Positions 1 through 64,000 of a DNA stretch of 64,000 nucleotides are shown one piece after another. The stretch comes from Cytophagales bacterium (GTDB lineage Bacteria > Bacteroidota > Bacteroidia > Cytophagales > Spirosomataceae). Positions within the stretch are counted from its first letter, which is position 1. Each line of letters starts with the position of its first letter. The translations under genes and the position numbers were made by a program. The DNA is taken from assembly GCA_013298025.1 (NCBI GenBank), contig JAAFJE010000008.1, positions 124,001 to 188,000 on the forward strand, written 5' to 3'. The notes under the pieces were generated by a model, which ran no database searches, had not been told where the DNA came from, and saw only the letters and a program-made list of their open reading frames with translations.

Positions 1-21
1 AGTAGTGCTTGAAACAAGGAT

Positions 22-60
22 AGTATGAGTTGATAGGTTTCTATTAACTCATACTTTTTT
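22..60 (+). terminator. Intrinsic terminator of an upstream off-window gene
   Basis: A 15-bp stem (22-36 with 41-55, one G-T wobble) closes a GTTT loop and is followed directly by a run of T (56-60). It must serve a plus-strand gene that ends before the window. Confidence 0.8.
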
Positions 61-116
61 GTATATAGTATCCCAACCATAAATTTTGGTTTAATGCTTA
101 AATACTTCTGATAAAG

Positions 117-623
117 ATGTTGTCCAAAATAATTATAGGTATGCTGGGCTTGCTGTCGCCATTGTATATGGTTGCACAACAGCCTAATAAAGATTATCCT
201 AAAACGACGGGATACATGAGCATTGTTCACCCTATCGTTACTGCATATACCAACGAAACGGTCTATAATTTCACTAATGATTATACAGTGGGGTTTCCCG
301 TAGGGATTAATATTTTAAAAAGTGATAAATTAGGATTTAGCTTTGAAATAACACCTTTTATCAAAGCTAATGCCACAACGAGCCTGATGAGTAACTTGTT
401 ATTTCATCCGGGTGTAATTCTGCGTTTTCCTAAAGGGGTAAGCGTAAATAATCGGCTTGCTTTTGAAACGAGCGGACGGTTTGGTTATACCTTGGTACTC
501 AGCAAAGTTGTGGCTAAAACGGCTCAACATAATTTCTTTGTCGCTATGCCTTTTCCCTTGCGTTGGGGAAACAATAAAGCCTTCTCTGCGGGTGTGGGCC
601 TACAAGCGGGTATTACATTCTAA
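117..623 (+). CDS. Exported hypothetical protein, probably a small outer-membrane beta-barrel
   Basis: 168 residues. An N-terminal signal peptide (about residues 1-20, ending VAQQ) is visible, and the rest alternates polar and aromatic/hydrophobic residues, with strand-like segments ending in a typical barrel C-terminus (GLQAGITF). I do not recognise a named family. It stands alone between an upstream terminator and the phosphatase gene, 80 nt away. Role as a small barrel protein is inference from composition; no catalytic motif is seen. Confidence 0.75.
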   Translation: MLSKIIIGMLGLLSPLYMVAQQPNKDYPKTTGYMSIVHPIVTAYTNETVYNFTNDYTVGFPVGINILKSDKLGFSFEITPFIKANATTSLMSNLLFHPGVILRFPKGVSVNNRLAFETSGRFGYTLVLSKVVAKTAQHNFFVAMPFPLRWGNNKAFSAGVGLQAGITF

Positions 624-703
624 ATCTCAATAATAGGCGATAGTGCTAATTTTGGGCAGCACTGCCTCTTGTTCATATAGATAATCATTTAAACTAATCG
701 TTT

Positions 704-1513
704 ATGAAACAATTATTAATTGTACTTTTTGTCTTTGTGGTGCTGCCTAGTATGGCACAAGATAGTGCCTTGGTTTTTCATCCCAAGCGTTTGATAACGC
801 TTGAAGGAGGCAGCAATTTTCGTGATTTGGGTGGGTATCCTGCTGGTCGCAAACACGTTAAATGGGGTAAGATTTTTCGGTCAGCCGATATTAGTAAGTT
901 AACAGACAATGACTTAACAAAGTTATCGCAGTTGCACCTTGCTGTGGTTTGTGATTTACGAGGGCCAGATGAAGTAAAAAATGGCCCAGATAAAATACCA
1001 AGCCAGACCCGTTACCTCAATTTGCCTGCTGGAAGCGAACAATTAAAAATCAATCCGAATTTCAACCAAATTAATGCAGATTCGATGATGCGTAGTATTT
1101 ATGCCCAAACATCCTATCTAAAAGCCAAGTATAGGCCGATGTTTGACGAAATGCTGCAAATGCCAACAGACCAAGCATTGATGTTTCATTGTACTGCTGG
1201 AAAAGACCGTACTGGTATCGGGGCGGCATTGATATTGTCGGCTTTGGGCGTTGACAAAAAGTATATCATTGCCGACTACACGGCTACAGATGTATTTTGG
1301 AAACTTACACGTGAGAAAATGTTACAAGCAATGGCTTCAAGAGGAGGAAATCCTGAGAAGCTAAGAGCATTACTGGAAGCTCAACCAGCCTATATTCAAT
1401 CATTTTTTGATACGATTGATAAAAACTTTGGTTCTATGGACAACTTTTTGCACCAAGAATTGGGTTTGTCAAATACGCAATTGAAAAAGCTTAAAAAACA
1501 GTATTTACAATAG
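704..1513 (+). CDS. Exported tyrosine-protein phosphatase (Y_phosphatase3 / DSP-like)
   Basis: 269 residues. Signal peptide at 1-19 (ending SMAQ), then a tyrosine/dual-specificity phosphatase domain. The P-loop HCTAGKDRTG (residues 162-171) gives the nucleophile Cys163 and phosphate-binding Arg169; the N-terminal NFRDLGG motif (about 39-45) is typical of the family. The family hydrolyses phosphotyrosine or phosphoinositide monoesters; here it would act in the periplasm, and the substrate is unknown. A TAATTTTG box at 647-654 matches the Bacteroidota -7 element, about 50 nt before the start. The gene is followed by its own terminator, so it is probably monocistronic. Confidence 0.9.
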   Translation: MKQLLIVLFVFVVLPSMAQDSALVFHPKRLITLEGGSNFRDLGGYPAGRKHVKWGKIFRSADISKLTDNDLTKLSQLHLAVVCDLRGPDEVKNGPDKIPSQTRYLNLPAGSEQLKINPNFNQINADSMMRSIYAQTSYLKAKYRPMFDEMLQMPTDQALMFHCTAGKDRTGIGAALILSALGVDKKYIIADYTATDVFWKLTREKMLQAMASRGGNPEKLRALLEAQPAYIQSFFDTIDKNFGSMDNFLHQELGLSNTQLKKLKKQYLQ

Positions 1514-1518
1514 CTGTC

Positions 1519-1572
1519 ATGGCAATGCGTGAATACGACGAAGAATTGTAGCAATCACGCATTGCCATTTTT
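1519..1572 (+). terminator. Rho-independent terminator after the phosphatase gene
   Basis: A 14-bp perfect stem (1519-1532 with 1555-1568) with a 22-nt loop is followed by a short T run (1568-1572), six bases after the phosphatase stop codon. Confidence 0.8.
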
Positions 1573-1608
1573 AACATTAGAAGAATAGACAAAATGCCTT
1601 TATTTTAC

Positions 1609-1818
1609 TCAAAATGTTTTAATTTTAAACGTAATATTTACACCACAATTTTCGCAGTAAATAACACTGTTGTCATCTACAACAAAGGTTTGTAAGTCAA
1701 TGCCAAGTTCATCAGAAAGGTTCGTTTCACAAACGGGACAATTGATGGAATCGCACATGGCAAGCTTGATGGGCGGAGGAATAGCCGAGGCTATTTCTAT
1801 CGTATAGTTTTCTAGCAT
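1609..1818 (-). CDS. Small zinc-ribbon-like protein
   Basis: 69 residues with two Cys pairs (CPVC near residue 28, CENC near residue 55), the spacing of a zinc ribbon. The part between the pairs is short and acidic. It starts inside the 3' end of the DUF3883 gene (7-bp overlap), so the two are very likely co-transcribed and co-translated. The family is not recognised. The pairing of a zinc ribbon with a nuclease-like protein suggests a nucleic-acid-related job, but that is inference. Confidence 0.7.
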   Translation of the reverse strand: MLENYTIEIASAIPPPIKLAMCDSINCPVCETNLSDELGIDLQTFVVDDNSVIYCENCGVNITFKIKTF

Positions 1819-2576
1819 ATAGCTGATATGTACTCCTTAGATTCTTTAGATTTAATAATTTCTTCCTTAAATTTTAAGTTTTTTAGTGGATTTTCTATGG
1901 GTAAAAGCCTTGGTAATTCATCTAAATTCAACACCAACGTAATGATATAATCGTCTTGGTATTCTTGGGCTTTCAAGTATTCCTTTTCGGTTAATCTAAA
2001 TGTACCTTTGGATGCTCTGATTCCTTTGATTTCCGCCAAAAATGACTTTTCATCAACATTAATTTGAAAATCGTACCCATCGCCATACAAACGGGCATCT
2101 TCAAGATTTCCATTTTTAAATAGAGCAATCGAACGATAATGATTCATAAAATACAATTCTGCTTCTAAGCCCGTTTCTTGTAATTTTTTAAACCTTGATT
2201 TTACAATAGGTTTTACGTCAACAAAAATATTTTCTATCTTAAAGTTTTCTTTCAAAAAAAGCTTAACAATATTGGCGTATCCAACAGCATTTTCATTGCC
2301 AAACAGGTTGTCTATCAGCAGTTTTCTGTGCATGTACGCCTCTCCTTTTTGCCACCAACCTTTTCTCGCATTATCAAAAAAAGGGTCAAATAAATCCATG
2401 CGATTTTTGACCACACTTCCTGTTTCTACGATATTTAATTCAACAAAATGTTCAAAAAAGGCAGTTTTTGTATGAAAGCCAAATTGTTTGATAAATTCAT
2501 TGTCAAATTTAGCTAAACCATATCCTAATAAGTTGAGAAGCTCATAGTTTTCGTGCTTAGTTCCTTTGTTATTCAT
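1812..2576 (-). CDS. DUF3883 (NO VEIN C-terminal) domain protein, PD-(D/E)XK-like
   Basis: 254 residues without a signal peptide. The C-terminal half carries the DUF3883 pattern: GDGYDFQIN, then FLAEIKGIRASKGTFRLT and a following helix with KAQEYQDDY. The D...ExK arrangement (Asp in GYDFQ, Glu-Ile-Lys in AEIKG) is the signature of a PD-(D/E)XK-type nuclease fold. Proteins with this domain are often found with helicases, restriction systems and other defence genes. The N-terminal 140 residues are not recognised. The gene overlaps the downstream zinc-ribbon gene by 7 bp. Nuclease activity is inferred from the motif only. Confidence 0.75.
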   Translation of the reverse strand: MNNKGTKHENYELLNLLGYGLAKFDNEFIKQFGFHTKTAFFEHFVELNIVETGSVVKNRMDLFDPFFDNARKGWWQKGEAYMHRKLLIDNLFGNENAVGYANIVKLFLKENFKIENIFVDVKPIVKSRFKKLQETGLEAELYFMNHYRSIALFKNGNLEDARLYGDGYDFQINVDEKSFLAEIKGIRASKGTFRLTEKEYLKAQEYQDDYIITLVLNLDELPRLLPIENPLKNLKFKEEIIKSKESKEYISAIC

Positions 2577-2753
2577 CTATGAAATAAAGTGTTTATAGGG
2601 TTGAAAATCAGTGTACTGGTGTATGTTACTTGTACGTCGCAAATTAACAATTAAAATTCAGATGAGAGGGGATTTTACCAAATTTGAGTAAAAAACACGC
2701 TTCAAAGCCTTTCTGTACTTGAACATTCTTCCAAACCTTCAACTATTTTAACT

Positions 2754-4154
2754 ATGGCTGATAATTCAAGTACAAAGCTCAACCGACGGGGCTTTATGAG
2801 TCTGGCTTTGCAAGGGGCTGCTGCTTCTACGCTGGTGGCCAAAGGCTTTCCAAGCATTGTGCCGGCTTCTGTTTTGGGTAAAAATGCACCGAGCAACCGC
2901 ATCAATATTGCGGCTATTGGTACGGGGCGTATTTCTCGTGGGCATGATATGCCAGGTGTTTGGAAATACGACAATGCCCAAATTATGGCCGTTTGCGATG
3001 TGGACAGCCTGCGGGCCGATGCCGCCAAGCAGTTGGTCAATAAGTATTATTCCGACAAAACAGGCAAAGCCTTCGACGGCGTAAAAGTTTATACAGATTA
3101 CAGAGAATTGTTGTTGAATAAAGACATTGATGCCGTATTGGTGAGTACACCAGACCACTGGCACGCCCCCATTGTAGTGAATGCCGTGCGAGCAGGAAAA
3201 GATGTATATATGCAAAAACCTGCTTCGTTGACTATTGCCGAAGGACGCATGATGGCCGATGCCGTGCGAAAAACCAAACGAATTGTCCAAGTAGGAAGCC
3301 AACAACGCTCTAGCTGGCAGTTTCGCTATGCGGCAGAGTTGGTACGCAACGGGCGGATTGGCGAACTGAAAAGGGTGTATGTGGGCCTACCCGGCGACCC
3401 TTCGGGCAATGACGAGCCTCAAATGCCCATCCCGACAAACCTTAATTATGATATGTGGCTGGGTACAACGCCCGAAGTGTATTATACCGAAAAGCGTGTC
3501 CATCCGCAAAGTGGCTTCGACCGTCCGGGTTGGTTGCGTTGCGAGCAGTTTGGAGCAGGTATGATTACGGGTTGGGGTTCGCATCATATCGACTGTGCTC
3601 ACTGGGCCATGAATACCGAACATACCGGCCCCGTTGAAATTTGGGGGAAAGCCGATTTTCCGAAAAGTGGACTGTGGGATGTACACGGCATTTTCAGAAC
3701 AGAAGCCCTGTATGCCAACGGCGTACAAATGACGGTATCGAACGAAATACCCAATGGCATTCGTTTTGAAGGCACAGAAGGCTGGATTTTTGTATCGAGA
3801 GGCGATGCCGCCGTAACAAGCAGCGACCCAACCGCCAAACAACAAGCCGCCAAAGCCCTCGATGCCAGTAACCCTGCTTTGTTAACCTCCGTTATTGCTC
3901 CGACCGAAATCCATTTGACAGAAAGCAAAGACCATCATGGCAACTGGCTCGAAAGCATTATTAGTCGCAAAGACCCCATTGCTCCCGCCGAAATTGGGCA
4001 TCGCTCTTGTTCGGCTTGTTTGTTGCATCACGCCGCCATGAAGCTCAACCGAAAACTTTACTGGAATCCTGCCAAAGAGCAGTTTATCAACGACCCCGAA
4101 GCAAACAAATTACTGGCTCGTCCGCAACGAGCGGCGTATGCCATCAAAGCCTAA
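2754..4154 (+). CDS. Gfo/Idh/MocA family oxidoreductase, Tat-exported
   Basis: 466 residues. The N-terminus has a twin-arginine motif (NRRGFMSLAL) and a hydrophobic stretch, so the protein is likely exported folded with its NAD(P) cofactor. The Rossmann fold starts at about residue 47 (INIAAIGTGRISRGHD) and the family motif DHWHAPI followed by the EKP-like segment QKPASL is present; the second half is the alpha/beta dimerisation domain. Such enzymes oxidise or reduce sugar hydroxyls, often at C3 of glycosides in Bacteroidota. It is the first of three oxidoreductase genes in a row; the next starts 29 nt downstream, which suggests an operon. Substrate unknown. Confidence 0.9.
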   Translation: MADNSSTKLNRRGFMSLALQGAAASTLVAKGFPSIVPASVLGKNAPSNRINIAAIGTGRISRGHDMPGVWKYDNAQIMAVCDVDSLRADAAKQLVNKYYSDKTGKAFDGVKVYTDYRELLLNKDIDAVLVSTPDHWHAPIVVNAVRAGKDVYMQKPASLTIAEGRMMADAVRKTKRIVQVGSQQRSSWQFRYAAELVRNGRIGELKRVYVGLPGDPSGNDEPQMPIPTNLNYDMWLGTTPEVYYTEKRVHPQSGFDRPGWLRCEQFGAGMITGWGSHHIDCAHWAMNTEHTGPVEIWGKADFPKSGLWDVHGIFRTEALYANGVQMTVSNEIPNGIRFEGTEGWIFVSRGDAAVTSSDPTAKQQAAKALDASNPALLTSVIAPTEIHLTESKDHHGNWLESIISRKDPIAPAEIGHRSCSACLLHHAAMKLNRKLYWNPAKEQFINDPEANKLLARPQRAAYAIKA

Positions 4155-4183
4155 AACTGATTTTTTACTCAATTATAACTTTT

Positions 4184-5545
4184 ATGAAAAAAACATCTAT
4201 AGCCTTGTTTTTAGCCTTGCTCGGTGCGAAAAATATGCAGGCCCAAACCAAGTACGATTTCAATCTCATTACCCTCGACCCTGGGCATTTTCATGCGGCA
4301 TTGGTACAGAAAAACCCTTTGCCACAGGTCAATCCGCAAGTACACGTGTATGCCCCTGCTGGTGCCGATTTAGATATGCACTTGGCTCGTATTCAGGGCT
4401 ATAACCAACGGGCGGTGAATCCAACGCAATGGCAAGAGCAGGTTTATACGGGGCAAGATTTTTTTGAAAAAATGTTGCAAGAAAAGGCAGGCAATGTAGT
4501 GGTGATGGCAGGAAATAATGGCAAAAAAACGGATTATATTTTGAAATCCGTAAAAGCTGGCTTGAATGTATTGGCAGATAAACCGATGGCTATCAATGCC
4601 CAACAGTTTACGATGTTGGAAAAAGCCTTTGCCACCGCATCACAAAATAAAGTGCTTTTGTACGACATCATGACCGAACGCTCCGAAATTACAACGCAGT
4701 TGCAAAGAGCCTTTTCGATGTTGCCAGGTGTATTTGGCAAACTACAAAAAGGCACGCCCGACAACCCTGCCGTAACCAAAGAAAGTGTGCATCATTTTTA
4801 TAAATACGTGTCGGGAAGTGTGCTTACTCGCCCGGCTTGGTTCATGGACGTAGCCCAACAAGGCGAAGGCATCGTGGACGTTACGACGCACTTGGTTGAC
4901 CTGATTCAATGGGAGTGTTTTCCTGAGCAAATAATTGATTATAAGAAAGATATACAACTCGGAAAGGTAAAGCGTTGGACAACCGATATGCCTTTGAGCC
5001 AGTTTCAGGCGATAACAAAGCTAAAGGCATTTCCTGCGTATCTCAAAAAAGATGTGGCACAAGATAGCATTTTGAAGGTATATAGCAATGGCGAAATCAA
5101 TTATACCCTCAAGGGCGTTCATGCCAAAGCCTCTGTGATTTGGGCCTATAAAGCCCCCGAAGGCGGCGGCGATACGCACTATTCGATTATGCGTGGCACC
5201 AAGGCAAACCTGATTATCAAACAAGGAGCAGAACAGCAATACAAGCCAGTATTGTACATTGAGCCACAAAAAATGACGGATGACTACAAGCAAGCAGTGT
5301 ATCAGGCGTTGGCTGTAGTGCAAAAGCAATTTCCAGGTATTGGCATAGAAGAAACAGCTAAGGGCTGGAAAGTGACAGTGCCAGAAAAATACAACGATGG
5401 TCACGAAGCCCATTTTGGTATTGTGGCTTCTCGCTATTTCGATTACCTCAAACAAGGCAAATTGCCTGTGTGGGAAGTACCGAATATGTTGGCAAAATAT
5501 TACACCACAACCCAAGCCTTAAAAAAAGCCTTGAAAAATAAATAA
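4184..5545 (+). CDS. Gfo/Idh/MocA-like protein with putative oxidoreductase C-terminal domain
   Basis: 453 residues from ATG 4184. The frame is open further upstream to 4007, but that part overlaps the previous gene, and a clean signal peptide (MKKTSIALFLALL...MQAQ) begins at 4184. The N-terminal Rossmann-like part has VVMAGNNGKK and ADKPMAI (the EKP-like lysine segment); the second half fits the oxidoreductase C-terminal family often annotated as Oxidoreduct_C. Unlike its two neighbours it uses a Sec-type signal peptide, not Tat. It lies 29 nt after the upstream oxidoreductase. Likely a periplasmic sugar oxidoreductase; substrate unknown. Confidence 0.85.
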   Translation: MKKTSIALFLALLGAKNMQAQTKYDFNLITLDPGHFHAALVQKNPLPQVNPQVHVYAPAGADLDMHLARIQGYNQRAVNPTQWQEQVYTGQDFFEKMLQEKAGNVVVMAGNNGKKTDYILKSVKAGLNVLADKPMAINAQQFTMLEKAFATASQNKVLLYDIMTERSEITTQLQRAFSMLPGVFGKLQKGTPDNPAVTKESVHHFYKYVSGSVLTRPAWFMDVAQQGEGIVDVTTHLVDLIQWECFPEQIIDYKKDIQLGKVKRWTTDMPLSQFQAITKLKAFPAYLKKDVAQDSILKVYSNGEINYTLKGVHAKASVIWAYKAPEGGGDTHYSIMRGTKANLIIKQGAEQQYKPVLYIEPQKMTDDYKQAVYQALAVVQKQFPGIGIEETAKGWKVTVPEKYNDGHEAHFGIVASRYFDYLKQGKLPVWEVPNMLAKYYTTTQALKKALKNK

Positions 5546-5553
5546 CCCCGTAG

Positions 5554-5574
5554 AGACGTTGCACTGCAACGTCT
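5554..5574. repeat. Perfect inverted repeat with degenerate half-copies nearby
   Basis: AGACGTTGCA / TGCAACGTCT around a single C. A half copy (CGCAACGTCTAA) follows at 5599-5610 and a weaker one (ACGCAACGCATAAT) near 5724-5737. Such GACGTTGC palindromes look like small dispersed intergenic repeats rather than a terminator, as no T run follows. Confidence 0.55.
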
Positions 5575-5619
5575 AATTTAATTTATTTAATACGCACCGC
5601 AACGTCTAACTTAGGTATT

Positions 5620-5654
5620 AATGCAAAATTGTGAATTGTCAATTGTGAGTTAGT
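5620..5654 (+). repeat. 35-bp dispersed intergenic repeat, copy 1
   Basis: Matches the reverse complement of 24414-24448 at 32 of 35 positions. The core contains GTGAATTG and CAATTGTGA, itself a short direct/inverted pattern. Both copies are intergenic. Confidence 0.7.
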
Positions 5655-5695
5655 GTTTTAATTTTCAGTGATTTATGATTCATTTTAATCAAAAA

Positions 5696-5703
5696 TAAAT
5701 TTG
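5696..5703 (+). promoter_or_regulatory. Possible -7 box (TAAATTTG) of the third oxidoreductase gene
   Basis: Matches the Bacteroidota consensus TAnnTTTG, 80 nt before the start codon at 5783. No TTG at the expected -33 spacing was found, so this is tentative. Confidence 0.4.
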
Positions 5704-5782
5704 CACGATTACTTTAATTCGTACACGCAACGCATAATTTAAGTTGTACCACAACCTCCGATTACAATTAATAAACAAAACG

Positions 5783-6928
5783 ATGAAATCACAAAGAAGA
5801 GATTTTCTTAAAAATACCCTTTCTTCCGCCGCTGGTTTGGTGGTAGGAACAAGTGCCGTGGAGGCAGTAGCGGCAACGCCTGTATTACAAAAATACCAAG
5901 GGCTGTATATTCCTAAAAAAGAGGTGCCAAAAATTAAGTTTGCGGTGATTGGCATGAACCACAACCATATTTACGGACAAGTAGAGGCGGTGATTCGTGG
6001 AGGTGGACAATTGGTAGCGTATTTTGCCAAAGAAGCCGATTTGTTGGCAGCTTTTGGAAAAAAATATCCTGATGCCAAGTTGGCAAAAAGCGAAGAGGAA
6101 ATACTCGAAGATAAATCCATTCAATTGGTATTGAGCTCGGCGATTGCCAATGAAAGAGCACCTTTGGGGGTTCGGGTAATGAAGCATGGCAAAGACTTTA
6201 TGGCCGACAAACCGGGCATTACGACGCTGGCACAATTGGCAGAAGTACGAAAAGTACAAAAAGAAACCAAACGCATTTATTCTGTTTTATTCAGCGAACG
6301 TTTTGAAAACAAGGCAACTATCAAGGCTGGCGAATTGGTGAAAGCTGGAGCCATTGGTAAAGTGGTACAGACCATTGGCTTTGGGCCACACCGCATCAAT
6401 GCCCCCGTGCGACCTGCTTGGTTTTTCAACAAAGAACAATACGGCGGTATTCTTTGCGATATTGGTTCGCACCAATGCGACCAGTTTTTGTACTTTACGG
6501 GTTCTACCGAAGCTGAAGTCATAACGGCACAAGTCAGAAATGTGAATCACCCACAATATCCTAATTTTGAGGACTTTGGCGATGTGATGTTGAGAGGCAA
6601 TGGCGGTACAGGCTATGTACGAGTAGATTGGTTTACGCCCGATGGATTGAACACGTGGGGCGACGGACGTTTGACTATTTTAGGAACAGAAGGCTATATC
6701 GAAATACGTAAAAATATTGACATAGCAGGTAGGGGAGGGGCTAATCATTTGTTTTTGGTGAATAATAAAGAAACCAAATACATCGACTGTAGCCAAGAAG
6801 TATTGCCTTATGGCGAGCAGTTGGTCAACGACATTTTGAATCGTACCGAAACAGCCATGCCACAGGCCCATTGTTTTTTAGCAAGCGAATTATCCATCAA
6901 AGCACAACAGTTGGCCAAAAAAGTGTAG
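5783..6928 (+). CDS. Gfo/Idh/MocA family oxidoreductase, Tat-exported
   Basis: 381 residues from ATG 5783 (an upstream in-frame start at 5744 would add 13 residues without features). A classical Tat signal, QRRDFLKNTLSSAAGLVVG, opens the protein. The Rossmann segment is KIKFAVIGMNHNHIYGQ (about residues 50-66), and the catalytic-lysine motif is ADKPG. A conserved DIGSHQCDQF segment lies in the C-terminal domain, as in sugar dehydrogenases of this superfamily. It is separated from the upstream two oxidoreductases by 237 nt with small repeats, so it may have its own promoter. It probably works on the same sugar in the periplasm; substrate unknown. Confidence 0.9.
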   Translation: MKSQRRDFLKNTLSSAAGLVVGTSAVEAVAATPVLQKYQGLYIPKKEVPKIKFAVIGMNHNHIYGQVEAVIRGGGQLVAYFAKEADLLAAFGKKYPDAKLAKSEEEILEDKSIQLVLSSAIANERAPLGVRVMKHGKDFMADKPGITTLAQLAEVRKVQKETKRIYSVLFSERFENKATIKAGELVKAGAIGKVVQTIGFGPHRINAPVRPAWFFNKEQYGGILCDIGSHQCDQFLYFTGSTEAEVITAQVRNVNHPQYPNFEDFGDVMLRGNGGTGYVRVDWFTPDGLNTWGDGRLTILGTEGYIEIRKNIDIAGRGGANHLFLVNNKETKYIDCSQEVLPYGEQLVNDILNRTETAMPQAHCFLASELSIKAQQLAKKV

Positions 6929-6954
6929 TAGTATAAGGTTGAATTATCAAGCGT

Positions 6955-6982
6955 AAAAGCGAGGCCGAAAAGCCTCGCTTTT
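6955..6982. terminator. Bidirectional terminator between convergent genes
   Basis: An 11-bp stem (6955-6965 with 6972-6982) with loop CGAAAA, flanked by A and T runs on both sides. It sits between the plus-strand oxidoreductase (stop 6928) and the minus-strand gene ending at 6986, so it can serve both. Confidence 0.9.
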
Positions 6983-6985
6983 GTT

Positions 6986-7291
6986 TTAATGGTGCTGATG
7001 CCCGTGGGTAAGATGGTCTAAAAAAGTGGCTACTTCTTTGCTTATACGCAAACTTTTCAGGAAAGTCCAAGGGTAGCGAATAAGCTTGTAGCGAACTTCA
7101 AAGAGGTGTCTATCAACTAACCAACGTTCACCTTTATGACCTACACAAATGTATTTTCGGTAAAAGTGTCCTTCTAAAGGGAAATTTCCTAGGGTATAAA
7201 TGAAAGGCATGTGATTGTCGGTAAATCCGTCTTCATCTCCGGGTTCAAAGAGTTTGGCTTTAACAGTTGCTGTTTTTGGGGTAGTTCTCAT
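6986..7291 (-). CDS. Hypothetical protein, cytoplasmic
   Basis: 101 residues, basic and aromatic-rich, with no signal peptide or membrane segment. It ends in a His-rich tail (HLTHGHQHH) that could bind a metal. No family recognised. The gene is flanked by the bidirectional terminator downstream and a 285-nt gap upstream that contains an AT-rich inverted repeat, so it appears to be a single-gene unit. Confidence 0.7.
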   Translation of the reverse strand: MRTTPKTATVKAKLFEPGDEDGFTDNHMPFIYTLGNFPLEGHFYRKYICVGHKGERWLVDRHLFEVRYKLIRYPWTFLKSLRISKEVATFLDHLTHGHQHH

Positions 7292-7367
7292 GAGTATATT
7301 AATTGAAATTTACTTAGGCAAATGGAGAAAATAGCACATAAACGTGCCATAGAAAGAATGAGAAAAC

Positions 7368-7398
7368 CTTTTCTTAAATTGGATAAATTTAAGAAAAG
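7368..7398. repeat. AT-rich perfect inverted repeat in the 7292-7576 gap
   Basis: CTTTTCTTAAATT and its exact complement are separated by GGATA (13-bp arms). It lies 77 nt upstream of the start of the 101-residue gene and about 180 nt past the end of the serine hydrolase gene. It could be an operator or a weak terminator. Nothing else is seen in the gap. Confidence 0.55.
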
Positions 7399-7576
7399 CA
7401 ACTACAAAAGTTTTAGATAAAACAGTAAATCAAAGAGCAAAGGGCGTGTGTTCGTATTTTTTTGACTGCTTTTAACTCAAAATTTAATAGTAACACTCAA
7501 ATAATATAACAAATATATATCAAATTATTCATACAAAAGTCACATAAAAGATTTTTTTTAGTAAAAAACCCCTACA

Positions 7577-9091
7577 TTAATGCCTGTTTTCTAGCCGAAT
7601 ATGATATTCCTGTATTAAAGCAGGATTTTCTGGACTTAGTGTAAAATTAATATGAATATTCCCATTTTTTGCTTCTATAATAAACTCTCCTCGAAGGTTG
7701 TTTTCTGGTACAATAGGATGCACTTTGCGAATTTCGCCAGCTTGTGTGTAAATCAATTGTGCTTCTGCTTTGAGCTTGTCGGGGAAATAATCTAAAAAGA
7801 AATTATCGGCAAAAATACCTGTTTGTGCTGGTGCTTGCCAGTTGGGTAGCAAGGCTACCAATTGTTGTTGGCGTTGCAACAACACCGCCGATGGCTTGGG
7901 GCGTTTGGGTTGCAGTTGTGCCAAGGCTACCAAGGTATCGAGGGCTTGCACATTCATCACACTGGCAGGTGCATAGGTTTGGTTGGCAAAATACACCACC
8001 CCAACGCCATAATCTTGCATCATATACCAATGGCTACCAAAGCCCGGAAGCCCACCGCTATGCCCAACCATGCGTCGCCCCTGACAGTCGGAAGCGTAGC
8101 GTAATCCATAACCATAGGCACTCAACATGGCACAAGACCGACCCGTTTGGTAGCGATAATTGGCATTGAGGCTACTTATTTGCCAAGGTTGTTGCATTTC
8201 TCGCAAAGAGCTTCTTTTGAGTACCGCCTTTTCGGGGGCATCATTGGCAGGCCAAGCCGTCTGATGAAACGCCATGTATTTACCAAAATCTTCTACCGTT
8301 GTAAGAATCCCACCCATCGCTCCATACGCTCCATCGTGCAAAAGCGGTTGCTCAATCCATTGATTATCAATCCATCGGTAGCCTAATGCTAGGCTAGATG
8401 TTGGTACATTGCTGTATTCCCAATAGGTATTTTTCATGCCCAAAGGTTGAAAAATATGTTGCTTGATATAGGCCTGATACGGTTGCTTGCTCACATTTTC
8501 TATGACCAATCCTAGCAAAGCAAAGCCCAAGTTGCTGTATTCGTAGCCCGTGCCGGGGGTAGTCGAAAAAGAGATACCTTTGGCAAGCATTGTGCGTAAC
8601 TCTTTAGAAGAAACCGCCAATTGTCTATCGCCCCAAGGGTTGTCTTCGGGAAAACCCGCAGCGTGTGTCAGCAAATGCCGAATAGTGATTGCCGGGGCAT
8701 CTTTGCTCAGATAAGACTGTTTTTTCATGGCAGGGATATATTTTTCCACAGGGTCGTCTAACCGCAATTTTCCTGCATCTCTCAACTGCAAAATTGCCAT
8801 TGCCGTAAAGCTTTTACTCATACTGGCAATCCTGAAAACCGATTGCTCATTGACTGACGTTTGACTTGCTACATTGACAAAGCCCAAGGCCTGCGTATGA
8901 ACCAGTTTGCCATCGACTACAAGCCCATAGATACTACCCGGAAAATGATTTTTCTCGGCATAAGCCCGATACATCTTATCGAGCAATGGCACAACCTGCC
9001 GAATGCGTTGTAGGCGAGTGGTATCGTGTTGGGCAAAAATTGCCCCTGTAAGTAGCCCATAAAGCAGTGTGAGTAAAGTGCGTTTTTTCAT
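7577..9091 (-). CDS. Exported serine hydrolase, class C beta-lactamase fold
   Basis: 504 residues. Signal peptide at 1-21 (ending IFAQ). The SxxK motif SMSK (Ser90, Lys93), the YSN motif in GYEYSNLGFALLG and the HSGG segment (VGHSGGLPGFGS) define the AmpC-like serine hydrolase family, which includes D-aminopeptidases, esterases and penicillin-binding-type enzymes. A C-terminal domain of about 110 residues follows the catalytic part, as in many Bacteroidota members. Real activity cannot be told from sequence; a resistance role is not implied. It is transcribed alone, with a divergent fucosyltransferase gene upstream. Confidence 0.9.
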   Translation of the reverse strand: MKKRTLLTLLYGLLTGAIFAQHDTTRLQRIRQVVPLLDKMYRAYAEKNHFPGSIYGLVVDGKLVHTQALGFVNVASQTSVNEQSVFRIASMSKSFTAMAILQLRDAGKLRLDDPVEKYIPAMKKQSYLSKDAPAITIRHLLTHAAGFPEDNPWGDRQLAVSSKELRTMLAKGISFSTTPGTGYEYSNLGFALLGLVIENVSKQPYQAYIKQHIFQPLGMKNTYWEYSNVPTSSLALGYRWIDNQWIEQPLLHDGAYGAMGGILTTVEDFGKYMAFHQTAWPANDAPEKAVLKRSSLREMQQPWQISSLNANYRYQTGRSCAMLSAYGYGLRYASDCQGRRMVGHSGGLPGFGSHWYMMQDYGVGVVYFANQTYAPASVMNVQALDTLVALAQLQPKRPKPSAVLLQRQQQLVALLPNWQAPAQTGIFADNFFLDYFPDKLKAEAQLIYTQAGEIRKVHPIVPENNLRGEFIIEAKNGNIHINFTLSPENPALIQEYHIRLENRH

Positions 9092-9304
9092 GTTTGTTGC
9101 GTTTGGTATTGGTGAATTGATGAGAGAAGGAAATTTATTTAAAGTTTAATTGGGAAAATTAAAATTCAATATCTAATTTACAACATCAACATTAGTGTAA
9201 AAAGAAAGAAGAAAAAACTTTAATTTCTGCATACGTGTAGATTTTTGGTGAAAATTCACCTAAGTATCAAACGCAATTAGCTTAAACATTCCAACCAAAC
9301 TATT

Positions 9305-10108
9305 ATGATAGGCATTAAATTCAGAGGCAGACTTGGTAATCAAATTTTTCAGTACTATTTCATGAAGTATATGAAAAGCCAAGCCCCCAATCAACTTGTT
9401 TTTTTTACCAATCCTAACCATGCTTATATCACAAAATACTTTGAGTTTAGTCCTTACGAAAAAATCATTTGTGGCTCAAGGGTTTGGTCATTAATCACCC
9501 GTCATTTGCCCGATTGGTGCAAAATGCAAGTCAAAGAGGTGCATAATTTCTCCAAACCTCGGCATTATGCCCCTGTGTCAGGTACGCTTTTCAGTGGATT
9601 TTACCAAACCGATTGGTATTTTAAACAAATTCCTAACGTAAAAAAGCTAGTATTAAAACAAGAATATCGCCAATTATTTTTGGATAAATTCGGTAAAATG
9701 TACGCTGATAAGCCCGTGGTGGTGGTGCATATTCGTCGAACCGACTATATGAATTACGGCAAAAGAGATATTTCTTTACCGATGGACTATTTCAAACGCC
9801 AGTTAGATTCGATAGAAAATATTGAGCAATACCAAGTCATTTTTGTAAGCGACGACATCAAGCACGTCAAAGAAGTATTTGATATAAAACCCAATTATTA
9901 TTTCTCGTCGGAGAGCGAAATTGTTGATTTTCAGCTTATTCAAAACGCCGACATCGCCATTATCTCCAACAGTTCGTTTGCGTGGTGGGCTTGCTATTTG
10001 AGTCCCAAGCAAAACAAAGTACTAGCACCAACCAATTGGATGGGCCACACCATTGGCCGAGAACACCCAAGAGGCGTGATGACAGATAAATTTGAATGGA
10101 GAACCTAG
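9305..10108 (+). CDS. Alpha-1,2-fucosyltransferase-like glycosyltransferase, GT11
   Basis: 267 residues, close to the family length. The N-terminal donor motif GRLGNQIFQY, the central HIRRTDY (GT11 consensus HxRRxDY) and the C-terminal SNSSFAWWACYL are all in place. The family transfers fucose from GDP-fucose to a galactose 2-OH on surface glycans. No other polysaccharide-biosynthesis gene is adjacent, so it stands as an orphan transferase and its acceptor is unknown. It ends at a strong terminator shared with the convergent Brp/Blh gene. Confidence 0.9.
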   Translation: MIGIKFRGRLGNQIFQYYFMKYMKSQAPNQLVFFTNPNHAYITKYFEFSPYEKIICGSRVWSLITRHLPDWCKMQVKEVHNFSKPRHYAPVSGTLFSGFYQTDWYFKQIPNVKKLVLKQEYRQLFLDKFGKMYADKPVVVVHIRRTDYMNYGKRDISLPMDYFKRQLDSIENIEQYQVIFVSDDIKHVKEVFDIKPNYYFSSESEIVDFQLIQNADIAIISNSSFAWWACYLSPKQNKVLAPTNWMGHTIGREHPRGVMTDKFEWRT

Positions 10109-10152
10109 CAACGGCGTTAGATGTGGTATCCAAAATCGTTAGACTTTTGCAT

Positions 10153-10194
10153 ATACACAAAGAGGCTACCTGAAAAGTCAGCCTCTTTGTGTAT
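10153..10194. terminator. Bidirectional terminator, 15-bp perfect stem
   Basis: Arms 10153-10167 and 10180-10194 pair perfectly around a 12-nt loop. It lies between the plus-strand fucosyltransferase gene and the minus-strand dioxygenase gene. Confidence 0.8.
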
Positions 10195-10212
10195 GAAAAC
10201 AATGCTCAAAAC

Positions 10213-11160
10213 TCAACTTTCTTCTCCTTTCTGAATCTGACTAACCAACAATTGGTGAGGCAATAAGGTACAATGAACCAATAAATACAAATACGAAATG
10301 GCTTGTGTATTGCTAAAATGACTTCTGAGTAAGGCATATCCCAACAACATCGCTACGGCAATCAACGTGAGGGGCATCACGTGTAGCCACAGTTGGAATG
10401 CGGTATAGGTGCTTCGCTCTTTGGGTAAAAAATAGCGGTGTGCGGCCGAGAAAGCATTCACGGCGTGCCATCCGCCAAAAAATAAGCCCAAACTGGGCAA
10501 CAAAGGCAACCAAAGCGTAAGCAGAAGAATTGCCGTAAGAAAAATGAGCTTTTTGCCTTCAAATACAATGGCTTGTTGGGTTTGCACCAGCAACAAAAGC
10601 AATACTAGCCAAATGCCCAAACCCGTCACAATAAAGGTATTGATAGAAGACAAATACAGCCAAATTTGCATCGTAAAAAAGTCTTGTCGGCTGATGTACG
10701 CCCATAAAATATTGGCTTCGCTGGCGTGCATCAAAAACAACCACGCCATGATGAAAAGCCCATAAATGAAGCGTGTCCAAGCCCATAAAATATGTTTGTA
10801 GGGGGCTTGTTTGAGGTCGGTTTCACCTATGTGCCAAGCACTTAGACAGAGAAAAAGAAAAATACTTGCACTAGGTAAATAATACCAGACAGTTCCTAAA
10901 AACAAAAAGGAAAGAATGTATTTCAAATAAAAAAAAGGTTTTTTGAATGGCTGATTACTTCGTTTGTGCCACTCTTGGTCGAGCCAAATATCTAAAGCTC
11001 GGTGTGGAATGCCAATGAAAAAAAAGAAGCCAAAAGCAAAGAATATCTGTACCGCAAAATTGACTGCCCCAAAGGCTTCTTGCCAAATCAATAACAAACT
11101 TCCCAAAATGACGGTTAAGGCTGTCGGATTTGCCGCTATAAATTTGAATACTTTTATCAC
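10213..11160 (-). CDS. Brp/Blh family beta-carotene 15,15'-dioxygenase
   Basis: 315 residues with about eight membrane helices. The family's conserved His-containing segments are visible: GIPHRALDIW, HIGETDLKQ and GGWHAVNAF. The family cleaves beta-carotene to two retinal molecules, usually for a microbial rhodopsin. The start is GTG at 11160: the upstream frame closes at a TGA about 48 nt before without any ATG, and no ATG follows early. No rhodopsin or carotenoid gene is in the window. Transcribed away from tetR; the 11161-11304 spacer holds only the promoter region of tetR. Confidence 0.85.
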   Translation of the reverse strand: MIKVFKFIAANPTALTVILGSLLLIWQEAFGAVNFAVQIFFAFGFFFFIGIPHRALDIWLDQEWHKRSNQPFKKPFFYLKYILSFLFLGTVWYYLPSASIFLFLCLSAWHIGETDLKQAPYKHILWAWTRFIYGLFIMAWLFLMHASEANILWAYISRQDFFTMQIWLYLSSINTFIVTGLGIWLVLLLLLVQTQQAIVFEGKKLIFLTAILLLTLWLPLLPSLGLFFGGWHAVNAFSAAHRYFLPKERSTYTAFQLWLHVMPLTLIAVAMLLGYALLRSHFSNTQAISYLYLLVHCTLLPHQLLVSQIQKGEES

Positions 11161-11304
11161 TTTATCGAAAATAATGTTGAAAATGGTTATTTGGATTGTA
11201 TTTGAATATCATGCTTACAAAAGTACAAGTTGAACTTGCTTTTTACGTATAAAACCGCATAAATTTCTCTTGGTTGCCCTGTATCTATAAAAAACACTTT
11301 TTTC

Positions 11305-11335
11305 TTGCATATATCAGATTCATCGTATAGGTTTG
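11305..11335 (+). promoter_or_regulatory. Promoter of tetR (TTG-N20-TAGGTTTG)
   Basis: A TTG at 11305-11307 lies exactly 20 nt before TAGGTTTG (11328-11335), matching the Bacteroidota -33/-7 layout. Transcription would start near 11341, just before the palindromic operator at 11344. Confidence 0.7.
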
Positions 11336-11343
11336 TAATAAAA

Positions 11344-11359
11344 TTAACCATTTGGTTAA
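11344..11359. promoter_or_regulatory. TetR operator 1, autoregulatory
   Basis: TTAACCA-TT-TGGTTAA is a perfect 7-bp palindrome with a 2-bp centre. It falls at the predicted transcription start of tetR, where a bound repressor would block initiation. A copy with one arm mismatch precedes the efflux operon at 12025-12040. Confidence 0.75.
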
Positions 11360-11373
11360 AATTAGTATTAAAA

Positions 11374-11985
11374 ATGAGCCAAGAGTTAAGTACAGAAGAG
11401 AAGATTTTGCTGGCTGCCAAAAAGGTATTTTTCCAAAAAGGCTGGGACGGTGCTAGAATGCAAGACATTGCCAACGAAGCAGGAATCAATAAAGCCTTGT
11501 TGCATTATTATTTTAGAAACAAAGAAACCCTCTTTAAAAAAGTTTTTGAAAGTTATATCGGTAAATTATTGCCGAATATCAATAGCGTAATTGCATCGGA
11601 TGAACCTGTTTTAAGCAAAATAGAGGGAATCATTCATGCTTATATCGACTTTTTGTTGCAAAACCAAGAATTACCTTTGTTTGTTGCCAACGAACTGGCA
11701 AGAAACCCCAATTTGATTACCGATACGCTCAAAAGTTATAAAGATTTACCGCCGTTTATGTTACTTTTTACACAGTTTCAAAAGGCTATTGACGAGGGAG
11801 AAATAAGAAATACGAATCCTATTCATTTGATTATTAGCGTAGTATCTATGTGTGTTTTCCCTTTTATAGGAAAAGCTATTTTCAAAAATGTGTTGTCAAG
11901 CGTTCCCGAAGAGATTTTTCAAGTGTTGCTCAACCAACGAAAAAAGGAAATCTATGAACTGGTTTATCATGCACTAAAACCATAA
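11374..11985 (+). CDS. TetR family transcriptional repressor of the efflux operon
   Basis: 203 residues from ATG 11374. An upstream start at 11305 is rejected because it would place the promoter and operator inside the gene. The N-terminal TetR_N domain holds the helix-turn-helix ([19 protein letters not shown] at about residues 30-48), followed by a helical ligand domain. Its gene is next to, and in the same direction as, a TolC/HlyD/ABC-2 export operon, an arrangement like E. coli CecR with YbhGFSR. It probably represses itself and that operon and is released by an exported toxic compound; the ligand is unknown. Confidence 0.9.
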
Positions 11986-11989
11986 GATT

Positions 11990-12015
11990 GCCCTAATATA
12001 CAGGGCTGTTTTTTT
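11990..12015 (+). terminator. Terminator between tetR and the efflux operon
   Basis: GCCCT (11990-11994) pairs with AGGGC (12002-12006) and is followed by TGTTTTTTT. It separates tetR transcription from the downstream operon, which therefore needs its own promoter. Confidence 0.75.
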
Positions 12016-12024
12016 ATTCTAATA

Positions 12025-12040
12025 TTAACCAAATAGTTAA
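12025..12040. promoter_or_regulatory. TetR operator 2, upstream of the efflux operon
   Basis: TTAACCA-AA-TAGTTAA differs from the perfect palindrome by one arm base and is the reverse complement of operator 1 with one change. A further half-site TAGTTAA lies at 12047-12053, right before the ATG at 12058. Confidence 0.7.
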
Positions 12041-12057
12041 ATCTAATAGTTAAAAAA

Positions 12058-13317
12058 ATGAGAAAAATCATTTTTTGTATAGTATGGCTCATACAAATAC
12101 CCGTTTTGGCTCAAAAAAGCCTAACGTTGGAGGCGTGCTATACCCAAGTGCAACAGGCATATCCTTTGCTGAAACAGCGTGCTGTATTGGATATGGCACT
12201 ACAAAAGCAATTACAAAATCTACAAAGCAATTTTAAGCCACAAGTAGAGCTTATCGGACAAGCAACGTACCAATCGGAGGTAACGTCTTTTCCGATAAAA
12301 CTGCCCAACATCGACGTGCCTTCTATTGCCAAAGACCAGTATAAAGTATATGCCGAAATCAAGCAAAATGTATTTGATGGAGGTATGGTTAAAGCACAGA
12401 AAGCCATACAAGAAGCCTCAAATGCCGTTGAAAATCAGAAAGTTGTAGTTGATTTAGACAGGTTGAAGGAGCGTGTAAACCAATTATTTTTCACTATTTT
12501 GTTGGCACAATCGCAACGAACACTCACGGCAACGGTCAAAGACGAACTCCAAAGTAAGGTCAAGAAAGTAGAAGCGGGGATTCAAAATGGCGTTGGCATA
12601 CAAAGTCAATTACGCACCTTGCAGGTCGAAATTTTGAAATTAGAACAAAAATTAATCGAAATTGATACCCAAGAAAAAACCGCCAGAGAAAGCCTTGGTT
12701 TATTGCTCAATCAAGATATTGCCGACGTAAATTTGCTTCGCCCAGCGGCTGTGGCATTGGCGACAAGTAATGCTGTTAATCGCCCTGAGTTGCGTTTATT
12801 TGCACTACAAAAAGAAATATTTACCCAACAAGCCCAACAAATTACAGCGAAAAATTTGCCCAAAGTGGGCTTGTTTTTACAAACAGGCTTTGGGCGACCA
12901 GCCTTGAATATGTTGAGCAACGATTTTAAAGGCTATTACCTTGGGGGCTTACGTGTAAACTGGTCGCTAGGAGGACTTTACACACAAAAAAACGAACGGG
13001 CATTATTGAATCTTTCGCAACAAAGTATTGATATTCAGCAAGAAATATTTCTTCTAAACTCAAGTATTGCTCGCAAACAGGCAATGACCGAAGTAGAAAA
13101 ATTAGAAGCTATTCTACAAAAAGATGAGCAAATTGTTGCGTTACGTACCAAGATTAAAGAGGTTTCGAGTGTACAATTGGATAATGGAACGTTGTCGGCA
13201 ACAGATTTTGTGGCGGATGTGAGTGCTGAAAACCAAGCCAAAGAAAACAAGCTTCTCCACGAGATTCAACGCTTGATGGCACAAGCCAATTACCAAACGA
13301 TTGTAGGCGGAAACTAG
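12058..13317 (+). CDS. TolC family outer-membrane efflux protein
   Basis: 419 residues. Signal peptide at 1-19 (ending VLAQ), then long amphipathic coiled-coil helices rich in Gln/Lys/Glu and beta segments (YLGGLRVNWSLGGLYT), as in OEP family trimeric channels. It is the first gene of the efflux operon, 73 nt after tetR and directly behind the TetR operator. With the HlyD-like lipoprotein and the ABC-2 transporter it would form a tripartite exporter across both membranes. Confidence 0.9.
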   Translation: MRKIIFCIVWLIQIPVLAQKSLTLEACYTQVQQAYPLLKQRAVLDMALQKQLQNLQSNFKPQVELIGQATYQSEVTSFPIKLPNIDVPSIAKDQYKVYAEIKQNVFDGGMVKAQKAIQEASNAVENQKVVVDLDRLKERVNQLFFTILLAQSQRTLTATVKDELQSKVKKVEAGIQNGVGIQSQLRTLQVEILKLEQKLIEIDTQEKTARESLGLLLNQDIADVNLLRPAAVALATSNAVNRPELRLFALQKEIFTQQAQQITAKNLPKVGLFLQTGFGRPALNMLSNDFKGYYLGGLRVNWSLGGLYTQKNERALLNLSQQSIDIQQEIFLLNSSIARKQAMTEVEKLEAILQKDEQIVALRTKIKEVSSVQLDNGTLSATDFVADVSAENQAKENKLLHEIQRLMAQANYQTIVGGN

Positions 13318-13359
13318 CCTTATTTTTCACTTGATTTACAAAAAATACAACATATTGTT

Positions 13360-14295
13360 ATGAAAAAGCAAATGCTAATTGTCAGTGTGATAGCCTTTCA
13401 GCTTGTGGCTTGTACCAAAGGACAAGACCAACACGACGCTACGGGTACTTTTGAAGCCAACGAAACCATCATTTCGGCAGAAATCGGAGGAAAAATACAA
13501 CAACTGCAACTCGAAGAAGGCTCGGAACTGAAAGCAGGGCAGGAAGTTGGTCAAATCGACGTACAAAATTTGGCTATTCAAAAAGCCCAAGTCGAGTCGA
13601 GTATTCAAAGTTTACCCGAAAAATTCAACGACCCTTCGGCACAAATAAAGGTATTGGAAAGCCAAATTGCTTTGCAAAAAGAACAACTCCGTATCCAAGA
13701 AAAAGAAAGAACCCGCATCAATAATTTAGTAAAATCGGAAGCTACGCCTAGCAAGCAACTCGACGATATTGATGGGGCTATTGCTTTGATTCATAAGCAA
13801 ATCAAGGTATTGGAAAGCCAAATTTTAGCCCAAAAAACCCAAGTGGCAATTCAGAACCGAAGCATCAATAGTGAAAAAGCTCCTTTAGAAAAACGAGCTG
13901 CCCAGCTAGATGACCAAATTGGGAGAGCCAACATTATCAATCCCGTAGCAGGAACAGTCCTGACCAAATACGCCGAACAATACGAAATGACAGCCCCTGG
14001 CAAGGCATTGTACAAAATCGCCGACCTCTCTACGCTCACTTTACGGGCGTATCTTTCAGGAACGCAATTGCCAAACATTAAGCTCAACCAATCGGTAAAA
14101 GTATTGGTTGACGACGGCAAAAAAGGTTTCAAAACCTTATCGGGTACAATTTACTGGATTGCCGACAAAGCTGAGTTTACGCCCAAAACAATTCAGACAA
14201 AAGAAGAGCGTGCCAATTTGGTATATGCTATCAAAATTCGGGTGAAAAACGATGGATTTTTGAAAGTAGGAATGTATGGCGAAGTAAAACTATAA
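13360..14295 (+). CDS. HlyD-family periplasmic adaptor, lipoprotein
   Basis: 311 residues. A lipobox (LVAC, Cys about residue 18) marks it as membrane-anchored. The biotinyl-lipoyl-like half motifs flank a coiled-coil region (about residues 80-190), and the phrase IINPVAGTVLTKYAEQYEM is the second lipoyl half typical of adaptor proteins such as YbhG. It links the inner-membrane ABC-2 permeases to the TolC channel. It lies 42 nt after the TolC gene and 21 nt before the first ATPase gene. Confidence 0.9.
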   Translation: MKKQMLIVSVIAFQLVACTKGQDQHDATGTFEANETIISAEIGGKIQQLQLEEGSELKAGQEVGQIDVQNLAIQKAQVESSIQSLPEKFNDPSAQIKVLESQIALQKEQLRIQEKERTRINNLVKSEATPSKQLDDIDGAIALIHKQIKVLESQILAQKTQVAIQNRSINSEKAPLEKRAAQLDDQIGRANIINPVAGTVLTKYAEQYEMTAPGKALYKIADLSTLTLRAYLSGTQLPNIKLNQSVKVLVDDGKKGFKTLSGTIYWIADKAEFTPKTIQTKEERANLVYAIKIRVKNDGFLKVGMYGEVKL

Positions 14296-14316
14296 ATCAT
14301 TCAACAACCGTGTATT

Positions 14317-15225
14317 ATGGAAAGTATTGTAGCTTCGCATCTGTACAAATCCTTTGATAAAGGGCGGATTCCTGCTTTGTTAGATGTGTCTTTGTCGGTT
14401 GAGCAAGGCGAATTGTTTGGCTTAATTGGCCCCGACGGAGCAGGCAAAACAACCTTATTTAGGATTTTAGCTACGCTTTTGTTGGCAGACCAAGGTGAGG
14501 CTAAGGTAGATGGACTCGACGTAAAGCAAGCCTACAAAGCCATTCGGCATCGGGTGGGTTATATGCCTGGGCGATTTTCACTTTACCAAGATTTGAGTGT
14601 AGAAGAAAACCTTGATTTTTTTGCAAAAGTTTTTGGTACAACCATTCAGGAAAACTACTATTTGGTGAAAGATATTTACCAGCAACTAGAGCCATTCAAG
14701 ACCCGAAAAGCTGGGAAATTATCGGGGGGGATGAAGCAAAAATTGGCTCTTTGCTGTGCTTTGATTCATAAACCAAGTGTACTTTTCTTAGACGAACCCA
14801 CCACAGGCGTGGACCCCGTTTCGAGAAAAGAGTTTTGGGAAATGTTGCAAAAACTCAAGCAAGAAGGCATCAGTATTTTGGTTTCTACGCCTTACATGGA
14901 CGAAGCCAGTTTATGCGACCGTGTAGCGTTGATGCAGAAAGGAAAGATATTAGACATAGATACACCTAGCCATATTATCGACAAATTTCCTAAAAAACTT
15001 TGGGCAGTTTCGGCTACCAATATGTATCAATTACTCATGGATTTGCGTGCTTTTTCGGCAACAGCCGCTTGTTATAGTTTTGGTGAAAGTCATCATTTAA
15101 CCCTCAAAAATGACGCATCAGACGCAGCAAGTTTACAGCAATATTTGACCGAAAAAAAACATAAAGACTTGAAAATAAATACCATAAAGCCAACCATAGA
15201 AGATTGTTTTATGGCAATGTTATGA
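14317..15225 (+). CDS. ABC transporter ATP-binding protein (ABC-2 export type), first of two
   Basis: 302 residues. Walker A GPDGAGKT (38-45), signature LSGGMKQKL and Walker B VLFLDEPTTGVDP are intact; a C-terminal extension of about 80 residues is typical of ABC-2 drug exporters. The stop codon overlaps the next start (ATGA at 15222-15225). The two ATPase genes together correspond to the two halves of the fused ATPase YbhF, here encoded separately. Confidence 0.9.
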   Translation: MESIVASHLYKSFDKGRIPALLDVSLSVEQGELFGLIGPDGAGKTTLFRILATLLLADQGEAKVDGLDVKQAYKAIRHRVGYMPGRFSLYQDLSVEENLDFFAKVFGTTIQENYYLVKDIYQQLEPFKTRKAGKLSGGMKQKLALCCALIHKPSVLFLDEPTTGVDPVSRKEFWEMLQKLKQEGISILVSTPYMDEASLCDRVALMQKGKILDIDTPSHIIDKFPKKLWAVSATNMYQLLMDLRAFSATAACYSFGESHHLTLKNDASDAASLQQYLTEKKHKDLKINTIKPTIEDCFMAML

Positions 15226-15986
15226 TGAAAAACATGGATACAAATACAGCAAATATCGTCATACAAGCCCGTAATTTAACCAAGCGATTTGGCGATTTTA
15301 CGGCTACCGATGCCATTAGTTTTGAGGTATATAAAGGCGAAATTTTTGGTTTTTTAGGGGCAAATGGAGCTGGCAAAACCACTGCCATGAAAATTCTGAT
15401 TGGCATTTCTAAACCTTCGGCTGGCGAGGCTCAGGTAGCTGGTTTTGATGTTTATACCCAAGCCGAATTAATCAAAAAGAATATTGGCTACATGAGCCAA
15501 AAGTTTTCTTTGTACGAAGATTTAACCATTCGGGAAAATATCAGATTCTTTGGGGGCATTTATGGGCTGAGTCGTGCCGAGCTTAAAATCAAGGGCGATG
15601 CCTTGATTAAAAAACTAGGACTAGAAGCCGAAGCCGATAAATTGGTGGCTTCGTTGCCCTTGGGTTGGCGACAAAAACTGTCTTTTTCGATAGCCATTTT
15701 GCATAATCCACAAATTGTATTTTTAGATGAACCCACAGGGGGCGTTGACCCACTTACAAGGCGACAATTTTGGGATATGATTTATGAAGCCGCCCACCGA
15801 GGTGTAACCATTTTTGTGACGACACATTACATGGACGAAGCCGAATATTGCGATAGGGTTTCGATTATGGTCGATGGAAAAATAGAAGCTTTGGCTTCTC
15901 CGAAAAAGCTCAAAGAGCAGTTTCATGCACAGTCGATGGACGAAGTTTTTCACCAATTAGCCCGCAAAGCCAAACGAGCCGAATGA
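15222..15986 (+). CDS. ABC transporter ATP-binding protein, second of two
   Basis: 254 residues from ATG 15222, which overlaps the upstream stop as ATGA; 15225 and 15234 are alternative starts. Walker A GANGAGKT and Walker B IVFLDEPTGGVDP are intact, but the signature is altered: LPLGWRQKL instead of LSGGxxQ. Such degenerate signatures are common in the second ATPase of this exporter type. Translational coupling supports a 1:1 heterodimer with the first ATPase. Confidence 0.9.
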   Translation: MMKNMDTNTANIVIQARNLTKRFGDFTATDAISFEVYKGEIFGFLGANGAGKTTAMKILIGISKPSAGEAQVAGFDVYTQAELIKKNIGYMSQKFSLYEDLTIRENIRFFGGIYGLSRAELKIKGDALIKKLGLEAEADKLVASLPLGWRQKLSFSIAILHNPQIVFLDEPTGGVDPLTRRQFWDMIYEAAHRGVTIFVTTHYMDEAEYCDRVSIMVDGKIEALASPKKLKEQFHAQSMDEVFHQLARKAKRAE

Positions 15987-16070
15987 TGCTAAAACAGAAG
16001 CATGGCGTTTGCTCTAAAGCTCGCCCTCTGTGTATAGTCTGAACAGTATAATCCTCACAACACAATTCGT

Positions 16071-17177
16071 ATGCGTCTTTTTATCGCTTTTATATTCAAA
16101 GAATTTAAACATATTCTCCGTGACCAACGGACATTGTTTATTCTTTTTGGTATGCCCATCGTACAAATCATTTTGTTTGGTTTTGCCTTGACCAACGAAG
16201 TCAAAGATTCTAAAATTGTGATACTCGACCAAGCACATGATGCTTTTTCTCAACGCTTGATACAACGCCTAGATGCCAGCCAATACTTTGATATTGAGCG
16301 TGTTTTGTATCAGTCAGATGCCATCCATGAGGTTTTTAAGACAGGAAAAATCAAGCTTGCCGTAGTATTTCCTCCTCGTTTTCAGCATGAACTATTGCAT
16401 ACCAATCAAGCCAGTGTGCAGCTTATCGCCGATGCCTCCGACCCCAATACCGCCAGTACCGTGACCATGTATGCGAGTGCGATACTGAAAGATTTTCAAG
16501 ATGAACTTATCGCTCAAACGCCTTTGCCTTATAGCATCAAACCCGAAATCCGAATGCTGTACAATCCGCAACTCAAAGGAGCGTACAATTTTGTGCCAGG
16601 CGTAATGGCGATGATTTTGTTGCTGATTTCGGCTATGATGACTTCCATTGCAATTGTGCGAGAAAAAGAATTAGGTACGATGGAAGTGTTGTTGGTGTCG
16701 CCTGTGCCACCGCTCATGGTGATTGTCACAAAGGCGATTCCTTATATTTTTTTGTCGTTAATCAATGTGACCACCATCTTATTACTGAGCGTATTTTTGT
16801 TGGATGTGCCTATTCAAGGCAGTATTGTGTTGCTCATTGCCGAGAGTTTGCTATTTATTTTGGCTGCTTTAGCCTTGGGACTTTTTATTTCTACCATCAC
16901 CAATTCGCAACAAGTGGCGATGTTGGCATCGTTGATGGTCTTGATGTTGCCAACCTTGATTTTTAGTGGCTTTATGTTTCCGATTGAAAATATGCCCAAG
17001 CCCATGCAAATCATCTCAAATTTTATCCCTTCTAAATGGTACTTTTTTATTGTACGAGATGTGATGATAAAAGGCTTAGGTTTTAAAAGCATCTGGAAAG
17101 AGTCGCTGATATTGGTGGCGATGACTTGCGTATATGTGGGTATTGCTTGGCGAAATTATAAAATTCGACTTGAATAA
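16071..17177 (+). CDS. ABC-2 type permease, YbhS-like
   Basis: 368 residues with one N-terminal membrane helix, a large periplasmic domain (about residues 45-175) and five C-terminal helices. The layout and the VREKELGTMEVLLVSP motif are typical of ABC-2 exporters that work with HlyD and TolC partners. It begins 84 nt after the second ATPase gene. Confidence 0.9.
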   Translation: MRLFIAFIFKEFKHILRDQRTLFILFGMPIVQIILFGFALTNEVKDSKIVILDQAHDAFSQRLIQRLDASQYFDIERVLYQSDAIHEVFKTGKIKLAVVFPPRFQHELLHTNQASVQLIADASDPNTASTVTMYASAILKDFQDELIAQTPLPYSIKPEIRMLYNPQLKGAYNFVPGVMAMILLLISAMMTSIAIVREKELGTMEVLLVSPVPPLMVIVTKAIPYIFLSLINVTTILLLSVFLLDVPIQGSIVLLIAESLLFILAALALGLFISTITNSQQVAMLASLMVLMLPTLIFSGFMFPIENMPKPMQIISNFIPSKWYFFIVRDVMIKGLGFKSIWKESLILVAMTCVYVGIAWRNYKIRLE

Positions 17178-17286
17178 AAGAAGGGAAAATGATGTTGTAA
17201 TAGATTGTTGAAAACGGGTAAAGTGTTGATTGTTAGAAAGTAGTCTTATTTTTCTCATCGTACCTAAAGCCTTTGCTGATATTTAG

Positions 17287-18405
17287 ATGAAAACATTAAG
17301 TTTTTTATTAGAAAAAGAATTCCGCCAAATCTTTCGGAATCCATCCATTTTACGCATCATTTTTGTGATGCCCATGATACAACTCATTGTATTACCATTG
17401 GCGGCAGATTACGAAGTAAAAAACGTAAATCTAACGGTTTTAGACCATGACCATTCGACGTATTCGGCACGTTTGGTACAAAAAGTTGTGGGTTCGGGCT
17501 TTTTCAAATTACAGCATATCGCCACAAGCTATGCCGAAGCCATGACAAGCATGGAAGACAATTCGGCCGATATTATCCTCGAAATTCCTGCCCATTTCGA
17601 GCGTAACCTTATCAAGGAAGACGAAGCCAAAGTACTGCTGGCGGTCAATGCCGTGAATGGTATGAAAGCCAACTTGGGCGGTTCGTACCTCAATAGCATC
17701 GTTCGTGATTTCAACCAAGACATCCGCCTCGATTGGCTGGTGATGCCCCGACAAAACCCGATGCCTTTGCTCGAAATTTTGCCAAGCTATTGGTATAATC
17801 CCCACATGAACTACAAATTATTTATGGTGCCTGGCATTTTGGTTATTTTGGTGACAATGGTTGGCTCGTTTCTTTCGGCGTTGAATATTGTAAAAGAAAA
17901 GGAGGTAGGCACTATCGAACAAATCAATGTAACGCCAATCAAGAAATACCATTTTATTTTAGGAAAACTGATTCCATTTTGGGTATTGGGCTTGTTGGTA
18001 ACAGCTATTGGCTTGCTTATCAGTAGGGTGGTGTTTGGCATTGTACCCGTAGGAAGTTTGGTGCTTATCTTTTTCTTTGCTGCCATTTATTTGTTGGCAG
18101 TGCTTGGGATTGGTTTATTGGTGTCTAATTTCTCGGATACCCAGCAACAAGCCATGTTTATTTCCTTTTTCTTAATCATGGTTTTTGTACTCATGGGCGG
18201 GCTTTACACCTCTATCGACGGAATGCCTGCTTGGGCAAAACTCATTACAAAATTCAACCCTGTAGCCTATTTCATTGAAGTCATGCGTTTGGTCGTGATT
18301 AAAGGGGCTGGGTTGAAAGAAATTTTACCTCATTTGCGTGCGATTTGTCTTTTTGCCGTGGTGTTTAATGGCCTGGCCATCTGGACGTACAAGAAAAGGC
18401 AGTAG
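17287..18405 (+). CDS. ABC-2 type permease, YbhR-like
   Basis: 372 residues with the same topology as the preceding permease: N-terminal helix, periplasmic domain, five C-terminal helices. The conserved VKEKEVGTIEQINVTP lies between the periplasmic domain and helix 3. The two permeases probably form a heterodimer. This is the last gene of the efflux operon; it starts 109 nt after the other permease, and no clear terminator follows. Confidence 0.9.
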   Translation: MKTLSFLLEKEFRQIFRNPSILRIIFVMPMIQLIVLPLAADYEVKNVNLTVLDHDHSTYSARLVQKVVGSGFFKLQHIATSYAEAMTSMEDNSADIILEIPAHFERNLIKEDEAKVLLAVNAVNGMKANLGGSYLNSIVRDFNQDIRLDWLVMPRQNPMPLLEILPSYWYNPHMNYKLFMVPGILVILVTMVGSFLSALNIVKEKEVGTIEQINVTPIKKYHFILGKLIPFWVLGLLVTAIGLLISRVVFGIVPVGSLVLIFFFAAIYLLAVLGIGLLVSNFSDTQQQAMFISFFLIMVFVLMGGLYTSIDGMPAWAKLITKFNPVAYFIEVMRLVVIKGAGLKEILPHLRAICLFAVVFNGLAIWTYKKRQ

Positions 18406-18502
18406 AAAACAAGGTTGAGCAACTCACTACAAAAACAGGACATACCCTACTTGTTTTTTTTCTACTTTTGGAAATATAGATACCAATAATATTTCCAAAA
18501 TT

Positions 18503-19414
18503 ATGATAAAAAAACTAATTGTACTGACAAGTCTATGGTGTTTAGGCACAGGTATGGCATTGGCTCAAAAGAAAACAAAGACCAAAGCCGCCGACCAAAA
18601 GCAATGGATTAAGCTATTTAATGGTAAAAACTTCGATGGCTGGGACATCAAAATCGCAGGAGAGGAGTTGAATGTAAACTATAAAAATACCTTTCGGGTA
18701 GAAGACGGCATCATGCGTGTATCGTATGATGATTACAAAACATTTGACGACAAGTTTGGGCATATTTATTATAAAACACCCTATACGTACTACATCGTTC
18801 GGTTTGAATATCGTTTTCGTGGAGAACAACTCAAAGGCGGCGCATCGTGGAACGTTCGCAACAGTGGCATCATGTTGCATTCGCAATCGGCACAAAGTTT
18901 GACCAAAGAGCAGAGCTTTCCGGTATCCTTAGAAATGCAATTACTCGGAGGACTTGGCAACGGCACAAGACATACGGGCAATTTGTGTACACCCGGCACG
19001 GAAGTATCAAAAAATGGTAAAACCATTACCGACCACTGCATCGATTCCGATTCTAAAACCTACGACGGCGACCAATGGGTAAAAGCCGAAGCCATTGTGT
19101 TGGGCGATTCGCTGATACACCAAATCATCGAAGGCGATACGGTGCTTACCTACGACCATCTGCGTATTGGTGGAGGCTTTGTTAATGAAGGCTACGACTG
19201 GAAAACAGGAGGCGTAGGTAATGCTGCTTTTTGGATTGCCAAAGAAGGGCAACCACTGGGCGAAGGGTACATTGCCATGCAAGCAGAGAGCCATCCGATT
19301 GATTTCAGAAACATCGAACTCCTCAACCTCAAAGGCTGCACCGACCCCAAAGCCATCAATTACAAATCGTACTACGTCAAATCTGACAACAGCCAATGTA
19401 AGTATAAGAAGTAG
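18503..19414 (+). CDS. 3-keto-glycoside hydrolase domain (DUF1080) protein, exported
   Basis: 303 residues. Signal peptide at 1-22 (ending ALAQ), then a DUF1080 beta-sandwich starting with WIKLFNGKNFDGWDIK. Its WNVRNSGIMLHSQ and DFRNIELLNL segments are the usual signposts of the family, which resembles concanavalin-type lectins. Family members cleave 3-keto-glycosides produced by Gfo/Idh-type oxidoreductases, so functional linkage to the oxidoreductases in this window is plausible. A TACTTTTG box at 18463-18470 is a possible -7 element. Confidence 0.85.
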   Translation: MIKKLIVLTSLWCLGTGMALAQKKTKTKAADQKQWIKLFNGKNFDGWDIKIAGEELNVNYKNTFRVEDGIMRVSYDDYKTFDDKFGHIYYKTPYTYYIVRFEYRFRGEQLKGGASWNVRNSGIMLHSQSAQSLTKEQSFPVSLEMQLLGGLGNGTRHTGNLCTPGTEVSKNGKTITDHCIDSDSKTYDGDQWVKAEAIVLGDSLIHQIIEGDTVLTYDHLRIGGGFVNEGYDWKTGGVGNAAFWIAKEGQPLGEGYIAMQAESHPIDFRNIELLNLKGCTDPKAINYKSYYVKSDNSQCKYKK

Positions 19415-19499
19415 GGTAGGGGGCTTTCCTTGAAAGCCAGTATTGTACGAAGCTTTTGTAACAACAATGAGCTATAAAGTGACTCATTAACCCCAAAAT

Positions 19500-19551
19500 C
19501 TTATCTTTCAAATAGGAAGCGTATTCATTTGCCTCTTATTTGGAAGATAAG
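19500..19551. repeat. 21-bp imperfect stem-loop between two genes
   Basis: Arms 19500-19520 and 19531-19551 pair at 20 of 21 positions when G-T pairs are allowed, around a 10-nt loop. No T run follows on the plus strand. It lies 37 nt before the DUF2809 gene start. A related, decayed version with a shorter stem is seen at 20050-20077. Confidence 0.6.
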
Positions 19552-19588
19552 TAACTTCAAACTGCTTTAACCTTTATACTTTAGTAAT

Positions 19589-19975
19589 ATGCTGCAATTC
19601 AACTGGCGTTATTTTCTTATAGCCACTTTGTTATTTATCACCGAAGTACTCATTGCCATGTTTGTTCATGACCAATTTATTCGACCTTATTTTGGCGACT
19701 TCTTAGTAGTTATTTTGGTGTATTGTTTTGTGAAATCTTTTCTGAATACGCCTTTTTTACAAACAGCCATAGCTGTTTTGGTCTTTTCTTTTGCAATAGA
19801 GGTTTTGCAATACATGGACATCGTAAACAGAATTGGTTTAGGTCATTCAACGCTTGCCAGAACTGTCATCGGTACATCTTTTGAATGGCTTGACTTACTT
19901 GCTTATATGTTTGGCATCGCTCTTGTAATTTACGTAGAAAACAGCCGCTTCAAGGCTCATCAGCGAGAGAGCTAA
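19589..19975 (+). CDS. DUF2809 family membrane protein
   Basis: 128 residues with about four membrane helices and little else. The pattern FNWRYFLIATLLFITEVLIA at the start, and GLGHSTLARTVIGTSFEWLDLLAYMFG near the end in two segments, match DUF2809. Function unknown. The gene stands alone with a stem-loop just upstream, and its leader region is partly duplicated about 530 bp downstream. Confidence 0.8.
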   Translation: MLQFNWRYFLIATLLFITEVLIAMFVHDQFIRPYFGDFLVVILVYCFVKSFLNTPFLQTAIAVLVFSFAIEVLQYMDIVNRIGLGHSTLARTVIGTSFEWLDLLAYMFGIALVIYVENSRFKAHQRES

Positions 19976-20069
19976 AATACATAAATCTGTTTTTTCACTC
20001 ATTGGTTCGAGCGTTAAGCAAAACGTCACTGATACCAATACCAACTGTTCCAATTAGCAGACTCACGTA

Positions 20070-20145
20070 CTAATTGGGAAAATAAGTAAGTTTAAACCGC
20101 TTTATCTCATGTGTAATATGCCGAAACTTGCACTGCCATGATGAA
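20070..20145 (+). repeat. Decayed duplicate of the DUF2809 leader
   Basis: Resembles 19537-19613. Shared blocks include ATAAGTAA, AAAC.GCTTTA and TAATATGC.G, the last spanning the start codon of the DUF2809 gene. A stem-loop precedes both copies. No coding sequence follows in this copy. Confidence 0.5.
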
Positions 20146-20192
20146 TCTTTTGTCTGAAAGAGGTTTATAATAAATATCTATAACGGCTGGCG

Positions 20193-20624
20193 TTATTTAT
20201 CTTTTGGGTCGAAGTCCACTACCCACTCAAAGCCATATTTATCTCTAAACATCCCAAAATAGGAGCCCCAAGGACTATCTGCAATAGGCATTTCTATTTG
20301 TCCGCCAGCAGACAGACCATTGAATAAATGGTCAGCTTCTTCTTTGCTTTCAGCACTTATGGAGATTTTACTTCTGTTTTCATTTTCGTTATGCTTACCC
20401 ATAAACTCGGGGGTGTCAGAGCCCATCAATACACTATGCTTGCCTATTGGCAGTACAATGTGCATAATTTTATCTGCTTCATTTTCTGCCATTGGATTTT
20501 CTGCCATTTCCATATCTTTAAAACGGACTATCGTTGCAAACTCTCCGCCAAATACCGATTTGTAAAAGGTGAATGCTTCTTCTGCATTCCCATTAAAATG
20601 AATATAAGGATTGATTTGTGCCAT
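20193..20624 (-). CDS. VOC family protein, PhnB/glyoxalase-like
   Basis: 143 residues. Opens with INPYIHFNGNAEEAFTFYKSVF, the first beta-alpha unit of PhnB-like VOC proteins, and ends with a WVVDF strand. Such proteins are related to glyoxalase and fosfomycin-resistance folds but most have no assigned activity. It is the last of three small genes in a likely operon; the next VOC gene ends 18 nt upstream. Confidence 0.85.
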   Translation of the reverse strand: MAQINPYIHFNGNAEEAFTFYKSVFGGEFATIVRFKDMEMAENPMAENEADKIMHIVLPIGKHSVLMGSDTPEFMGKHNENENRSKISISAESKEEADHLFNGLSAGGQIEMPIADSPWGSYFGMFRDKYGFEWVVDFDPKDK

Positions 20625-20642
20625 GATATTTTTAAGTTAAAA

Positions 20643-21095
20643 TTATTGCTTGTATTCTTCAATGATAATTTTTGTCTGCTTCATCATGATGCTACCTGCA
20701 TTTGGTTTACGCATTAACTCACCCATGTTGTTGGGAATAATCTGCCATCGTAAGCCAAATTTGTCGTTGCACCAACCACATGATGAAGCTCGACCATCTC
20801 GGGTAAAATAATTCCAATACTTGTCTATTTCTTCTTGATTTTCACAATGTATTATTATTGCAAAAGTATCATTGAATTTATGATGCTCGATTGCTGTTGT
20901 CATAATCAAATAATCTTGTTCAAATATTTTGATATTACACATCTCAGCATAGCCACTTGGGGTTTCTCCTAATGGAATGACATTGTTTGCCACAAAATTA
21001 TCTTCAAATATGTTTTTATAGTATGTTGTAACGTGTTCAGATTTCCCATCTATCGAATTAAACCATAGTGTAGGTGTTATTTTATTTTGTTTCAT
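20643..21095 (-). CDS. VOC family protein, PhnB-like
   Basis: 150 residues. The motif ITPTLWFNSIDGKSEHVTTYY and the CGWCNDKFGLRWQIIP end segment are characteristic of the PhnB-like group often mis-annotated as 3-demethylubiquinone methyltransferase. It overlaps the upstream SRPBCC gene by 14 bp, showing co-translation. Its real activity is unknown. Confidence 0.85.
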   Translation of the reverse strand: MKQNKITPTLWFNSIDGKSEHVTTYYKNIFEDNFVANNVIPLGETPSGYAEMCNIKIFEQDYLIMTTAIEHHKFNDTFAIIIHCENQEEIDKYWNYFTRDGRASSCGWCNDKFGLRWQIIPNNMGELMRKPNAGSIMMKQTKIIIEEYKQ

Positions 21096-21498
21096 TTTCT
21101 GTATAGTTTTTAAAGTTATTCAGAATTGACTGCCAACCTTTTTGTTGCATTTCTATGGGGTTTTCTGTTTCTGGGTCGAAGGTTATACTAATGACAGTTT
21201 GATTGTCTAAATTTTTAAATTCAATCGTAGCAGTTCTATTACCAAACTCATAAGTAAAGCTTTGTCTTTCGTTAATTTCGGTATAAATAGCTTCAAAGTC
21301 AAAACCAAAGCTTCCGTCTTTTGCTTCCATTCTTGCTTTGTAAGTCCCCCCAATGCTCATATTATTTTCTGCACTTGGGCAATGCCAGCTTGGGTCTGCA
21401 AAATTCCATTTGGTTATATGAACTGGGTTTGTATAATAGTCCCAAACTTTTTCTACTGGTACATTTAAAGTTGCGGTTACAATTATTTTATCCATCAT
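21082..21498 (-). CDS. SRPBCC (AHSA1) domain protein
   Basis: 138 residues. The START-like fold signature is clear: IIVTATLNVPVEKVWDYYTN at the start, W..ILNNFKNY near the end. AHSA1-type proteins bind hydrophobic ligands or modulate Hsp90-like partners; no substrate can be named. First gene of a three-gene unit with two VOC proteins, an arrangement frequently seen in Bacteroidota. Confidence 0.85.
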   Translation of the reverse strand: MMDKIIVTATLNVPVEKVWDYYTNPVHITKWNFADPSWHCPSAENNMSIGGTYKARMEAKDGSFGFDFEAIYTEINERQSFTYEFGNRTATIEFKNLDNQTVISITFDPETENPIEMQQKGWQSILNNFKNYTENETK

Positions 21499-21562
21499 TT
21501 GTTAATTATTTGGGGTTCAACATTAGTATTTTTGTCGATTACAAGGACAGGTGTGTTGTTCA

Positions 21563-22468
21563 TCACTCTACTCCCTTTACTTGCATTTGTAAAGTATAGA
21601 TAGATTCAGAAGCGGTAATAAATAAAGTTTTACGGTTTTTTCCACCAAAACAAATATTTCCAACCCAGTTTGAAGGTACAGGAATATTGCCCAATTTTTC
21701 GCCTTTGGGGTTATAAATTGTCACGCCTTTGCCTGTCAGATACAAATTCCCTTGGTTGTCTAAAGTCATTCCATCAGAACCCATCGGGGCAAAAAGCTGA
21801 CGATTGGTCAACGTTCCATCCGCTTGAATCTCGTACTTGTACGTTTTGTTATCACGAATATCGGCGACAAATAAGTACTTACCATCGGGAGTACCCACAA
21901 TACCATTGGGCTGTTTGAGGTCGTCATCCACAAGGATTAAATCTTTTGCCCCCTTAGCTAAATAATACACATTTTGTTTGTCGATTTCGGGCTTTTTTCT
22001 TGTCCAATAATCACGCTGATAATAAGGGTCGGTGAAGTAAATACCTCCTTTGGGGTCAATCCATAAATCATTGGGGCCATTGGCTTTTAGTCCTTTGATA
22101 TTATCCAACAAAACCGAAACATTCCCTTTGTCAATTGCCCAAAGCTCATTTTTTTCGTCGGCACAAGCGATTAATCGCCCTTTTTTATCCACATACAATC
22201 CATTTGAACGACCTGTTTTATCCATAAAAAGGCTTAGTTTTCCATCTGAACTGTATTTCCAGATTTTATCATTGGGCTGGTCGGTAAAGAATATATTTCC
22301 TTTTTTATCCACTGCTGGCCCTTCAGTAAAAGTAAATTGCTTTGATACTTGCACCAACGAAGCACCTTTTTGAACAAGATTCAAGGCGGCAATATCATCG
22401 TTCGACTGTGCCAACAATAATTGGTTCGACAACAAGAGTACGGCAAGAATAGGACTAAACTTTATCAT
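21563..22468 (-). CDS. SMP-30/gluconolactonase family protein, exported
   Basis: 301 residues. Signal peptide at 1-20 (ending LLAQ), then a six-bladed-propeller-like domain: FTEGPAVDKKGNIFFTD gives the metal-ligand Glu, NGPNDLWIDPKGGIYFTD carries the Asn ligand, and LFVAD with an upstream PNGI completes the set. The family hydrolyses sugar lactones with a divalent metal. In a region rich in sugar oxidoreductases it could open a lactone formed by them. No obvious operon partner. Confidence 0.88.
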   Translation of the reverse strand: MIKFSPILAVLLLSNQLLLAQSNDDIAALNLVQKGASLVQVSKQFTFTEGPAVDKKGNIFFTDQPNDKIWKYSSDGKLSLFMDKTGRSNGLYVDKKGRLIACADEKNELWAIDKGNVSVLLDNIKGLKANGPNDLWIDPKGGIYFTDPYYQRDYWTRKKPEIDKQNVYYLAKGAKDLILVDDDLKQPNGIVGTPDGKYLFVADIRDNKTYKYEIQADGTLTNRQLFAPMGSDGMTLDNQGNLYLTGKGVTIYNPKGEKLGNIPVPSNWVGNICFGGKNRKTLFITASESIYTLQMQVKGVE

Positions 22469-22752
22469 AATATTTTGGGATTGTTTACGCTAGAAAGCAA
22501 TTTACAGCTTTGTACTTTGCTTTCTGGAAAGATTTGTCTGGTTTTCTTTGGGTAAAAAATTGAATACGCTTATTTTCCCCCAAAAAAGGTATCTAAAGAT
22601 AATTATTTTCATGAAAATAGCAGACATCCTAGCTAAAAACAGACGTTATTTCTATTTTAGATAAATATTCCCATACACAAGGGTTTTCTGGGTTGAGTAG
22701 TGCTTTTACTACTGATACCTTACGCACAATTCCATACGTATCAACCATTACT

Positions 22753-24267
22753 ATGAAACAATTACTTATCGTGTTGGCATGGCTTTTTGTCCAACAGATG
22801 TATGCACAGCAACGACCCAACGTTATTTTTATCATCTCCGACGACCATACCAGTCAGGCTATTAGTGCCTACGGTAGTACGCTTGCTCAAACGCCCAATA
22901 TCGACCGTATTGCCAAAGAAGGGGCAATTTTGTACAACAACGTAGTATCAAACTCTATTTGTGGACCCAGTCGTGCTACCTTACTCACAGGCAAGTACAG
23001 CCATATCAATGGATATAAATTCAACGAAAAAGTATTCGATATTACCCAACCTGTATTTCCCGAAGAACTCCAAAAAACGGGTTATCAAACCGCTTGGGTG
23101 GGCAAAATGCACTTGGGTTCTTTGCCGCATGGCTTCGATTATCTCAATATTTTGCCTGGACATGGAAGCTATTACAATTCGGATTTTGTCAATTCCAACA
23201 ACGAAACACACCGCTACAATGGCTATGTCACCGACGTTATTACGCAATTATCTAAAGAATGGCTTGATAAAAGAAATCCTGATAAGCCTTTTTTCTTGGT
23301 AGTTGGGCATAAGGCTACGCATCGCTCTTGGTTGCCTTCGCTACAAGATTTGGGGGCTTACGACAACGTAACGTTTCCTGTACCAGCCACATTTTATGAC
23401 GATTACGCTGGTAGAATAGCAGCACAAGACCAAGACATGAGTATCGAAAAAACCATGCTTTTAACAGAAGATTTGAAAGTAAATGCTGATTACGAAAGTA
23501 AAAGTGCGTGGTCGTCGTACAACCGTTTTACACCCGAACAAAAAGCACAATTTAAGGCTTATTACGATAAAGTAACGACTGCATTTGAAGCCCAAAAGCC
23601 CACAGGAAAAGCCCTTGCCGAATGGAAATACCAACGCTATATGCGTGATTATATGGCTACGGCGAAGTCGTTGGATAGAAATATTGGCGAATTGTTGGAC
23701 TACCTCGACCAAACGGGTTTATCGAAAAATACGGTTGTGATTTACACCTCCGACCAAGGCTTTTATTTAGGCGAACACGGCTGGTTCGACAAACGATTTA
23801 TTTATGAAGAATCGTTGAAAACGCCTTTTGTTATTCGCTATCCGGGCGTTATCAAGCCCAATACTAAGGTAAACCAAGTGGTGTCGAATGTCGATTGGGC
23901 ACCCACCTTGCTCAATCTTATGCACACGCCCATTCCTGACAGTTTTCAAGGACAATCGTTTTTGCCCTTGCTTACGGGAAAAATGAGTGGCTGGAAAAAC
24001 GAGTCGTATTATCATTATTACGAATTTCCGGCACCGCATCATGTGTATCCGCATTTTGGCTTGCGAACTGCACGTTATACCTTGGCAAGGTTTTACGGAG
24101 AAAAGAATTTTTGGGAATTGTACGACATCAAAAATGACCCTCAAAACCTCAAAAATCTTTACCACGACAAGCGTTATGCGGGTGTAATTGCGGCATTAAA
24201 AAAGCAACTCAAAGCCCAAATTTTAAAAGTAAAAGACGAAGAAGCCCTGAAATTGATGACAGAATAA
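22753..24267 (+). CDS. Sulfatase, exported
   Basis: 504 residues from ATG 22753; an in-frame start 60 nt upstream lacks any signal peptide, whereas this one starts MKQLLIVLAWLF...YAQ. The CxPSR motif (CGPSRATLLTG, Cys70) is the site converted to formylglycine. The metal-binding IISDDH and the conserved KxxH-like GKMHLG segment are present. Type I sulfatases remove sulfate from glycans; the short ISDDHTSQA start fits S1-family choline-sulfatase/heparan-type enzymes, but the substrate is not determined. No anaerobic maturase gene is seen in the window. Confidence 0.9.
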   Translation: MKQLLIVLAWLFVQQMYAQQRPNVIFIISDDHTSQAISAYGSTLAQTPNIDRIAKEGAILYNNVVSNSICGPSRATLLTGKYSHINGYKFNEKVFDITQPVFPEELQKTGYQTAWVGKMHLGSLPHGFDYLNILPGHGSYYNSDFVNSNNETHRYNGYVTDVITQLSKEWLDKRNPDKPFFLVVGHKATHRSWLPSLQDLGAYDNVTFPVPATFYDDYAGRIAAQDQDMSIEKTMLLTEDLKVNADYESKSAWSSYNRFTPEQKAQFKAYYDKVTTAFEAQKPTGKALAEWKYQRYMRDYMATAKSLDRNIGELLDYLDQTGLSKNTVVIYTSDQGFYLGEHGWFDKRFIYEESLKTPFVIRYPGVIKPNTKVNQVVSNVDWAPTLLNLMHTPIPDSFQGQSFLPLLTGKMSGWKNESYYHYYEFPAPHHVYPHFGLRTARYTLARFYGEKNFWELYDIKNDPQNLKNLYHDKRYAGVIAALKKQLKAQILKVKDEEALKLMTE

Positions 24268-24413
24268 GCTATGCGTTGAGAAAAGGTTTTAAGGCTATTT
24301 CACGCTCATCATTTAGTACGTATATTTTATTGATGGTAAAGAAGTTAGGAAAAAATCGTAAACAAATGAAAAGGCTATCTAAGTAATCATGTAAATTACT
24401 CTTAGATTCAAGA

Positions 24414-24448
24414 ACTAATTCACAATTGGCAATTCACACTTTTGCATT
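24414..24448 (-). repeat. 35-bp dispersed intergenic repeat, copy 2
   Basis: Its reverse complement matches 5620-5654 at 32 of 35 positions. It lies in the 224-nt space between the sulfatase gene and the GNAT gene. Confidence 0.7.
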
Positions 24449-24491
24449 GTTACTTACGCCTAAGAAAAAAGAATAAGTAAGGCTACTTTTA

Positions 24492-24992
24492 TTATTCCTG
24501 AACAATGGCGTAACGGTATTCGTCCCAAACTTGGTTGTTTTTCATCAAGGCTTTACGGGCGATGCCCTCCAACTGGTAGCCATTTTTTTCTAGCACACGT
24601 TTAGAAGCATGATTGTAGGCAAATACGCCTGCATATATTCTGAGGAGTTCCAATTGCTCAAAACCATACTGTGTAGCCAAACCAACAGCCTGTGAAGCAA
24701 TGCCTTGTCCCCAAAAAGGCTCGCCGAGCCAATAACCTATCTCAGCCGTTTTCCGATGCACGTCTTGCTGTGGTATAAGGCCGATTACGCCACAAAAAGC
24801 GTCGTCGGCTACTATGGCGAAAGTCTTGGTAGGTGTTTCGGTACTTGTCAAATGAATGAAAAATGAAGCGTCATCCACCTGATAAGGATGCGGAATGTAA
24901 TCTCTGAGGTTATCCCAGATTTTTTTGTTGTTCAGTAAGCTTGCCATTGGCACAGCATCGCTGACACGTAATGGACGAATATAGACAGACAT
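24492..24992 (-). CDS. GNAT family N-acetyltransferase (RimJ/RimL type)
   Basis: 166 residues. The acetyl-CoA-binding motif A (EPFWGQGIASQAVGLATQYG) and the following N..S.RVLEKNGYQLEG are typical of RimJ/RimL-like acetyltransferases. Substrate is unknown. It is a single-gene unit between the sulfatase and GH43 genes. Confidence 0.88.
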   Translation of the reverse strand: MSVYIRPLRVSDAVPMASLLNNKKIWDNLRDYIPHPYQVDDASFFIHLTSTETPTKTFAIVADDAFCGVIGLIPQQDVHRKTAEIGYWLGEPFWGQGIASQAVGLATQYGFEQLELLRIYAGVFAYNHASKRVLEKNGYQLEGIARKALMKNNQVWDEYRYAIVQE

Positions 24993-25100
24993 GAGGCAAT
25001 GAATATTTGATTTCGGTTTCGGATATAAGCCCTAAAAGCATTTGTAGCCAACTTCCGAAATCAAACAAACAGTTTTATTACCCTTCAAAAGAGCCACAAC

Positions 25101-26477
25101 TTAATAAATCTTCATTTCCCAAAGCCCTGTCGTTCCTTTGAGAAATCGCAAGCGAAGATACAAAAACTTTTGATTGGGCTTGTCAATATGTGGCGACTGC
25201 ACGGCAAGGGCTTCGTGTCCGCCACATCGAACCCAGTTTTTTCCATCGAGCGAGCCTTCCAATACGTAGGCATGACCAGCCGTTGGTTTTACAAAATAGT
25301 TTTCTACTTTTTTGATTTTTTGGGCTTGCTTCAATTTGACAGTTATGGTTGCCAACGAATCATTTGTATTTGCCATCCAACGTGTACCGTTTTGAAAATC
25401 GACGATGTTTTCGGGTACATATTTTTCTACACGCTTGAGTGTAGTGTCTTTGATGGGAGGCACTTTGTAATCCGCCAAGACCGAAGAAGCTTCTACTTTT
25501 TCAACAGCCAAGGTAAGGTTTTTTACGGCAAAAGGGTTAACACCTTCGTTGGTCAATGTCACGGGCTTAATTGTACCATCTTCGTTAAATTCGAGTTTAT
25601 CTATCCAAGCCTGACGATTGGTACTGGCTCTTCCAAATTCTAAATACGTAAAATAATACTGCTCGCCTATGGCAAACACATTGCCATGACCCGGGCCATA
25701 GATTTGAGCGGTTCGGTCTGTTTTGGCAATGATGTCTTGCTCAGGAAAAATATAAGGGCCAAAAGGTGAAACCTTACTGTATTGATAGGCATATACATAG
25801 TTTTCATGACCACTCAAAGTATAGAGGTAATAGTAAATTCCTTTACGTTTGAAGAAAATAGGTCCTTCCGAATAGCCTCCTCTTTTGGTCTGAATCACCT
25901 GTATATCGCCAGCCAGTCCACGCATATCGGGCGTAAGTTTGCTTGCTCCACGCTGTGCCCAAAACAAGTAAGGCGTGCCATCGTCATCAATAAATACCTC
26001 AGCATCAATGCCTTTGGTTTTCTTAGGGCCATCCATTTTTACTAAAGGTTGAGGGGCATCGCTTCCGACAAAGGTATCTTTGCCCGTTGCTAATACAAAC
26101 GGCCCAGCAGGGTTATTTGCAACAGCAGCGTAAATATGGGTATTGATGGTTGGATAAAAAAAGTATTGTTTGCCAACTTTAATCGCTTTGCTTGGTGCCC
26201 AAAAAAGCTGTTTGGCAGCCGATGGGATAAAAATACCATTAAACGACCAATTGATAAGGTCTTTCGACTGCCAAACAACGGGTGGTCCCGACGTTGCCAA
26301 GCCTTGATTATAGCCATCGGTTGTGGCATAGCAATAAAAAGTATCGCCAAACTGGACGATACTTGGGTCGGCTACCAAATCGGGAATGATGGGATTGGCA
26401 AAAGCAATGGGTCTTTGGGCATGGGCTGCAAGCATCGCTACCGTACATGCCAAACAGGTTACAAGGATTTTTTTCAT
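25101..26477 (-). CDS. Glycoside hydrolase family 43 protein with C-terminal discoidin-like module
   Basis: 458 residues. Signal peptide at 1-20 (ending AHAQ). The five-bladed propeller has the three expected acidic residues: base Asp in VADPSIVQF, pKa modulator Asp in KGIDAEVFIDDD, acid Glu in GYSEGPIFF. A C-terminal domain of about 120 residues resembles a F5/8 type C (discoidin) carbohydrate-binding module. GH43 enzymes attack arabinan, xylan or galactan side chains. Exact specificity is not determinable here. Confidence 0.88.
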   Translation of the reverse strand: MKKILVTCLACTVAMLAAHAQRPIAFANPIIPDLVADPSIVQFGDTFYCYATTDGYNQGLATSGPPVVWQSKDLINWSFNGIFIPSAAKQLFWAPSKAIKVGKQYFFYPTINTHIYAAVANNPAGPFVLATGKDTFVGSDAPQPLVKMDGPKKTKGIDAEVFIDDDGTPYLFWAQRGASKLTPDMRGLAGDIQVIQTKRGGYSEGPIFFKRKGIYYYLYTLSGHENYVYAYQYSKVSPFGPYIFPEQDIIAKTDRTAQIYGPGHGNVFAIGEQYYFTYLEFGRASTNRQAWIDKLEFNEDGTIKPVTLTNEGVNPFAVKNLTLAVEKVEASSVLADYKVPPIKDTTLKRVEKYVPENIVDFQNGTRWMANTNDSLATITVKLKQAQKIKKVENYFVKPTAGHAYVLEGSLDGKNWVRCGGHEALAVQSPHIDKPNQKFLYLRLRFLKGTTGLWEMKIY

Positions 26478-26598
26478 GTAAAATGTATAAAGGAATACGA
26501 GGATAAAAGAAATCCAAAACTATACATTTTTTCTAAAAACAATGTCCTGTAGAGCTATGAACGAGGAGGAGTTGAGCAATACCCCATGCCTGACTTGG

Positions 26599-26820
26599 TT
26601 ATTTCTTATTGGCTCGTTCTTCTTTTATTTCTATCAATAAATCTCTGATTTCCTCTAATGTTTCATTTTGTATGCCTTTGGCTTCGGTGTAGTGGGCTAT
26701 TTGTTTGACGATTTTTCGGATAAAAAACCAAATAAGACCGTTAATTAGAAGGATAAAAAGAAAAGACCAAGGAAAAAAGAGCCAAAAAGCGTCTTGCCAA
26801 GAAGGAAGTAGGGTTGTCAT
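26599..26820 (-). CDS. Small membrane protein with cytoplasmic coiled coil
   Basis: 73 residues: one membrane helix (about residues 12-35, WSFLFILLINGLIWFFI) followed by a charged helix (EEIRDLLIEIKEE). No family recognised. It lies between the GH43 gene and a second DUF1080 gene. Confidence 0.6.
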   Translation of the reverse strand: MTTLLPSWQDAFWLFFPWSFLFILLINGLIWFFIRKIVKQIAHYTEAKGIQNETLEEIRDLLIEIKEERANKK

Positions 26821-26984
26821 ACGTTGTTACAATAGATTTATGATTGGTTAAACAAATACTAGGCGTAAAGATATAAAATCCTGTCTTTTTAGTGATAAAT
26901 GTAGAAATCTATTTTTTCAAATTGATTATTTCCATAATAAAGAAATTGTTTAAACTCAATACTGATTCATAAATCAAGTTCAAT

Positions 26985-27020
26985 AAAAAACGCTTCTGGC
27001 TACACACCAGAAGCGTTTTT
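26985..27020 (-). terminator. Terminator of the second DUF1080 gene
   Basis: CGCTTCTGG (26991-26999) pairs with CCAGAAGCG (27007-27015); the A run at 26985-26990 reads as the U tract on the minus strand. It follows the DUF1080 stop at 27043. Confidence 0.85.
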
Positions 27021-27042
27021 ATGTTGCTATAAAAGCCTTTGC

Positions 27043-27804
27043 TTACAATTCTCTAATCCAAATATTGCGGAAACTTACTGCGTTGCCGTGGTCTTGCAAG
27101 GAAATAGGGCCTTTTGCTCCGTGTACGGGGTTGGTAGGTTGACCTATATAATTGGTGACACCTTGGATTTGGGTATGGTTTTGCACCACTACACCATTAT
27201 GAATGACGGTAACATAGCCGGGTGTTTCGATGCCTCCATTAACCGTAAAACGTGGTGCAGTATAAATAATATCATACACGTTCCAATCGCCCATTTTAGC
27301 GGTAGCATTCACCAACGGAGGTGTTTGTTTGTAAATCGACCCAGCCTGACCGTTGCGATAAGTACGGTTTTGGTAGGAGTTTAAGACTTGTACTTCGTAA
27401 ATACCATGAAAAAATACGCCACTGTTGCCTCTTCCTTGACTTTTTACGTTGTCGGGTTCAATCGGAGAACGCCATTCAATATGCAACTGGCAGTCGCCAA
27501 AATGTTTTTTGGTAGAAATATTTCCCGTGCCTTTCACCACCGTAAATGCACCATCTTTTACCTCCCAAAGAGCAGGACCGCCATCTTTAACAGACTCCCA
27601 TTCGTTCAGATTTTTTCCATCAAATAGCACGATGGCATCAGAAGGCACAGCACCGGGCGTAACAATACGCACTTCGGGGTCCCAGTACTCTGTAGCTTCG
27701 GGCTTCTCTGGATTTTTTTGGATAAAACGGGTGTCTTGTGCTTGAACTTTCAAACCTAAAAGGCAAATAGCCGCACTAAAAATGACATTCTTGTTGATTT
27801 TCAT
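27043..27804 (-). CDS. 3-keto-glycoside hydrolase domain (DUF1080) protein, exported
   Basis: 253 residues. Signal peptide at 1-22 (ending VQAQ), then DUF1080 beginning AIVLFDGKNLNEWESV and containing WRSPIEPD, GNSGVFFHG and YEVQVLNSY. It is the second DUF1080 gene in the window and is shorter than the one at 18.5 kb. The family cleaves 3-keto-glycosides; expected periplasmic. It is followed by a strong terminator, so it is monocistronic. Confidence 0.88.
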   Translation of the reverse strand: MKINKNVIFSAAICLLGLKVQAQDTRFIQKNPEKPEATEYWDPEVRIVTPGAVPSDAIVLFDGKNLNEWESVKDGGPALWEVKDGAFTVVKGTGNISTKKHFGDCQLHIEWRSPIEPDNVKSQGRGNSGVFFHGIYEVQVLNSYQNRTYRNGQAGSIYKQTPPLVNATAKMGDWNVYDIIYTAPRFTVNGGIETPGYVTVIHNGVVVQNHTQIQGVTNYIGQPTNPVHGAKGPISLQDHGNAVSFRNIWIREL

Positions 27805-27930
27805 TTGAAAAAATGTTTAAGTTTAACAGATTTTAACCCTTTTCGTCAGGCATAGCCTTCAAAATTGGGTCGGGACGTAGTTTAAGTTTATAAAAAATCG
27901 TTGTAAATTTAGTAGCAAACTTGAATTAAT

Positions 27931-28458
27931 ATGAGAAATACCCAAAATAATTGGATTAAAATATTTATCCTGTCAGGGTTTACACTTATTTTGCCCAAAA
28001 GCTTTGGTCAAAAGCCTAATTTTACGTATTTTGATGTAAACACGCTTTGTAATGATGCCAAGGTTTTGGCACTCAAAAATGATTTGCCCAAGGGATGGCG
28101 TTTGAGAAGTAACCGCTCTAATTTCTTTATCGAGCGTATCGAGCCAGTGTATTTGCCCAAAGAAGCCCTCAAAAGCATCGAGCATCAAACCCAACCCGTA
28201 GAAAAATGGATTGACGGAAGGAAGCTGATTTTGTTTAAAACCAAGGCGTATTTTTTGATGACGGTAGAGAAGCAATTGCCTTCAGACCTACAAAAAAATA
28301 ACAAATTTATCGGGCAGAGAGTTTATCTATCAAAGGATTATACCTTTTTCCTTTGGCAAAAACATGGTTATACTTATTCCAACTATGTGTTGCCAAGCAG
28401 CTTATACGATGAATTTAGGTCGATAGAAAAGCTATTATATACGCACTGGACACCCTAG
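27931..28458 (+). CDS. Exported hypothetical protein
   Basis: 175 residues. An N-terminal hydrophobic segment (IFILSGFTLILPKSFGQ) looks like a signal peptide; no lipobox. The remainder is a mixed alpha/beta sequence with no recognised domain. It is followed 35 nt later by another uncharacterised gene in the same direction, probably co-transcribed. Confidence 0.65.
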   Translation: MRNTQNNWIKIFILSGFTLILPKSFGQKPNFTYFDVNTLCNDAKVLALKNDLPKGWRLRSNRSNFFIERIEPVYLPKEALKSIEHQTQPVEKWIDGRKLILFKTKAYFLMTVEKQLPSDLQKNNKFIGQRVYLSKDYTFFLWQKHGYTYSNYVLPSSLYDEFRSIEKLLYTHWTP

Positions 28459-28493
28459 TATTCAAACCACCAATCATAAACATCCTGACTAAT

Positions 28494-28946
28494 ATGATAC
28501 CAAAAGTAAAAAAACGAGCACCGGGCGAGCGGTTAATCAAACGAATGACTTTACGCACCAAATGGCTGTTGTGTGCCGTTGCGGGCATTCTTTTGTTTGG
28601 GTTTGGCTTGTCGGTTGTAACCGCCGCAGGCTATAAAAAAGGCGTTGGCGATGCCTTCTATATTTGGTTTTTAATGGGAACTTACGGGCTGATTATCACG
28701 GCATTGGGCTTAGTTTCGTTGGGACAAGCCATCCGTTTTAGGGTATTAATGGACATCAATAAGAAGTTTCATAAACAAGAAAAAGAACTCTCTAAGCAGT
28801 TGAAACGACTCAATCGTTTGACGGAAGTGATGAAAACCAAAGAAGATAAAAAAGAGGAAAAGAAAGACGAGAAAAAGGCAAAGCTCAACGAAAGAAGACC
28901 TCAGCCCGTAAAAAAAGAAAACCTCGCCACTACCGACGAGGTTTAA
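28494..28946 (+). CDS. Membrane protein with charged C-terminal tail
   Basis: 150 residues. Two membrane helices (about residues 25-47 and 58-78) are followed by a long Lys/Glu-rich coiled-coil tail (residues 90-140). The N-terminus is basic. No family recognised; it could tether something to the membrane through its tail, but this is speculation. Confidence 0.7.
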   Translation: MIPKVKKRAPGERLIKRMTLRTKWLLCAVAGILLFGFGLSVVTAAGYKKGVGDAFYIWFLMGTYGLIITALGLVSLGQAIRFRVLMDINKKFHKQEKELSKQLKRLNRLTEVMKTKEDKKEEKKDEKKAKLNERRPQPVKKENLATTDEV

Positions 28947-28970
28947 ATCTCTTAGAAGAAATTCCGAAAA

Positions 28971-29126
28971 TTACTTCGCAGCCTTCGCAGCAAACTCTGC
29001 TTTGATTGCTTCAATGTCAACCAATTTGATTTCTGGTTTTTGACGCAAAAGCTTGATTGCTTCGACTTTGTTGGTGGCTATAGCCTTATTTCTTCTGTCC
29101 TTTCTTTTAAGTCTTGTAACTCCCAT
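28971..29126 (-). CDS. Conserved small basic protein, 51 aa
   Basis: 51 residues from ATG 29126, chosen because an upstream start at 29189 runs through the promoter. The sequence MGVTRLKRKDRRNKAIATNK is very basic and conserved-looking, ending in an Ala/Lys tail (AEFAAKAAK). Function unknown; size and charge suggest an RNA- or ribosome-associated protein. A good -33/-7 promoter lies 27 nt before the start. Confidence 0.7.
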   Translation of the reverse strand: MGVTRLKRKDRRNKAIATNKVEAIKLLRQKPEIKLVDIEAIKAEFAAKAAK

Positions 29127-29152
29127 TATCAACAGATTTTTTGTTTGAGGTG

Positions 29153-29183
29153 CAAAAGTACAGAAATAATACATTTTATCCAA
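29153..29183 (-). promoter_or_regulatory. Promoter of the 51-aa gene (TTG-N20-TACTTTTG)
   Basis: On the minus strand, TTG (29183-29181) is 20 nt from TACTTTTG (29160-29153). The spacing is identical to the tetR promoter. Confidence 0.7.
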
Positions 29184-29241
29184 TAGCAAATTGGTTATTC
29201 CTGCAAGAAATACCTACAAAAGCAGCGTTTTTCACAGATAA

Positions 29242-29275
29242 AAACCCTTTAGGCTTCCAAAAACCTAAAGGGTTT
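29242..29275. repeat. 12-bp perfect hairpin in the divergent region before hisS
   Basis: Arms 29242-29253 and 29264-29275 (AAACCCTTTAGG / CCTAAAGGGTTT) pair perfectly around a 10-nt loop. It looks like a terminator, yet no gene ends here: both neighbours start and point away. It lies immediately upstream of the possible hisS -7 box. Confidence 0.7.
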
Positions 29276-29277
29276 GT

Positions 29278-29285
29278 TATTTTTG
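29278..29285 (+). promoter_or_regulatory. Possible -7 box (TATTTTTG) of hisS
   Basis: Matches TAnnTTTG 57 nt before the hisS start and abuts the hairpin at 29242-29275. No TTG at -33; the hairpin occupies that place. Confidence 0.45.
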
Positions 29286-29342
29286 CAGACTTTTTCATAC
29301 AAGCATCGGCAGATGTTTGTACAACCCTAATAAAAAAAATAG

Positions 29343-30698
29343 ATGAGTAAGCCGTCGTTAGTTAGAGGAACAAGAGATTTTGGCCCTGATAAAATGGTCA
29401 AAAGAAATTATATTTTTGATACCATCAAATCGGTTTTTCAACGTTTTGGGTTTCAACCACTCGAAACCCCTTCTATGGAAAACCTTTCCGTTTTGATGGG
29501 AAAATATGGGGAAGAAGGCGACCAACTTTTGTTCAAAATTCTTAACTCAGGAAATTTTTCAGAAAAAATTGGACAAGCCGACCTTGAAGAAGGGTATAAA
29601 AAATTAACAACCAAAATTTCGGAAAAAGGGCTTCGCTACGACCTCACCGTGCCTTTTGCTCGCTACGTAGTAATGAACCGCAACGAACTGCCTTTGCCTT
29701 TCAAACGCTACCAGATTCAGCCCGTTTGGCGTGCCGACCGCCCACAAAAAGGGCGTTATCGGGAGTTTTACCAATGCGATGCCGACATCGTAGGCACAGA
29801 CTCGCTGATTTGCGAAGCCGAAATCGTACAAATGGTGCATGAAGTAATGCAGGCTTTGGGCATTCGTTTCAACCTAAAAATCAATAACCGTAAAATCCTA
29901 ACGGGGCTTTCGGAGGCTATTGGTGCAGCAGGGCAAGAAGCGACCTTGGCTGTGGCGATTGATAAATTAGATAAAATTGGACAAGCAAAAGTATTAGAAG
30001 AATTGGCCGAAAGAGGCTTTTCGGCAGAAGCCTTGCAAAACCTTAGCCCTGTATTTGCTATTACGGGAAGCAATGCCGAAAAATTTGCACAGCTTGAAAC
30101 CCTTTTGGCTCAGTCGGAAATAGGACAAAAAGGCATTGCCGAACTACGCCAAATGTGGGCGTATTTCACCGCTTTTGGCCTGACCGACGAGCATATCGAA
30201 CTAGACCTTACGCTTGCCCGTGGCTTGTCGTATTATACAGGTGCTATTTTTGAAGTAAAAGCCCTTGATGTACAAATTGGCTCGATTACAGGCGGTGGTC
30301 GCTACGATAACCTGACGGGTACATTTGGCGTACCCGGACTTTCGGGCGTTGGTATTTCGTTTGGCGTTGACCGCATCTTTGATGTATTAGAAGAATTAAA
30401 TTTGTTTCCTGAAAATCAATCTGTTACAACTAAATTACTTTTCTGCCACTTTGGGCAAAACGAATTGAATTACGCTTTGCCTTTGTTACAAAAAGCCAGA
30501 GCAGCAGGCATTAATGCAGAAGTGTATCCAGATGTGGTAAAAATCAAAAAGCAATTGGATTATGCCGACAAAAAACGGATTCCTTTTGTCTGTATTATCG
30601 GCTCAGAAGAAATGGAAACGGGCAATCTGACCTTGAAAAATATGCTTTCGGGCGAGCAACAGAAATGTACGATGGAGCAGTTACTAGCACATTTATAA
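29343..30698 (+). CDS. hisS: Histidine--tRNA ligase
   Basis: 451 residues, normal length for the bacterial enzyme. It has the HisRS N-terminal [11 protein letters not shown], motif 2 region [26 protein letters not shown], read as two adjacent blocks, the HisA motif [10 protein letters not shown] and the motif 3 segment GGGRYDNL; a C-terminal anticodon-binding domain follows (about residues 350-450). It charges tRNA-His in the cytoplasm. Single-gene unit ending in a terminator-like stem. Confidence 0.95.
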
Positions 30699-30716
30699 GC
30701 CCTTTATAAAACAACC

Positions 30717-30750
30717 AAAGCCTTGCCAACATTTGCTGTAAGGCTTTTTT
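30717..30750 (+). terminator. Terminator of hisS
   Basis: AAAGCCTT (30717-30724) pairs with AAGGCTTT (30740-30747), 15-nt loop, followed by a T run to 30750. It lies 18 nt after the hisS stop. Confidence 0.75.
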
Positions 30751-30867
30751 ATGATTCTTTAGTGTTTTCTTCCAATAGCTTCTCCAACATCGCTACTTGT
30801 TTTTGTTGTAACTTGAAGTCATGTTGGGAGAAAATTTTCGATGAAATATCTATATTTTTCTATTAAG
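30749..30867 (-). pseudogene. Possible gene remnant
   Basis: The minus strand encodes about 36 residues ending KQVAMLEKLLEENTKES, a typical coiled-coil C-terminus, but the frame is closed by a TAG after nine bases upstream of IDISSK. The neighbouring frame continues upstream with a plausible peptide (LEQLVGVFSMVTFLIEKY) that ends in a TGA. Together they look like a frameshifted tail of a lost gene. No family is recognisable, so this is weak. Confidence 0.25.
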
Positions 30868-30912
30868 AAAGTGACCATCGAGAAAACACCGACCAACTGC
30901 TCCAAAAAGCCA

Positions 30913-31689
30913 TCACTGCTTACTCGCTTCTTGTGTAAGGGTTGCGGCGAGGTCTTTGCCTAGGTATTGGTCTATCAAATGATGAGCGGCATAAATCAGG
31001 GGAGTCATCACGATTGCCGAGACAAATTTATACAAGTAGCTGTTCAAAGAAGTAGAAATCCATTGGTCCACAGTCCAATTGCCAAAAAGCACAAACGCAA
31101 TGCCTATTACCACAAAGCTATCTATCAGTTGCGATACCAAGGTAGAGCCTGTAGCTCGTAGCCAGATGCGTTCGCCTTTGGTCACTTTTCTGATGGAATG
31201 AAACACGTAGGCATCTAAAATTTGACTAATCAAAAATGCCGATAACGACCCCGTAATAATGCCTAAGCCTTGGCGGAATATTTTAGAAAAAGCTTCATTG
31301 ATATTGAAATGGTCATTTCCTTCGTTGACCGACAACCAAAAATCGGCTGGGACAAGCAAGGTTGCTCCATAAATAATGATAAAACTATAGGCAATAAAGC
31401 CAGCAGTGAGAAATGAAATTTTACGCACGCCGTTGCGTCCAAAATATTCATTAATAATATCGGAAGTAATAAATACAAAAGGCCAGTTGAGTGCCCCAGC
31501 GGGCTGGTTTAAATCCCAAGTGCCAAAAAACGTTTGTAAATGCAATGGCTCAAAGCCCAAGGTTTTTTCTACAGAAAAAATCTTCACACCGATGATTTCT
31601 GCCACTAAGGCGTTGGTTAAAAAGATACCTAAAAGAAAAATGTACAACTTGGTTCTTTTGGTATTGATTACACTGGCTTCGATAGACAT
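30913..31689 (-). CDS. Queuosine precursor transporter (YhhQ/VUT family)
   Basis: 258 residues with six or seven membrane helices. The family motifs are visible: LVAEIIGVKIF, FPFVFITSDIINEYFG-like (WPFVFITSDIINEYFG) and the ISQILDAYVFHSIR segment with SQLIDSFVV. Members import preQ0/preQ1-type precursors for queuosine in tRNA. A queuosine-biosynthesis gene is not adjacent. It is followed upstream by the aminotransferase terminator. Confidence 0.88.
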   Translation of the reverse strand: MSIEASVINTKRTKLYIFLLGIFLTNALVAEIIGVKIFSVEKTLGFEPLHLQTFFGTWDLNQPAGALNWPFVFITSDIINEYFGRNGVRKISFLTAGFIAYSFIIIYGATLLVPADFWLSVNEGNDHFNINEAFSKIFRQGLGIITGSLSAFLISQILDAYVFHSIRKVTKGERIWLRATGSTLVSQLIDSFVVIGIAFVLFGNWTVDQWISTSLNSYLYKFVSAIVMTPLIYAAHHLIDQYLGKDLAATLTQEASKQ

Positions 31690-31803
31690 AAGTAAATAAA
31701 AAGGAATGATGAAAGTTCAATTATGTTGGAGGTGATACGCACTCACTTAACAATTAAAAATACAGGTTTTGTTTTGAAAATAGTTCATAAAAATCAAAAA
31801 AAC

Positions 31804-31837
31804 ACAAAAGCACAAAGTATGGGCTTTGTGCTTTTGT
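31804..31837 (-). terminator. Terminator after the aminotransferase gene
   Basis: 14-bp perfect stem (31804-31817 with 31824-31837) with a 6-nt loop; on the minus strand it is followed by GTTTTTTTGATTTTT. The aminotransferase stop is 22 nt upstream. Confidence 0.9.
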
Positions 31838-31858
31838 ATAAATCAATGATAGAATAGC

Positions 31859-33079
31859 TTATTTTCTAGTTTTTCTATGGTTCTCAAAATGTGTACTAAT
31901 TTTGCCTAAAGCCAATTCGAGTTGTTCTAAATGGGGCAAAAACACTATTCTGAAATGGTCGGGTTGTTTGTAATTAAAGCCCGTTCCTGCTACAACCAAA
32001 ATGCGTTGTTCTTCGAGCAAACTGAGCACAAAATCGCCGTCGTTTCTAAAGTCAAATTGTTTTAAATCAAATTTTGGAAACAAATACATTGCACCTTTAG
32101 GCTTTACGCAACTCACCCCTGGAATCGATACCAGCCTTTCATGTGTCAATTGCATTTGCTTGTACAAGCGTCCGGTGGGTACAACCAAATCGTTGATAGA
32201 TTGGTAGCCTCCCAAGGCCGTTTGAATGCCATATTGGGTAATCACATTGGCACAAAGACGCATACTTGCCAAAAACTTAATACCTTCAATATACGATTTG
32301 GCTTTGTGTCTGGCACCCGTGAGGGCCATCCAGCCTCCTCTAAAACCAGCCGCACGGTAGTTTTTAGACATACCGCCCATGGTTACGATAAGGGTTTCTT
32401 CCGACATCCCAGCAGTGGTATGATGTACCGCTCCGTCGTATAAGATTTTATCGTAAATCTCATCGGCAAAGACAATCAGTTTATGTTTTTCGGCCAAGCG
32501 TACAATACCTTCAATGATGCTTTTTTCATAGACCGCCCCCGTTGGGTTGTTGGGGTTGATGAGTACAATGCCTCTCGTCCGTTTGGTGATTTTGGCTTCA
32601 ATATCTTTCAAATCAGGATTCCAGTCGGCGGCTTCATCGCATACATAATGCACGGGTGTGCCACCAGCCAAGCCTACCGAGGTTGTCCAAAGTGGATAAT
32701 CAGGCGAAGGAATCAAGATTTCATCGCCAGTGTTGAGTAAGGCAGTCATTGAAAGCGTAATCAATTCGCTTACGCCGTTGCCGATGTAAACGTCTTCGAT
32801 GTCGATGTTACGCACACCACGGCTTTGATAATATTGCATGACAGCCTTGCGGGCGGCAAACAAACCACGAGAATCAGCGTATCCTTGGGCGTTGCGAATA
32901 TTCATGATGATGTCATGAATGATTTCGTCAGGAGTCTCAAAGCCAAAGGCCGCTGGGTTTCCGATGTTCAAAGAAGTGATTTTATAGCCCTCACGTTGTA
33001 GTTGAAGGGCCTTCTCGTAAACCGGACCACGAATGTCGTAGTGGAGTGCATCAAGGCGACTACTTTTTAAGATTTCCAT
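31859..33079 (-). CDS. PLP-dependent aminotransferase, class I/II (AlaA-like)
   Basis: 406 residues from ATG 33079; a start 90 nt earlier adds only unstructured residues. The PLP-lysine segment is VTMGGMSKNYRAAGFRGGW (Lys in SKNYR), with the NPNNPTGAVY loop and DEIYDKILY typical of fold type I aminotransferases such as AlaA and aspartate aminotransferase. It transfers amino groups in amino-acid metabolism. The gene lies after the GH109 gene on the same strand, 105 nt downstream, and has its own terminator. Confidence 0.9.
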   Translation of the reverse strand: MEILKSSRLDALHYDIRGPVYEKALQLQREGYKITSLNIGNPAAFGFETPDEIIHDIIMNIRNAQGYADSRGLFAARKAVMQYYQSRGVRNIDIEDVYIGNGVSELITLSMTALLNTGDEILIPSPDYPLWTTSVGLAGGTPVHYVCDEAADWNPDLKDIEAKITKRTRGIVLINPNNPTGAVYEKSIIEGIVRLAEKHKLIVFADEIYDKILYDGAVHHTTAGMSEETLIVTMGGMSKNYRAAGFRGGWMALTGARHKAKSYIEGIKFLASMRLCANVITQYGIQTALGGYQSINDLVVPTGRLYKQMQLTHERLVSIPGVSCVKPKGAMYLFPKFDLKQFDFRNDGDFVLSLLEEQRILVVAGTGFNYKQPDHFRIVFLPHLEQLELALGKISTHFENHRKTRK

Positions 33080-33184
33080 GCAATTGTAAATTTTTTGATA
33101 AGGACGGCAAAGTTCGTAAAAAATCATGAATCCTTGCACACACCAAGCTAGATTTTCCGTCCCTATCAAATAATTTACAGGCTT

Positions 33185-34546
33185 TTAGGTGGTTTCTAAG
33201 GCAAAAATAGGCTTGCGGGTCTTCCATTTTCCTCGGGTGAAGTCTGGAATAGCTACAGCCGTAGAGCCTTTGGCAATGGATTGTTCCGACAAAGGACTAA
33301 TAGCCGACCACGCAGCAGCGTCGTACACGTCGATTGGAGGAGTGGTTTTGTTTTGTATAGAAAGAATAAAATCTCGTAATACGAAGTAGTCCATACCGCC
33401 ATGCCCAGCACCAAGGGCTTCTTGTTCAAATTGTTTCCAGAAGGCATGGTCATATTTTTTCATATAGGCTTCGTCCGACTCCCAAACGTCGTGCTTTGCC
33501 GATACATTTTCTACATAAATCTGGTTGCCGTCGTCCATCCAAAGCCCGTTTGCTCCTTGCACCCTAAAGCCCAAAGAATAAGGGCGTGGCGAGTTGGTAT
33601 CGTGGGTAATGAGAATCGTTTCGCCATTGGCACATTTAATCATGGTTTGTACTACGTCGCCAAGCTTAAAATTGACTTTGGCATTCGGATGCTTTTCCCC
33701 ACCTTTGTCCACTACGTATTTGTGCAAACCAATGCCTTTAGAAGCCATCGACGTGAGGTATAAGAATTGGTTTCCTCGGTTGATGTTTATCATCTCGGCA
33801 ACTGGGCCAAGGCCATGCGTCGGGTACAAATCGCCATTGCGGTCAACAGAGTGCTGGGTACGCCATTTGGCTTCGCTGAAAGCGTTTGCTCCAAACTCAA
33901 CGCCACCGCCATAAGGCTGCTTGCCGTTGTTGAATTTTACGCCTCGGAGGTCGTGCTGATAGCCACATTGCAAATGGGTAATTTCACCAAAAAGATTGCT
34001 ACGCACCATGTTGAGTACCGCCATTACATCACGGCGATAGCATACATTTTCGAGCAACATACAGTGTGCACCTGTTTTTTCAAAGGTGTTCACCAAATCC
34101 CAAGACTCTTGTAGTTTTACTGTTGCCGACACCTCTAGCCCTGCGTATTTACCAGCTTTCATGGTCGCCAATGCCATCGGCACGTGCCATTCCCAAGGCG
34201 TAGCAATCACAACGCCGTCGAGGTCGTCACGTTTGACCATGTTTTCAAAGTCGTGTTCGTTTTTACCATATACTGCGGCTTCTTTCTTGCCTGCTTCTCG
34301 CAAGATTTTTTGTGCTGCGGTAATGGCTTGTGGGTCGATGTCGCAAATACAAGTAACTTCTACCATCGGAAAAGCCAAGGTATTGTGCAAATGGTTGCGT
34401 CCACGCAAGCCTACACCTATAAAGCCCAAGCGTACTTTTGCATCGTTTTGGATAGCCGATTTTCCTAGTTGGGGCAACAATAAACTGCCTGCCACGGCTA
34501 GGCTACTTTTTTGTAAAAAATCTCTGCGGTCAACTGTATTTTTCAT
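33185..34546 (-). CDS. GH109-type alpha-N-acetylgalactosaminidase (Gfo/Idh/MocA fold)
   Basis: 453 residues. Tat signal DRRDFLQKSSLAVAG, then the NAD-binding fold (VRLGFIGVGLRGRNH). The strings LENVCYRRDVMAVLNMVR, GVEFGANAFSEAKWRT and GAGHGGMDYF are close to those I know from the Elizabethkingia GH109 enzyme, which cleaves terminal alpha-GalNAc by an NAD-dependent mechanism. The nearby GHMP kinase gene fits uptake and phosphorylation of released sugar. Likely periplasmic. Substrate specificity for GalNAc is a family-based inference. Confidence 0.85.
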   Translation of the reverse strand: MKNTVDRRDFLQKSSLAVAGSLLLPQLGKSAIQNDAKVRLGFIGVGLRGRNHLHNTLAFPMVEVTCICDIDPQAITAAQKILREAGKKEAAVYGKNEHDFENMVKRDDLDGVVIATPWEWHVPMALATMKAGKYAGLEVSATVKLQESWDLVNTFEKTGAHCMLLENVCYRRDVMAVLNMVRSNLFGEITHLQCGYQHDLRGVKFNNGKQPYGGGVEFGANAFSEAKWRTQHSVDRNGDLYPTHGLGPVAEMININRGNQFLYLTSMASKGIGLHKYVVDKGGEKHPNAKVNFKLGDVVQTMIKCANGETILITHDTNSPRPYSLGFRVQGANGLWMDDGNQIYVENVSAKHDVWESDEAYMKKYDHAFWKQFEQEALGAGHGGMDYFVLRDFILSIQNKTTPPIDVYDAAAWSAISPLSEQSIAKGSTAVAIPDFTRGKWKTRKPIFALETT

Positions 34547-34590
34547 AGAGGAAAAGATTTTTCTGATGATGGATGGTCACATCAAAACAG

Positions 34591-34627
34591 GCTGTTCCTG
34601 CTTGCCTTGAGCGACAAGCAGAACAAC
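34591..34627 (-). terminator. Terminator-like hairpin after the GHMP kinase gene
   Basis: CTGCTTG (34598-34604) pairs with CAAGCAG (34615-34621), extended by GTT/AAC over a bulge. On the minus strand it is followed by GCCTGTTTTG. It lies between the kinase stop (34640) and the GH109 start (34546). Confidence 0.55.
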
Positions 34628-34639
34628 CCTTGCATTTAG

Positions 34640-35743
34640 TTATGTTGAAAAGTGCGTAAAATCGTAACTAGCATCGTCCACCTCTATAACGTATGCTTTC
34701 CCACCCGCTTGTTCAATCGCTTCTACCACCGCTTCGGGATTTTGGGGTGCATAGGCAAACATACAACCACCGCCGCCTGAGCCATTGATTTTACCCCCCA
34801 AAGCACCTGCTGCTAAAGCGGCTTCTATCATACGGTCGATTTTGGGTGTTGATACCCGTTTGGCTTCACGCAAATTTTGTTGATGTTGGTTGAGCAATGT
34901 TCCTAGCTGTACTTGGTCGAGGGTGGGTTGAGCAAAGAGAGCTTTGGCTTGCTGTAAAATGTCTCTGTCAGAAAGGTTACTCCGCAATAGCATCAGCTCG
35001 TCGGCCGAAAGAATAGCTCGGTAGTCGTCGGCTGATGCTAGTGGAGCGGTATGGAGTTCAAAGTAAGGATTATACGATTTAATTTTTTGGAGTGCCGTGA
35101 GCATTCCAAACTTCACATGTTTAAGTACGCCAATGGTATCTTTAGGTTGGAGCGAATCGCCCAATACAAAACTTCCAAGCGGAGGAGTAAAAGTTTCAAT
35201 GTGCATCGAAGGAACTGTTTCCATGTACATGACTTGTCCGACGGCTGTGGCATAATGGTCCATTTTGCCCCCAGGTTCGCCAAATTCTTCTACTTCTGCC
35301 AAATAAGCCAATTCTGCTATTTCTGCTAAATTGATAGGATAATTGGCCAATTTAAGTAAAAAATGTGTCCACGTAACCACCAATGCCGACGAGCTTGACG
35401 TGCCAGAATTAATCGGAATATTGCCTTGCACCGTGGCTTCAATGCCTTTGTCGAAGGATAGCCCTTTTTCTCTTGCCAAAACATTCATCACGCTTTTGAA
35501 ATAATCACGTGACTGGCTATACACCGAGCGTTCTTCCAACAAGAAATGTTCTTGTTTTTGAATATCTGGTAAATCAATTTTTACCAATGTATCGTTGCGG
35601 TAATGCCCTGTAAGTTGGATTCTTTTAGAGATGGCTGCGGCTATTACGGGCAGACCCAAATAGTCTTGGTGTTCTCCAAACAAACAAATTCGGCCAGGTG
35701 TCGTAATTCCTAGTAATGCGTTGGTCATGGGTTGCGTGGTCAT
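34640..35743 (-). CDS. GHMP family sugar kinase (galactokinase-like)
   Basis: 367 residues from ATG 35743; a second ATG at 35728 is possible, and the open frame before 35743 overlaps the pirin 3' end and a terminator. The three GHMP motifs are PGRICLFGEHQDY (start), INSGTSSSSALVV (the Gly/Ser-rich ATP loop) and GGKINGSGGGGCMFAYAP (C-terminal). The opening motif resembles galactokinases (GEHTDY). It could phosphorylate galactose, GalNAc or a heptose. It lies 93 nt upstream of the GH109 gene, so a GalNAc or galactose kinase role is a reasonable inference. Confidence 0.85.
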   Translation of the reverse strand: MTTQPMTNALLGITTPGRICLFGEHQDYLGLPVIAAAISKRIQLTGHYRNDTLVKIDLPDIQKQEHFLLEERSVYSQSRDYFKSVMNVLAREKGLSFDKGIEATVQGNIPINSGTSSSSALVVTWTHFLLKLANYPINLAEIAELAYLAEVEEFGEPGGKMDHYATAVGQVMYMETVPSMHIETFTPPLGSFVLGDSLQPKDTIGVLKHVKFGMLTALQKIKSYNPYFELHTAPLASADDYRAILSADELMLLRSNLSDRDILQQAKALFAQPTLDQVQLGTLLNQHQQNLREAKRVSTPKIDRMIEAALAAGALGGKINGSGGGGCMFAYAPQNPEAVVEAIEQAGGKAYVIEVDDASYDFTHFST

Positions 35744-35808
35744 CGTCTTATTCAAAAATACTTTTTTTGAAGATAAAAGTTTCAACAGTACAGCGTATAT
35801 ACTGCATA

Positions 35809-35855
35809 AAAAAACTGTGCAACCGATTGTGCGGCATTGCACAATCGGTTGCACA
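35809..35855 (-). terminator. 17-bp perfect stem-loop, pirin terminator and possible operator
   Basis: Arms 35816-35832 and 35839-35855 pair perfectly around GGCATT, and the A run at 35809-35815 reads as a U tract on the minus strand, so it terminates the pirin gene (stop 35880). Each arm also contains CAACCGATTG, a near-palindrome with a central CG, the form of many LacI-family operators; it lies about 70-110 nt before the kinase start. Confidence 0.8.
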
Positions 35856-35879
35856 AATAAGAAGAAAACTAACAGATTT

Positions 35880-36758
35880 TTATCGTCCAATGCTAGGCAA
35901 TGGCACAAAACCATGTTCGCCTTCGATTTTAGGAAATTCCTGTGCTTGCCAACGGATTTTGGCCTCCTCAATCAAGGCTTTATCGCTTGCAACAAAATTC
36001 CAATACATAAATCTTTCTTCGGGAAAAGGTTCGCCACCAAAAATATAGACGGTTGTGCCAGCCTGCATCGTAAATTCGCAAAGGCTACCCGATTGTGCTA
36101 CCAAAATACGCCTTGGCTCAAAAATATGTCCTTCGCTTTCTACTTCTCCTTCGAGAATATACATCGCCGATTCGCCGTAAAGTCTATCGCTCAGGTTGAT
36201 AACTGTGCTGTCGTTGGCGATAATTTCTATCAAAAACAAAGGACTGTACACAGGTACTGGCGACTCATGCCCAAGGGCTTTGCCTGCAATGAGTTTGTAT
36301 TGTACACAATCTTCTTCCCATGTGGGCAGTTGGTCGGCTTCGGCATGATAAAAACTGGGCGACATTTGTTCTAAATCTTTGGGTAGGGCTACCCAAATTT
36401 GCAAACCGTGCAAGGATTTATCGGATTGTCGTAGATGTTCGGGAGTGCGCTCTGAATGTACAATGCCATTGCCGGCGGTCATCCAATTGACAGCCCTAGG
36501 CTGAATTTCGACGGCTGTTCCTAGGCTATCACGGTGCATAATACTGCCTTCAAACAAATACGTAAGGGTGGATAGCCCGATGTGTGGATGCGACTCAACA
36601 TCGAAGTTTTCGTACTCACTTAGTTTGACAGGCCCCAGATGGTCGATAAAAGTAAAAGGGCCAACCATGCGTTTGGTACGAAAAGGCAACAACCGACCAA
36701 CCATAAAATTGCCCATCAGGTGTGGGCGTTCTTCGATAATGTGACTGATATTTGACAT
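35880..36758 (-). CDS. Pirin family protein
   Basis: 292 residues, standard pirin length. It has the bicupin signatures: LGPVKL with ESHPHIGLSTLTYLFEG, and ERTPEHLRQ; the metal-binding histidines lie in HPHIG and the following H...E pattern. Pirins are iron-binding cupins; some oxidise quercetin, others regulate pyruvate metabolism. No partner gene points to a specific role. It has its own strong terminator. Confidence 0.9.
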   Translation of the reverse strand: MSNISHIIEERPHLMGNFMVGRLLPFRTKRMVGPFTFIDHLGPVKLSEYENFDVESHPHIGLSTLTYLFEGSIMHRDSLGTAVEIQPRAVNWMTAGNGIVHSERTPEHLRQSDKSLHGLQIWVALPKDLEQMSPSFYHAEADQLPTWEEDCVQYKLIAGKALGHESPVPVYSPLFLIEIIANDSTVINLSDRLYGESAMYILEGEVESEGHIFEPRRILVAQSGSLCEFTMQAGTTVYIFGGEPFPEERFMYWNFVASDKALIEEAKIRWQAQEFPKIEGEHGFVPLPSIGR

Positions 36759-36804
36759 AGAGGTGACGTTTAGACTAATTTTTTGTGACGAATATAAGCA
36801 AGGT

Positions 36805-36840
36805 AAACAAGAACAACTAAAGTAAAAGTTGTTCTTGTTT
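36805..36840. repeat. 14-bp perfect inverted repeat between pirin and SHOCT genes
   Basis: Arms 36805-36818 and 36827-36840 (AAACAAGAACAACT and complement) around an 8-nt loop, followed by T on the plus strand. Its position, 71 nt past the SHOCT gene stop and before the pirin start, suits a terminator for the SHOCT gene. Confidence 0.65.
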
Positions 36841-36910
36841 TTTCCTAAGTATTTAGAAAAATCGCTAACATTCTTTCAAAACTTTGCATAGCAAACGACA
36901 ACGCTAAGTC

Positions 36911-37741
36911 TTACAATCTTGCCAATAGTTCTGCTTTTTTACTAGAAAACTCTTCTTCGGTTAAGATTCCTTTTTGAAACAACCCTGCTAATTTTTCTAT
37001 TTGTGTAAAAATAATGTCGTCTTCGCCTATTGACGAACCAAGAGAAGTAGGCAAAACGGTAGGTGTCTCCATAGCAGCAGCTTTTTCTTGTGGATAGTTG
37101 GCTTGCAGATTTTCTACTGGTTTTGGGGTATCCATGCTTGGTGTGGGGGTACTCAGCGGTACTTGTTGTGCAGTGCCATCGGTAGTTGAGACGAGAGGCA
37201 ACGAAGCAAGTGATACATAGCCAAATTGGCTAGTAAACGACACCGACGAATCTCCACCTTGCTGTTGCGATACACCAGAAATATGATGCTCTAAGGTATT
37301 ATACACCGATACTACTCCGTTGACTTCGAGGGCGAGTCTGCAAACTGGTGCGGGGAAAAAAGCATATTTAACGTTGTTTTGTGCTCCAGAAGATGAAGGC
37401 GTTCCTAATTCGGATGGCCACCAATTGTTGCCCATCCACATACCAGCAAAAGACGGCGATACATTGCTATAGATAACTTGATTGGCTATCAAGTTGGATA
37501 ATTCTTGACAAAGGTTATTTACGGTATTTTTCAAAGAATAATTAAACATATCGCCTACCATGGTCATGCCTCCACGCATCCATTGTCCATTGCCACCTAG
37601 TTCATAAATATTAAATTGAGCCATCGACCCACCTCCATTTTCCACTGCTTGTAGCATCGCTAATACGGCCTCTTGGCTAAGGTTATAACGTGATGCTATG
37701 GCGTTGATTTGTTGTATGCCTTCAGGCGTAAGTTGTTTCAT
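36911..37741 (-). CDS. SHOCT-domain protein
   Basis: 276 residues from ATG 37741. A TTG 15 nt upstream is possible but weaker. The N-terminal part has a helix (LTPEGIQQINAIASRYNLS) and the centre has regular beta-type sequence with WMRGGMTMVGDM, while the C-terminus is a SHOCT module (IEKLAGLFQKGILTEEEFS...KAELLARL). SHOCT modules usually promote oligomerisation. The central part is not recognised. No membrane segment. Confidence 0.7.
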   Translation of the reverse strand: MKQLTPEGIQQINAIASRYNLSQEAVLAMLQAVENGGGSMAQFNIYELGGNGQWMRGGMTMVGDMFNYSLKNTVNNLCQELSNLIANQVIYSNVSPSFAGMWMGNNWWPSELGTPSSSGAQNNVKYAFFPAPVCRLALEVNGVVSVYNTLEHHISGVSQQQGGDSSVSFTSQFGYVSLASLPLVSTTDGTAQQVPLSTPTPSMDTPKPVENLQANYPQEKAAAMETPTVLPTSLGSSIGEDDIIFTQIEKLAGLFQKGILTEEEFSSKKAELLARL

Positions 37742-37949
37742 GATATGATTTGTCAAAACTGTTGAGTATAAAGGTACTACTTTTTAAAGCGTATTACGGT
37801 AGTTGTAGTACATAAGGTACAAGAATTAAAATAAAAGAAATGTTTGTATGATTTATTCAAGATAAAACTATACTAATCAGGTTTTTTTTGTATAAAATAC
37901 CTAACTTGTTCAGTGAATAATATCTAAACATATCAAATCAATAGCTCAA

Positions 37950-38549
37950 ATGATACAGAAACACGGAATCGTTCTAGGTTTATTAATAGGCTTATCGCTT
38001 ATTGTGGGTTCAACGCATTGGTATCCGGGTGGTTCACAGCAAGATGTGCGTTCGGTAGGCTTTAGTTGGCAACACAACTACGTATGCGATTTGTTGGAAA
38101 GCAAGGCGGTAAATGGTGCTTATAATCCTGCCAAATGGATAGCCATTTCAGGCTTGTTTATCTTGTGTTTTAGTCTGTCTTGTTTTTTTTATAGTATTGC
38201 TCAAAAACAGCCTTTGGCAACATACCGCAACATCATGTCGATAGCGGGCATTGCTGCTCCGTTTTTTGCCTTTTGGTTGTTTACGCCGTATCACAATGCT
38301 ATGCTTGCTTTGGGAAGTAGTTGTGCGTTAATGGCGTTAGTGTCTTTACTGGGCTCGCTTATGGCAAGCCGTTATTACGGATACGCAGGTGCTGGAGTGG
38401 TATGCTTGGGATTGGTATGCCTTGCCAATTATATGTACTACAGCCGACATGGCGTAGCACTGCTACCTACTACGCAGAAACTAAGCCTTATATGTACGCT
38501 TTTGTGGCTATTGGTGTTGTATTATGCGTTGCCAGAACGACAACTATAA
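37950..38549 (+). CDS. Polytopic membrane protein, unknown
   Basis: 199 residues with about six membrane helices: residues 7-25, 62-85, 92-112, 118-140, 145-165 and 178-193. The pattern and length are like DUF998-type integral membrane proteins, but no diagnostic motif is clear. It is a single-gene unit ending before a terminator-like stem at 38709. Confidence 0.65.
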   Translation: MIQKHGIVLGLLIGLSLIVGSTHWYPGGSQQDVRSVGFSWQHNYVCDLLESKAVNGAYNPAKWIAISGLFILCFSLSCFFYSIAQKQPLATYRNIMSIAGIAAPFFAFWLFTPYHNAMLALGSSCALMALVSLLGSLMASRYYGYAGAGVVCLGLVCLANYMYYSRHGVALLPTTQKLSLICTLLWLLVLYYALPERQL

Positions 38550-38708
38550 GGAAAAAGATTTATTTTTTTTGAGTGGTTGCCTCATCTAACCTTACAAAGG
38601 TAAAAAATGTAACTATCGACTTATCCAGAACGCTGTTTTTTCCTCTATTTGAGCATTTTTCCAAGCTTCGTAGTAAAGGAGAAATACTTACACAAACGTA
38701 CAAAAACA

Positions 38709-38739
38709 AAAAAAGCAGACTTAATAAGACTGCTTTTTT
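38709..38739 (+). terminator. Terminator-like stem in the 38550-38880 gap
   Basis: AAAAAAGCAG (38709-38718) pairs with CTGCTTTTTT (38730-38739), with three more pairs inside after one mismatch. A and T runs on both sides allow use in both directions. A short open frame over it (38573-38764) is not credible as a gene. Apart from this the 331-nt gap holds nothing I can name. Confidence 0.75.
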
Positions 38740-38880
38740 GAATTACACTTCATCAACAAACTAAAAACCAAATAAAACTACTTTATAATTATCGTAGTCA
38801 ATCTGATAATATGAGAATAAAAGTAAAAAGAAAATTTTATTTTGTCAAAATACTTTTTCTCAAAATTTCAGATAAATTGC

Positions 38881-39039
38881 TGTAGGAGAAGGATTCGAAC
38901 CTCCACGGTGTAGTTAGGTATAGTACAAAATCTGGTGGTCAACCCCAGTCTGTCTTGCGACAGGCATTATACTAACTTTGTCCATGAATCACCACCCCCG
39001 AGACAGGAGGGCACGTCTGCCAAATTTCATCACCCTACA
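38881..39039 (-). tRNA. Unusual tRNA-like gene with a 90-nt structured variable region; GUC-type anticodon
   Basis: Reading the minus strand from 39039: 7-bp acceptor stem TGTAGGG / TCCTACA (one G-U), D arm with AAATTTGGCAGA loop carrying the GG pair, anticodon stem CCCTC / GGGGG, loop CTGTCTC (anticodon GTC at 39004-39002), and a T arm with stem GGAGG / CCTTC and loop TTCGAAT. The variable region (38994-38905) is 90 nt instead of 4-25. It starts and ends with GGTG / CACC, then a 10-bp stem (38977-38968 with 38922-38912, one bulged C), a hairpin CTGTC-GCAA-GACAG (38963-38950) and another based on CTGG / CCAG (38948-38932). No CCA is encoded. The next base is G, like the tRNA-Asp discriminator. 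The D arm resembles class II tRNA-Leu. A promoter lies 36 nt upstream. Function as a decoding tRNA is uncertain. Confidence 0.7.
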
Positions 39040-39074
39040 GTATTGTTGTCATTGTTTCGTTTAACTTGACGGTG

Positions 39075-39105
39075 CAAAATTAATCATAGCTTCACTATAT
39101 TGCAA
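39075..39105 (-). promoter_or_regulatory. Promoter of the tRNA-like gene (TTG-N20-TAATTTTG)
   Basis: On the minus strand, TTG (39105-39103) lies 20 nt before TAATTTTG (39082-39075). Transcription would start near 39068, about 30 nt before the mature 5' end. The spacing equals that of the tetR promoter and of the 51-aa gene promoter. Confidence 0.7.
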
Positions 39106-39255
39106 ATATTTTATAAAAAAAACTTAAAATTTATATTATTTTTAAAAAATGATTATTTTTATTGTCATATTTTCAATAATTACCATTTGAGAAGGCGTTT
39201 TTTTTGAAAAAATTGTAAAACATTTGTAATCATTTCAAACTAAGTAATTGTTACT

Positions 39256-39726
39256 ATGGGAAAAAATCCAGAAATCGACGATATTGATTTAAAAATACTA
39301 GGCCTTTTGATGAACGATGCCAATATGCCTTATACCGAAATTGGCAAAAAAATTCATGTATCGGGCGGCACTGTGCACGTGCGTATGAACAAAATGGAGG
39401 AGGCTGGCATTGTCAAAGGCTCACAATTGATTGTGGACCACACCAAGCTCGGTTGGGATATTTCGGCATTTTTGGGGATTTACCTCGATAAAAGCTCTTT
39501 GTATGCCGAAGTGGCCGACCACCTCATGAAAATTCCTGAAGTAGTGAGCATCAATTACACTACGGGAATTTATTCCATTTTTGCTAAAATTGTCTGCCGT
39601 GACACCGTGCATTTAAGAGAAGTATTGCACGACAAAATTCAAAAAGTAGCGGGCATTCAGCGTACCGAAACCTTTATTTCCCTAGAAGAGTCGGTCAACA
39701 GGGCTGTGCCTTTTGCTAAAATGTAG
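39256..39726 (+). CDS. Lrp/AsnC family transcriptional regulator
   Basis: 156 residues. N-terminal winged HTH (DDIDLKILGLLMND then YTEIGKKIHVSGGTVHVRMN) and a C-terminal RAM/ligand-binding domain (SAFLGIYLDKSSLYAEVADH). Lrp-like proteins sense amino acids or other small ligands and form octamers on DNA. It starts 217 nt from the divergent tRNA-like gene and 242 nt before sufB; no target is evident. Confidence 0.9.
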   Translation: MGKNPEIDDIDLKILGLLMNDANMPYTEIGKKIHVSGGTVHVRMNKMEEAGIVKGSQLIVDHTKLGWDISAFLGIYLDKSSLYAEVADHLMKIPEVVSINYTTGIYSIFAKIVCRDTVHLREVLHDKIQKVAGIQRTETFISLEESVNRAVPFAKM

Positions 39727-39968
39727 CTTTCCTAACGCTATGTGGCTTGTATTCGTATAATTTTTCCTATAGATTTTCTAAAAAAATCGCAAAAAATGCG
39801 ATTTTACTGACAAAAATCATAGAATAATTAGAAAAATTCTAAATTAGCGAACTTTTCTTGTGCTTTTTGGTTTAATTTTGTGTGAGCATCACAGTGTTGT
39901 ATTCATTATATAGTTGAAGATAACTTCTAGCCAAAGGTTATCCGTGCGTTTTTAACAAATTTAAAACA

Positions 39969-41417
39969 ATGGCAAAAGAAGAAATTGATATTTTAGAGGA
40001 AATCACCTCGTCTGAGTATAAATATGGTTTTGAAAGCCATTTTGAAACCGACGAAATTGCGGCAGGTCTCAACGAAGACATTATTCGCCAAATTTCAGCC
40101 AAAAAGAATGAGCCAGCATGGATGCTCGAATGGCGTTTGAGTGCCTTCCGTGTGTGGCAAGGCATGACCGAACCCCAGTGGGCAAACGTACACTACAAGC
40201 CTGTCGATTACCAAGAAATCAAATATTACTCTGCTCCCAAAAAAGCAAAGGTGATTAATTCCCTAGACGAAATCGACCCAGAATTGCGTCGTACTTTCGA
40301 GAAACTAGGTATTTCCTTAGATGAGCAAAAACGCTTATCGGGTGTGGCGGTTGATGCCGTAATCGACTCGGTATCGGTGGCGACTACTTTTAAAGCTACG
40401 TTGGCCGAAAAAGGCATCATTTTCTGCTCAATGTCTGAGGCAATTCAAGAGCATCCCGAATTAATTAAAAAATACTTGGGGTCGGTTGTGCCTGTCAAAG
40501 ATAACTTTTTCTCGGCACTCAACGCTGCGGTATTTTCTGATGGTTCGTTTTGCTATATTCCTAAAGGCGTTCGTTGCCCGATGGAATTATCAACGTATTT
40601 CCGTATCAATGCCGCAGGTACAGGGCAATTTGAGCGTACTTTGATTGTTGCCGACGAAGGCTCTTATGTGAGTTACCTCGAAGGTTGTACCGCTCCTATG
40701 CGTGACGAAAACCAATTGCACGCTGCGGTGGTTGAAATTTTTGCCCACGAAAGTGCAGAGGTAAAATACTCGACGGTACAAAACTGGTATCCAGGCGACA
40801 AAGAAGGCAAGGGTGGTATTTACAATTTTGTTACCAAGCGTGGCATTTGTGATGGAGCCAACTCAAAAATTTCTTGGACACAAGTAGAAACGGGTTCGGC
40901 TATTACGTGGAAATATCCTTCGGTAATTTTGAAAGGCGATAACTCTATCGGTGAGTTTTATTCGGTAGCCGTTACCAACAATATGCAACAAGCCGATACG
41001 GGTACTAAAATGGTACATATCGGAAAAAATACGAAATCTCGGATTGTATCGAAAGGAATTTCGGCAGGACGTTCGCAAAACTCTTACCGTGGATTGGTAG
41101 AAGTGATGAAACGTGCCGAAAATGCCCGCAACTTCTCGCAATGCGATTCGCTGTTGATGGGCGACCGTTGTGGGGCTCATACTTTCCCTTATATTGAGGT
41201 AAAAAACAAAACAGCAACCGTAGAACACGAAGCTACTACTTCTAAAATTGGAGAAGACCAAATTTTCTATTGCAACCAAAGAGGTATTTCTACCGAAGCT
41301 GCCATTGCCTTGATTGTCAATGGTTATGCCAAAGAAGTACTCAACCAATTGCCGATGGAATTTGCCGTAGAAGCACAAAAACTATTGGCTATTTCATTAG
41401 AAGGCTCGGTAGGCTAA
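39969..41417 (+). CDS. sufB: Fe-S cluster assembly protein SufB
   Basis: 482 residues, typical SufB length. The characteristic stretches are [20 protein letters not shown], in two parts, the [19 protein letters not shown] segment with the SufB core cysteine, and the C-terminal [20 protein letters not shown]. SufB is the scaffold of the SUF system with SufC and SufD; these genes are not in the window next to it, since a terminator and a convergent gene follow directly. A TAATTTTG box at 39873-39880 could be its -7 element. Confidence 0.93.
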
Positions 41418-41450
41418 AGATTTTTTATATTAGAACTAATGATTGTTACC

Positions 41451-41482
41451 AAGGCTTCCGAATGTTTTCGGAAGCCTTTTTT
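41451..41482. terminator. Bidirectional terminator between sufB and a pentapeptide gene
   Basis: AAGGCTTCCGAA (41451-41462) pairs with TTCGGAAGCCTT (41467-41478), 4-nt loop, followed by a T run. Both neighbouring genes end toward it. Confidence 0.9.
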
Positions 41483-41508
41483 ATTGCCTGTATTTTGCTG
41501 CAATGTTT

Positions 41509-42072
41509 TTAACTCACTTTTATATCGAAACTACTCAACAAGCCTAGTACTTCGGGCATAGAGAATTGGGCTTGTTTCAAACGATTCTGATTCGGATTGA
41601 TGGTATAATGATAGGCTTTCCGAAAATCGGCTTTTTCTAAATTGGTTTGGTCAAAAGAAGCGTCACGCAAGTCGCAACCTTCAAAGGATGCCTGTGAAAG
41701 GTCGCATTCGCTGTAATCTGTTTCTTGTAACTGACAATTTTTAAAGATTGTTTTTTTCAGTTTGAGGCGATAAAAAGAAGTGTGTTGTAGGTTACAATTT
41801 TCAAAATAAAGCGATAGACCAAACGTATTACATTGGTCGAATCGAAGCCCTAGCAACTTAGCATCGAAGAACTTCACATTCCGAAAAGCTGTACCTAGTA
41901 GCGATACCAAGCTCAGGTTACAATGACTAAAAATACAGTCGATAAACTTGCTATTTGCCAAGCTTACCTGTGTAAAGTCGCAATACTCAAAGCGACAATA
42001 TTCGTATTCGCCCGCAACAAAGGGCGTTTCTCCAAAAGTGATTTTCTCGAAATTTTTATCTTCAAAATACAT
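41509..42072 (-). CDS. Pentapeptide repeat protein
   Basis: 187 residues from ATG 42072; a longer start at 42144 adds a hydrophobic stretch that does not belong to the fold. The body consists of A(D/N)LXX-like five-residue repeats, for example YCRFEYCDF, SLANSKFID, DLSQASFEG, CDLRDASFD, TNLEKADFR, giving a right-handed quadrilateral helix. Relatives include Qnr and McbG, which protect DNA gyrase, and many of unknown role. I see no reason to assign a specific function. Monocistronic. Confidence 0.85.
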   Translation of the reverse strand: MYFEDKNFEKITFGETPFVAGEYEYCRFEYCDFTQVSLANSKFIDCIFSHCNLSLVSLLGTAFRNVKFFDAKLLGLRFDQCNTFGLSLYFENCNLQHTSFYRLKLKKTIFKNCQLQETDYSECDLSQASFEGCDLRDASFDQTNLEKADFRKAYHYTINPNQNRLKQAQFSMPEVLGLLSSFDIKVS

Positions 42073-42169
42073 CTGATAATGGGATGTTTGAAAAAGAGTG
42101 AAAGCAATAGATATAATTTTTATATTTTTAGTCTTCCTTGTCATCGTAATATCAGGAAAACTAAAACAT

Positions 42170-45100
42170 TTATTCTATTAAGAGCTTTCCATTACTTTCA
42201 AAACTTCCATTTTGTAAAGTATATACATATACACCACGATTTAGTTGATGTAATGTAATTGTAGCTTTTTGTTCGAAAACACTTTCTAAAACTTTCTCTC
42301 CTATAGCATTATAGAGCGTAAAATAGGATTGCCCACTCTTATCAACAGAAAGAGTTAGGTGTTCTAATGTGGGGTTAGGATACAGTGTATAATTTACAGA
42401 ATGACTAGATCCATTTATATTATTACTTACGGTGTTGATTGTAAGATCTGTATGTGAAGAGCGATTGATAGCTAGAGTATTACTTGCAACACTAGTACAT
42501 CCATTATCAGTACAGGTAGCACTATAATTTGTGGTTGAATTAGGATTAACAGTAATTACATTTCCAGACATACCATTGCTCCAATTAATAGTCCCAGAGC
42601 ACCCTGTAGCAGTAAGTGTGGTGGGAGCGTTATTATTGAATGCACAAAACAACATACGAATAATCCAGTAATCGCTTGTATTTTTATCGGATTTGTTCTT
42701 GTCTGATTTATCTCCATTTGCATCAGATAGGGACGAACCGCCTAAAACAACTTCTCCTGACTCATTTGTTAGTAGCGTTGTAAGCATTTCTTCGTTATCT
42801 CCTCCATATGATTTATCCCATATTTTTGTTCCTGTTTCGTCAATTTTTACAATCCAATAATCGCTTGAACCTTTACTATTTTCGGATTTATCAAAACCTG
42901 CATTAGAGTAAGAATCACCTGCTAATAGATAACCTGTTTTAGTGGTTTTTATATTTCTTAGGTAATCATTATCGTTTCCTCCTAAACATTTATCCCAGAT
43001 TATATTTCCTACAGCATCTGTTTTTAGAATCCAAAAATCACTTTTACCTTTATTTACCACTGATTTATCACCTAGAGCAGTAGAAATAGAATACCCGCCT
43101 ATAATAAATCCACCATCATTTGCCAAACTCAAACCTCCTAAAATATCATCATCATTTCCTCCGAAAGTTTTATCCCAGATCTTATTTCCATTCGATGAGA
43201 TTTTCACAATCCAATAATCGTTTTTCCCTTTAGATAAGGCTGTTTTATTTCCATTAGTCAGACTTTCAGAAGTCCCCCCTAATAAGAAACTACCATCGTT
43301 TAGTACCAACATTTCTGTCAGAAAATCGTCATTAGTTCCACCAAAACTACTATCCCATAATTTATTCCCCAAAGCATCTATTTTCACAATCCAATAGTCA
43401 TTTCCTCCTTTTGATTCACTTGTTTTGTTTGAACTGATAATTGAAGAAGAATAGCCCCCCAGCAGATAGCCCCCATCAAAAGTTGGTATCATACAAGTAA
43501 GTATATCATCTTTATTACCTCCGAACGTTTTGTCCCAAATCACACTTCCTTTAGCATCAATTTTAATAATCCAGAAATCCATTCCTCCTCTACTATTTTG
43601 TGATTTTTCAAATCCAAATGGAGAATTAGAAGAACCTCCCAGTAACACACCTCCATCATTTGTGGCAAGCATACTTTTGAAGCGTTCAGTACCTTTTCCG
43701 CCATAATTTTTATCCCAAACCTTATTTCCTTTTAGGTCTAGTTTAGTAATCCAGTAATCAAAATTTCCTTTTTGCGGTTGGGATTTATCAGCTGCTATGA
43801 GAGAATTAGAGTATCCACCTACTAAGTAGCCATTAGTTGTAGCTATCATACTTGTAAAATTATCTTCTGCTGTTCCGCCAATTGTTTTATTCCATTGTTG
43901 CAGAAGTGGAGCATCACAGGTAACGTTGGCTGTTTGTATCATTGGAGGAAGTGGAGGGGTAGTAGCTGTAATGGTAAGACTTTCACTCTCATCGCCTATA
44001 CAGCCACCTAGATTACAGGTAGCTTTGAATGTTTGTGTACTATTAGCAACTAAACGAATAACAAAACCTTGAGAGCCATCAGACCAAGAAATTGTACCAT
44101 TAGGACACGAGAGTGCTGTTAATGTAACCATTTCTCCTTGACAGACACTTTGGTTGCTGGCATAAATACTAACTTTACTGGGTTTATCTACAACTTTTAC
44201 GGTAACACTATTGGAGGAATCGCCAGCAATACCATTTTGTACACATACAGCTCTAAAACTTTTACTTGTCTGTGCCTTTATCACAAGTGTAGTTCCAGTC
44301 GAGCCATTTGACCATTTTGTTTCATAGTTACCGCACCCCGTGGCTGTTAAGGTGACATTATAATCTTTACACACTTCAGTGCTGCTCACAGAAACATAAG
44401 GAGTTTTGTTTGTACTAATAACAATATTGTCGCTAGGCTTACTTACACACGCATCTTTTACGCAAGTTGCATAGTAACTTTTAGTATTGGTATTGTATTC
44501 AAGAAGGAGTGGGTTATCCGTGCTATTATTATTCCAAATAATAGTTCCATTACAACCATCTGCATATAAAGCTGTTTTAAATTGATTACAAACATCAAGT
44601 TTTACTATCCAATAATCATCTATCCCTCTGGAAAATTCGGTTTTATCCGCCGAACCACTAGAAAGCGAATACCCCCCGATTAAAACACCACCTTCTTGTG
44701 TGTAAATCATACCTGTAAGGTTTTCGTTGTTGAAGCCTCCCACATTTTTATCCCATATTATATCCCCTTTTTCGTTTATCTTAACAATCCAATAATCAGA
44801 ACCACCTTTACTCTCGACACTTTTATCGTAGCTTTTACTAGATTGAGAGTACCCTCCCAATAAATATCCGCCATCTGCTGTGAGTAAAACTTTGGTTAGT
44901 CTATCAGCATCATTTCCTCCTATAGTTTTTTCCCAATTCAGTTGACCTAGGTCATTAAAGTTGACAAGCCAGTAGTCTGAATCACCAAGATTTTCTCTTG
45001 TTCTCTCTCCTGATGCTCGCGAGAAAGAATATCCTACAAGCATGTAATTTCCTTTATCATCAGCAACCATGTCCATTGGTAATTCTCGGTCATTGCCACC

Positions 45101-46273
45101 AAATGTTTTATCCCATAGTTTATTACCAGAAGGGTCAATTTTTACTATCCAATAGTCGCTATCGCCTCTACAGCTTTCAGTCTTATCATTTTTAGCATTG
45201 GTAGCACTTGAACGTAAATTTTTTCCAATGCTCGAAATATCAATATTATTGTTTATCACGTCCGAATCAGAATAGCCTCCTAGTATAAACCCACCGTCTG
45301 GCAATTGTAATAAACAGGTGATTTTATCATTTTTATTTCCCCCAATAACTTTTTGCCACAAAATATCACCTTTATTATCTATTTTAATAGCCCAATAATC
45401 AAAATCGCCATTGGTAGGGTCTTGTGTAGAGCCTCCTAATAAAAAACCGCCATCTGTCGTTGAAATAATAGAGCCTAAGTCATCGTAGTTGTTTGTCCCA
45501 ATCGTTTTGTCCCACAATTTATTTCCATCTCTATCTATTTTTACCAGCCAAATATCAGAAGCTCCTAGTTTTTTTTGGCTTTTTTCCGAACTAATATCAG
45601 AATAAGAAAATCCTGCTATTAAAAAACCTCCATCAGAAGTTTGAAGTGTTTTTCTAGGAAAGTCATGGTCACTCCCTCCAAAGGTTTTATCCCATACTTT
45701 TTGTCCATTAGCATCGACTTTTATAACCCAATAGTCATAACTATCGGAGAACAAACTGCCCCTATTACTTTCGGATTTTTCTGCTCCAATCCCAGAAAGA
45801 GCATTTCCCGTAAGAATATAGCTCCCATCCGAAGTCAATAATAAATCGTTTAGGTTATCCTTACTACCACCTCCAAACGTTTTATCCCATTTAATCGAAA
45901 AAGTGGTATTACATATTTTTTTTTCTGAACGAACAGTTGGCACACTTGGGCTAGGCTTGACTAGCACTGTTATTGATGCACTAGAGTCACTAGATTCATT
46001 TCCTTGCCGACATACGGCCCTAAATGTTTTGGTACTAATTAACACTACATTTACCGAAGAACCTCTGTGTCCATCTGTCCATACAATAGTACCTCCTGTA
46101 CATCCAGATGCACTGAGCAAAACGCCAGTATTTTGACAAATACTGCTAGCAGAAGCGACAATCGTTGGAGGACTTGGCTTGGTTGTGACATTTTGAGGTG
46201 TCTGAGAAGAGATTATATTCGTGTTTTGCAAAAATAGATAGAGGCAACACAGTATTTGTAGAAATATTTTCAT
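42170..46273 (-). CDS. Very large T9SS-exported protein with two blocks of seven repeats and Ig-like modules
   Basis: 1,367 residues from ATG 46273, which starts a clear signal peptide (MKIFLQILCCLYLFLQ). It has two blocks of seven ~60-residue repeats, each built as WDKTFGGN, then DGGYLLGGYS, then a D(K)S...SRG...DYWIVK segment; the consensus is strong throughout. Between and around the blocks are about five Ig-like modules of the form C..GTI.WS.G with terminal CxxxxC. The C-terminus (residues about 1290-1367) is a T9SS type A sorting domain (YTLYPNP...GVYVYTLQNG). The set of seven repeats suggests two seven-bladed propellers. It is surface-delivered; function unknown. A short SSSHS-type linker precedes the sorting domain. 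Confidence 0.85.
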   Translation of the reverse strand: MKIFLQILCCLYLFLQNTNIISSQTPQNVTTKPSPPTIVASASSICQNTGVLLSASGCTGGTIVWTDGHRGSSVNVVLISTKTFRAVCRQGNESSDSSASITVLVKPSPSVPTVRSEKKICNTTFSIKWDKTFGGGSKDNLNDLLLTSDGSYILTGNALSGIGAEKSESNRGSLFSDSYDYWVIKVDANGQKVWDKTFGGSDHDFPRKTLQTSDGGFLIAGFSYSDISSEKSQKKLGASDIWLVKIDRDGNKLWDKTIGTNNYDDLGSIISTTDGGFLLGGSTQDPTNGDFDYWAIKIDNKGDILWQKVIGGNKNDKITCLLQLPDGGFILGGYSDSDVINNNIDISSIGKNLRSSATNAKNDKTESCRGDSDYWIVKIDPSGNKLWDKTFGGNDRELPMDMVADDKGNYMLVGYSFSRASGERTRENLGDSDYWLVNFNDLGQLNWEKTIGGNDADRLTKVLLTADGGYLLGGYSQSSKSYDKSVESKGGSDYWIVKINEKGDIIWDKNVGGFNNENLTGMIYTQEGGVLIGGYSLSSGSADKTEFSRGIDDYWIVKLDVCNQFKTALYADGCNGTIIWNNNSTDNPLLLEYNTNTKSYYATCVKDACVSKPSDNIVISTNKTPYVSVSSTEVCKDYNVTLTATGCGNYETKWSNGSTGTTLVIKAQTSKSFRAVCVQNGIAGDSSNSVTVKVVDKPSKVSIYASNQSVCQGEMVTLTALSCPNGTISWSDGSQGFVIRLVANSTQTFKATCNLGGCIGDESESLTITATTPPLPPMIQTANVTCDAPLLQQWNKTIGGTAEDNFTSMIATTNGYLVGGYSNSLIAADKSQPQKGNFDYWITKLDLKGNKVWDKNYGGKGTERFKSMLATNDGGVLLGGSSNSPFGFEKSQNSRGGMDFWIIKIDAKGSVIWDKTFGGNKDDILTCMIPTFDGGYLLGGYSSSIISSNKTSESKGGNDYWIVKIDALGNKLWDSSFGGTNDDFLTEMLVLNDGSFLLGGTSESLTNGNKTALSKGKNDYWIVKISSNGNKIWDKTFGGNDDDILGGLSLANDGGFIIGGYSISTALGDKSVVNKGKSDFWILKTDAVGNIIWDKCLGGNDNDYLRNIKTTKTGYLLAGDSYSNAGFDKSENSKGSSDYWIVKIDETGTKIWDKSYGGDNEEMLTTLLTNESGEVVLGGSSLSDANGDKSDKNKSDKNTSDYWIIRMLFCAFNNNAPTTLTATGCSGTINWSNGMSGNVITVNPNSTTNYSATCTDNGCTSVASNTLAINRSSHTDLTINTVSNNINGSSHSVNYTLYPNPTLEHLTLSVDKSGQSYFTLYNAIGEKVLESVFEQKATITLHQLNRGVYVYTLQNGSFESNGKLLIE

Positions 46274-46415
46274 GGTAATTAATATTATATGTGAGATTTT
46301 TAATTTTAACAAACTTACACAAAAAACATTTTAGTCTGTTTCTTAGTATTTAAAATTTAGGTACATAAATAGTCATTAATTATTGAGAAAGACCAAAAAC
46401 AACGAAGTTAATGCT

Positions 46416-46943
46416 CTATAATAGCAACGCCGCAAGGGCTTCTAGGGTTTTCCAATGCCTTGTGGTGATGGTCACTTGGAGTTTACGCTCTAAAAAGCCT
46501 TGTGATAGTTTGGTTTTATGATAAGGCGTAACGCAATACAAATACAGTGCCTTGGCGGTACATACGAGTTGGTCGGGGTGGTAGTCCACTGTTTGTAGCT
46601 TTTCGAGTAAGGCTTCGGCAGGTTTTTCGGCAATGAAGTTGACATACAATTGCTCTTGCTGGTTTACAAAAGGGTTTTCTTCCATGATGGCTTTGAAATG
46701 GGTTGTTGTCATGGTAATCACGGGGACTTCAAAACCGTATGTTGCCAAAATAGCCTCGCTAATCTGTTGGTTTAACAACGATGTGTTGGTTTGTTCATGC
46801 TCAAAAATGATATTTCCACTTTGAATGTAGCTTTGTACTTTTATCGCTCCAAGGGCCATAAAAGTTTGTTTGAGGGCATCCATCTTAATGATGCGTTTTC
46901 CTCCTACATTGATACCTCGTAAAAAACAGATATATTGTGGCAT
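46416..46943 (-). CDS. DUF1697 family protein
   Basis: 175 residues from ATG 46943; 13 residues upstream are unlikely to be coding. The opening MPQYICFLRGINVGGKRIIK and VQSYIQSGNIIFEH are diagnostic of DUF1697. The family is widely distributed and its role is not known. Isolated between the large T9SS protein gene and the GH43-like gene. Confidence 0.88.
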   Translation of the reverse strand: MPQYICFLRGINVGGKRIIKMDALKQTFMALGAIKVQSYIQSGNIIFEHEQTNTSLLNQQISEAILATYGFEVPVITMTTTHFKAIMEENPFVNQQEQLYVNFIAEKPAEALLEKLQTVDYHPDQLVCTAKALYLYCVTPYHKTKLSQGFLERKLQVTITTRHWKTLEALAALLL

Positions 46944-47028
46944 ACATTTCGGATGTTTGATGTAAAAATAAAGCCATTTCAACTACATTCCTACACCAAA
47001 CACCCGAAATACTAAAAAAACGTAGGCG

Positions 47029-48783
47029 TTATGGGATAGCAAGCACTTCGCTGATAACCGAAACGCCATTTTCGTTAAACGCTTCAATAGCACAAAAATA
47101 CTTTTGTCCGACCGTCAAGGCTCTTAATTCTAAGCTATTAGGCGCATCAGCCCAAATCTGATAGGTTTGGTATAATTTATCTGGAGCAATGCCCCACAAA
47201 ATATTATACCCTACGGCATTCGATGATTTTTCCCAAGTAATATCAGCATTGCGGGTATCTGCCTGACGTTTTACGTTTAAATTCTTGGGCGTTTGTGGAG
47301 CTTTGCCTATGCCATTGCCAAAAATACGAATATCACTTACCGCCAAATTTGGCATGGGTACATGAATGTTTTCGTACTTGATATAGCGAGCTTTTACAGC
47401 TTGTGGCAATTCTACATAAGCATTTGGTCGGTCACGTTTAGGTTCGTGGGTATTATCATAAATCAATTGCCAATTTTTATTATCATTTGAAGCATAAAAC
47501 TTGAATTGAATATATACACGTTCTTCGTTACTGTCGAAAATATCAGATTTATAATCGGTAAAATTTACTTGTAAAGCTTTTACCTCTTGTACACTTTGTA
47601 AATCAACCGTAAGCCATTCGCCTGCCTTGTTGGTATGGGCAACCCAGAAAGAACGAGGGTTTTCGTCGGTGACTTTATTGGCTACTAAAGTATCTCGTAC
47701 AGAGGATGCCGTGCAAGGTTTTTTATACGAAAGCAACATCCAACCTGTGAATAGCTCATCTTTTTGTGTCCATTTTTTAGTGGGTAAAAAATGAGGGAAA
47801 TCTCCAAAACGCGTATTGGCAAACATCTGATTATCGGCATCAAAACCTGTCGGAAACATCGCTACTCTTCTTTCAAAATTCCAGTTGACGGCAATCCATG
47901 GCGTACCAGTATTCCAATAATTTCCATAATTATCCTGAAAAGTATTGCCATGACCAGCCCCCGTCAGGAATCCACCTGGCTTGTACGAAATTGGATTATA
48001 AGGAGCATAGGTAAAAGGACCGAGTGGATTATCGCCGATATAAGTACCGTTGGCATACACATTATACTCTGTGCCAGGAGCACCATATTGAAGAAAGTAC
48101 TTGCCCTTGTGTTTGGTCATCCAAGCACCTTCGGTAAAAGGTTTAATCGTATCTCGGTGGTCACGACCGAAGCGTTCCCAACCGTGATTTTTAGGGTCGA
48201 GATAAATCAAACCTTTGTACGGCGTAGCATAAGTAAGCTTACGTTTTTTGTCTAATTCTGCTCCAAAAATCGGATACACATTCGACGAACCCCAGTACAT
48301 ATACCATTTATCTAATTCTTCATCATAAAACAAAGCAGGGTCCCAAGGGCCAATGTACTGAGGCAAACGAGGCAACCAACGATTGTAAAATTGCAATTTC
48401 CCTTTTTCGGGTTCGGTGCTGAATAAAATCGGGCGTTGTTCAAACGTAGATTGAAACAAATATAAAGTATCTCGCACCGACAACGCCGCTGGGGCACACA
48501 TATCTTCCATAGGCCACATACTTGGCTTGATATAATTCCAGTGGATTAAATCTTTTGAATGCCAATAACCACCCGAAATCGTCACAAAAAGGAAATATTC
48601 ATTTTTGTGATTGATAATCACAGGGTCTGCACCCGAGCGATAGGAAATTTTTTCATTTAGTTGCTCGAAATTGTAACGATAATCAATGTCAACAGGATTA
48701 CAATACGTTTTTTGATTAGGGTTTTGTGCCAAGGTCGAAACACTCGCCCAGCACAGCAGGCAATACCAAATACATTTGTTCAT
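47029..48783 (-). CDS. GH43-like family glycoside hydrolase with discoidin and FN3-type modules
   Basis: 584 residues. Signal peptide at 1-19 (ending TLAQ). The propeller contains GADPVIINHKNEYFLF (Asp), GPWDPALFYDEELDKWY (Asp) and TEGAWMTKHKGKYFLQY (Glu), the layout of GH43-like enzymes. A F5/8 type C (discoidin) module covers about residues 355-490 (VRDTLVANKVTDENPRSFW), and a FN3-like module about 495-584. Modular enzymes like this act on plant or algal polysaccharides; specificity unknown. Upstream (48784-49087) no gene is seen. Confidence 0.82.
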   Translation of the reverse strand: MNKCIWYCLLCWASVSTLAQNPNQKTYCNPVDIDYRYNFEQLNEKISYRSGADPVIINHKNEYFLFVTISGGYWHSKDLIHWNYIKPSMWPMEDMCAPAALSVRDTLYLFQSTFEQRPILFSTEPEKGKLQFYNRWLPRLPQYIGPWDPALFYDEELDKWYMYWGSSNVYPIFGAELDKKRKLTYATPYKGLIYLDPKNHGWERFGRDHRDTIKPFTEGAWMTKHKGKYFLQYGAPGTEYNVYANGTYIGDNPLGPFTYAPYNPISYKPGGFLTGAGHGNTFQDNYGNYWNTGTPWIAVNWNFERRVAMFPTGFDADNQMFANTRFGDFPHFLPTKKWTQKDELFTGWMLLSYKKPCTASSVRDTLVANKVTDENPRSFWVAHTNKAGEWLTVDLQSVQEVKALQVNFTDYKSDIFDSNEERVYIQFKFYASNDNKNWQLIYDNTHEPKRDRPNAYVELPQAVKARYIKYENIHVPMPNLAVSDIRIFGNGIGKAPQTPKNLNVKRQADTRNADITWEKSSNAVGYNILWGIAPDKLYQTYQIWADAPNSLELRALTVGQKYFCAIEAFNENGVSVISEVLAIP

Positions 48784-48792
48784 AGTTAAATA

Positions 48793-48822
48793 ATTGAGTG
48801 AATGAGTTATTGAGTGAATGAG
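48793..48822. repeat. Direct repeat (14-mer, two copies) in the 48784-49087 gap
   Basis: ATTGAGTGAATGAG occurs at 48793-48806 and again at 48809-48822 with two bases between. It is close to the start of the GH43-like gene. No function can be assigned, and no other structure is visible in this 304-nt gap except a possible TATTTTTG box at 49062-49069. Confidence 0.6.
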
Positions 48823-49087
48823 CGAATTAAAACTTTCATTTTTAGGTACTTAGTTTCAATTGAACAGGTTTAGTTTTGCACGACAACTTAAAAATAAAAA
48901 AGTATTAAGCTGTTTGCAAATCTTGCCTATACCAAGAGCCGTTTTCTACGAAAATGATGGGTTCTAAAGTGACTCCTGAGCGTCATTTTGTGGGAATGAT
49001 GAGATAAAATTGACTTTTGTTACAAGTACATACCGATAGTGATTATTATTAGTTGATTTATTATTTTTGCCTCAAAAGTTTACATAG

Positions 49088-49363
49088 ATGATTTTAGAAG
49101 CAAAAAAGTGTCATAATTGCCAAAGTGAGCAAATCGTCCGCAATGGACATAATTCTTGCGGACAACAACGCTATAAATGTAAAAACTGTGGAGTTACTCG
49201 AGTATTAGATTCAGTTCAAAAATCTAAGCAAATAGATTTAGAACAGGTATTTCAAACCTACAAAGAACGTAATAGTATTCGTTCAACAGGTCGTATTTTC
49301 GGAGTAAGTCCCGCAACTATACAAAAATGGTTAAAAAAAAGCCCAATCTTTAGCCAACTTTAA
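49088..49363 (+). pseudogene. IS1-family InsA-type zinc-ribbon protein
   Basis: 91 residues with the InsA zinc ribbon (CHNCQSEQIVRNGHNS... CKNCG) and an HTH (IRSTGRIFGVSPATIQKWL). The frame stops 12 codons after an eight-base A run (49333-49340). Continuing into the InsB frame needs a one-base frame change in this run. Fused translation gives an uninterrupted IS1 transposase up to the IS630 insertion. Confidence 0.75.
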
Positions 49364-49674
49364 AAATACCATTCAAAAAGGCAAGGATGAAAGTATTTTG
49401 GAGGTAGACGAGGTTTTTAGCTATGTTTATACAAAGGTCAATCAAATACGCATCTGGATTGTGCTGTGTAAACAAACCAGACAAATCGTTTCTTTTTTTA
49501 TTGGCGATGGCTCAATGGAATCTTGTAAAAGATTGTGGCGAAAATTACCCTCTGAGTATTTAAAATGTAATAGCTTTTCGGATTTTTGGAAGTCGTATAA
49601 TTGTATACCTGATTCTACACACCAAAAAGTTGGTAAAGAAACTGGGCTTACTAACCATATCGAAAGGTTAAATA
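49088..49674 (+). mobile_element. IS1-family element, truncated at its 3' side by IS630 insertion
   Basis: Two IS1-type reading frames, InsA and InsB-like, run up to 49674. The sequence ends right after the third catalytic residue (HIERLN), where an IS630-family element starts. The IS1 right end and remaining transposase codons are missing from the right flank. The left end cannot be fixed because the inverted repeat has no partner. Confidence 0.7.
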
Positions 49675-49675
49675 T
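49398..49675 (+). pseudogene. IS1-family transposase fragment (InsB), interrupted
   Basis: The open frame contains LEVDEVFSYVYTKVNQIRIW, SFSDFWKSYNC and TGLTNHIERLN, the DDE-type catalytic triad of IS1. It is truncated just after the catalytic Glu, so about 30-40 C-terminal residues are missing. Two residues past that point come from the inserted IS630. Confidence 0.75.
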
Positions 49676-49729
49676 ACTAAACTGAATTAGGTTTGCAATA
49701 AATGAGTTATTTGTTTACGTTATTAATTT

Positions 49730-50341
49730 ATGGAATTAATCTTAGAAAAGTTACAACTGTCGTTGTTGCAAGACCTTCAACGTAATACCTCAGATAGAGC
49801 AACCTATCAGAAGTTAACAACGTTGTTGATGATTCACCAAAAATATCCCTTCCCAGAGATTGCTTTTATTTTAGGAATAGATACTTCTACTGTTTATCGT
49901 CATTATCATCAATATATTCAATCTAAAAATTTTGATGATTACTTGGCAACCCACTATAAACCTTGTCAGGGTAAATTGACCCATGAACAAAACGAGCAAG
50001 TTCACGCTTATGTTGGGGCAAATATTTGTCATACATCCCTTCAAGTATTGAATTTTATCAAAGATAAATTTGGTGTTATTTATAAACCTGATAGTGTAAT
50101 TGTCTTACTGCATCGTTTAGGATTTGTCTATAAAAAGACTAAATTAATTCCATCAAAAGCGGATTTAGCACAGCAAGAACTTTTCATTGAAGAATTTAGG
50201 AAAAAGGAACAAAATCTTTCCTCAGATGAATTAATTCTCTTTGGAGACGGTGTTCATCCCCGTCGCAATCGAAGCGTCGAACCGTACCAAATCTACTTAT
50301 GCTTGGATAAAGCAGGGACAAGAAAAAGAAGTCCTTTCTAA
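49730..50341 (+). CDS. IS630 transposase, N-terminal part
   Basis: 203 residues: an N-terminal HTH (FPEIAFILGIDTSTVYRHYHQYI) and the first catalytic Asp (ILFGDGVHP). It ends in RRNRSVEP..., a frame that deviates from the usual IS630 sequence after GDGVHP. The rest of the transposase is in another frame from 50241 on, so the active enzyme would need a frameshift or is dead. Confidence 0.75.
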   Translation: MELILEKLQLSLLQDLQRNTSDRATYQKLTTLLMIHQKYPFPEIAFILGIDTSTVYRHYHQYIQSKNFDDYLATHYKPCQGKLTHEQNEQVHAYVGANICHTSLQVLNFIKDKFGVIYKPDSVIVLLHRLGFVYKKTKLIPSKADLAQQELFIEEFRKKEQNLSSDELILFGDGVHPRRNRSVEPYQIYLCLDKAGTRKRSPF

Positions 50342-50804
50342 CACAGGTAGAGAAGTAGTAAACCTTAATGGAGCTATTAACCCAGCTAATCCTACCCAAA
50401 TCCTAATTCATGAATGTGAAACCATCAATGCTCTAACAACTTTAGTATGGCTTCAAATGATTGAAAAGCATTATTCACAAATGAAAGCCATCTATTTATA
50501 TGTGGATAATGCACGTTATTATCGTTCAAAATTAGTCCGTGAATACCTTGAAACATCAAGGATAAAAATGATATTTCTTCCTCCATATTCTCCTAATTTA
50601 AACCCAATAGAAAGGCTATGGAAGTTCTTGAAAAAAGAAATCATCAAATCAGCCTACACGCCCGACCCAAAGGTTTTTAGGCAGCGAATCACTGACTTTT
50701 TCGCTAATGTTGAGCAATACAAAGAACGTTTAGATTCTTTGATAAATACAAAATTCCAAAAACTTAAATCACATCCTTGTGATTTGAAAACCTCTATGGG
50801 TTAA
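50241..50804 (+). CDS. IS630 transposase, C-terminal part (shifted frame)
   Basis: 187 codons in a frame displaced by +1 (or -2) from the first part, with TTG as the first possible start. It carries the rest of the DDE domain: TYAWIKQGQEKEVLSNTGRE, the second Asp in AIYLYVDNARYYRS and the Glu in SPNLNPIERLWKF. An isolated start is unlikely; it belongs to the upstream frame via frameshifting or a recent indel between 50250 and 50300. Confidence 0.75.
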   Translation: METVFIPVAIEASNRTKSTYAWIKQGQEKEVLSNTGREVVNLNGAINPANPTQILIHECETINALTTLVWLQMIEKHYSQMKAIYLYVDNARYYRSKLVREYLETSRIKMIFLPPYSPNLNPIERLWKFLKKEIIKSAYTPDPKVFRQRITDFFANVEQYKERLDSLINTKFQKLKSHPCDLKTSMG

Positions 50805-50809
50805 GTATA

Positions 50810-51455
50810 CATAATCAAAAACCTCCACTTTTTCTTTTAATGCTGTGACAACATCCTCTTTTTTATAATTGATAATGTTATTTTCATGCACTCCGATATT
50901 TTTTAAGTGAGTAATACTCTCATCATTTCTAGCCGTTGTAAAGATGTTTTGGTTGCCATTCGCTATTAACAGTTTGATGAGAATTGTTCCGACTCCTCCA
51001 GCTCCGCCAGCTATAAAAATCGGTTTTTCTTTAGGAATAGTTATTCTGTTGAAACATTGAAAAGCGGTCATTCCAACCATTGGTATGGCGGTTGCCTGTA
51101 AAAAAGATAATTTACTCGGATTTTTTGCCAATAATTTTGAAGGAACACTGATAAATTCAGCATACGTTCCGTTTGATGCCAAACTTCCAACATAAGCCGA
51201 AACCTTGTCTCCGATTAGAAATGAATTTACGCTTTCTCCTATTTCAACAATTTCTCCAGAAAGCTCTCTTCCCAAAATAGGCGATTTCAACAACTTGCTT
51301 TCTGTTGCTCCTTGTCGCATTTGATAATCAATAGGATTAAATGCGGTCGCTCTTATTTTGATTAGGACTTCATCATTTTTAATTTGTGGATTTTCAATTT
51401 CAGTAAGCTCAAAATTTTCAACTCCTCCAAAGTCTTTTAATATAATTGCTTTCAC
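50810..51455 (-). pseudogene. Quinone oxidoreductase (MDR family), truncated by IS630
   Basis: About 215 of an expected 310-330 residues. The N-terminal GroES-like part (PILGRELSGEIVEIGESVNSF) and the NADPH fold (FIAGGAGGVGTILIKLL) are intact, but the coding sequence then reads into the IS630 right end with DYVYLTHRGF and stops at 50769. It lacks the C-terminal part of the fold. The remaining protein would probably be unstable. The other half of the gene is not on the far side of the IS. Confidence 0.8.
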
Positions 51456-51593
51456 GTTCTGTTATTTTTAAATTCCTACTAACGCTCTAATATTCAGAAG
51501 TTAGGCAGTACTTCTTGTATTATTAAAGCATATATTAACACCATCTAAACGCCCTTTTTAGTTTCTCTCTAAAACATTCTTAACGCTTTATTT

Positions 51594-52361
51594 TCAATCA
51601 AGTAAAAAAGCCAAGACATACTGCTGCATCTCTTTTCGTTGTTGCTCATTGGCATTATCGTCCATTTCGTTGTGAGTGGTGTTGGCTAATTTGATGATGG
51701 TTATTTTATGTCGTTTTATTTCTTCTTCTGTTGGCAAAACACCCTCGTCTGCTGGCTGGTCGCTCGACCGCAAGGAGTAAACTTTAGGCTTTTTCGTTCT
51801 TGGCAATGCCATTCTTCTATTATCCAACGTGATTATTTTTTCAATGATATTGGGGTACTTCTGTGGAAAAAGAGCCGTCATATCTCCACCATTTGAATGC
51901 CCAATTAGAGTAATGTGCTTATAGTTTAGGTCGGGATTTGTCTTTTTGAGTTGGTTGATGACAAACAAAATATTATCAGCGCCACGTTCCCAAAATGGTC
52001 GCCTAACGATTTGTGGTTTTCCCGTCAATGGCAATAAACTATCAGTACTAAGCTCGTGTTGAATACTTACGACCCAAAAACCTCTTGAAGCTAAAAACTC
52101 CGTGAGGTAAGAATATGCCAAGTAATCACCACCTTTGTTTTGTCCGTACCCGTGACTAAAAATAACAATATTTCGCCTACTTGTTTTTGAGTCGCTTACA
52201 GGTTTGTAAATGGCAACAGGAATGGCTCTTTGCCGACTTTGGTCGTACCATTGCAAAGTATCCAAACCAACAGCGAATACCTTTTTCTTTTCAACGTGTT
52301 TTTCTGATGTAGCACAACTTGTCAACAATCCGAATATAAAAACACAAATTAACCTTCTCAT
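51594..52361 (-). CDS. Alpha/beta hydrolase, lipoprotein
   Basis: 255 residues. Lipobox LLTSC (Cys about residue 16) indicates outer or periplasmic membrane attachment. The nucleophile elbow is GHSNGG (LIGHSNGGDMTALF), with a later D-region (IITLDNRRMALP) and a His near the C-terminus (TTHNEMDDN). The oxyanion motif FSHGYGQNKGG lies ahead. Likely an esterase or dienelactone-hydrolase-like enzyme; substrate unknown. Confidence 0.85.
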   Translation of the reverse strand: MRRLICVFIFGLLTSCATSEKHVEKKKVFAVGLDTLQWYDQSRQRAIPVAIYKPVSDSKTSRRNIVIFSHGYGQNKGGDYLAYSYLTEFLASRGFWVVSIQHELSTDSLLPLTGKPQIVRRPFWERGADNILFVINQLKKTNPDLNYKHITLIGHSNGGDMTALFPQKYPNIIEKIITLDNRRMALPRTKKPKVYSLRSSDQPADEGVLPTEEEIKRHKITIIKLANTTHNEMDDNANEQQRKEMQQYVLAFLLD

Positions 52362-52418
52362 TTCTAATACCTTAAAATCACTTTTCGTACTTTAACCCTC
52401 TTTTCCTAATCTTTTATT

Positions 52419-53492
52419 TTACCAAGGCCCATTTTGCTTTACTTGATAAAATTGCGTGCCGTTGAACCTATACAATCCGCTTCCTGCACCCCACCACATA
52501 TTTCCTGATTTATCTTGAAACATACTTTGTACGCAACAATTGAGCCCGTCGGCAGTGGTAAATACCTTAAATGCTTTGGAATTTGGCAGTGGAATTGATG
52601 GGTCAAATCTGGTCGTGCTGCCACGTGCTGTAATCCATATTATACCCGAATCTTCTATAATTATTCCCCAAAACTCGGTACCACCTAAGCCATCTTTGGG
52701 CGTGTATTCGGTGAAAGTTTTGCCGTCAAATTTACAGATACCGTTTTTCATGGTAAACCACATATTGCCCTTTTTGTCTTGTGCGATACCTCCTGCATAG
52801 TTCTCGCCCAAGCCTTCTTTTTCGTTGAAATTAACAATCGTTTTGCCATCATAACGAAACATACCTTTATTAGATGAAGCAAACCAAATATTCCCATCTT
52901 TGTCCTCCATCATGCCTGCAACATTGATAGGCGGAAGCAAAGCAAATAAGGAAAAAGATGGATTACCCAAACTATCGGCTAAGGGATTATACCGATAAAC
53001 TCCGCCATGTGTACCTACCCAAACCGCCCCCGATTTATCAACAAGAATACTTTTTCGACTGATGTCGATATGATTCAACCCATCTTTTTGATTATAATTT
53101 CTAAACATTCTGCCATCATACTTATATACGCCTTGGTCGGTACCAAACCACATATTACCCTTTTTGTCTTCGTTAATGGAAAAAACAGAAATGCTTTTAA
53201 AACCATCAGCATTAGCAAAATAGGTTAAAGTTGCTTTGTCGTACCTCACAACGCCTTCGCCAATAGTACCAAACCATAAATTTCCTTTGGAGTCTTCAAA
53301 AATACTGCGGATGTATTGACTCACTAAAGTTGTGCCAAAATCAGGAGCTAAAGCCACTGATTTAAAGTTTTTGATTACCCTTGGGCTTGGTTTGGAAGCA
53401 AATGGCACTTTAAGCGTACTGTTTTTTTCTTGTCCGTGACAAGCCGTAACAATCATCAAAAAGCTAAAAAGTACTATTTTGTTCAGTGTCAT
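52419..53492 (-). CDS. Two-component-regulator-type propeller protein, lipoprotein
   Basis: 357 residues. Lipobox VTAC (Cys about 18). It consists of repeats of the Reg_prop form: LWFGT.GEGVVRYD, MWFGTDQGVYKYDG, VWVGTHGGVYRYN, IWFASSNKGMFRYDG, MWFTMKNGICKFDG and others, as found in the sensor part of hybrid two-component proteins in Bacteroidota. No kinase or transmembrane signalling domain is attached, so this is a free-standing propeller. It precedes the alpha/beta hydrolase gene on the same strand by 58 nt and may be co-transcribed. Confidence 0.82.
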   Translation of the reverse strand: MTLNKIVLFSFLMIVTACHGQEKNSTLKVPFASKPSPRVIKNFKSVALAPDFGTTLVSQYIRSIFEDSKGNLWFGTIGEGVVRYDKATLTYFANADGFKSISVFSINEDKKGNMWFGTDQGVYKYDGRMFRNYNQKDGLNHIDISRKSILVDKSGAVWVGTHGGVYRYNPLADSLGNPSFSLFALLPPINVAGMMEDKDGNIWFASSNKGMFRYDGKTIVNFNEKEGLGENYAGGIAQDKKGNMWFTMKNGICKFDGKTFTEYTPKDGLGGTEFWGIIIEDSGIIWITARGSTTRFDPSIPLPNSKAFKVFTTADGLNCCVQSMFQDKSGNMWWGAGSGLYRFNGTQFYQVKQNGPW

Positions 53493-53583
53493 AATGGTGT
53501 TTTTTACTCTTTTAGGATTGCGCCAAACAATTAGTTGGGTACTTTCCTACGTCCCTTACTGGGCGTGGCGAAACAACAGTATT

Positions 53584-54882
53584 TTACAATTTGTATTTTT
53601 TCAATGTATTTTCAAAATTTGCAGATTTCACAAAGTTTTGTTTTTGCTTGTTGACTTGGATAATTTCTAAAAAACCTAAATCAACTAATGATTTTAAATC
53701 TGTTCTTGCAGTAAAGTTTGATACATTGAATCTTGATTCCATTTCCTTAGTGTTTAAAATCCTATCTGAGTCATCATGTATTATTTTTAAAATTTGTGCC
53801 ATTCTATCATTTACTCCTGGTATTTTCATAAACTTTGCAGCTTGGAACACTTCCTTCTGTTTTCGGCTGATATACTCTTTCAGTGCATCAAATGCTTTTT
53901 TCATCGTTTTAATATGATAGGTTATAAAATAGGTCAAATCATTCCCGTCTATTTCCGAATAGAGGTATGCTTTTTCATATTGTAATTTGGAATCTTTGAT
54001 AATTCTTGAAATAGACAAATATTCTGTAAGCCAATATCCCTTTTTGAGCATATACCAATAAAATATTGCCCTTGCTGTACGCCCATTTCCATCTGTAAAG
54101 GGATGCACCCATCCAATCATAAAATGAATGATACAGCCTTTAATTATCGGGTGGATAAACTCTTCGGTATCGGTATTGAAAAATGTACATAGGTCATCTA
54201 TGAGTTTTTTTAGGTCAGGTTGTAAAGGAGGTGTGTGTACAATCTCACCATTAATATGATTTACGACATGTACATTGTCATTTTCTCTAAGTTTTCCTTC
54301 ATCTTCTATATCATCTAGTGTATCGCTTGTTATGAGTTTATGAATATATAATAAATTATCGACCGTCAAATCTTCACTTTTATGTTGAACTATATATTTC
54401 ATCGTAATGAAATTGTTTAGAATCATTTGCTCAGATTTATTTTTAGGCTTTTTCTGTTGCTGAATCATTTCTTTAGCCTTCTTTCTAGTTGTATTAGCTC
54501 CTTCCATTTGGCTACTAGAAATAGCCTCTTCCATGATAGAGCTAATCATAAATTTTGTCTTATCAGTTTCAGCAATACCGATGTTGCTCCCTAATATTCC
54601 ACCAATGTGCATATCAAATTGATGTAGAGATTTTTGAATATAATCTGTCATCACATAATGAAACTTTGATGAATGAAATTTAAGTTCTTTTTTCCTTAGA
54701 AATCGAAATAGTTTTATGGCACTCCATAGTTCTTTAGGAGTACAGTCTTTTGCTTTGTATTTTATTTTATCCCAATATAAATACTCATCTTGTATTTTTT
54801 GTAGATGTCCATTCATCTGAAAATCAACCATCAGTCGTATGGTTTGGTCTGTATTTTCAATTTGCGGGGCTTGTTCAATCAT
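53584..54882 (-). CDS. Fic family protein with built-in inhibitory helix
   Basis: 432 residues from ATG 54882. The Fic motif HPFTDGNGRTAR (residues 260-271) is complete, giving the catalytic His260 and phosphate-binding Arg. The upstream (S)xxxE(G/N) motif SSSQMEGAN (residues 122-130) is the class II autoinhibitory helix. A winged-helix-like C-terminus follows (about 370-432). Fic proteins transfer AMP from ATP to target proteins, or remove it. It may act alone; no Fic-antitoxin partner of class I type is adjacent. It is in the accessory patch. Confidence 0.87.
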   Translation of the reverse strand: MIEQAPQIENTDQTIRLMVDFQMNGHLQKIQDEYLYWDKIKYKAKDCTPKELWSAIKLFRFLRKKELKFHSSKFHYVMTDYIQKSLHQFDMHIGGILGSNIGIAETDKTKFMISSIMEEAISSSQMEGANTTRKKAKEMIQQQKKPKNKSEQMILNNFITMKYIVQHKSEDLTVDNLLYIHKLITSDTLDDIEDEGKLRENDNVHVVNHINGEIVHTPPLQPDLKKLIDDLCTFFNTDTEEFIHPIIKGCIIHFMIGWVHPFTDGNGRTARAIFYWYMLKKGYWLTEYLSISRIIKDSKLQYEKAYLYSEIDGNDLTYFITYHIKTMKKAFDALKEYISRKQKEVFQAAKFMKIPGVNDRMAQILKIIHDDSDRILNTKEMESRFNVSNFTARTDLKSLVDLGFLEIIQVNKQKQNFVKSANFENTLKKYKL

Positions 54883-54918
54883 CTTAGATTCATAAAGTTT
54901 ATACCAGTGAAGATAAAT

Positions 54919-54955
54919 AAAAACCACGAGATTTTAAATAAATCTCGTGGTTTTT
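54919..54955. terminator. 15-bp hairpin upstream of the Fic gene
   Basis: Arms 54919-54933 and 54941-54955 pair perfectly around a 7-nt loop, with A and T runs. On the minus strand it lies between the Fic start and the truncated DUF1016 gene, so it could be the original terminator of that lost gene. Confidence 0.75.
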
Positions 54956-55013
54956 ATTTGTTCGTTTTTTTGATATACTGTCTTCTAACGATTTTCCTAA
55001 CAACTGACACAGT

Positions 55014-55139
55014 TCAGAGAACACTTCCCTTTACCTGTTTGGCAATTAGGGTTCGGGCAGTCTTGATTTGACTGATTGCCTGATGTAAAATCTCGGTATA
55101 ATCAGCATCGTTGATATTTATTTGAGCTTTGTTGGTCAT
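55014..55139 (-). pseudogene. N-terminal stump of a DUF1016 (YhcG-like PDDEXK) nuclease gene
   Basis: 41 residues from ATG 55139: INDADYTEILHQAIS then IKTARTLIAKQV. This matches my memory of the start of DUF1016_N proteins, where the helix continues with an N....YW.IG pattern. Here it changes to KGSVL and stops. The catalytic nuclease domain is missing. Recognition rests on the N-terminal helix only, hence modest confidence. Confidence 0.5.
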
Positions 55140-55442
55140 ATCTAAAATCCTGATTTTTTTACTACAACTGAATCAAAAAAGCTCATTTTACGTGAGATAG
55201 TTTTGATAATTGAAGCGTAGCTTAGACAGGCGTTGTTAATCTTAGCGCCCCCCAAGAAAACGCCACAACGATTGAAAAATTTCTAAACTGTACTGCAAGC
55301 GTGACGCTCTTTTATCTTTGGGGTCGTAGGAACGCTACGCTTAAATTACGAGCGGTTTGAGCTACTGAAGCCAATTGTTGCAATTAGAGCCTGAATTTTA
55401 TTTTTGTTCCATTTATTAAACTTGGAACAGCAAGGGTGTAGT
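55140..55442. other. Gene-free stretch
   Basis: No credible coding frame in either strand. A GCGTAGC / GCTACGC pair (near 55213 and 55333) and a C run (GCGCCCCCC, 55240 region) are all that stands out. Confidence 0.5.
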
Positions 55443-56180
55443 TCATTCTATTAGGCTTGCAAATTCTCCAAATGAAGCACATTTATCAATACTCCTAAGA
55501 TATTCAAAATCTTCTTTCTGCAAAGATGCCATTATCGCCTCAATATTGCCCTTGCTTTTTTTGTAGGTTTCATTAGCCAACTCATAGATTTGCTCCATTG
55601 TTTTTGCAGGGTGAAAAAAAGTAGTTTCAGGGTTGATTAGTTCAAGATTGAAACCAAGATTTGCTTCAATATATTCAACTGTTAGTAATGGATTAATTTT
55701 TTCAAAACAATTATGAAAACCCAAAACCCAACTTTCAGCCTCCATAATTGCAAAAGAAAAATCAATTTGATTTGATTTTTCAGCGACTTTAGCAATTTGT
55801 TCTTTGGTACTTTGTTTAAATTCTTCATTCAAATCAAAGTCAATTTTTCCTACCTCTTTAGCTAATTCACGATAATTCTTGGAATACATATCACGTAACC
55901 CAATAATTCGAGTAAACCCACTGCTCCACAGATATTTTTCTCTATTCAAAATTCTTGTCAAAACAGCATTATCATTTCCTACATTGATAATTTGAAAGTA
56001 ATGTTCCGCATTTATTGCTCCCTCACTGCTTGGAAAAGGATATTCTGAAGTATGAAAATTACTGTCCGTGAAAAGTGTATAACATTCAATTCCAATATTT
56101 TGGTATTCAAATTTTTTCAAAAGGTATTCCCGAACAAAAACAAGTTCTGTCTGACCTTCTACAAATATAGCAGTCTTCAT
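55443..56180 (-). CDS. DUF4276-type TOPRIM-like protein, partner of the ATPase
   Basis: 245 residues. The N-terminus IFVEGQTELVFVREYL has the Glu (Glu8) of the TOPRIM/OLD fold; GLRDMY (Asp97) and IMEAESWVLG (Glu147, Glu149) supply the later acidic positions. This pattern matches DUF4276 proteins, which occur with ABC-type ATPases in defence contexts. Its start overlaps the ATPase stop by ATGA (56177-56180), so the two are translationally coupled. It probably has nuclease activity or acts as effector; not proven. Confidence 0.75.
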   Translation of the reverse strand: MKTAIFVEGQTELVFVREYLLKKFEYQNIGIECYTLFTDSNFHTSEYPFPSSEGAINAEHYFQIINVGNDNAVLTRILNREKYLWSSGFTRIIGLRDMYSKNYRELAKEVGKIDFDLNEEFKQSTKEQIAKVAEKSNQIDFSFAIMEAESWVLGFHNCFEKINPLLTVEYIEANLGFNLELINPETTFFHPAKTMEQIYELANETYKKSKGNIEAIMASLQKEDFEYLRSIDKCASFGEFASLIE

Positions 56181-57262
56181 ATTATTTCGTTTTGAGTTTG
56201 TAGAAGGAAATCGGAAGAAAATAAATCAAAATTTGACAATCCCGTAAGGCGAAATTTCCTGAATAAATTTTGGCTATTTTGCAGGTTCAAGCAAGTAATT
56301 TTTTTTCCGTTTCTACGCAAAATATTCCAATATTTTATATCCACTTCGTCCATCAAAAAACTATCATTTGACGTAGCGACTAATTGAATATCTGTATTCT
56401 CACATTTACTAAAAATAAGAGAACCTAATTTCCTTGCTCTGTCATAATCCAAACCTTCACAAAAATCATCAATGATAATCATAGCAGGCTTTTTACGACT
56501 AATCAGGTATTCCACATAAACCAAAATTGCCAGAGTACGAAACATACCTTGCGAAAGTTTATAATGAGGTAAAGCCTTACTTATATTTTTTTCCTTTACG
56601 TATAAAATAGAATATTCAACTTTATCTTGCGAACTAATATCGCTGACTTCGTACCCTAATGAATTAAAATCAGTAATAATTTTCAGGATACTTTCTTTCT
56701 TTAAGGATTTGAAAAGATTAGGTATATCCTCAACAGCAGTTAGCAAGTCATATTCTTGCTCATTGAGTTTAGAATATGGAGAGATGTTACCAAACTTAAA
56801 ACCATAACAGTTTTCAGCCCAATTACTGATGTCCTCCAAATATGGATATTTCCTAACATCACGATTGACGTGAAGCGTAAGTTTATTATTAGGCGGATAA
56901 ATCGTGTCGTTCTTTTGTGTTACAAAATTTTTTAATACAACTTCTCCCTGTTGATGGTGGCGAAATAATACTTGCGTACCATCAATGCTAATTTTTTCAG
57001 CAGTTACAATGCCTTCGTCTTGATATTTAGTAGCAAATTCAAAAGTTATTTTTTGGTCTTGATGATTGATAAAGTCAATCGACCACCGACTGCCCCAATT
57101 TAAAGTCTTTTTTTGGGTAATCATTTTTATTAATAAATCAAGAGTTGATAAAGTTCTTGATTTACCTGTGGCATTTTTTGCTACTATCAAATTTAGATTA
57201 TTTAGTTGCAAATTTGACAATTCCCAGAATGGGTCAATATAAGATAAATTAGTGAGTTTCAT
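56177..57262 (-). CDS. ABC/AAA-type ATPase (AAA15/21-like), first gene of the pair
   Basis: 361 residues, SMC/RecF-like ABC ATPase with a very short central insertion. Walker A is AKNATGKS (residues 28-35), signature LSQGM (236-240), Walker B MIIIDDFCEGLD (261-272, ending in Asp-Asp instead of Asp-Glu), and the switch region LVATSND (294-300) has no His where TTH is usual. Without long coiled coils it resembles OLD-family and AriA-type ATPases. It is followed, with a 4-bp overlap, by the DUF4276 gene. The two-gene unit starts behind a 555-nt gap with tandem repeats. A role in phage defence is inference. Confidence 0.8.
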   Translation of the reverse strand: MKLTNLSYIDPFWELSNLQLNNLNLIVAKNATGKSRTLSTLDLLIKMITQKKTLNWGSRWSIDFINHQDQKITFEFATKYQDEGIVTAEKISIDGTQVLFRHHQQGEVVLKNFVTQKNDTIYPPNNKLTLHVNRDVRKYPYLEDISNWAENCYGFKFGNISPYSKLNEQEYDLLTAVEDIPNLFKSLKKESILKIITDFNSLGYEVSDISSQDKVEYSILYVKEKNISKALPHYKLSQGMFRTLAILVYVEYLISRKKPAMIIIDDFCEGLDYDRARKLGSLIFSKCENTDIQLVATSNDSFLMDEVDIKYWNILRRNGKKITCLNLQNSQNLFRKFRLTGLSNFDLFSSDFLLQTQNEII

Positions 57263-57513
57263 ATTCTGTTTTTATTACTGAATTACACACAACCCGTAAA
57301 TATACGAACGTTTGCTCTTTTTTCTAAAGTTAAATAATTGGTACAAATAAAGCTATAAATCAATTTTCCAAATTTTTAAATTACTTATTTTCAGCAAGTT
57401 GTATGTTAATTTTCTTGGTTATTTTTCTCAATAATACAAAATGTGAAATGCAAAAATCACACCCTAAACCATAAATACTCCCTATGAAAAGCCTTATTCT
57501 TATTAACTCTGGC

Positions 57514-57639
57514 GTTAAGCCCTTTCAACCTTTATAATTGACATTTACATTTAGTGATAAGCCTTTTCAATCTTTATAATTGCCACTTTCATTTAGCGTT
57601 AAGCTATTCCAATCTTTATAACTGTCACTTACCTTTAGC
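57514..57639. repeat. 42-bp tandem repeat, three copies
   Basis: Units begin at 57514, 57556 and 57598 (GTTAAGC..., GATAAGC..., GTTAAGC...), each 42 bp, with shared TTTATAA.TG.CA and TTTAG ends; the copies are about 75-85% alike by eye. All six frames contain stops. They lie in the 555-nt gap between the ATPase gene (start 57262) and the gene at 57818. The rest of that gap holds only one inverted repeat. Confidence 0.75.
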
Positions 57640-57692
57640 AAAATCTCTATCATTTTTTGCAATGTTTTGGTGTTTTAAGCCAACAAACGAAT

Positions 57693-57730
57693 TTTAGCAC
57701 GTATCAAATCATCATTCAAGACGTGCTAAA
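57693..57730. repeat. 10-bp inverted repeat with 18-nt spacer
   Basis: TTTAGCACGT (57693-57702) and ACGTGCTAAA (57721-57730) are exact complements. It lies 88 nt upstream of the gene at 57818 and could be an operator. Confidence 0.5.
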
Positions 57731-57817
57731 TCATGTTTTAAGGCGTTTGCTGTGTTTTGAGGGGCAAACTTTGAGCCATCAATTCAACGAGGCGAAAACC
57801 TCCTAAACATTCAAAAA

Positions 57818-58519
57818 ATGAAAACGCAAATCAAATCTCTTCTCTTTATTTGTTCGCTTGTAATCGCTTTCATCAGTAAAGCTCAAACCGAGCCTGCTCG
57901 TGTAAGCTTTACTATCAAAAACCCTTCGCTCAAAAACAAACTGATTGGCTTTAGTAGCTACAATACGCAATTACAAAAACTGACGGGTGGCTATGGCTAT
58001 GGCTTAAATGCACTGGCTTCGCACGCTGTCAATTTGCCTTCGCCTGTGTATGTTTATCAAGAAAAAGGTGGAGAAAAAGAATTGTTTTGCGTAGTAACAC
58101 AGAAAGACGATGGAAAGGTATTTTTCCTCAATCAAAGCTATGACATTACTCGTGAACAGTACTTAGACTTTGCTCGGGCAGAGATGGCTCAGAAGCAACA
58201 TGAAAAAATTCAAGACGAAAATTCCATAGAAAGTATTGCCAAAAAACTGGGTATCAAATTGGTGGGTGTCAATATCAAAGGGGCATCTTGGTTTCCTTCG
58301 ATGGCCCATGTGCGTTATGAATTGCCTTGGGCAAACGACAAGCAAAGAGGTTTTTCGAGCCCTTTGAGTAAGACAAAAAATAACTATGTATTTCTGCCCG
58401 TGGGTACAAAAATCTATCAGTGTAGCGATAAGTTTTGGGATAGTAATGTAAAATTCACCGAGAAATTACTACTAACCATAGAAGGAAGTAAAGACGATTA
58501 TACGGTTTCGTTACAGTAA
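57818..58519 (+). CDS. Exported hypothetical protein
   Basis: 233 residues. Signal peptide at 1-22 (ending SKAQ). The body has strand-like segments and a central charged helix (EMAQKQHEKIQDENSIESIAKK, written in parts), with no recognised domain. It is the first of three genes running in the same direction with DoxX and an AraC regulator. Confidence 0.7.
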   Translation: MKTQIKSLLFICSLVIAFISKAQTEPARVSFTIKNPSLKNKLIGFSSYNTQLQKLTGGYGYGLNALASHAVNLPSPVYVYQEKGGEKELFCVVTQKDDGKVFFLNQSYDITREQYLDFARAEMAQKQHEKIQDENSIESIAKKLGIKLVGVNIKGASWFPSMAHVRYELPWANDKQRGFSSPLSKTKNNYVFLPVGTKIYQCSDKFWDSNVKFTEKLLLTIEGSKDDYTVSLQ

Positions 58520-58586
58520 AAATCGAGATATTTATTCAAGTAAAACGCAAAAAAATCATTTTAATTCAATTTTAAAAAACGAAATC

Positions 58587-59024
58587 ATGAAAGCATTATT
58601 CGCTAAAATCATCACTCCTGTTTATACTTCTGCTTGGTACACCGACTTGTTATTGGCTTTACCACGCATCATTGGCTGTTATTTTTTAGCCGTAAATTTT
58701 GGCGGAAGTAAGTTCCCTTGTCCAGATTGGTTTATCCAAGATGTAGCTAAATTTGGCTTTCCTTTTCCTGCCTTTTTTGCTTGGGCAGCAGTACTTGCCG
58801 AAACCTTCGGCGGAGCAATGTTAGTATTGGGTTTGGGTACTCGCTTGGCGGGTTTTATGGTGATGTGTACGATGTTGGTCGCTATTTTCTTTCAAAAATG
58901 GGGAGGCGAAGTATGGGAAATGTTGCCTGCCATGGGCTTCCTTTGGATTGCCTTGTACGCTATCGTGATGGGTTCTGGCACTTTCGGACTCGACCATTTT
59001 ATTACAAAAAAGTGGTTTAAATAA
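58587..59024 (+). CDS. DoxX family membrane protein
   Basis: 145 residues with four membrane helices. The DoxX pattern is clear: LALPRIIGCYFLAVNFGGSKF, then AAVLAETFGGAMLVLGLGTRLAGF. The family forms membrane redox complexes; specific function unknown. It lies 67 nt after the exported-protein gene. Confidence 0.85.
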   Translation: MKALFAKIITPVYTSAWYTDLLLALPRIIGCYFLAVNFGGSKFPCPDWFIQDVAKFGFPFPAFFAWAAVLAETFGGAMLVLGLGTRLAGFMVMCTMLVAIFFQKWGGEVWEMLPAMGFLWIALYAIVMGSGTFGLDHFITKKWFK

Positions 59025-59096
59025 AACATTTTACCCGTAAATTCATTTAATCATTTAGACTTCTCAATATTTACCCTGATTCAACCATTTTCCCAG

Positions 59097-60224
59097 ATGC
59101 AAATCTACTGGTCTAATTATTCTGTTCCGCTTTGGTTTGGTTTTATGCAAGCATGGATTTATGCTTTCCTATTTTGGAAAAGAGCCTATCAAAACAACCG
59201 TCTTTCCGACTACCTTTTGGGTTTGGTCTTGGTGGGTATGGCGTTTAATATTTGGGAGTATATGTTGGGATTTTCGGGCATTGAAATCCTTTGGCAAGAA
59301 CTCAATTTTCTTCCAAGAACCTTTGGACTGGCTTTTCCTCCGCTTTGTTATTTTTATTTTAAAAGTCAGATTGATAAAGATTTTCGTTTTAGGATAAAAG
59401 ATATTTTCCATTTTTTGCCCTTTTTGATGGATACTTTTTACAGAATCATCATTTTTTCAATGGGAAAAGATTTTGTCCAATATTTCGAGAAAAATTATCA
59501 CAACGCTTGGGGTATTGGTCATCTGGAACTGCTGACAAGTATCGTTCTGACTGCCTATTATATGTATCGGGCATTTAAGCTTTACAATCAATACAGGCTA
59601 TGGACAAAAACACAATTTTCTGATATTGAATCGGTTAGTTTTAAGTGGTTTCGGAATTTATTGCTTGTATTACTTTTAGATTGGACTGTTTCATTGATTA
59701 AACTGGTAATCATTAGCAATTTTAAATTAGATTTTAAGCAAGACTGGTGGGATAATTTAATCGGTGTAATTTTGATTTATTATATTTCTATCACGGGTTA
59801 TGCCCAAGCTCAACCCACCAAAGATTTGGTTTTTAAAGAATCGGACGATACAGTATTGGAAAACCCACCCAAAGAAAAGTTTGAAGAAGAAGAACTGAGT
59901 AAATGGAAGACCAAAATACTGCATTTGATGCAAGAAGAGCAACTGTATTTACAGCCTGAACTTACACTTTCGGATATTGCTAGTCGCCTAAAAACCAATG
60001 TATCAGTACTTTCGGGCGTAGTGAACAATGCTTTTGGAAAGAATTTTAATGATTTTGTGAATGAATACCGAGTAAAAGAGTTTCAAAAAAGAGCTCTTTT
60101 ACCAGAAAATAAAAACATTACACTCTTAGGCATTGCCTTCGACTGCGGATTTAATTCAAAAGCCACTTTCAATCGTTCCTTTAAAAAATTTACAGGAAAA
60201 TCACCGAAAGAATTTTTAAGCTAA
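59097..60224 (+). CDS. AraC-type regulator with a membrane N-terminal domain
   Basis: 375 residues. About seven membrane helices fill residues 10-240, followed by a cytoplasmic AraC/XylS HTH (LTLSDIASRLKTNVSVLSGVV and IAFDCGFNSKATFNRSFKKF). This one-piece membrane-bound AraC type is common in Bacteroidota. It might control the upstream exported protein and DoxX genes. Its stop is one base from the stop of the convergent GT39-like gene. Confidence 0.88.
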   Translation: MQIYWSNYSVPLWFGFMQAWIYAFLFWKRAYQNNRLSDYLLGLVLVGMAFNIWEYMLGFSGIEILWQELNFLPRTFGLAFPPLCYFYFKSQIDKDFRFRIKDIFHFLPFLMDTFYRIIIFSMGKDFVQYFEKNYHNAWGIGHLELLTSIVLTAYYMYRAFKLYNQYRLWTKTQFSDIESVSFKWFRNLLLVLLLDWTVSLIKLVIISNFKLDFKQDWWDNLIGVILIYYISITGYAQAQPTKDLVFKESDDTVLENPPKEKFEEEELSKWKTKILHLMQEEQLYLQPELTLSDIASRLKTNVSVLSGVVNNAFGKNFNDFVNEYRVKEFQKRALLPENKNITLLGIAFDCGFNSKATFNRSFKKFTGKSPKEFLS

Positions 60225-60225
60225 A

Positions 60226-61749
60226 TTACCACTCTTCTTCTTTAATGTCCTTAGCAATGCGTTGATTGATATTGATTTTTGCCCCTTTCAAGACATAAAT
60301 CAAAACAGTATCTTCTCGTGCAAAACGGTTGATGCGTTGTGTGGCTAAATAAACGGTATCGAACAGAGGCTTTTCTTCGCTTCGGTCGTTGTTGTATTTT
60401 TCTCGTACCAATATCACATCTTGAATCGGCTTGTCGAGTTGAAACCAATGTACGTAATCGGCATTGAAGGTATGTGCCACCAAGCGAGGATTGCGTTTGT
60501 AGTAATTAATAGCACCGGCTTGTCCGTAATTATCGCATAAAACCAAGGTTGCGTCTGGATGTGGCAATTGGCTAAAAACGCTGTCCACTGCTCCTGCCAA
60601 CGATTTCCAACCGAGCATATCGGCAAAATCTTGGGGTAAATCGTGATTTTCCCCATCTTCCCAACGCAATACGCCCCAAGGCTCATATTTTTCCCGATGC
60701 TGGCTGATATACACAGGAGTACGATTCGGAAAACCAATCTGATATAAGGGTACAAAAAGACCTAAAACGCTTGCTACACTTGCCAGCCAAACATATTGAC
60801 GAACGCTAACCTTCAAGCGATTTTCGGCATACACTACACCAAAAGCAATGTAAATAGGATACAGACCAATAGCGTAGTAATCTTTTGCCTTGAAATACAT
60901 AAAAATACCCAAGGTAAAACAAAAACTCCATGCCAATGCACGGGCCATCGCAAATGCCTTATCCCTTGCCAAGGCATACAAGCCCAGCAGTATCCAAACC
61001 AAAGCACCAAGGAAGAAAAACACTTGGTTTTTCAGAAAATCAAGGCGATCAACATGAACCAATTGGGTTTTTGCCAACAAGGCAAGGTGATGAAATACAG
61101 GGAAATGTTGTTGGTATTGCCAGTATAAATTGGGCATAATTAGCAACAATGCCAATACACTTGCTCCGTATAATTCTTTTTTGAAAAAGCACTGTCGTTG
61201 AGGAGTCAACAATACCGCAGGCAAAAAGCCCATAAGTAAAAAGACAATGTTGTATTTGTTCAAAAAACCCAAGGCAAAACAAACAGCCGCAAGATATATC
61301 CATTTGGCTTGCCATGTTTGAAAGTAACGCACCCAACAATAATACAGGCTTGTCCAAGCCAACACATCAAAGGAATTGGGCTGAAACAACATATTCAGCC
61401 GCAACAAAACCGAAAATAACAAAGCTATTGCCGCCAAGGATTTTGCCCACAATCCTCCGCCCAAGGCTTCTATCATGGCCCATACCACTACAAGGGTAAG
61501 TCCTCCGAACAAAGCAGGGAAAAAACGTACCCAAAATACATCGTTTCCTAAACTATGTATCAACCAAGCCACCCAAGAAGTAAAAGGTGGTACCGACATA
61601 TAGCCCCATGCCAAATGCTGTGCTTGGTCGAGGTGCAAATATTCATCTCGGTGTAGGTCATAAAGTGGGTCGATGAGGCTGTATTGGGCTACGATTTTGA
61701 GTATAACCAATACACCCAAAATAACGTAATGCAACTTACGGTTGTTCAT
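60226..61749 (-). CDS. Glycosyltransferase family 39-like (PMT/ArnT) membrane protein
   Basis: 507 residues from ATG 61749; an alternative start at 61833 gives 28 more residues. About eleven helices, with the acidic first loop (PLYDLHRDEYLHLDQAQHLA) that carries the catalytic Asp/Glu in GT-C enzymes. Members transfer sugars from lipid-linked donors to proteins or lipid A. Single gene; no terminator between its stop and the convergent AraC stop. Confidence 0.82.
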   Translation of the reverse strand: MNNRKLHYVILGVLVILKIVAQYSLIDPLYDLHRDEYLHLDQAQHLAWGYMSVPPFTSWVAWLIHSLGNDVFWVRFFPALFGGLTLVVVWAMIEALGGGLWAKSLAAIALLFSVLLRLNMLFQPNSFDVLAWTSLYYCWVRYFQTWQAKWIYLAAVCFALGFLNKYNIVFLLMGFLPAVLLTPQRQCFFKKELYGASVLALLLIMPNLYWQYQQHFPVFHHLALLAKTQLVHVDRLDFLKNQVFFFLGALVWILLGLYALARDKAFAMARALAWSFCFTLGIFMYFKAKDYYAIGLYPIYIAFGVVYAENRLKVSVRQYVWLASVASVLGLFVPLYQIGFPNRTPVYISQHREKYEPWGVLRWEDGENHDLPQDFADMLGWKSLAGAVDSVFSQLPHPDATLVLCDNYGQAGAINYYKRNPRLVAHTFNADYVHWFQLDKPIQDVILVREKYNNDRSEEKPLFDTVYLATQRINRFAREDTVLIYVLKGAKININQRIAKDIKEEEW

Positions 61750-61882
61750 GACATGGGAAGCAATAGCGGTGAAAATCAATAGGAAAGGGTTCTTGCTTAA
61801 AAGGAGCAAATGATTGTTGTTTGGTGTCGGCATTGCTTGAAATAATGCAGAAATAAACGTGCGAGTCCGACACCAAACAACT

Positions 61883-61913
61883 ACCACCAGAAGTGTGCTA
61901 CTCTTCTGGTGGT
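61883..61913 (-). terminator. Stem-loop after the FadL-type porin gene
   Basis: ACCACCAGAAG (61883-61893) pairs perfectly with CTTCTGGTGGT (61903-61913), 9-nt loop. It starts eight bases after the porin stop on the minus strand. The T run is weak. Confidence 0.7.
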
Positions 61914-61920
61914 CAATTTA

Positions 61921-63576
61921 TCAGAAATAAATACCAAAAGTAAGCATTCCTTTTATCCACGTATTTTTGATAGTTGCCGAAGCAAAATCAGCCGAATTAC
62001 TCAATACGTATGGGGCATAGCTTTGTTGCGATTGAGCAAACAAGCAAGCTGCATCTATGTAAAACGTTTTATCTCTATAGCCCAATCCTCCCGAATAAAT
62101 GGTTTGCGAGCGGTCGAATTTTGTGCCATTGTCGATACTCGTTTCATACGGGTCGGCGTTGTAGGCTACGCCTGCTCTGAGCGAAATTTGTCCGATGCGA
62201 TATTCGCCTCCAACTTTCATATTTAGCACATTGCGATAATTCCGTTTGATAAGCTGTGTACTGTAGCTAAGTTCACTAGCGGTATAATCGTCGTTCATCG
62301 TAGTCGAAAGCTTCATGCCTTTGTAAGCAACATACTCTAGGTCGGCTGATAAAAAGCCTTTTTTTCCAAAAAATAAGGCCACACCGCCACTAGCCTTGAA
62401 AGGGGTATTTAGTTGATAGGTCACATCAACGGGCTGTGTCGATAATTTGGGAATGGAGCGTACATAATAACGATTGTTGTTAAACACGATGCCGTAGCCC
62501 AACGAAGCCAGTTTATTAGCAATATTTATTGCGTCGGTGCCAGGATTTTCGGCAAATACGATGCCCGTTTTGGCAGCATCTACGTTTACTTTCAACGAAG
62601 AAGAGGTGGTTTCGTCGATGTTGTACCAAGTAGGCGTTACGATAGAAGCCCCAAAACGTAAGGTGTTGTTGGGCTTATAGATAAACCCAGCCGTTAGGTT
62701 AAGTCCTGTGCCTGTTGTGACCAGCGATTTGGTTTGGTCGAACGACTGAATAGCATCGTGGTTAATAAAATTTTCGGAATACGTACTTTTGGTTTCGTAC
62801 CTAAAACTCGGAATACCAAGCGAAAAGCCCAAGTAAAACTTTTCGTTGGCAGTACCGCCATAGCCAACAGTCCATTGGCTTGTACGCCCTGTCGATTCAA
62901 AATTATAGTTTTGCTGTACACTTTTGCCAGCTTCTGCTCCTACGAATGGGTCGGAACTGGTACCATTAGGTGTAACCAAAAATGACCAATAATACATATC
63001 GCTTTGATACAAAAAATTAGGTGCATCGCTATACAAACCTGTTTTAAAATCACTGAGAGATAGGTTATTATCTCTAATATCTTGGTTAGTGACATTAGCA
63101 AAATAGTCAACCATCGATGAGGCATAATTCGTGCCAGCAAAGCTCACTTTGCTGTAAAGGGTATTCTGACGATTATAGGTAATGGCCCAGTTGCCTCGCC
63201 AGCTATTGCGATAAGCGGGCGGTTCGCCAGCAAAAACAATACCGATGTTCGCAACATTGAAGTTTTCGGTATTGGCATCTTTACTACTGGTATTTACAAT
63301 ATAAGCACTGTTATTGCTTACCTGTTGATAGGCTGGCGAAAAGCTAAATTCAGAGCGGGTATAAAAACCTAAGCCCGCAGGGTTGCCAGAAGTATTGCTT
63401 ACGTCTGCCCCCAAAGCACTATGATTGCCACCCAATGCCTGCATACGTGCCGAGCCATTGGGTGCAGTTTGAGAGAAAAGCCTTGCTAAACTTTCGTAAT
63501 TATTATCTTGGGCACTGAGCGTATGCGTGCCTATAGCGAAGCTGGCAATAAGTTGTATCAGGTGAATACGTTTCAT
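61921..63576 (-). CDS. OmpP1/FadL family outer-membrane transporter
   Basis: 551 residues. Signal peptide at 1-22 (ending LSAQ). The N-terminal hatch-like pattern (ARMQALGGNHSALGADVSN followed by GNPAGLGFYTRSEFSFSP) is characteristic of OmpP1/FadL/TodX proteins. The rest alternates strands of a large barrel and ends in the GMLTFGIYF motif. It imports hydrophobic compounds such as fatty acids or hydrocarbons. Single gene. Confidence 0.9.
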   Translation of the reverse strand: MKRIHLIQLIASFAIGTHTLSAQDNNYESLARLFSQTAPNGSARMQALGGNHSALGADVSNTSGNPAGLGFYTRSEFSFSPAYQQVSNNSAYIVNTSSKDANTENFNVANIGIVFAGEPPAYRNSWRGNWAITYNRQNTLYSKVSFAGTNYASSMVDYFANVTNQDIRDNNLSLSDFKTGLYSDAPNFLYQSDMYYWSFLVTPNGTSSDPFVGAEAGKSVQQNYNFESTGRTSQWTVGYGGTANEKFYLGFSLGIPSFRYETKSTYSENFINHDAIQSFDQTKSLVTTGTGLNLTAGFIYKPNNTLRFGASIVTPTWYNIDETTSSSLKVNVDAAKTGIVFAENPGTDAINIANKLASLGYGIVFNNNRYYVRSIPKLSTQPVDVTYQLNTPFKASGGVALFFGKKGFLSADLEYVAYKGMKLSTTMNDDYTASELSYSTQLIKRNYRNVLNMKVGGEYRIGQISLRAGVAYNADPYETSIDNGTKFDRSQTIYSGGLGYRDKTFYIDAACLFAQSQQSYAPYVLSNSADFASATIKNTWIKGMLTFGIYF

Positions 63577-63737
63577 GACATTCTTTTAGTTAAATGGATA
63601 TTCAAACAAACAAAAGCAGGGGGAATGATGTACTAATGACAACCATCTTTGGCTTTTCCCCCTTTAATAAAAATGCTTTTTTCTATTTTGGGGCAAAGAT
63701 GTAAAAAGCCTCGATAGATGCAAAATAAATAACGAAA

Positions 63738-63770
63738 AAAGCCCCTGTCAAGTATATCGACAGGGGCTTT
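63738..63770 (-). terminator. Terminator of the gene at the window edge
   Basis: AAAGCCCCTGTC (63738-63749) pairs with GACAGGGGCTTT (63759-63770), and A residues at 63735-63740 give the U tract on the minus strand. The stop at 63789 is 18 nt upstream. Confidence 0.9.
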
Positions 63771-63788
63771 CTACAATGCCTGAATGGC

Positions 63789-64000
63789 TTATCTTGGGCC
63801 ACGAGAGCGTCCACCACCGCCGCCGCTACTACCGCCACTGCTGCTTCCGCTACTACTACCACTACTCGAATTTGAACTAGAATTACTCCAAGAATTAGTA
63901 CTTCTATTGCTATTAGAATTGTTGTTAGAAGACCAATCCCACGAGCTATTCGTGTTATTATTGTTATAGTTATTCGTACCGCTTCGACTGCCATCTCTTC
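63789..64000 (-). CDS. Partial gene: C-terminal Ser/Asn/Gly-rich tail
   Basis: Minus-strand frame ending at TAA 63789-63791 and open to the window edge. It encodes at least 69 residues dominated by Ser, Asn, Gly with a terminal GRSRGPR. The protein's main domain lies outside the window, so I cannot name it. Opposite-strand and shifted frames in the same place are artefacts of the low-complexity sequence. Confidence 0.7.
   Translation of the reverse strand, partial: RDGSRSGTNNYNNNNTNSSWDWSSNNNSNSNRSTNSWSNSSSNSSSGSSSGSSSGGSSGGGGGRSRGPR

Follow-up and report, generated by a model that had tools for sequence, protein, structure and literature searches.

A tRNA-like RNA beside an AsnC-type gene

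In the window, by which we mean the whole 64,000-nucleotide stretch analysed here, a tRNA-like RNA is encoded on the minus strand (38879..39039, 161 nt including G73 and C74), divergent from a gene for an AsnC-type regulator on the plus strand (39256..39726, recognised with Pfam and NCBIfam profiles). The first-pass annotation had placed four tRNA arms here without naming a strand. All four are present, and the strand is the minus one: read from 39039 to 38881 it gives a full cloverleaf, followed by the discriminator G73 and an encoded C74 at 38880-38879. The 5' strand of the acceptor stem, UGUAGGG (39033..39039, with U1 and G2), pairs with UCCUACA (38881..38887, with C71 and A72). The D arm (39013..39030) has a 3-bp stem and a loop containing GG, the anticodon arm (38995..39011) a 5-bp stem, CCCUC-CUGUCUC-GGGGG, with the anticodon-like GUC at 39002..39004 and C38 at 39000, and the T arm (38888..38904) the loop UUCGAAU. 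The 7/3/5/5 stems and the G18G19 and TTCGA loops are those of an elongator tRNA. The earlier remark that the D arm resembles that of tRNA-Leu is borne out. At 38708..38739 an inverted repeat flanked by A and T runs, read from the sequence, is a candidate two-way terminator; a consensus scan reported no terminator.

ARAGORN called no tRNA or tmRNA in the window, and Rfam gave no tRNA or tmRNA match to it at the gathering threshold, tRNA giving none even up to E 10. The folding energy is not exceptional against shuffled sequences either (z of -0.10 on the plus strand and -0.73 on the minus strand), so the case that the RNA is real rests on its conservation and not on minimum free energy alone.

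Distribution and structural conservation of the family

We collected 205 distinct member sequences, the window copy included, in part through a pattern scan. Among the matches listed by that scan are Cytophagales, Saprospiraceae, Chitinophagaceae and others, with Dyadobacter, Spirosoma, Emticicia, Algoriphagus, Cyclobacterium, Fulvivirga, Flammeovirga, Portibacter, Phaeodactylibacter and a Chitinophaga MAG named in the record titles. BLAST against 98 related genomes (matches better than about E 1e-5, tallied by hand from the table) found the RNA in 4/4 genomes of the genus, at 95% identity, in 46/56 of the rest of the family and in 21/38 of the rest of the order. Full-length matches within the family mostly have 71-94% identity; in the order's remaining families the similarity is often confined to the two ends, between which the middle is shorter. 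Copies were extracted from 60 fetched regions of related genomes, and tandem arrays of three to six copies occur at L062, L170, L149, L241, L244 and L069.

A search with a custom covariance model, which the first-pass annotation had proposed, was run over 395 genomes of the phylum with a model (R1) built from 30 diverse copies, only eight candidates being scored per genome. Among the 150 matches listed, members scoring at least 86 bits occur in 40 of the 395 genomes; non-members reach at most 69.5 bits, and the ones around 57 bits are as long as a tRNA-Leu. The 40 carriers comprise 14 of the 15 genomes of the source organism's order (its own family included), 23 genomes from three further families of its class, and three from a single family of another class.

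Two alignments, A1 of 33 long forms and A2 of 30 diverse forms, were used to examine the structure. Of the 1132 cells in A1, 97.4% are paired, a share that drops to 47-61% once the strands are slid, and 17/35 pairs are double-changed, with differences on both sides; in A2 the figures are 99.7% of 720 cells, 52-63% and 14/24. Both double-change counts lie above every one of 500 shuffles; the A2 count of further pair types does not exceed shuffles (244/500 as high). Covariation supports the anticodon arm in both alignments, and the T arm recurs in A1, A2 and the parsed members, with an extra T-stem base in 25/33 long forms.

The variable region is 90 nt long in the window (38905..38994) and ranges from 39 to 123 nt in parsed members, with a single exception of 7 nt. 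The 4-bp stem that the first-pass annotation saw at its base (38990..38993 with 38907..38910) is common to relatives and is 100% paired, three of its four pairs being double-changed in A1 and again in A2. Above it lies an internal loop with two conserved motifs, GGAYAAA (38977..38983) opposite CUAAC (38913..38917), and then an inner helix (38970..38976 with 38918..38925). A 10-bp stem had also been described in this region, with covariation in relatives as its proposed check: a helix of the variable arm does covary, but the register was wrong. The 10-bp register needs GUUA to pair with UAAC, and in A1 CUAA is invariant while the consensus of its partner is CGCA. The helix that covariation backs joins RNA positions 64-70 with 115-122, and all six pairs counted in it are double-changed in A1. 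Long forms add a hairpin (38950..38963) and a conserved GGGGUUGACCACC motif (38934..38946), both missing from short forms. The GCAA hairpin of the earlier description exists, but its loop sequence is not conserved in A1. Comparison across relatives shows that selection maintains the RNA's cloverleaf and the structure of its variable arm.

ARAGORN called members of the family in 0 of the 49 loci tried, and did call a 77-nt relative (L248 3338-3414, genome G071). This relative has the anticodon AUC, a 7-nt variable loop and no adjoining AsnC gene, and may be a reduced version of the RNA. We found no description of such an RNA in the literature searched, outside which most subscription journals lay. 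This is a real and widespread tRNA-like RNA family, undescribed in the papers and libraries that we searched.

Identity elements are kept and decoding features relaxed

The parser used to number the members required G73, GGYAG and TTCGA, so that the D-loop sequence GGYAG, which is also seen in the alignments, was itself a condition. It read 202 of the 205 distinct sequences; the other three have the T loop TTCAACT, the D loop GGCAAA and a T-loop insertion. All 205 end in GC, that is, G73 and C74. Among the 202, U35, C36, C38 and G2-C71 are invariant, G34 is present in 197 and U1-A72 in 201. At position 33, 163 members have U, 23 have G, 9 have A and 7 have C; at position 37, 195 have U, 5 have C, 2 have G and none has A. 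U33 followed by a purine at 37, as in an elongator tRNA, is thus not what the family carries. The pattern scan, which supplies 88 of these 202 rows, itself demanded GUCUC, and we therefore recounted the remaining 114 members. None of these departs from U35, C36, C38, G2-C71 or U1-A72. Each of the four bases occurs at position 33, 23 members having one other than U, and A is again absent from position 37. G34, U35, C36, C38, G73 and G2-C71 all occur together in 110 of the 114; it is G34 that differs in the other four.

C38 is one of the positions that AspRS reads. In the available parts of PMC9976931, AspRS is described as reading the anticodon, G73 and G2-C71, and G1-C72 of bacterial tRNA-Asp as serving AspRS identity. 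According to that source and PMC4206432 (each available in part), U1-A72 confers amidation of Asp-tRNA-Asn, GatCAB accepting the pair, and G1-C72 prevents amidation of Asp-tRNA-Asp. The RNA lacks G1-C72 and in 201/202 members has the pair that GatCAB accepts. Conservation by position splits accordingly: the other AspRS determinants and the GatCAB pair are kept and the decoding features lost. From this pattern we judge that the RNA is probably unable to read codons. The claim of the first-pass annotation that the RNA combines a long structured variable arm with the aspartate identity elements GUC and a G discriminator agrees with the alignments, the covariation and the member counts.

The five members without G34 have CUC (twice) and UUC (once), which are Glu anticodons, and AUC (twice). 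The genome of the UUC member (G412) yielded no other copy and is without any asparagine synthetase match. In the lineages with Glu anticodons the RNA may use GluRS and serve glutamine synthesis, or may be decaying.

Normal tRNA-Asp(GUC) is encoded twice in the source genome, both genes having A37 and G1-C72. The genome's tRNA-Asn carries U1-A72 and, by eye, an extra U in the D loop (GGUUA), resembling a feature described as an antideterminant in tRNA-Asp (PMC9976931, available in part).

The AsnC neighbour and the promoter region

NCBIfam ranks AsnC first for the product of the divergent gene, with 157 bits against 74 for LrpA and 41 for Lrp, although this best family match lies under the AsnC equivalog cut-off of 227. 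An AsnC-type match is found near the RNA in 109 of 167 loci (106 of the 162 distinct first copies among them), and in 109/109 it lies upstream and divergent, at 122-245 bp; ten of the loci without it have less than 700 bp of upstream sequence. An AsnC homologue of at least 54% identity occurs in 40/40 carrier genomes and in 3/21 genomes of the class without the RNA, those three at 59-62%. E. coli K-12 has asnC and asnA in divergent orientation, 151 bp apart, and AsnC is described as activating asnA unless asparagine is present (PMC4482635, available in part). None of 20 fetched asnA or asnB regions had an AsnC match, so a direct swap with asnA is not seen inside the phylum. At 14 loci where AsnC lies apart from the RNA or no RNA was found, no RNA remnants lie beside AsnC. 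By eye, AsnC stays beside a sufB-like gene at L344, L349, L351 and L352, the RNA being elsewhere in the genome.

The Bacteroidetes -7 consensus is TAnnTTTG. An element of this form, TAATTTTG, lies 43 nt upstream of the RNA on the minus strand (39075..39082), and one occurs within 130 nt upstream in 87/110 copies, the window's included, where simple shuffling gives 10.8 on average. That the RNA has a promoter of its own, as the first-pass annotation held, is in keeping with this element, but a sigma-70 scan gave no clear site in the upstream region. The leader upstream of the RNA (39040-39080 in the window, for example) often shows by eye an inverted repeat around GTCAAG...CTTGAC.

The RNA occurs together with GatA and GatB

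We had predicted, ahead of the search, that the RNA goes with GatCAB. The two samples used, of 80 and 62 genomes, were our own picks from the 395; the smaller comprises 40 genomes with the RNA, 21 of the same class without it and G071, set aside for its short form, and 10 of the 56 same-family genomes, which had no BLAST match to the RNA, were left out of the GatB test. GatB is present in 40/40 carriers, and 20/21 genomes without the RNA have no match to it at E 1e-30. GatA splits in the same way at E 1e-80, with 40/40 carriers if we count G433, where the match is below the cut-off and a contig end truncates the gene. AsnRS is encoded in 62/62 genomes and GlnRS in 54/62. In all 54 genomes that encode both synthetases, RNA and GatB are either both present (34) or both absent (20); GatA accompanies GatB in 34/34 and is likewise missing in 20/20. 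Since AsnRS and GlnRS are both present, GatCAB has no known decoding role in 34 of the 40 carriers. The one genome that lacks the RNA and keeps GatB (G139) is without GlnRS, as is G071. GatB is over the cut-off in 16/18 sampled genomes of other classes without the RNA, where it has other work.

On a tree of AspRS from 30 genomes, the joint state of RNA and GatB changes six times, three of the changes being forced by well-supported branches, so the link between RNA and GatCAB is not a single event on that tree. Each of the 30 genomes encodes one bacterial AspRS. At the alignment position that we take to be the one where some non-discriminating enzymes carry His, genomes with the RNA have K, L or F and GatB-free genomes K, L, F or M, and none has His. 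The AspRS of GatB-free genomes should be discriminating, and residues of the same kinds in the carriers speak against a non-discriminating enzyme there, as far as such markers can indicate.

Ten GatB neighbourhoods, read by eye, showed no link to the RNA. Five of these regions have alaS-like ORFs near gatB, again by eye, and in 7/10 (L309-L315) a related thioredoxin-like DUF4369 protein adjoins it.

Asparagine synthetases

AsnA is found in 3/40 carriers and 8/21 genomes without the RNA. By the curated AsnB family the two groups do not differ, an AsnB-type protein over the family cut-off being present in 35/40 and 18/21, and twice in the source genome. A difference appears with a class of our own making, the E. 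coli-type AsnB, defined by a two-piece match and a length of 528-578 aa as read from the match table: it occurs in 0/40 carriers and 15/21 other genomes. AsnA or this type of AsnB is present in 3/40 and 17/21, respectively, so that only our sub-class separates the groups. Most AsnB-type proteins of carriers measure 590-690 aa; in G093 there is an additional one of 571 aa, of borderline type. Five carriers have neither AsnA nor an AsnB-type match over the cut-off (G412, G245, G361, G007 and G034), and in G115 the RNA, GatB and asparagine synthetase matches are all missing.

A proposed role in asparagine supply

We consider the RNA a probable substrate of AspRS and GatCAB, charging and amidation being read from its identity elements and from the company it keeps. 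The interpretation that we favour, at somewhat better than even confidence, is that of a non-decoding tRNA-like carrier for the formation of asparagine by AspRS and GatCAB, under the control of AsnC. AspRS would attach aspartate to the RNA, and GatCAB, accepting U1-A72, would amidate it to asparagine; the product would not be used at the ribosome, and the asparagine would be released or passed on. When asparagine runs low, AsnC would switch on the RNA, just as it activates asnA in E. coli. That the RNA serves asparagine supply is less secure, at slightly under even confidence. In the most specific form of the proposal, the RNA would be a dedicated non-decoding cofactor, its gene standing in the place of asnA beside AsnC, and would make AspRS and GatCAB together serve as an asparagine synthetase that makes free asparagine and feeds AsnRS, replacing the usual enzyme; this we offer tentatively.

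Covariation, the pattern of identity elements, co-occurrence with GatA and GatB, the divergent AsnC gene and the difference in synthetase sub-class would all fit such a carrier. Against it stand the AsnB-type proteins in 35 of the 40 carriers, the missing G1-C72, the five members without G34 and G115 with neither RNA, GatB nor synthetase, as well as the lack of AsnC at the 20 asnA and asnB regions, its presence in 3 of the 21 genomes without the RNA and a match to AsnC under the cut-off. If the proposal is true, many Bacteroidota keep an RNA as a carrier for amino-acid synthesis and not for decoding, and this helps account for the retention of GatCAB in some bacteria that have AsnRS as well as GlnRS, a pattern already in print and attributed to synthesis on tRNA-Asn (PMC4206432, available in part). 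The results also show that a broad tRNA-like family escapes a tRNA finder (ARAGORN) and Rfam.

This published attribution supplies one alternative, which we regard as unlikely: GatCAB would be retained for asparagine formation on ordinary tRNA-Asn that a non-discriminating AspRS has loaded, the Bdellovibrio arrangement, with the RNA as a regulator or sensor of the route. The combination of AsnRS, GlnRS and GatCAB is known, some Bacteroidetes included (PMC4206432, available in part), and the source genome's tRNA-Asn does carry U1-A72. However, its extra D-loop U looks like an antideterminant, the single AspRS bears no sign of relaxed specificity at the position examined, and the alternative leaves unexplained both the joint gain and loss of RNA and GatCAB and the presence of GUC and U1-A72 on one RNA.

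We give a similarly low weight to a second possibility, that the charged RNA, Asp-RNA or Asn-RNA, gives up its amino acid to an acceptor outside the ribosome, for example the cell wall, a lipid or a peptide. An RNA that is charged and does not decode would suit such a task, and there is a precedent: staphylococci have a non-decoding tRNA-Gly that is charged and serves the cell wall, although its amino acid and pathway are others and it has no long arm. Yet the most recurrent neighbour of the RNA is a regulator, and no transferase was recognised among the recurring neighbours, some of which went through profile searches.

The first-pass annotation had also named a tRNA-derived regulator. As an uncharged RNA that binds AspRS or AsnC this is conceivable and, in our estimate, improbable: the AsnC gene is divergent from the RNA, and an AspRS-binding mRNA mimic is known in yeast (PMC9976931, available in part), but contact with the anticodon-binding domain would make the 7-bp acceptor stem, U1-A72, G2-C71, G73 and C74 superfluous, and the link to GatCAB would go unexplained.

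Very little speaks for the annotation's suggestion of an additional tRNA-Asp or other elongator tRNA for decoding, since the canonical D and T loops and GUC are offset by a position 33 with a base other than U in 39 of the 202 members, a dominant U37, the extra T-stem base and the two normal tRNA-Asp genes. Least credible is its last suggestion, that the 90-nt insert is an intron removed from a tRNA: the length of the insert does vary, but its base stem covaries and its internal motifs are conserved, and even then the loop and acceptor would be unfit for a decoder.

Comparison with known systems, and other features of the genome

The proposed carrier is close to tRNA-dependent asparagine synthesis on tRNA-Asn (the transamidosome; Deinococcus, Thermus and Bdellovibrio), which shares AspRS, GatCAB and U1-A72 and also occurs in bacteria with AsnRS and GlnRS (PMC4206432, available in part). 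There the known carrier is a decoding tRNA-Asn with a non-discriminating AspRS, whereas here it would be a separate RNA with an Asp anticodon, so that a discriminating AspRS would suffice. In the asnC-asnA arrangement of E. coli, as here, the AsnC gene is divergent from a gene for making asparagine at a similar distance, but here that gene encodes an RNA and not a synthetase. tmRNA is a tRNA mimic. The tRNA-like structures of viruses and mRNAs are mimics as well, and ordinary synthetases charge or bind many of them (PMC9976931, available in part); unlike all of these, the RNA described here has no mRNA part and no permutation, and has a complete anticodon arm and a probable promoter of its own. 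Class II tRNAs, allo-tRNAs and tRNA-Sec also combine a cloverleaf with a variable-arm stem, and G73 and the long variable arm matter in tRNA-Sec (PMC7609411, available in part), but none of them matches a variable region of 39-123 nt with conserved motifs and relaxed positions 33 and 37.

Elsewhere in the source genome (C8:112500-118500, L087 986-2740), tandem units of about 336 bp each consist of an altered tRNA-Pro-like sequence that overlaps with an ORF of about 84 aa, by eye similar to a GIY-YIG protein, and the series closes with an intact tRNA-Pro. This weak tRNA array is a matter separate from the tRNA-like RNA. In the window itself, a 1380-aa ORF at 42170-46312 contains, by eye, many near-repeats (WDKTFGG blocks) and perhaps encodes a secreted repeat protein.
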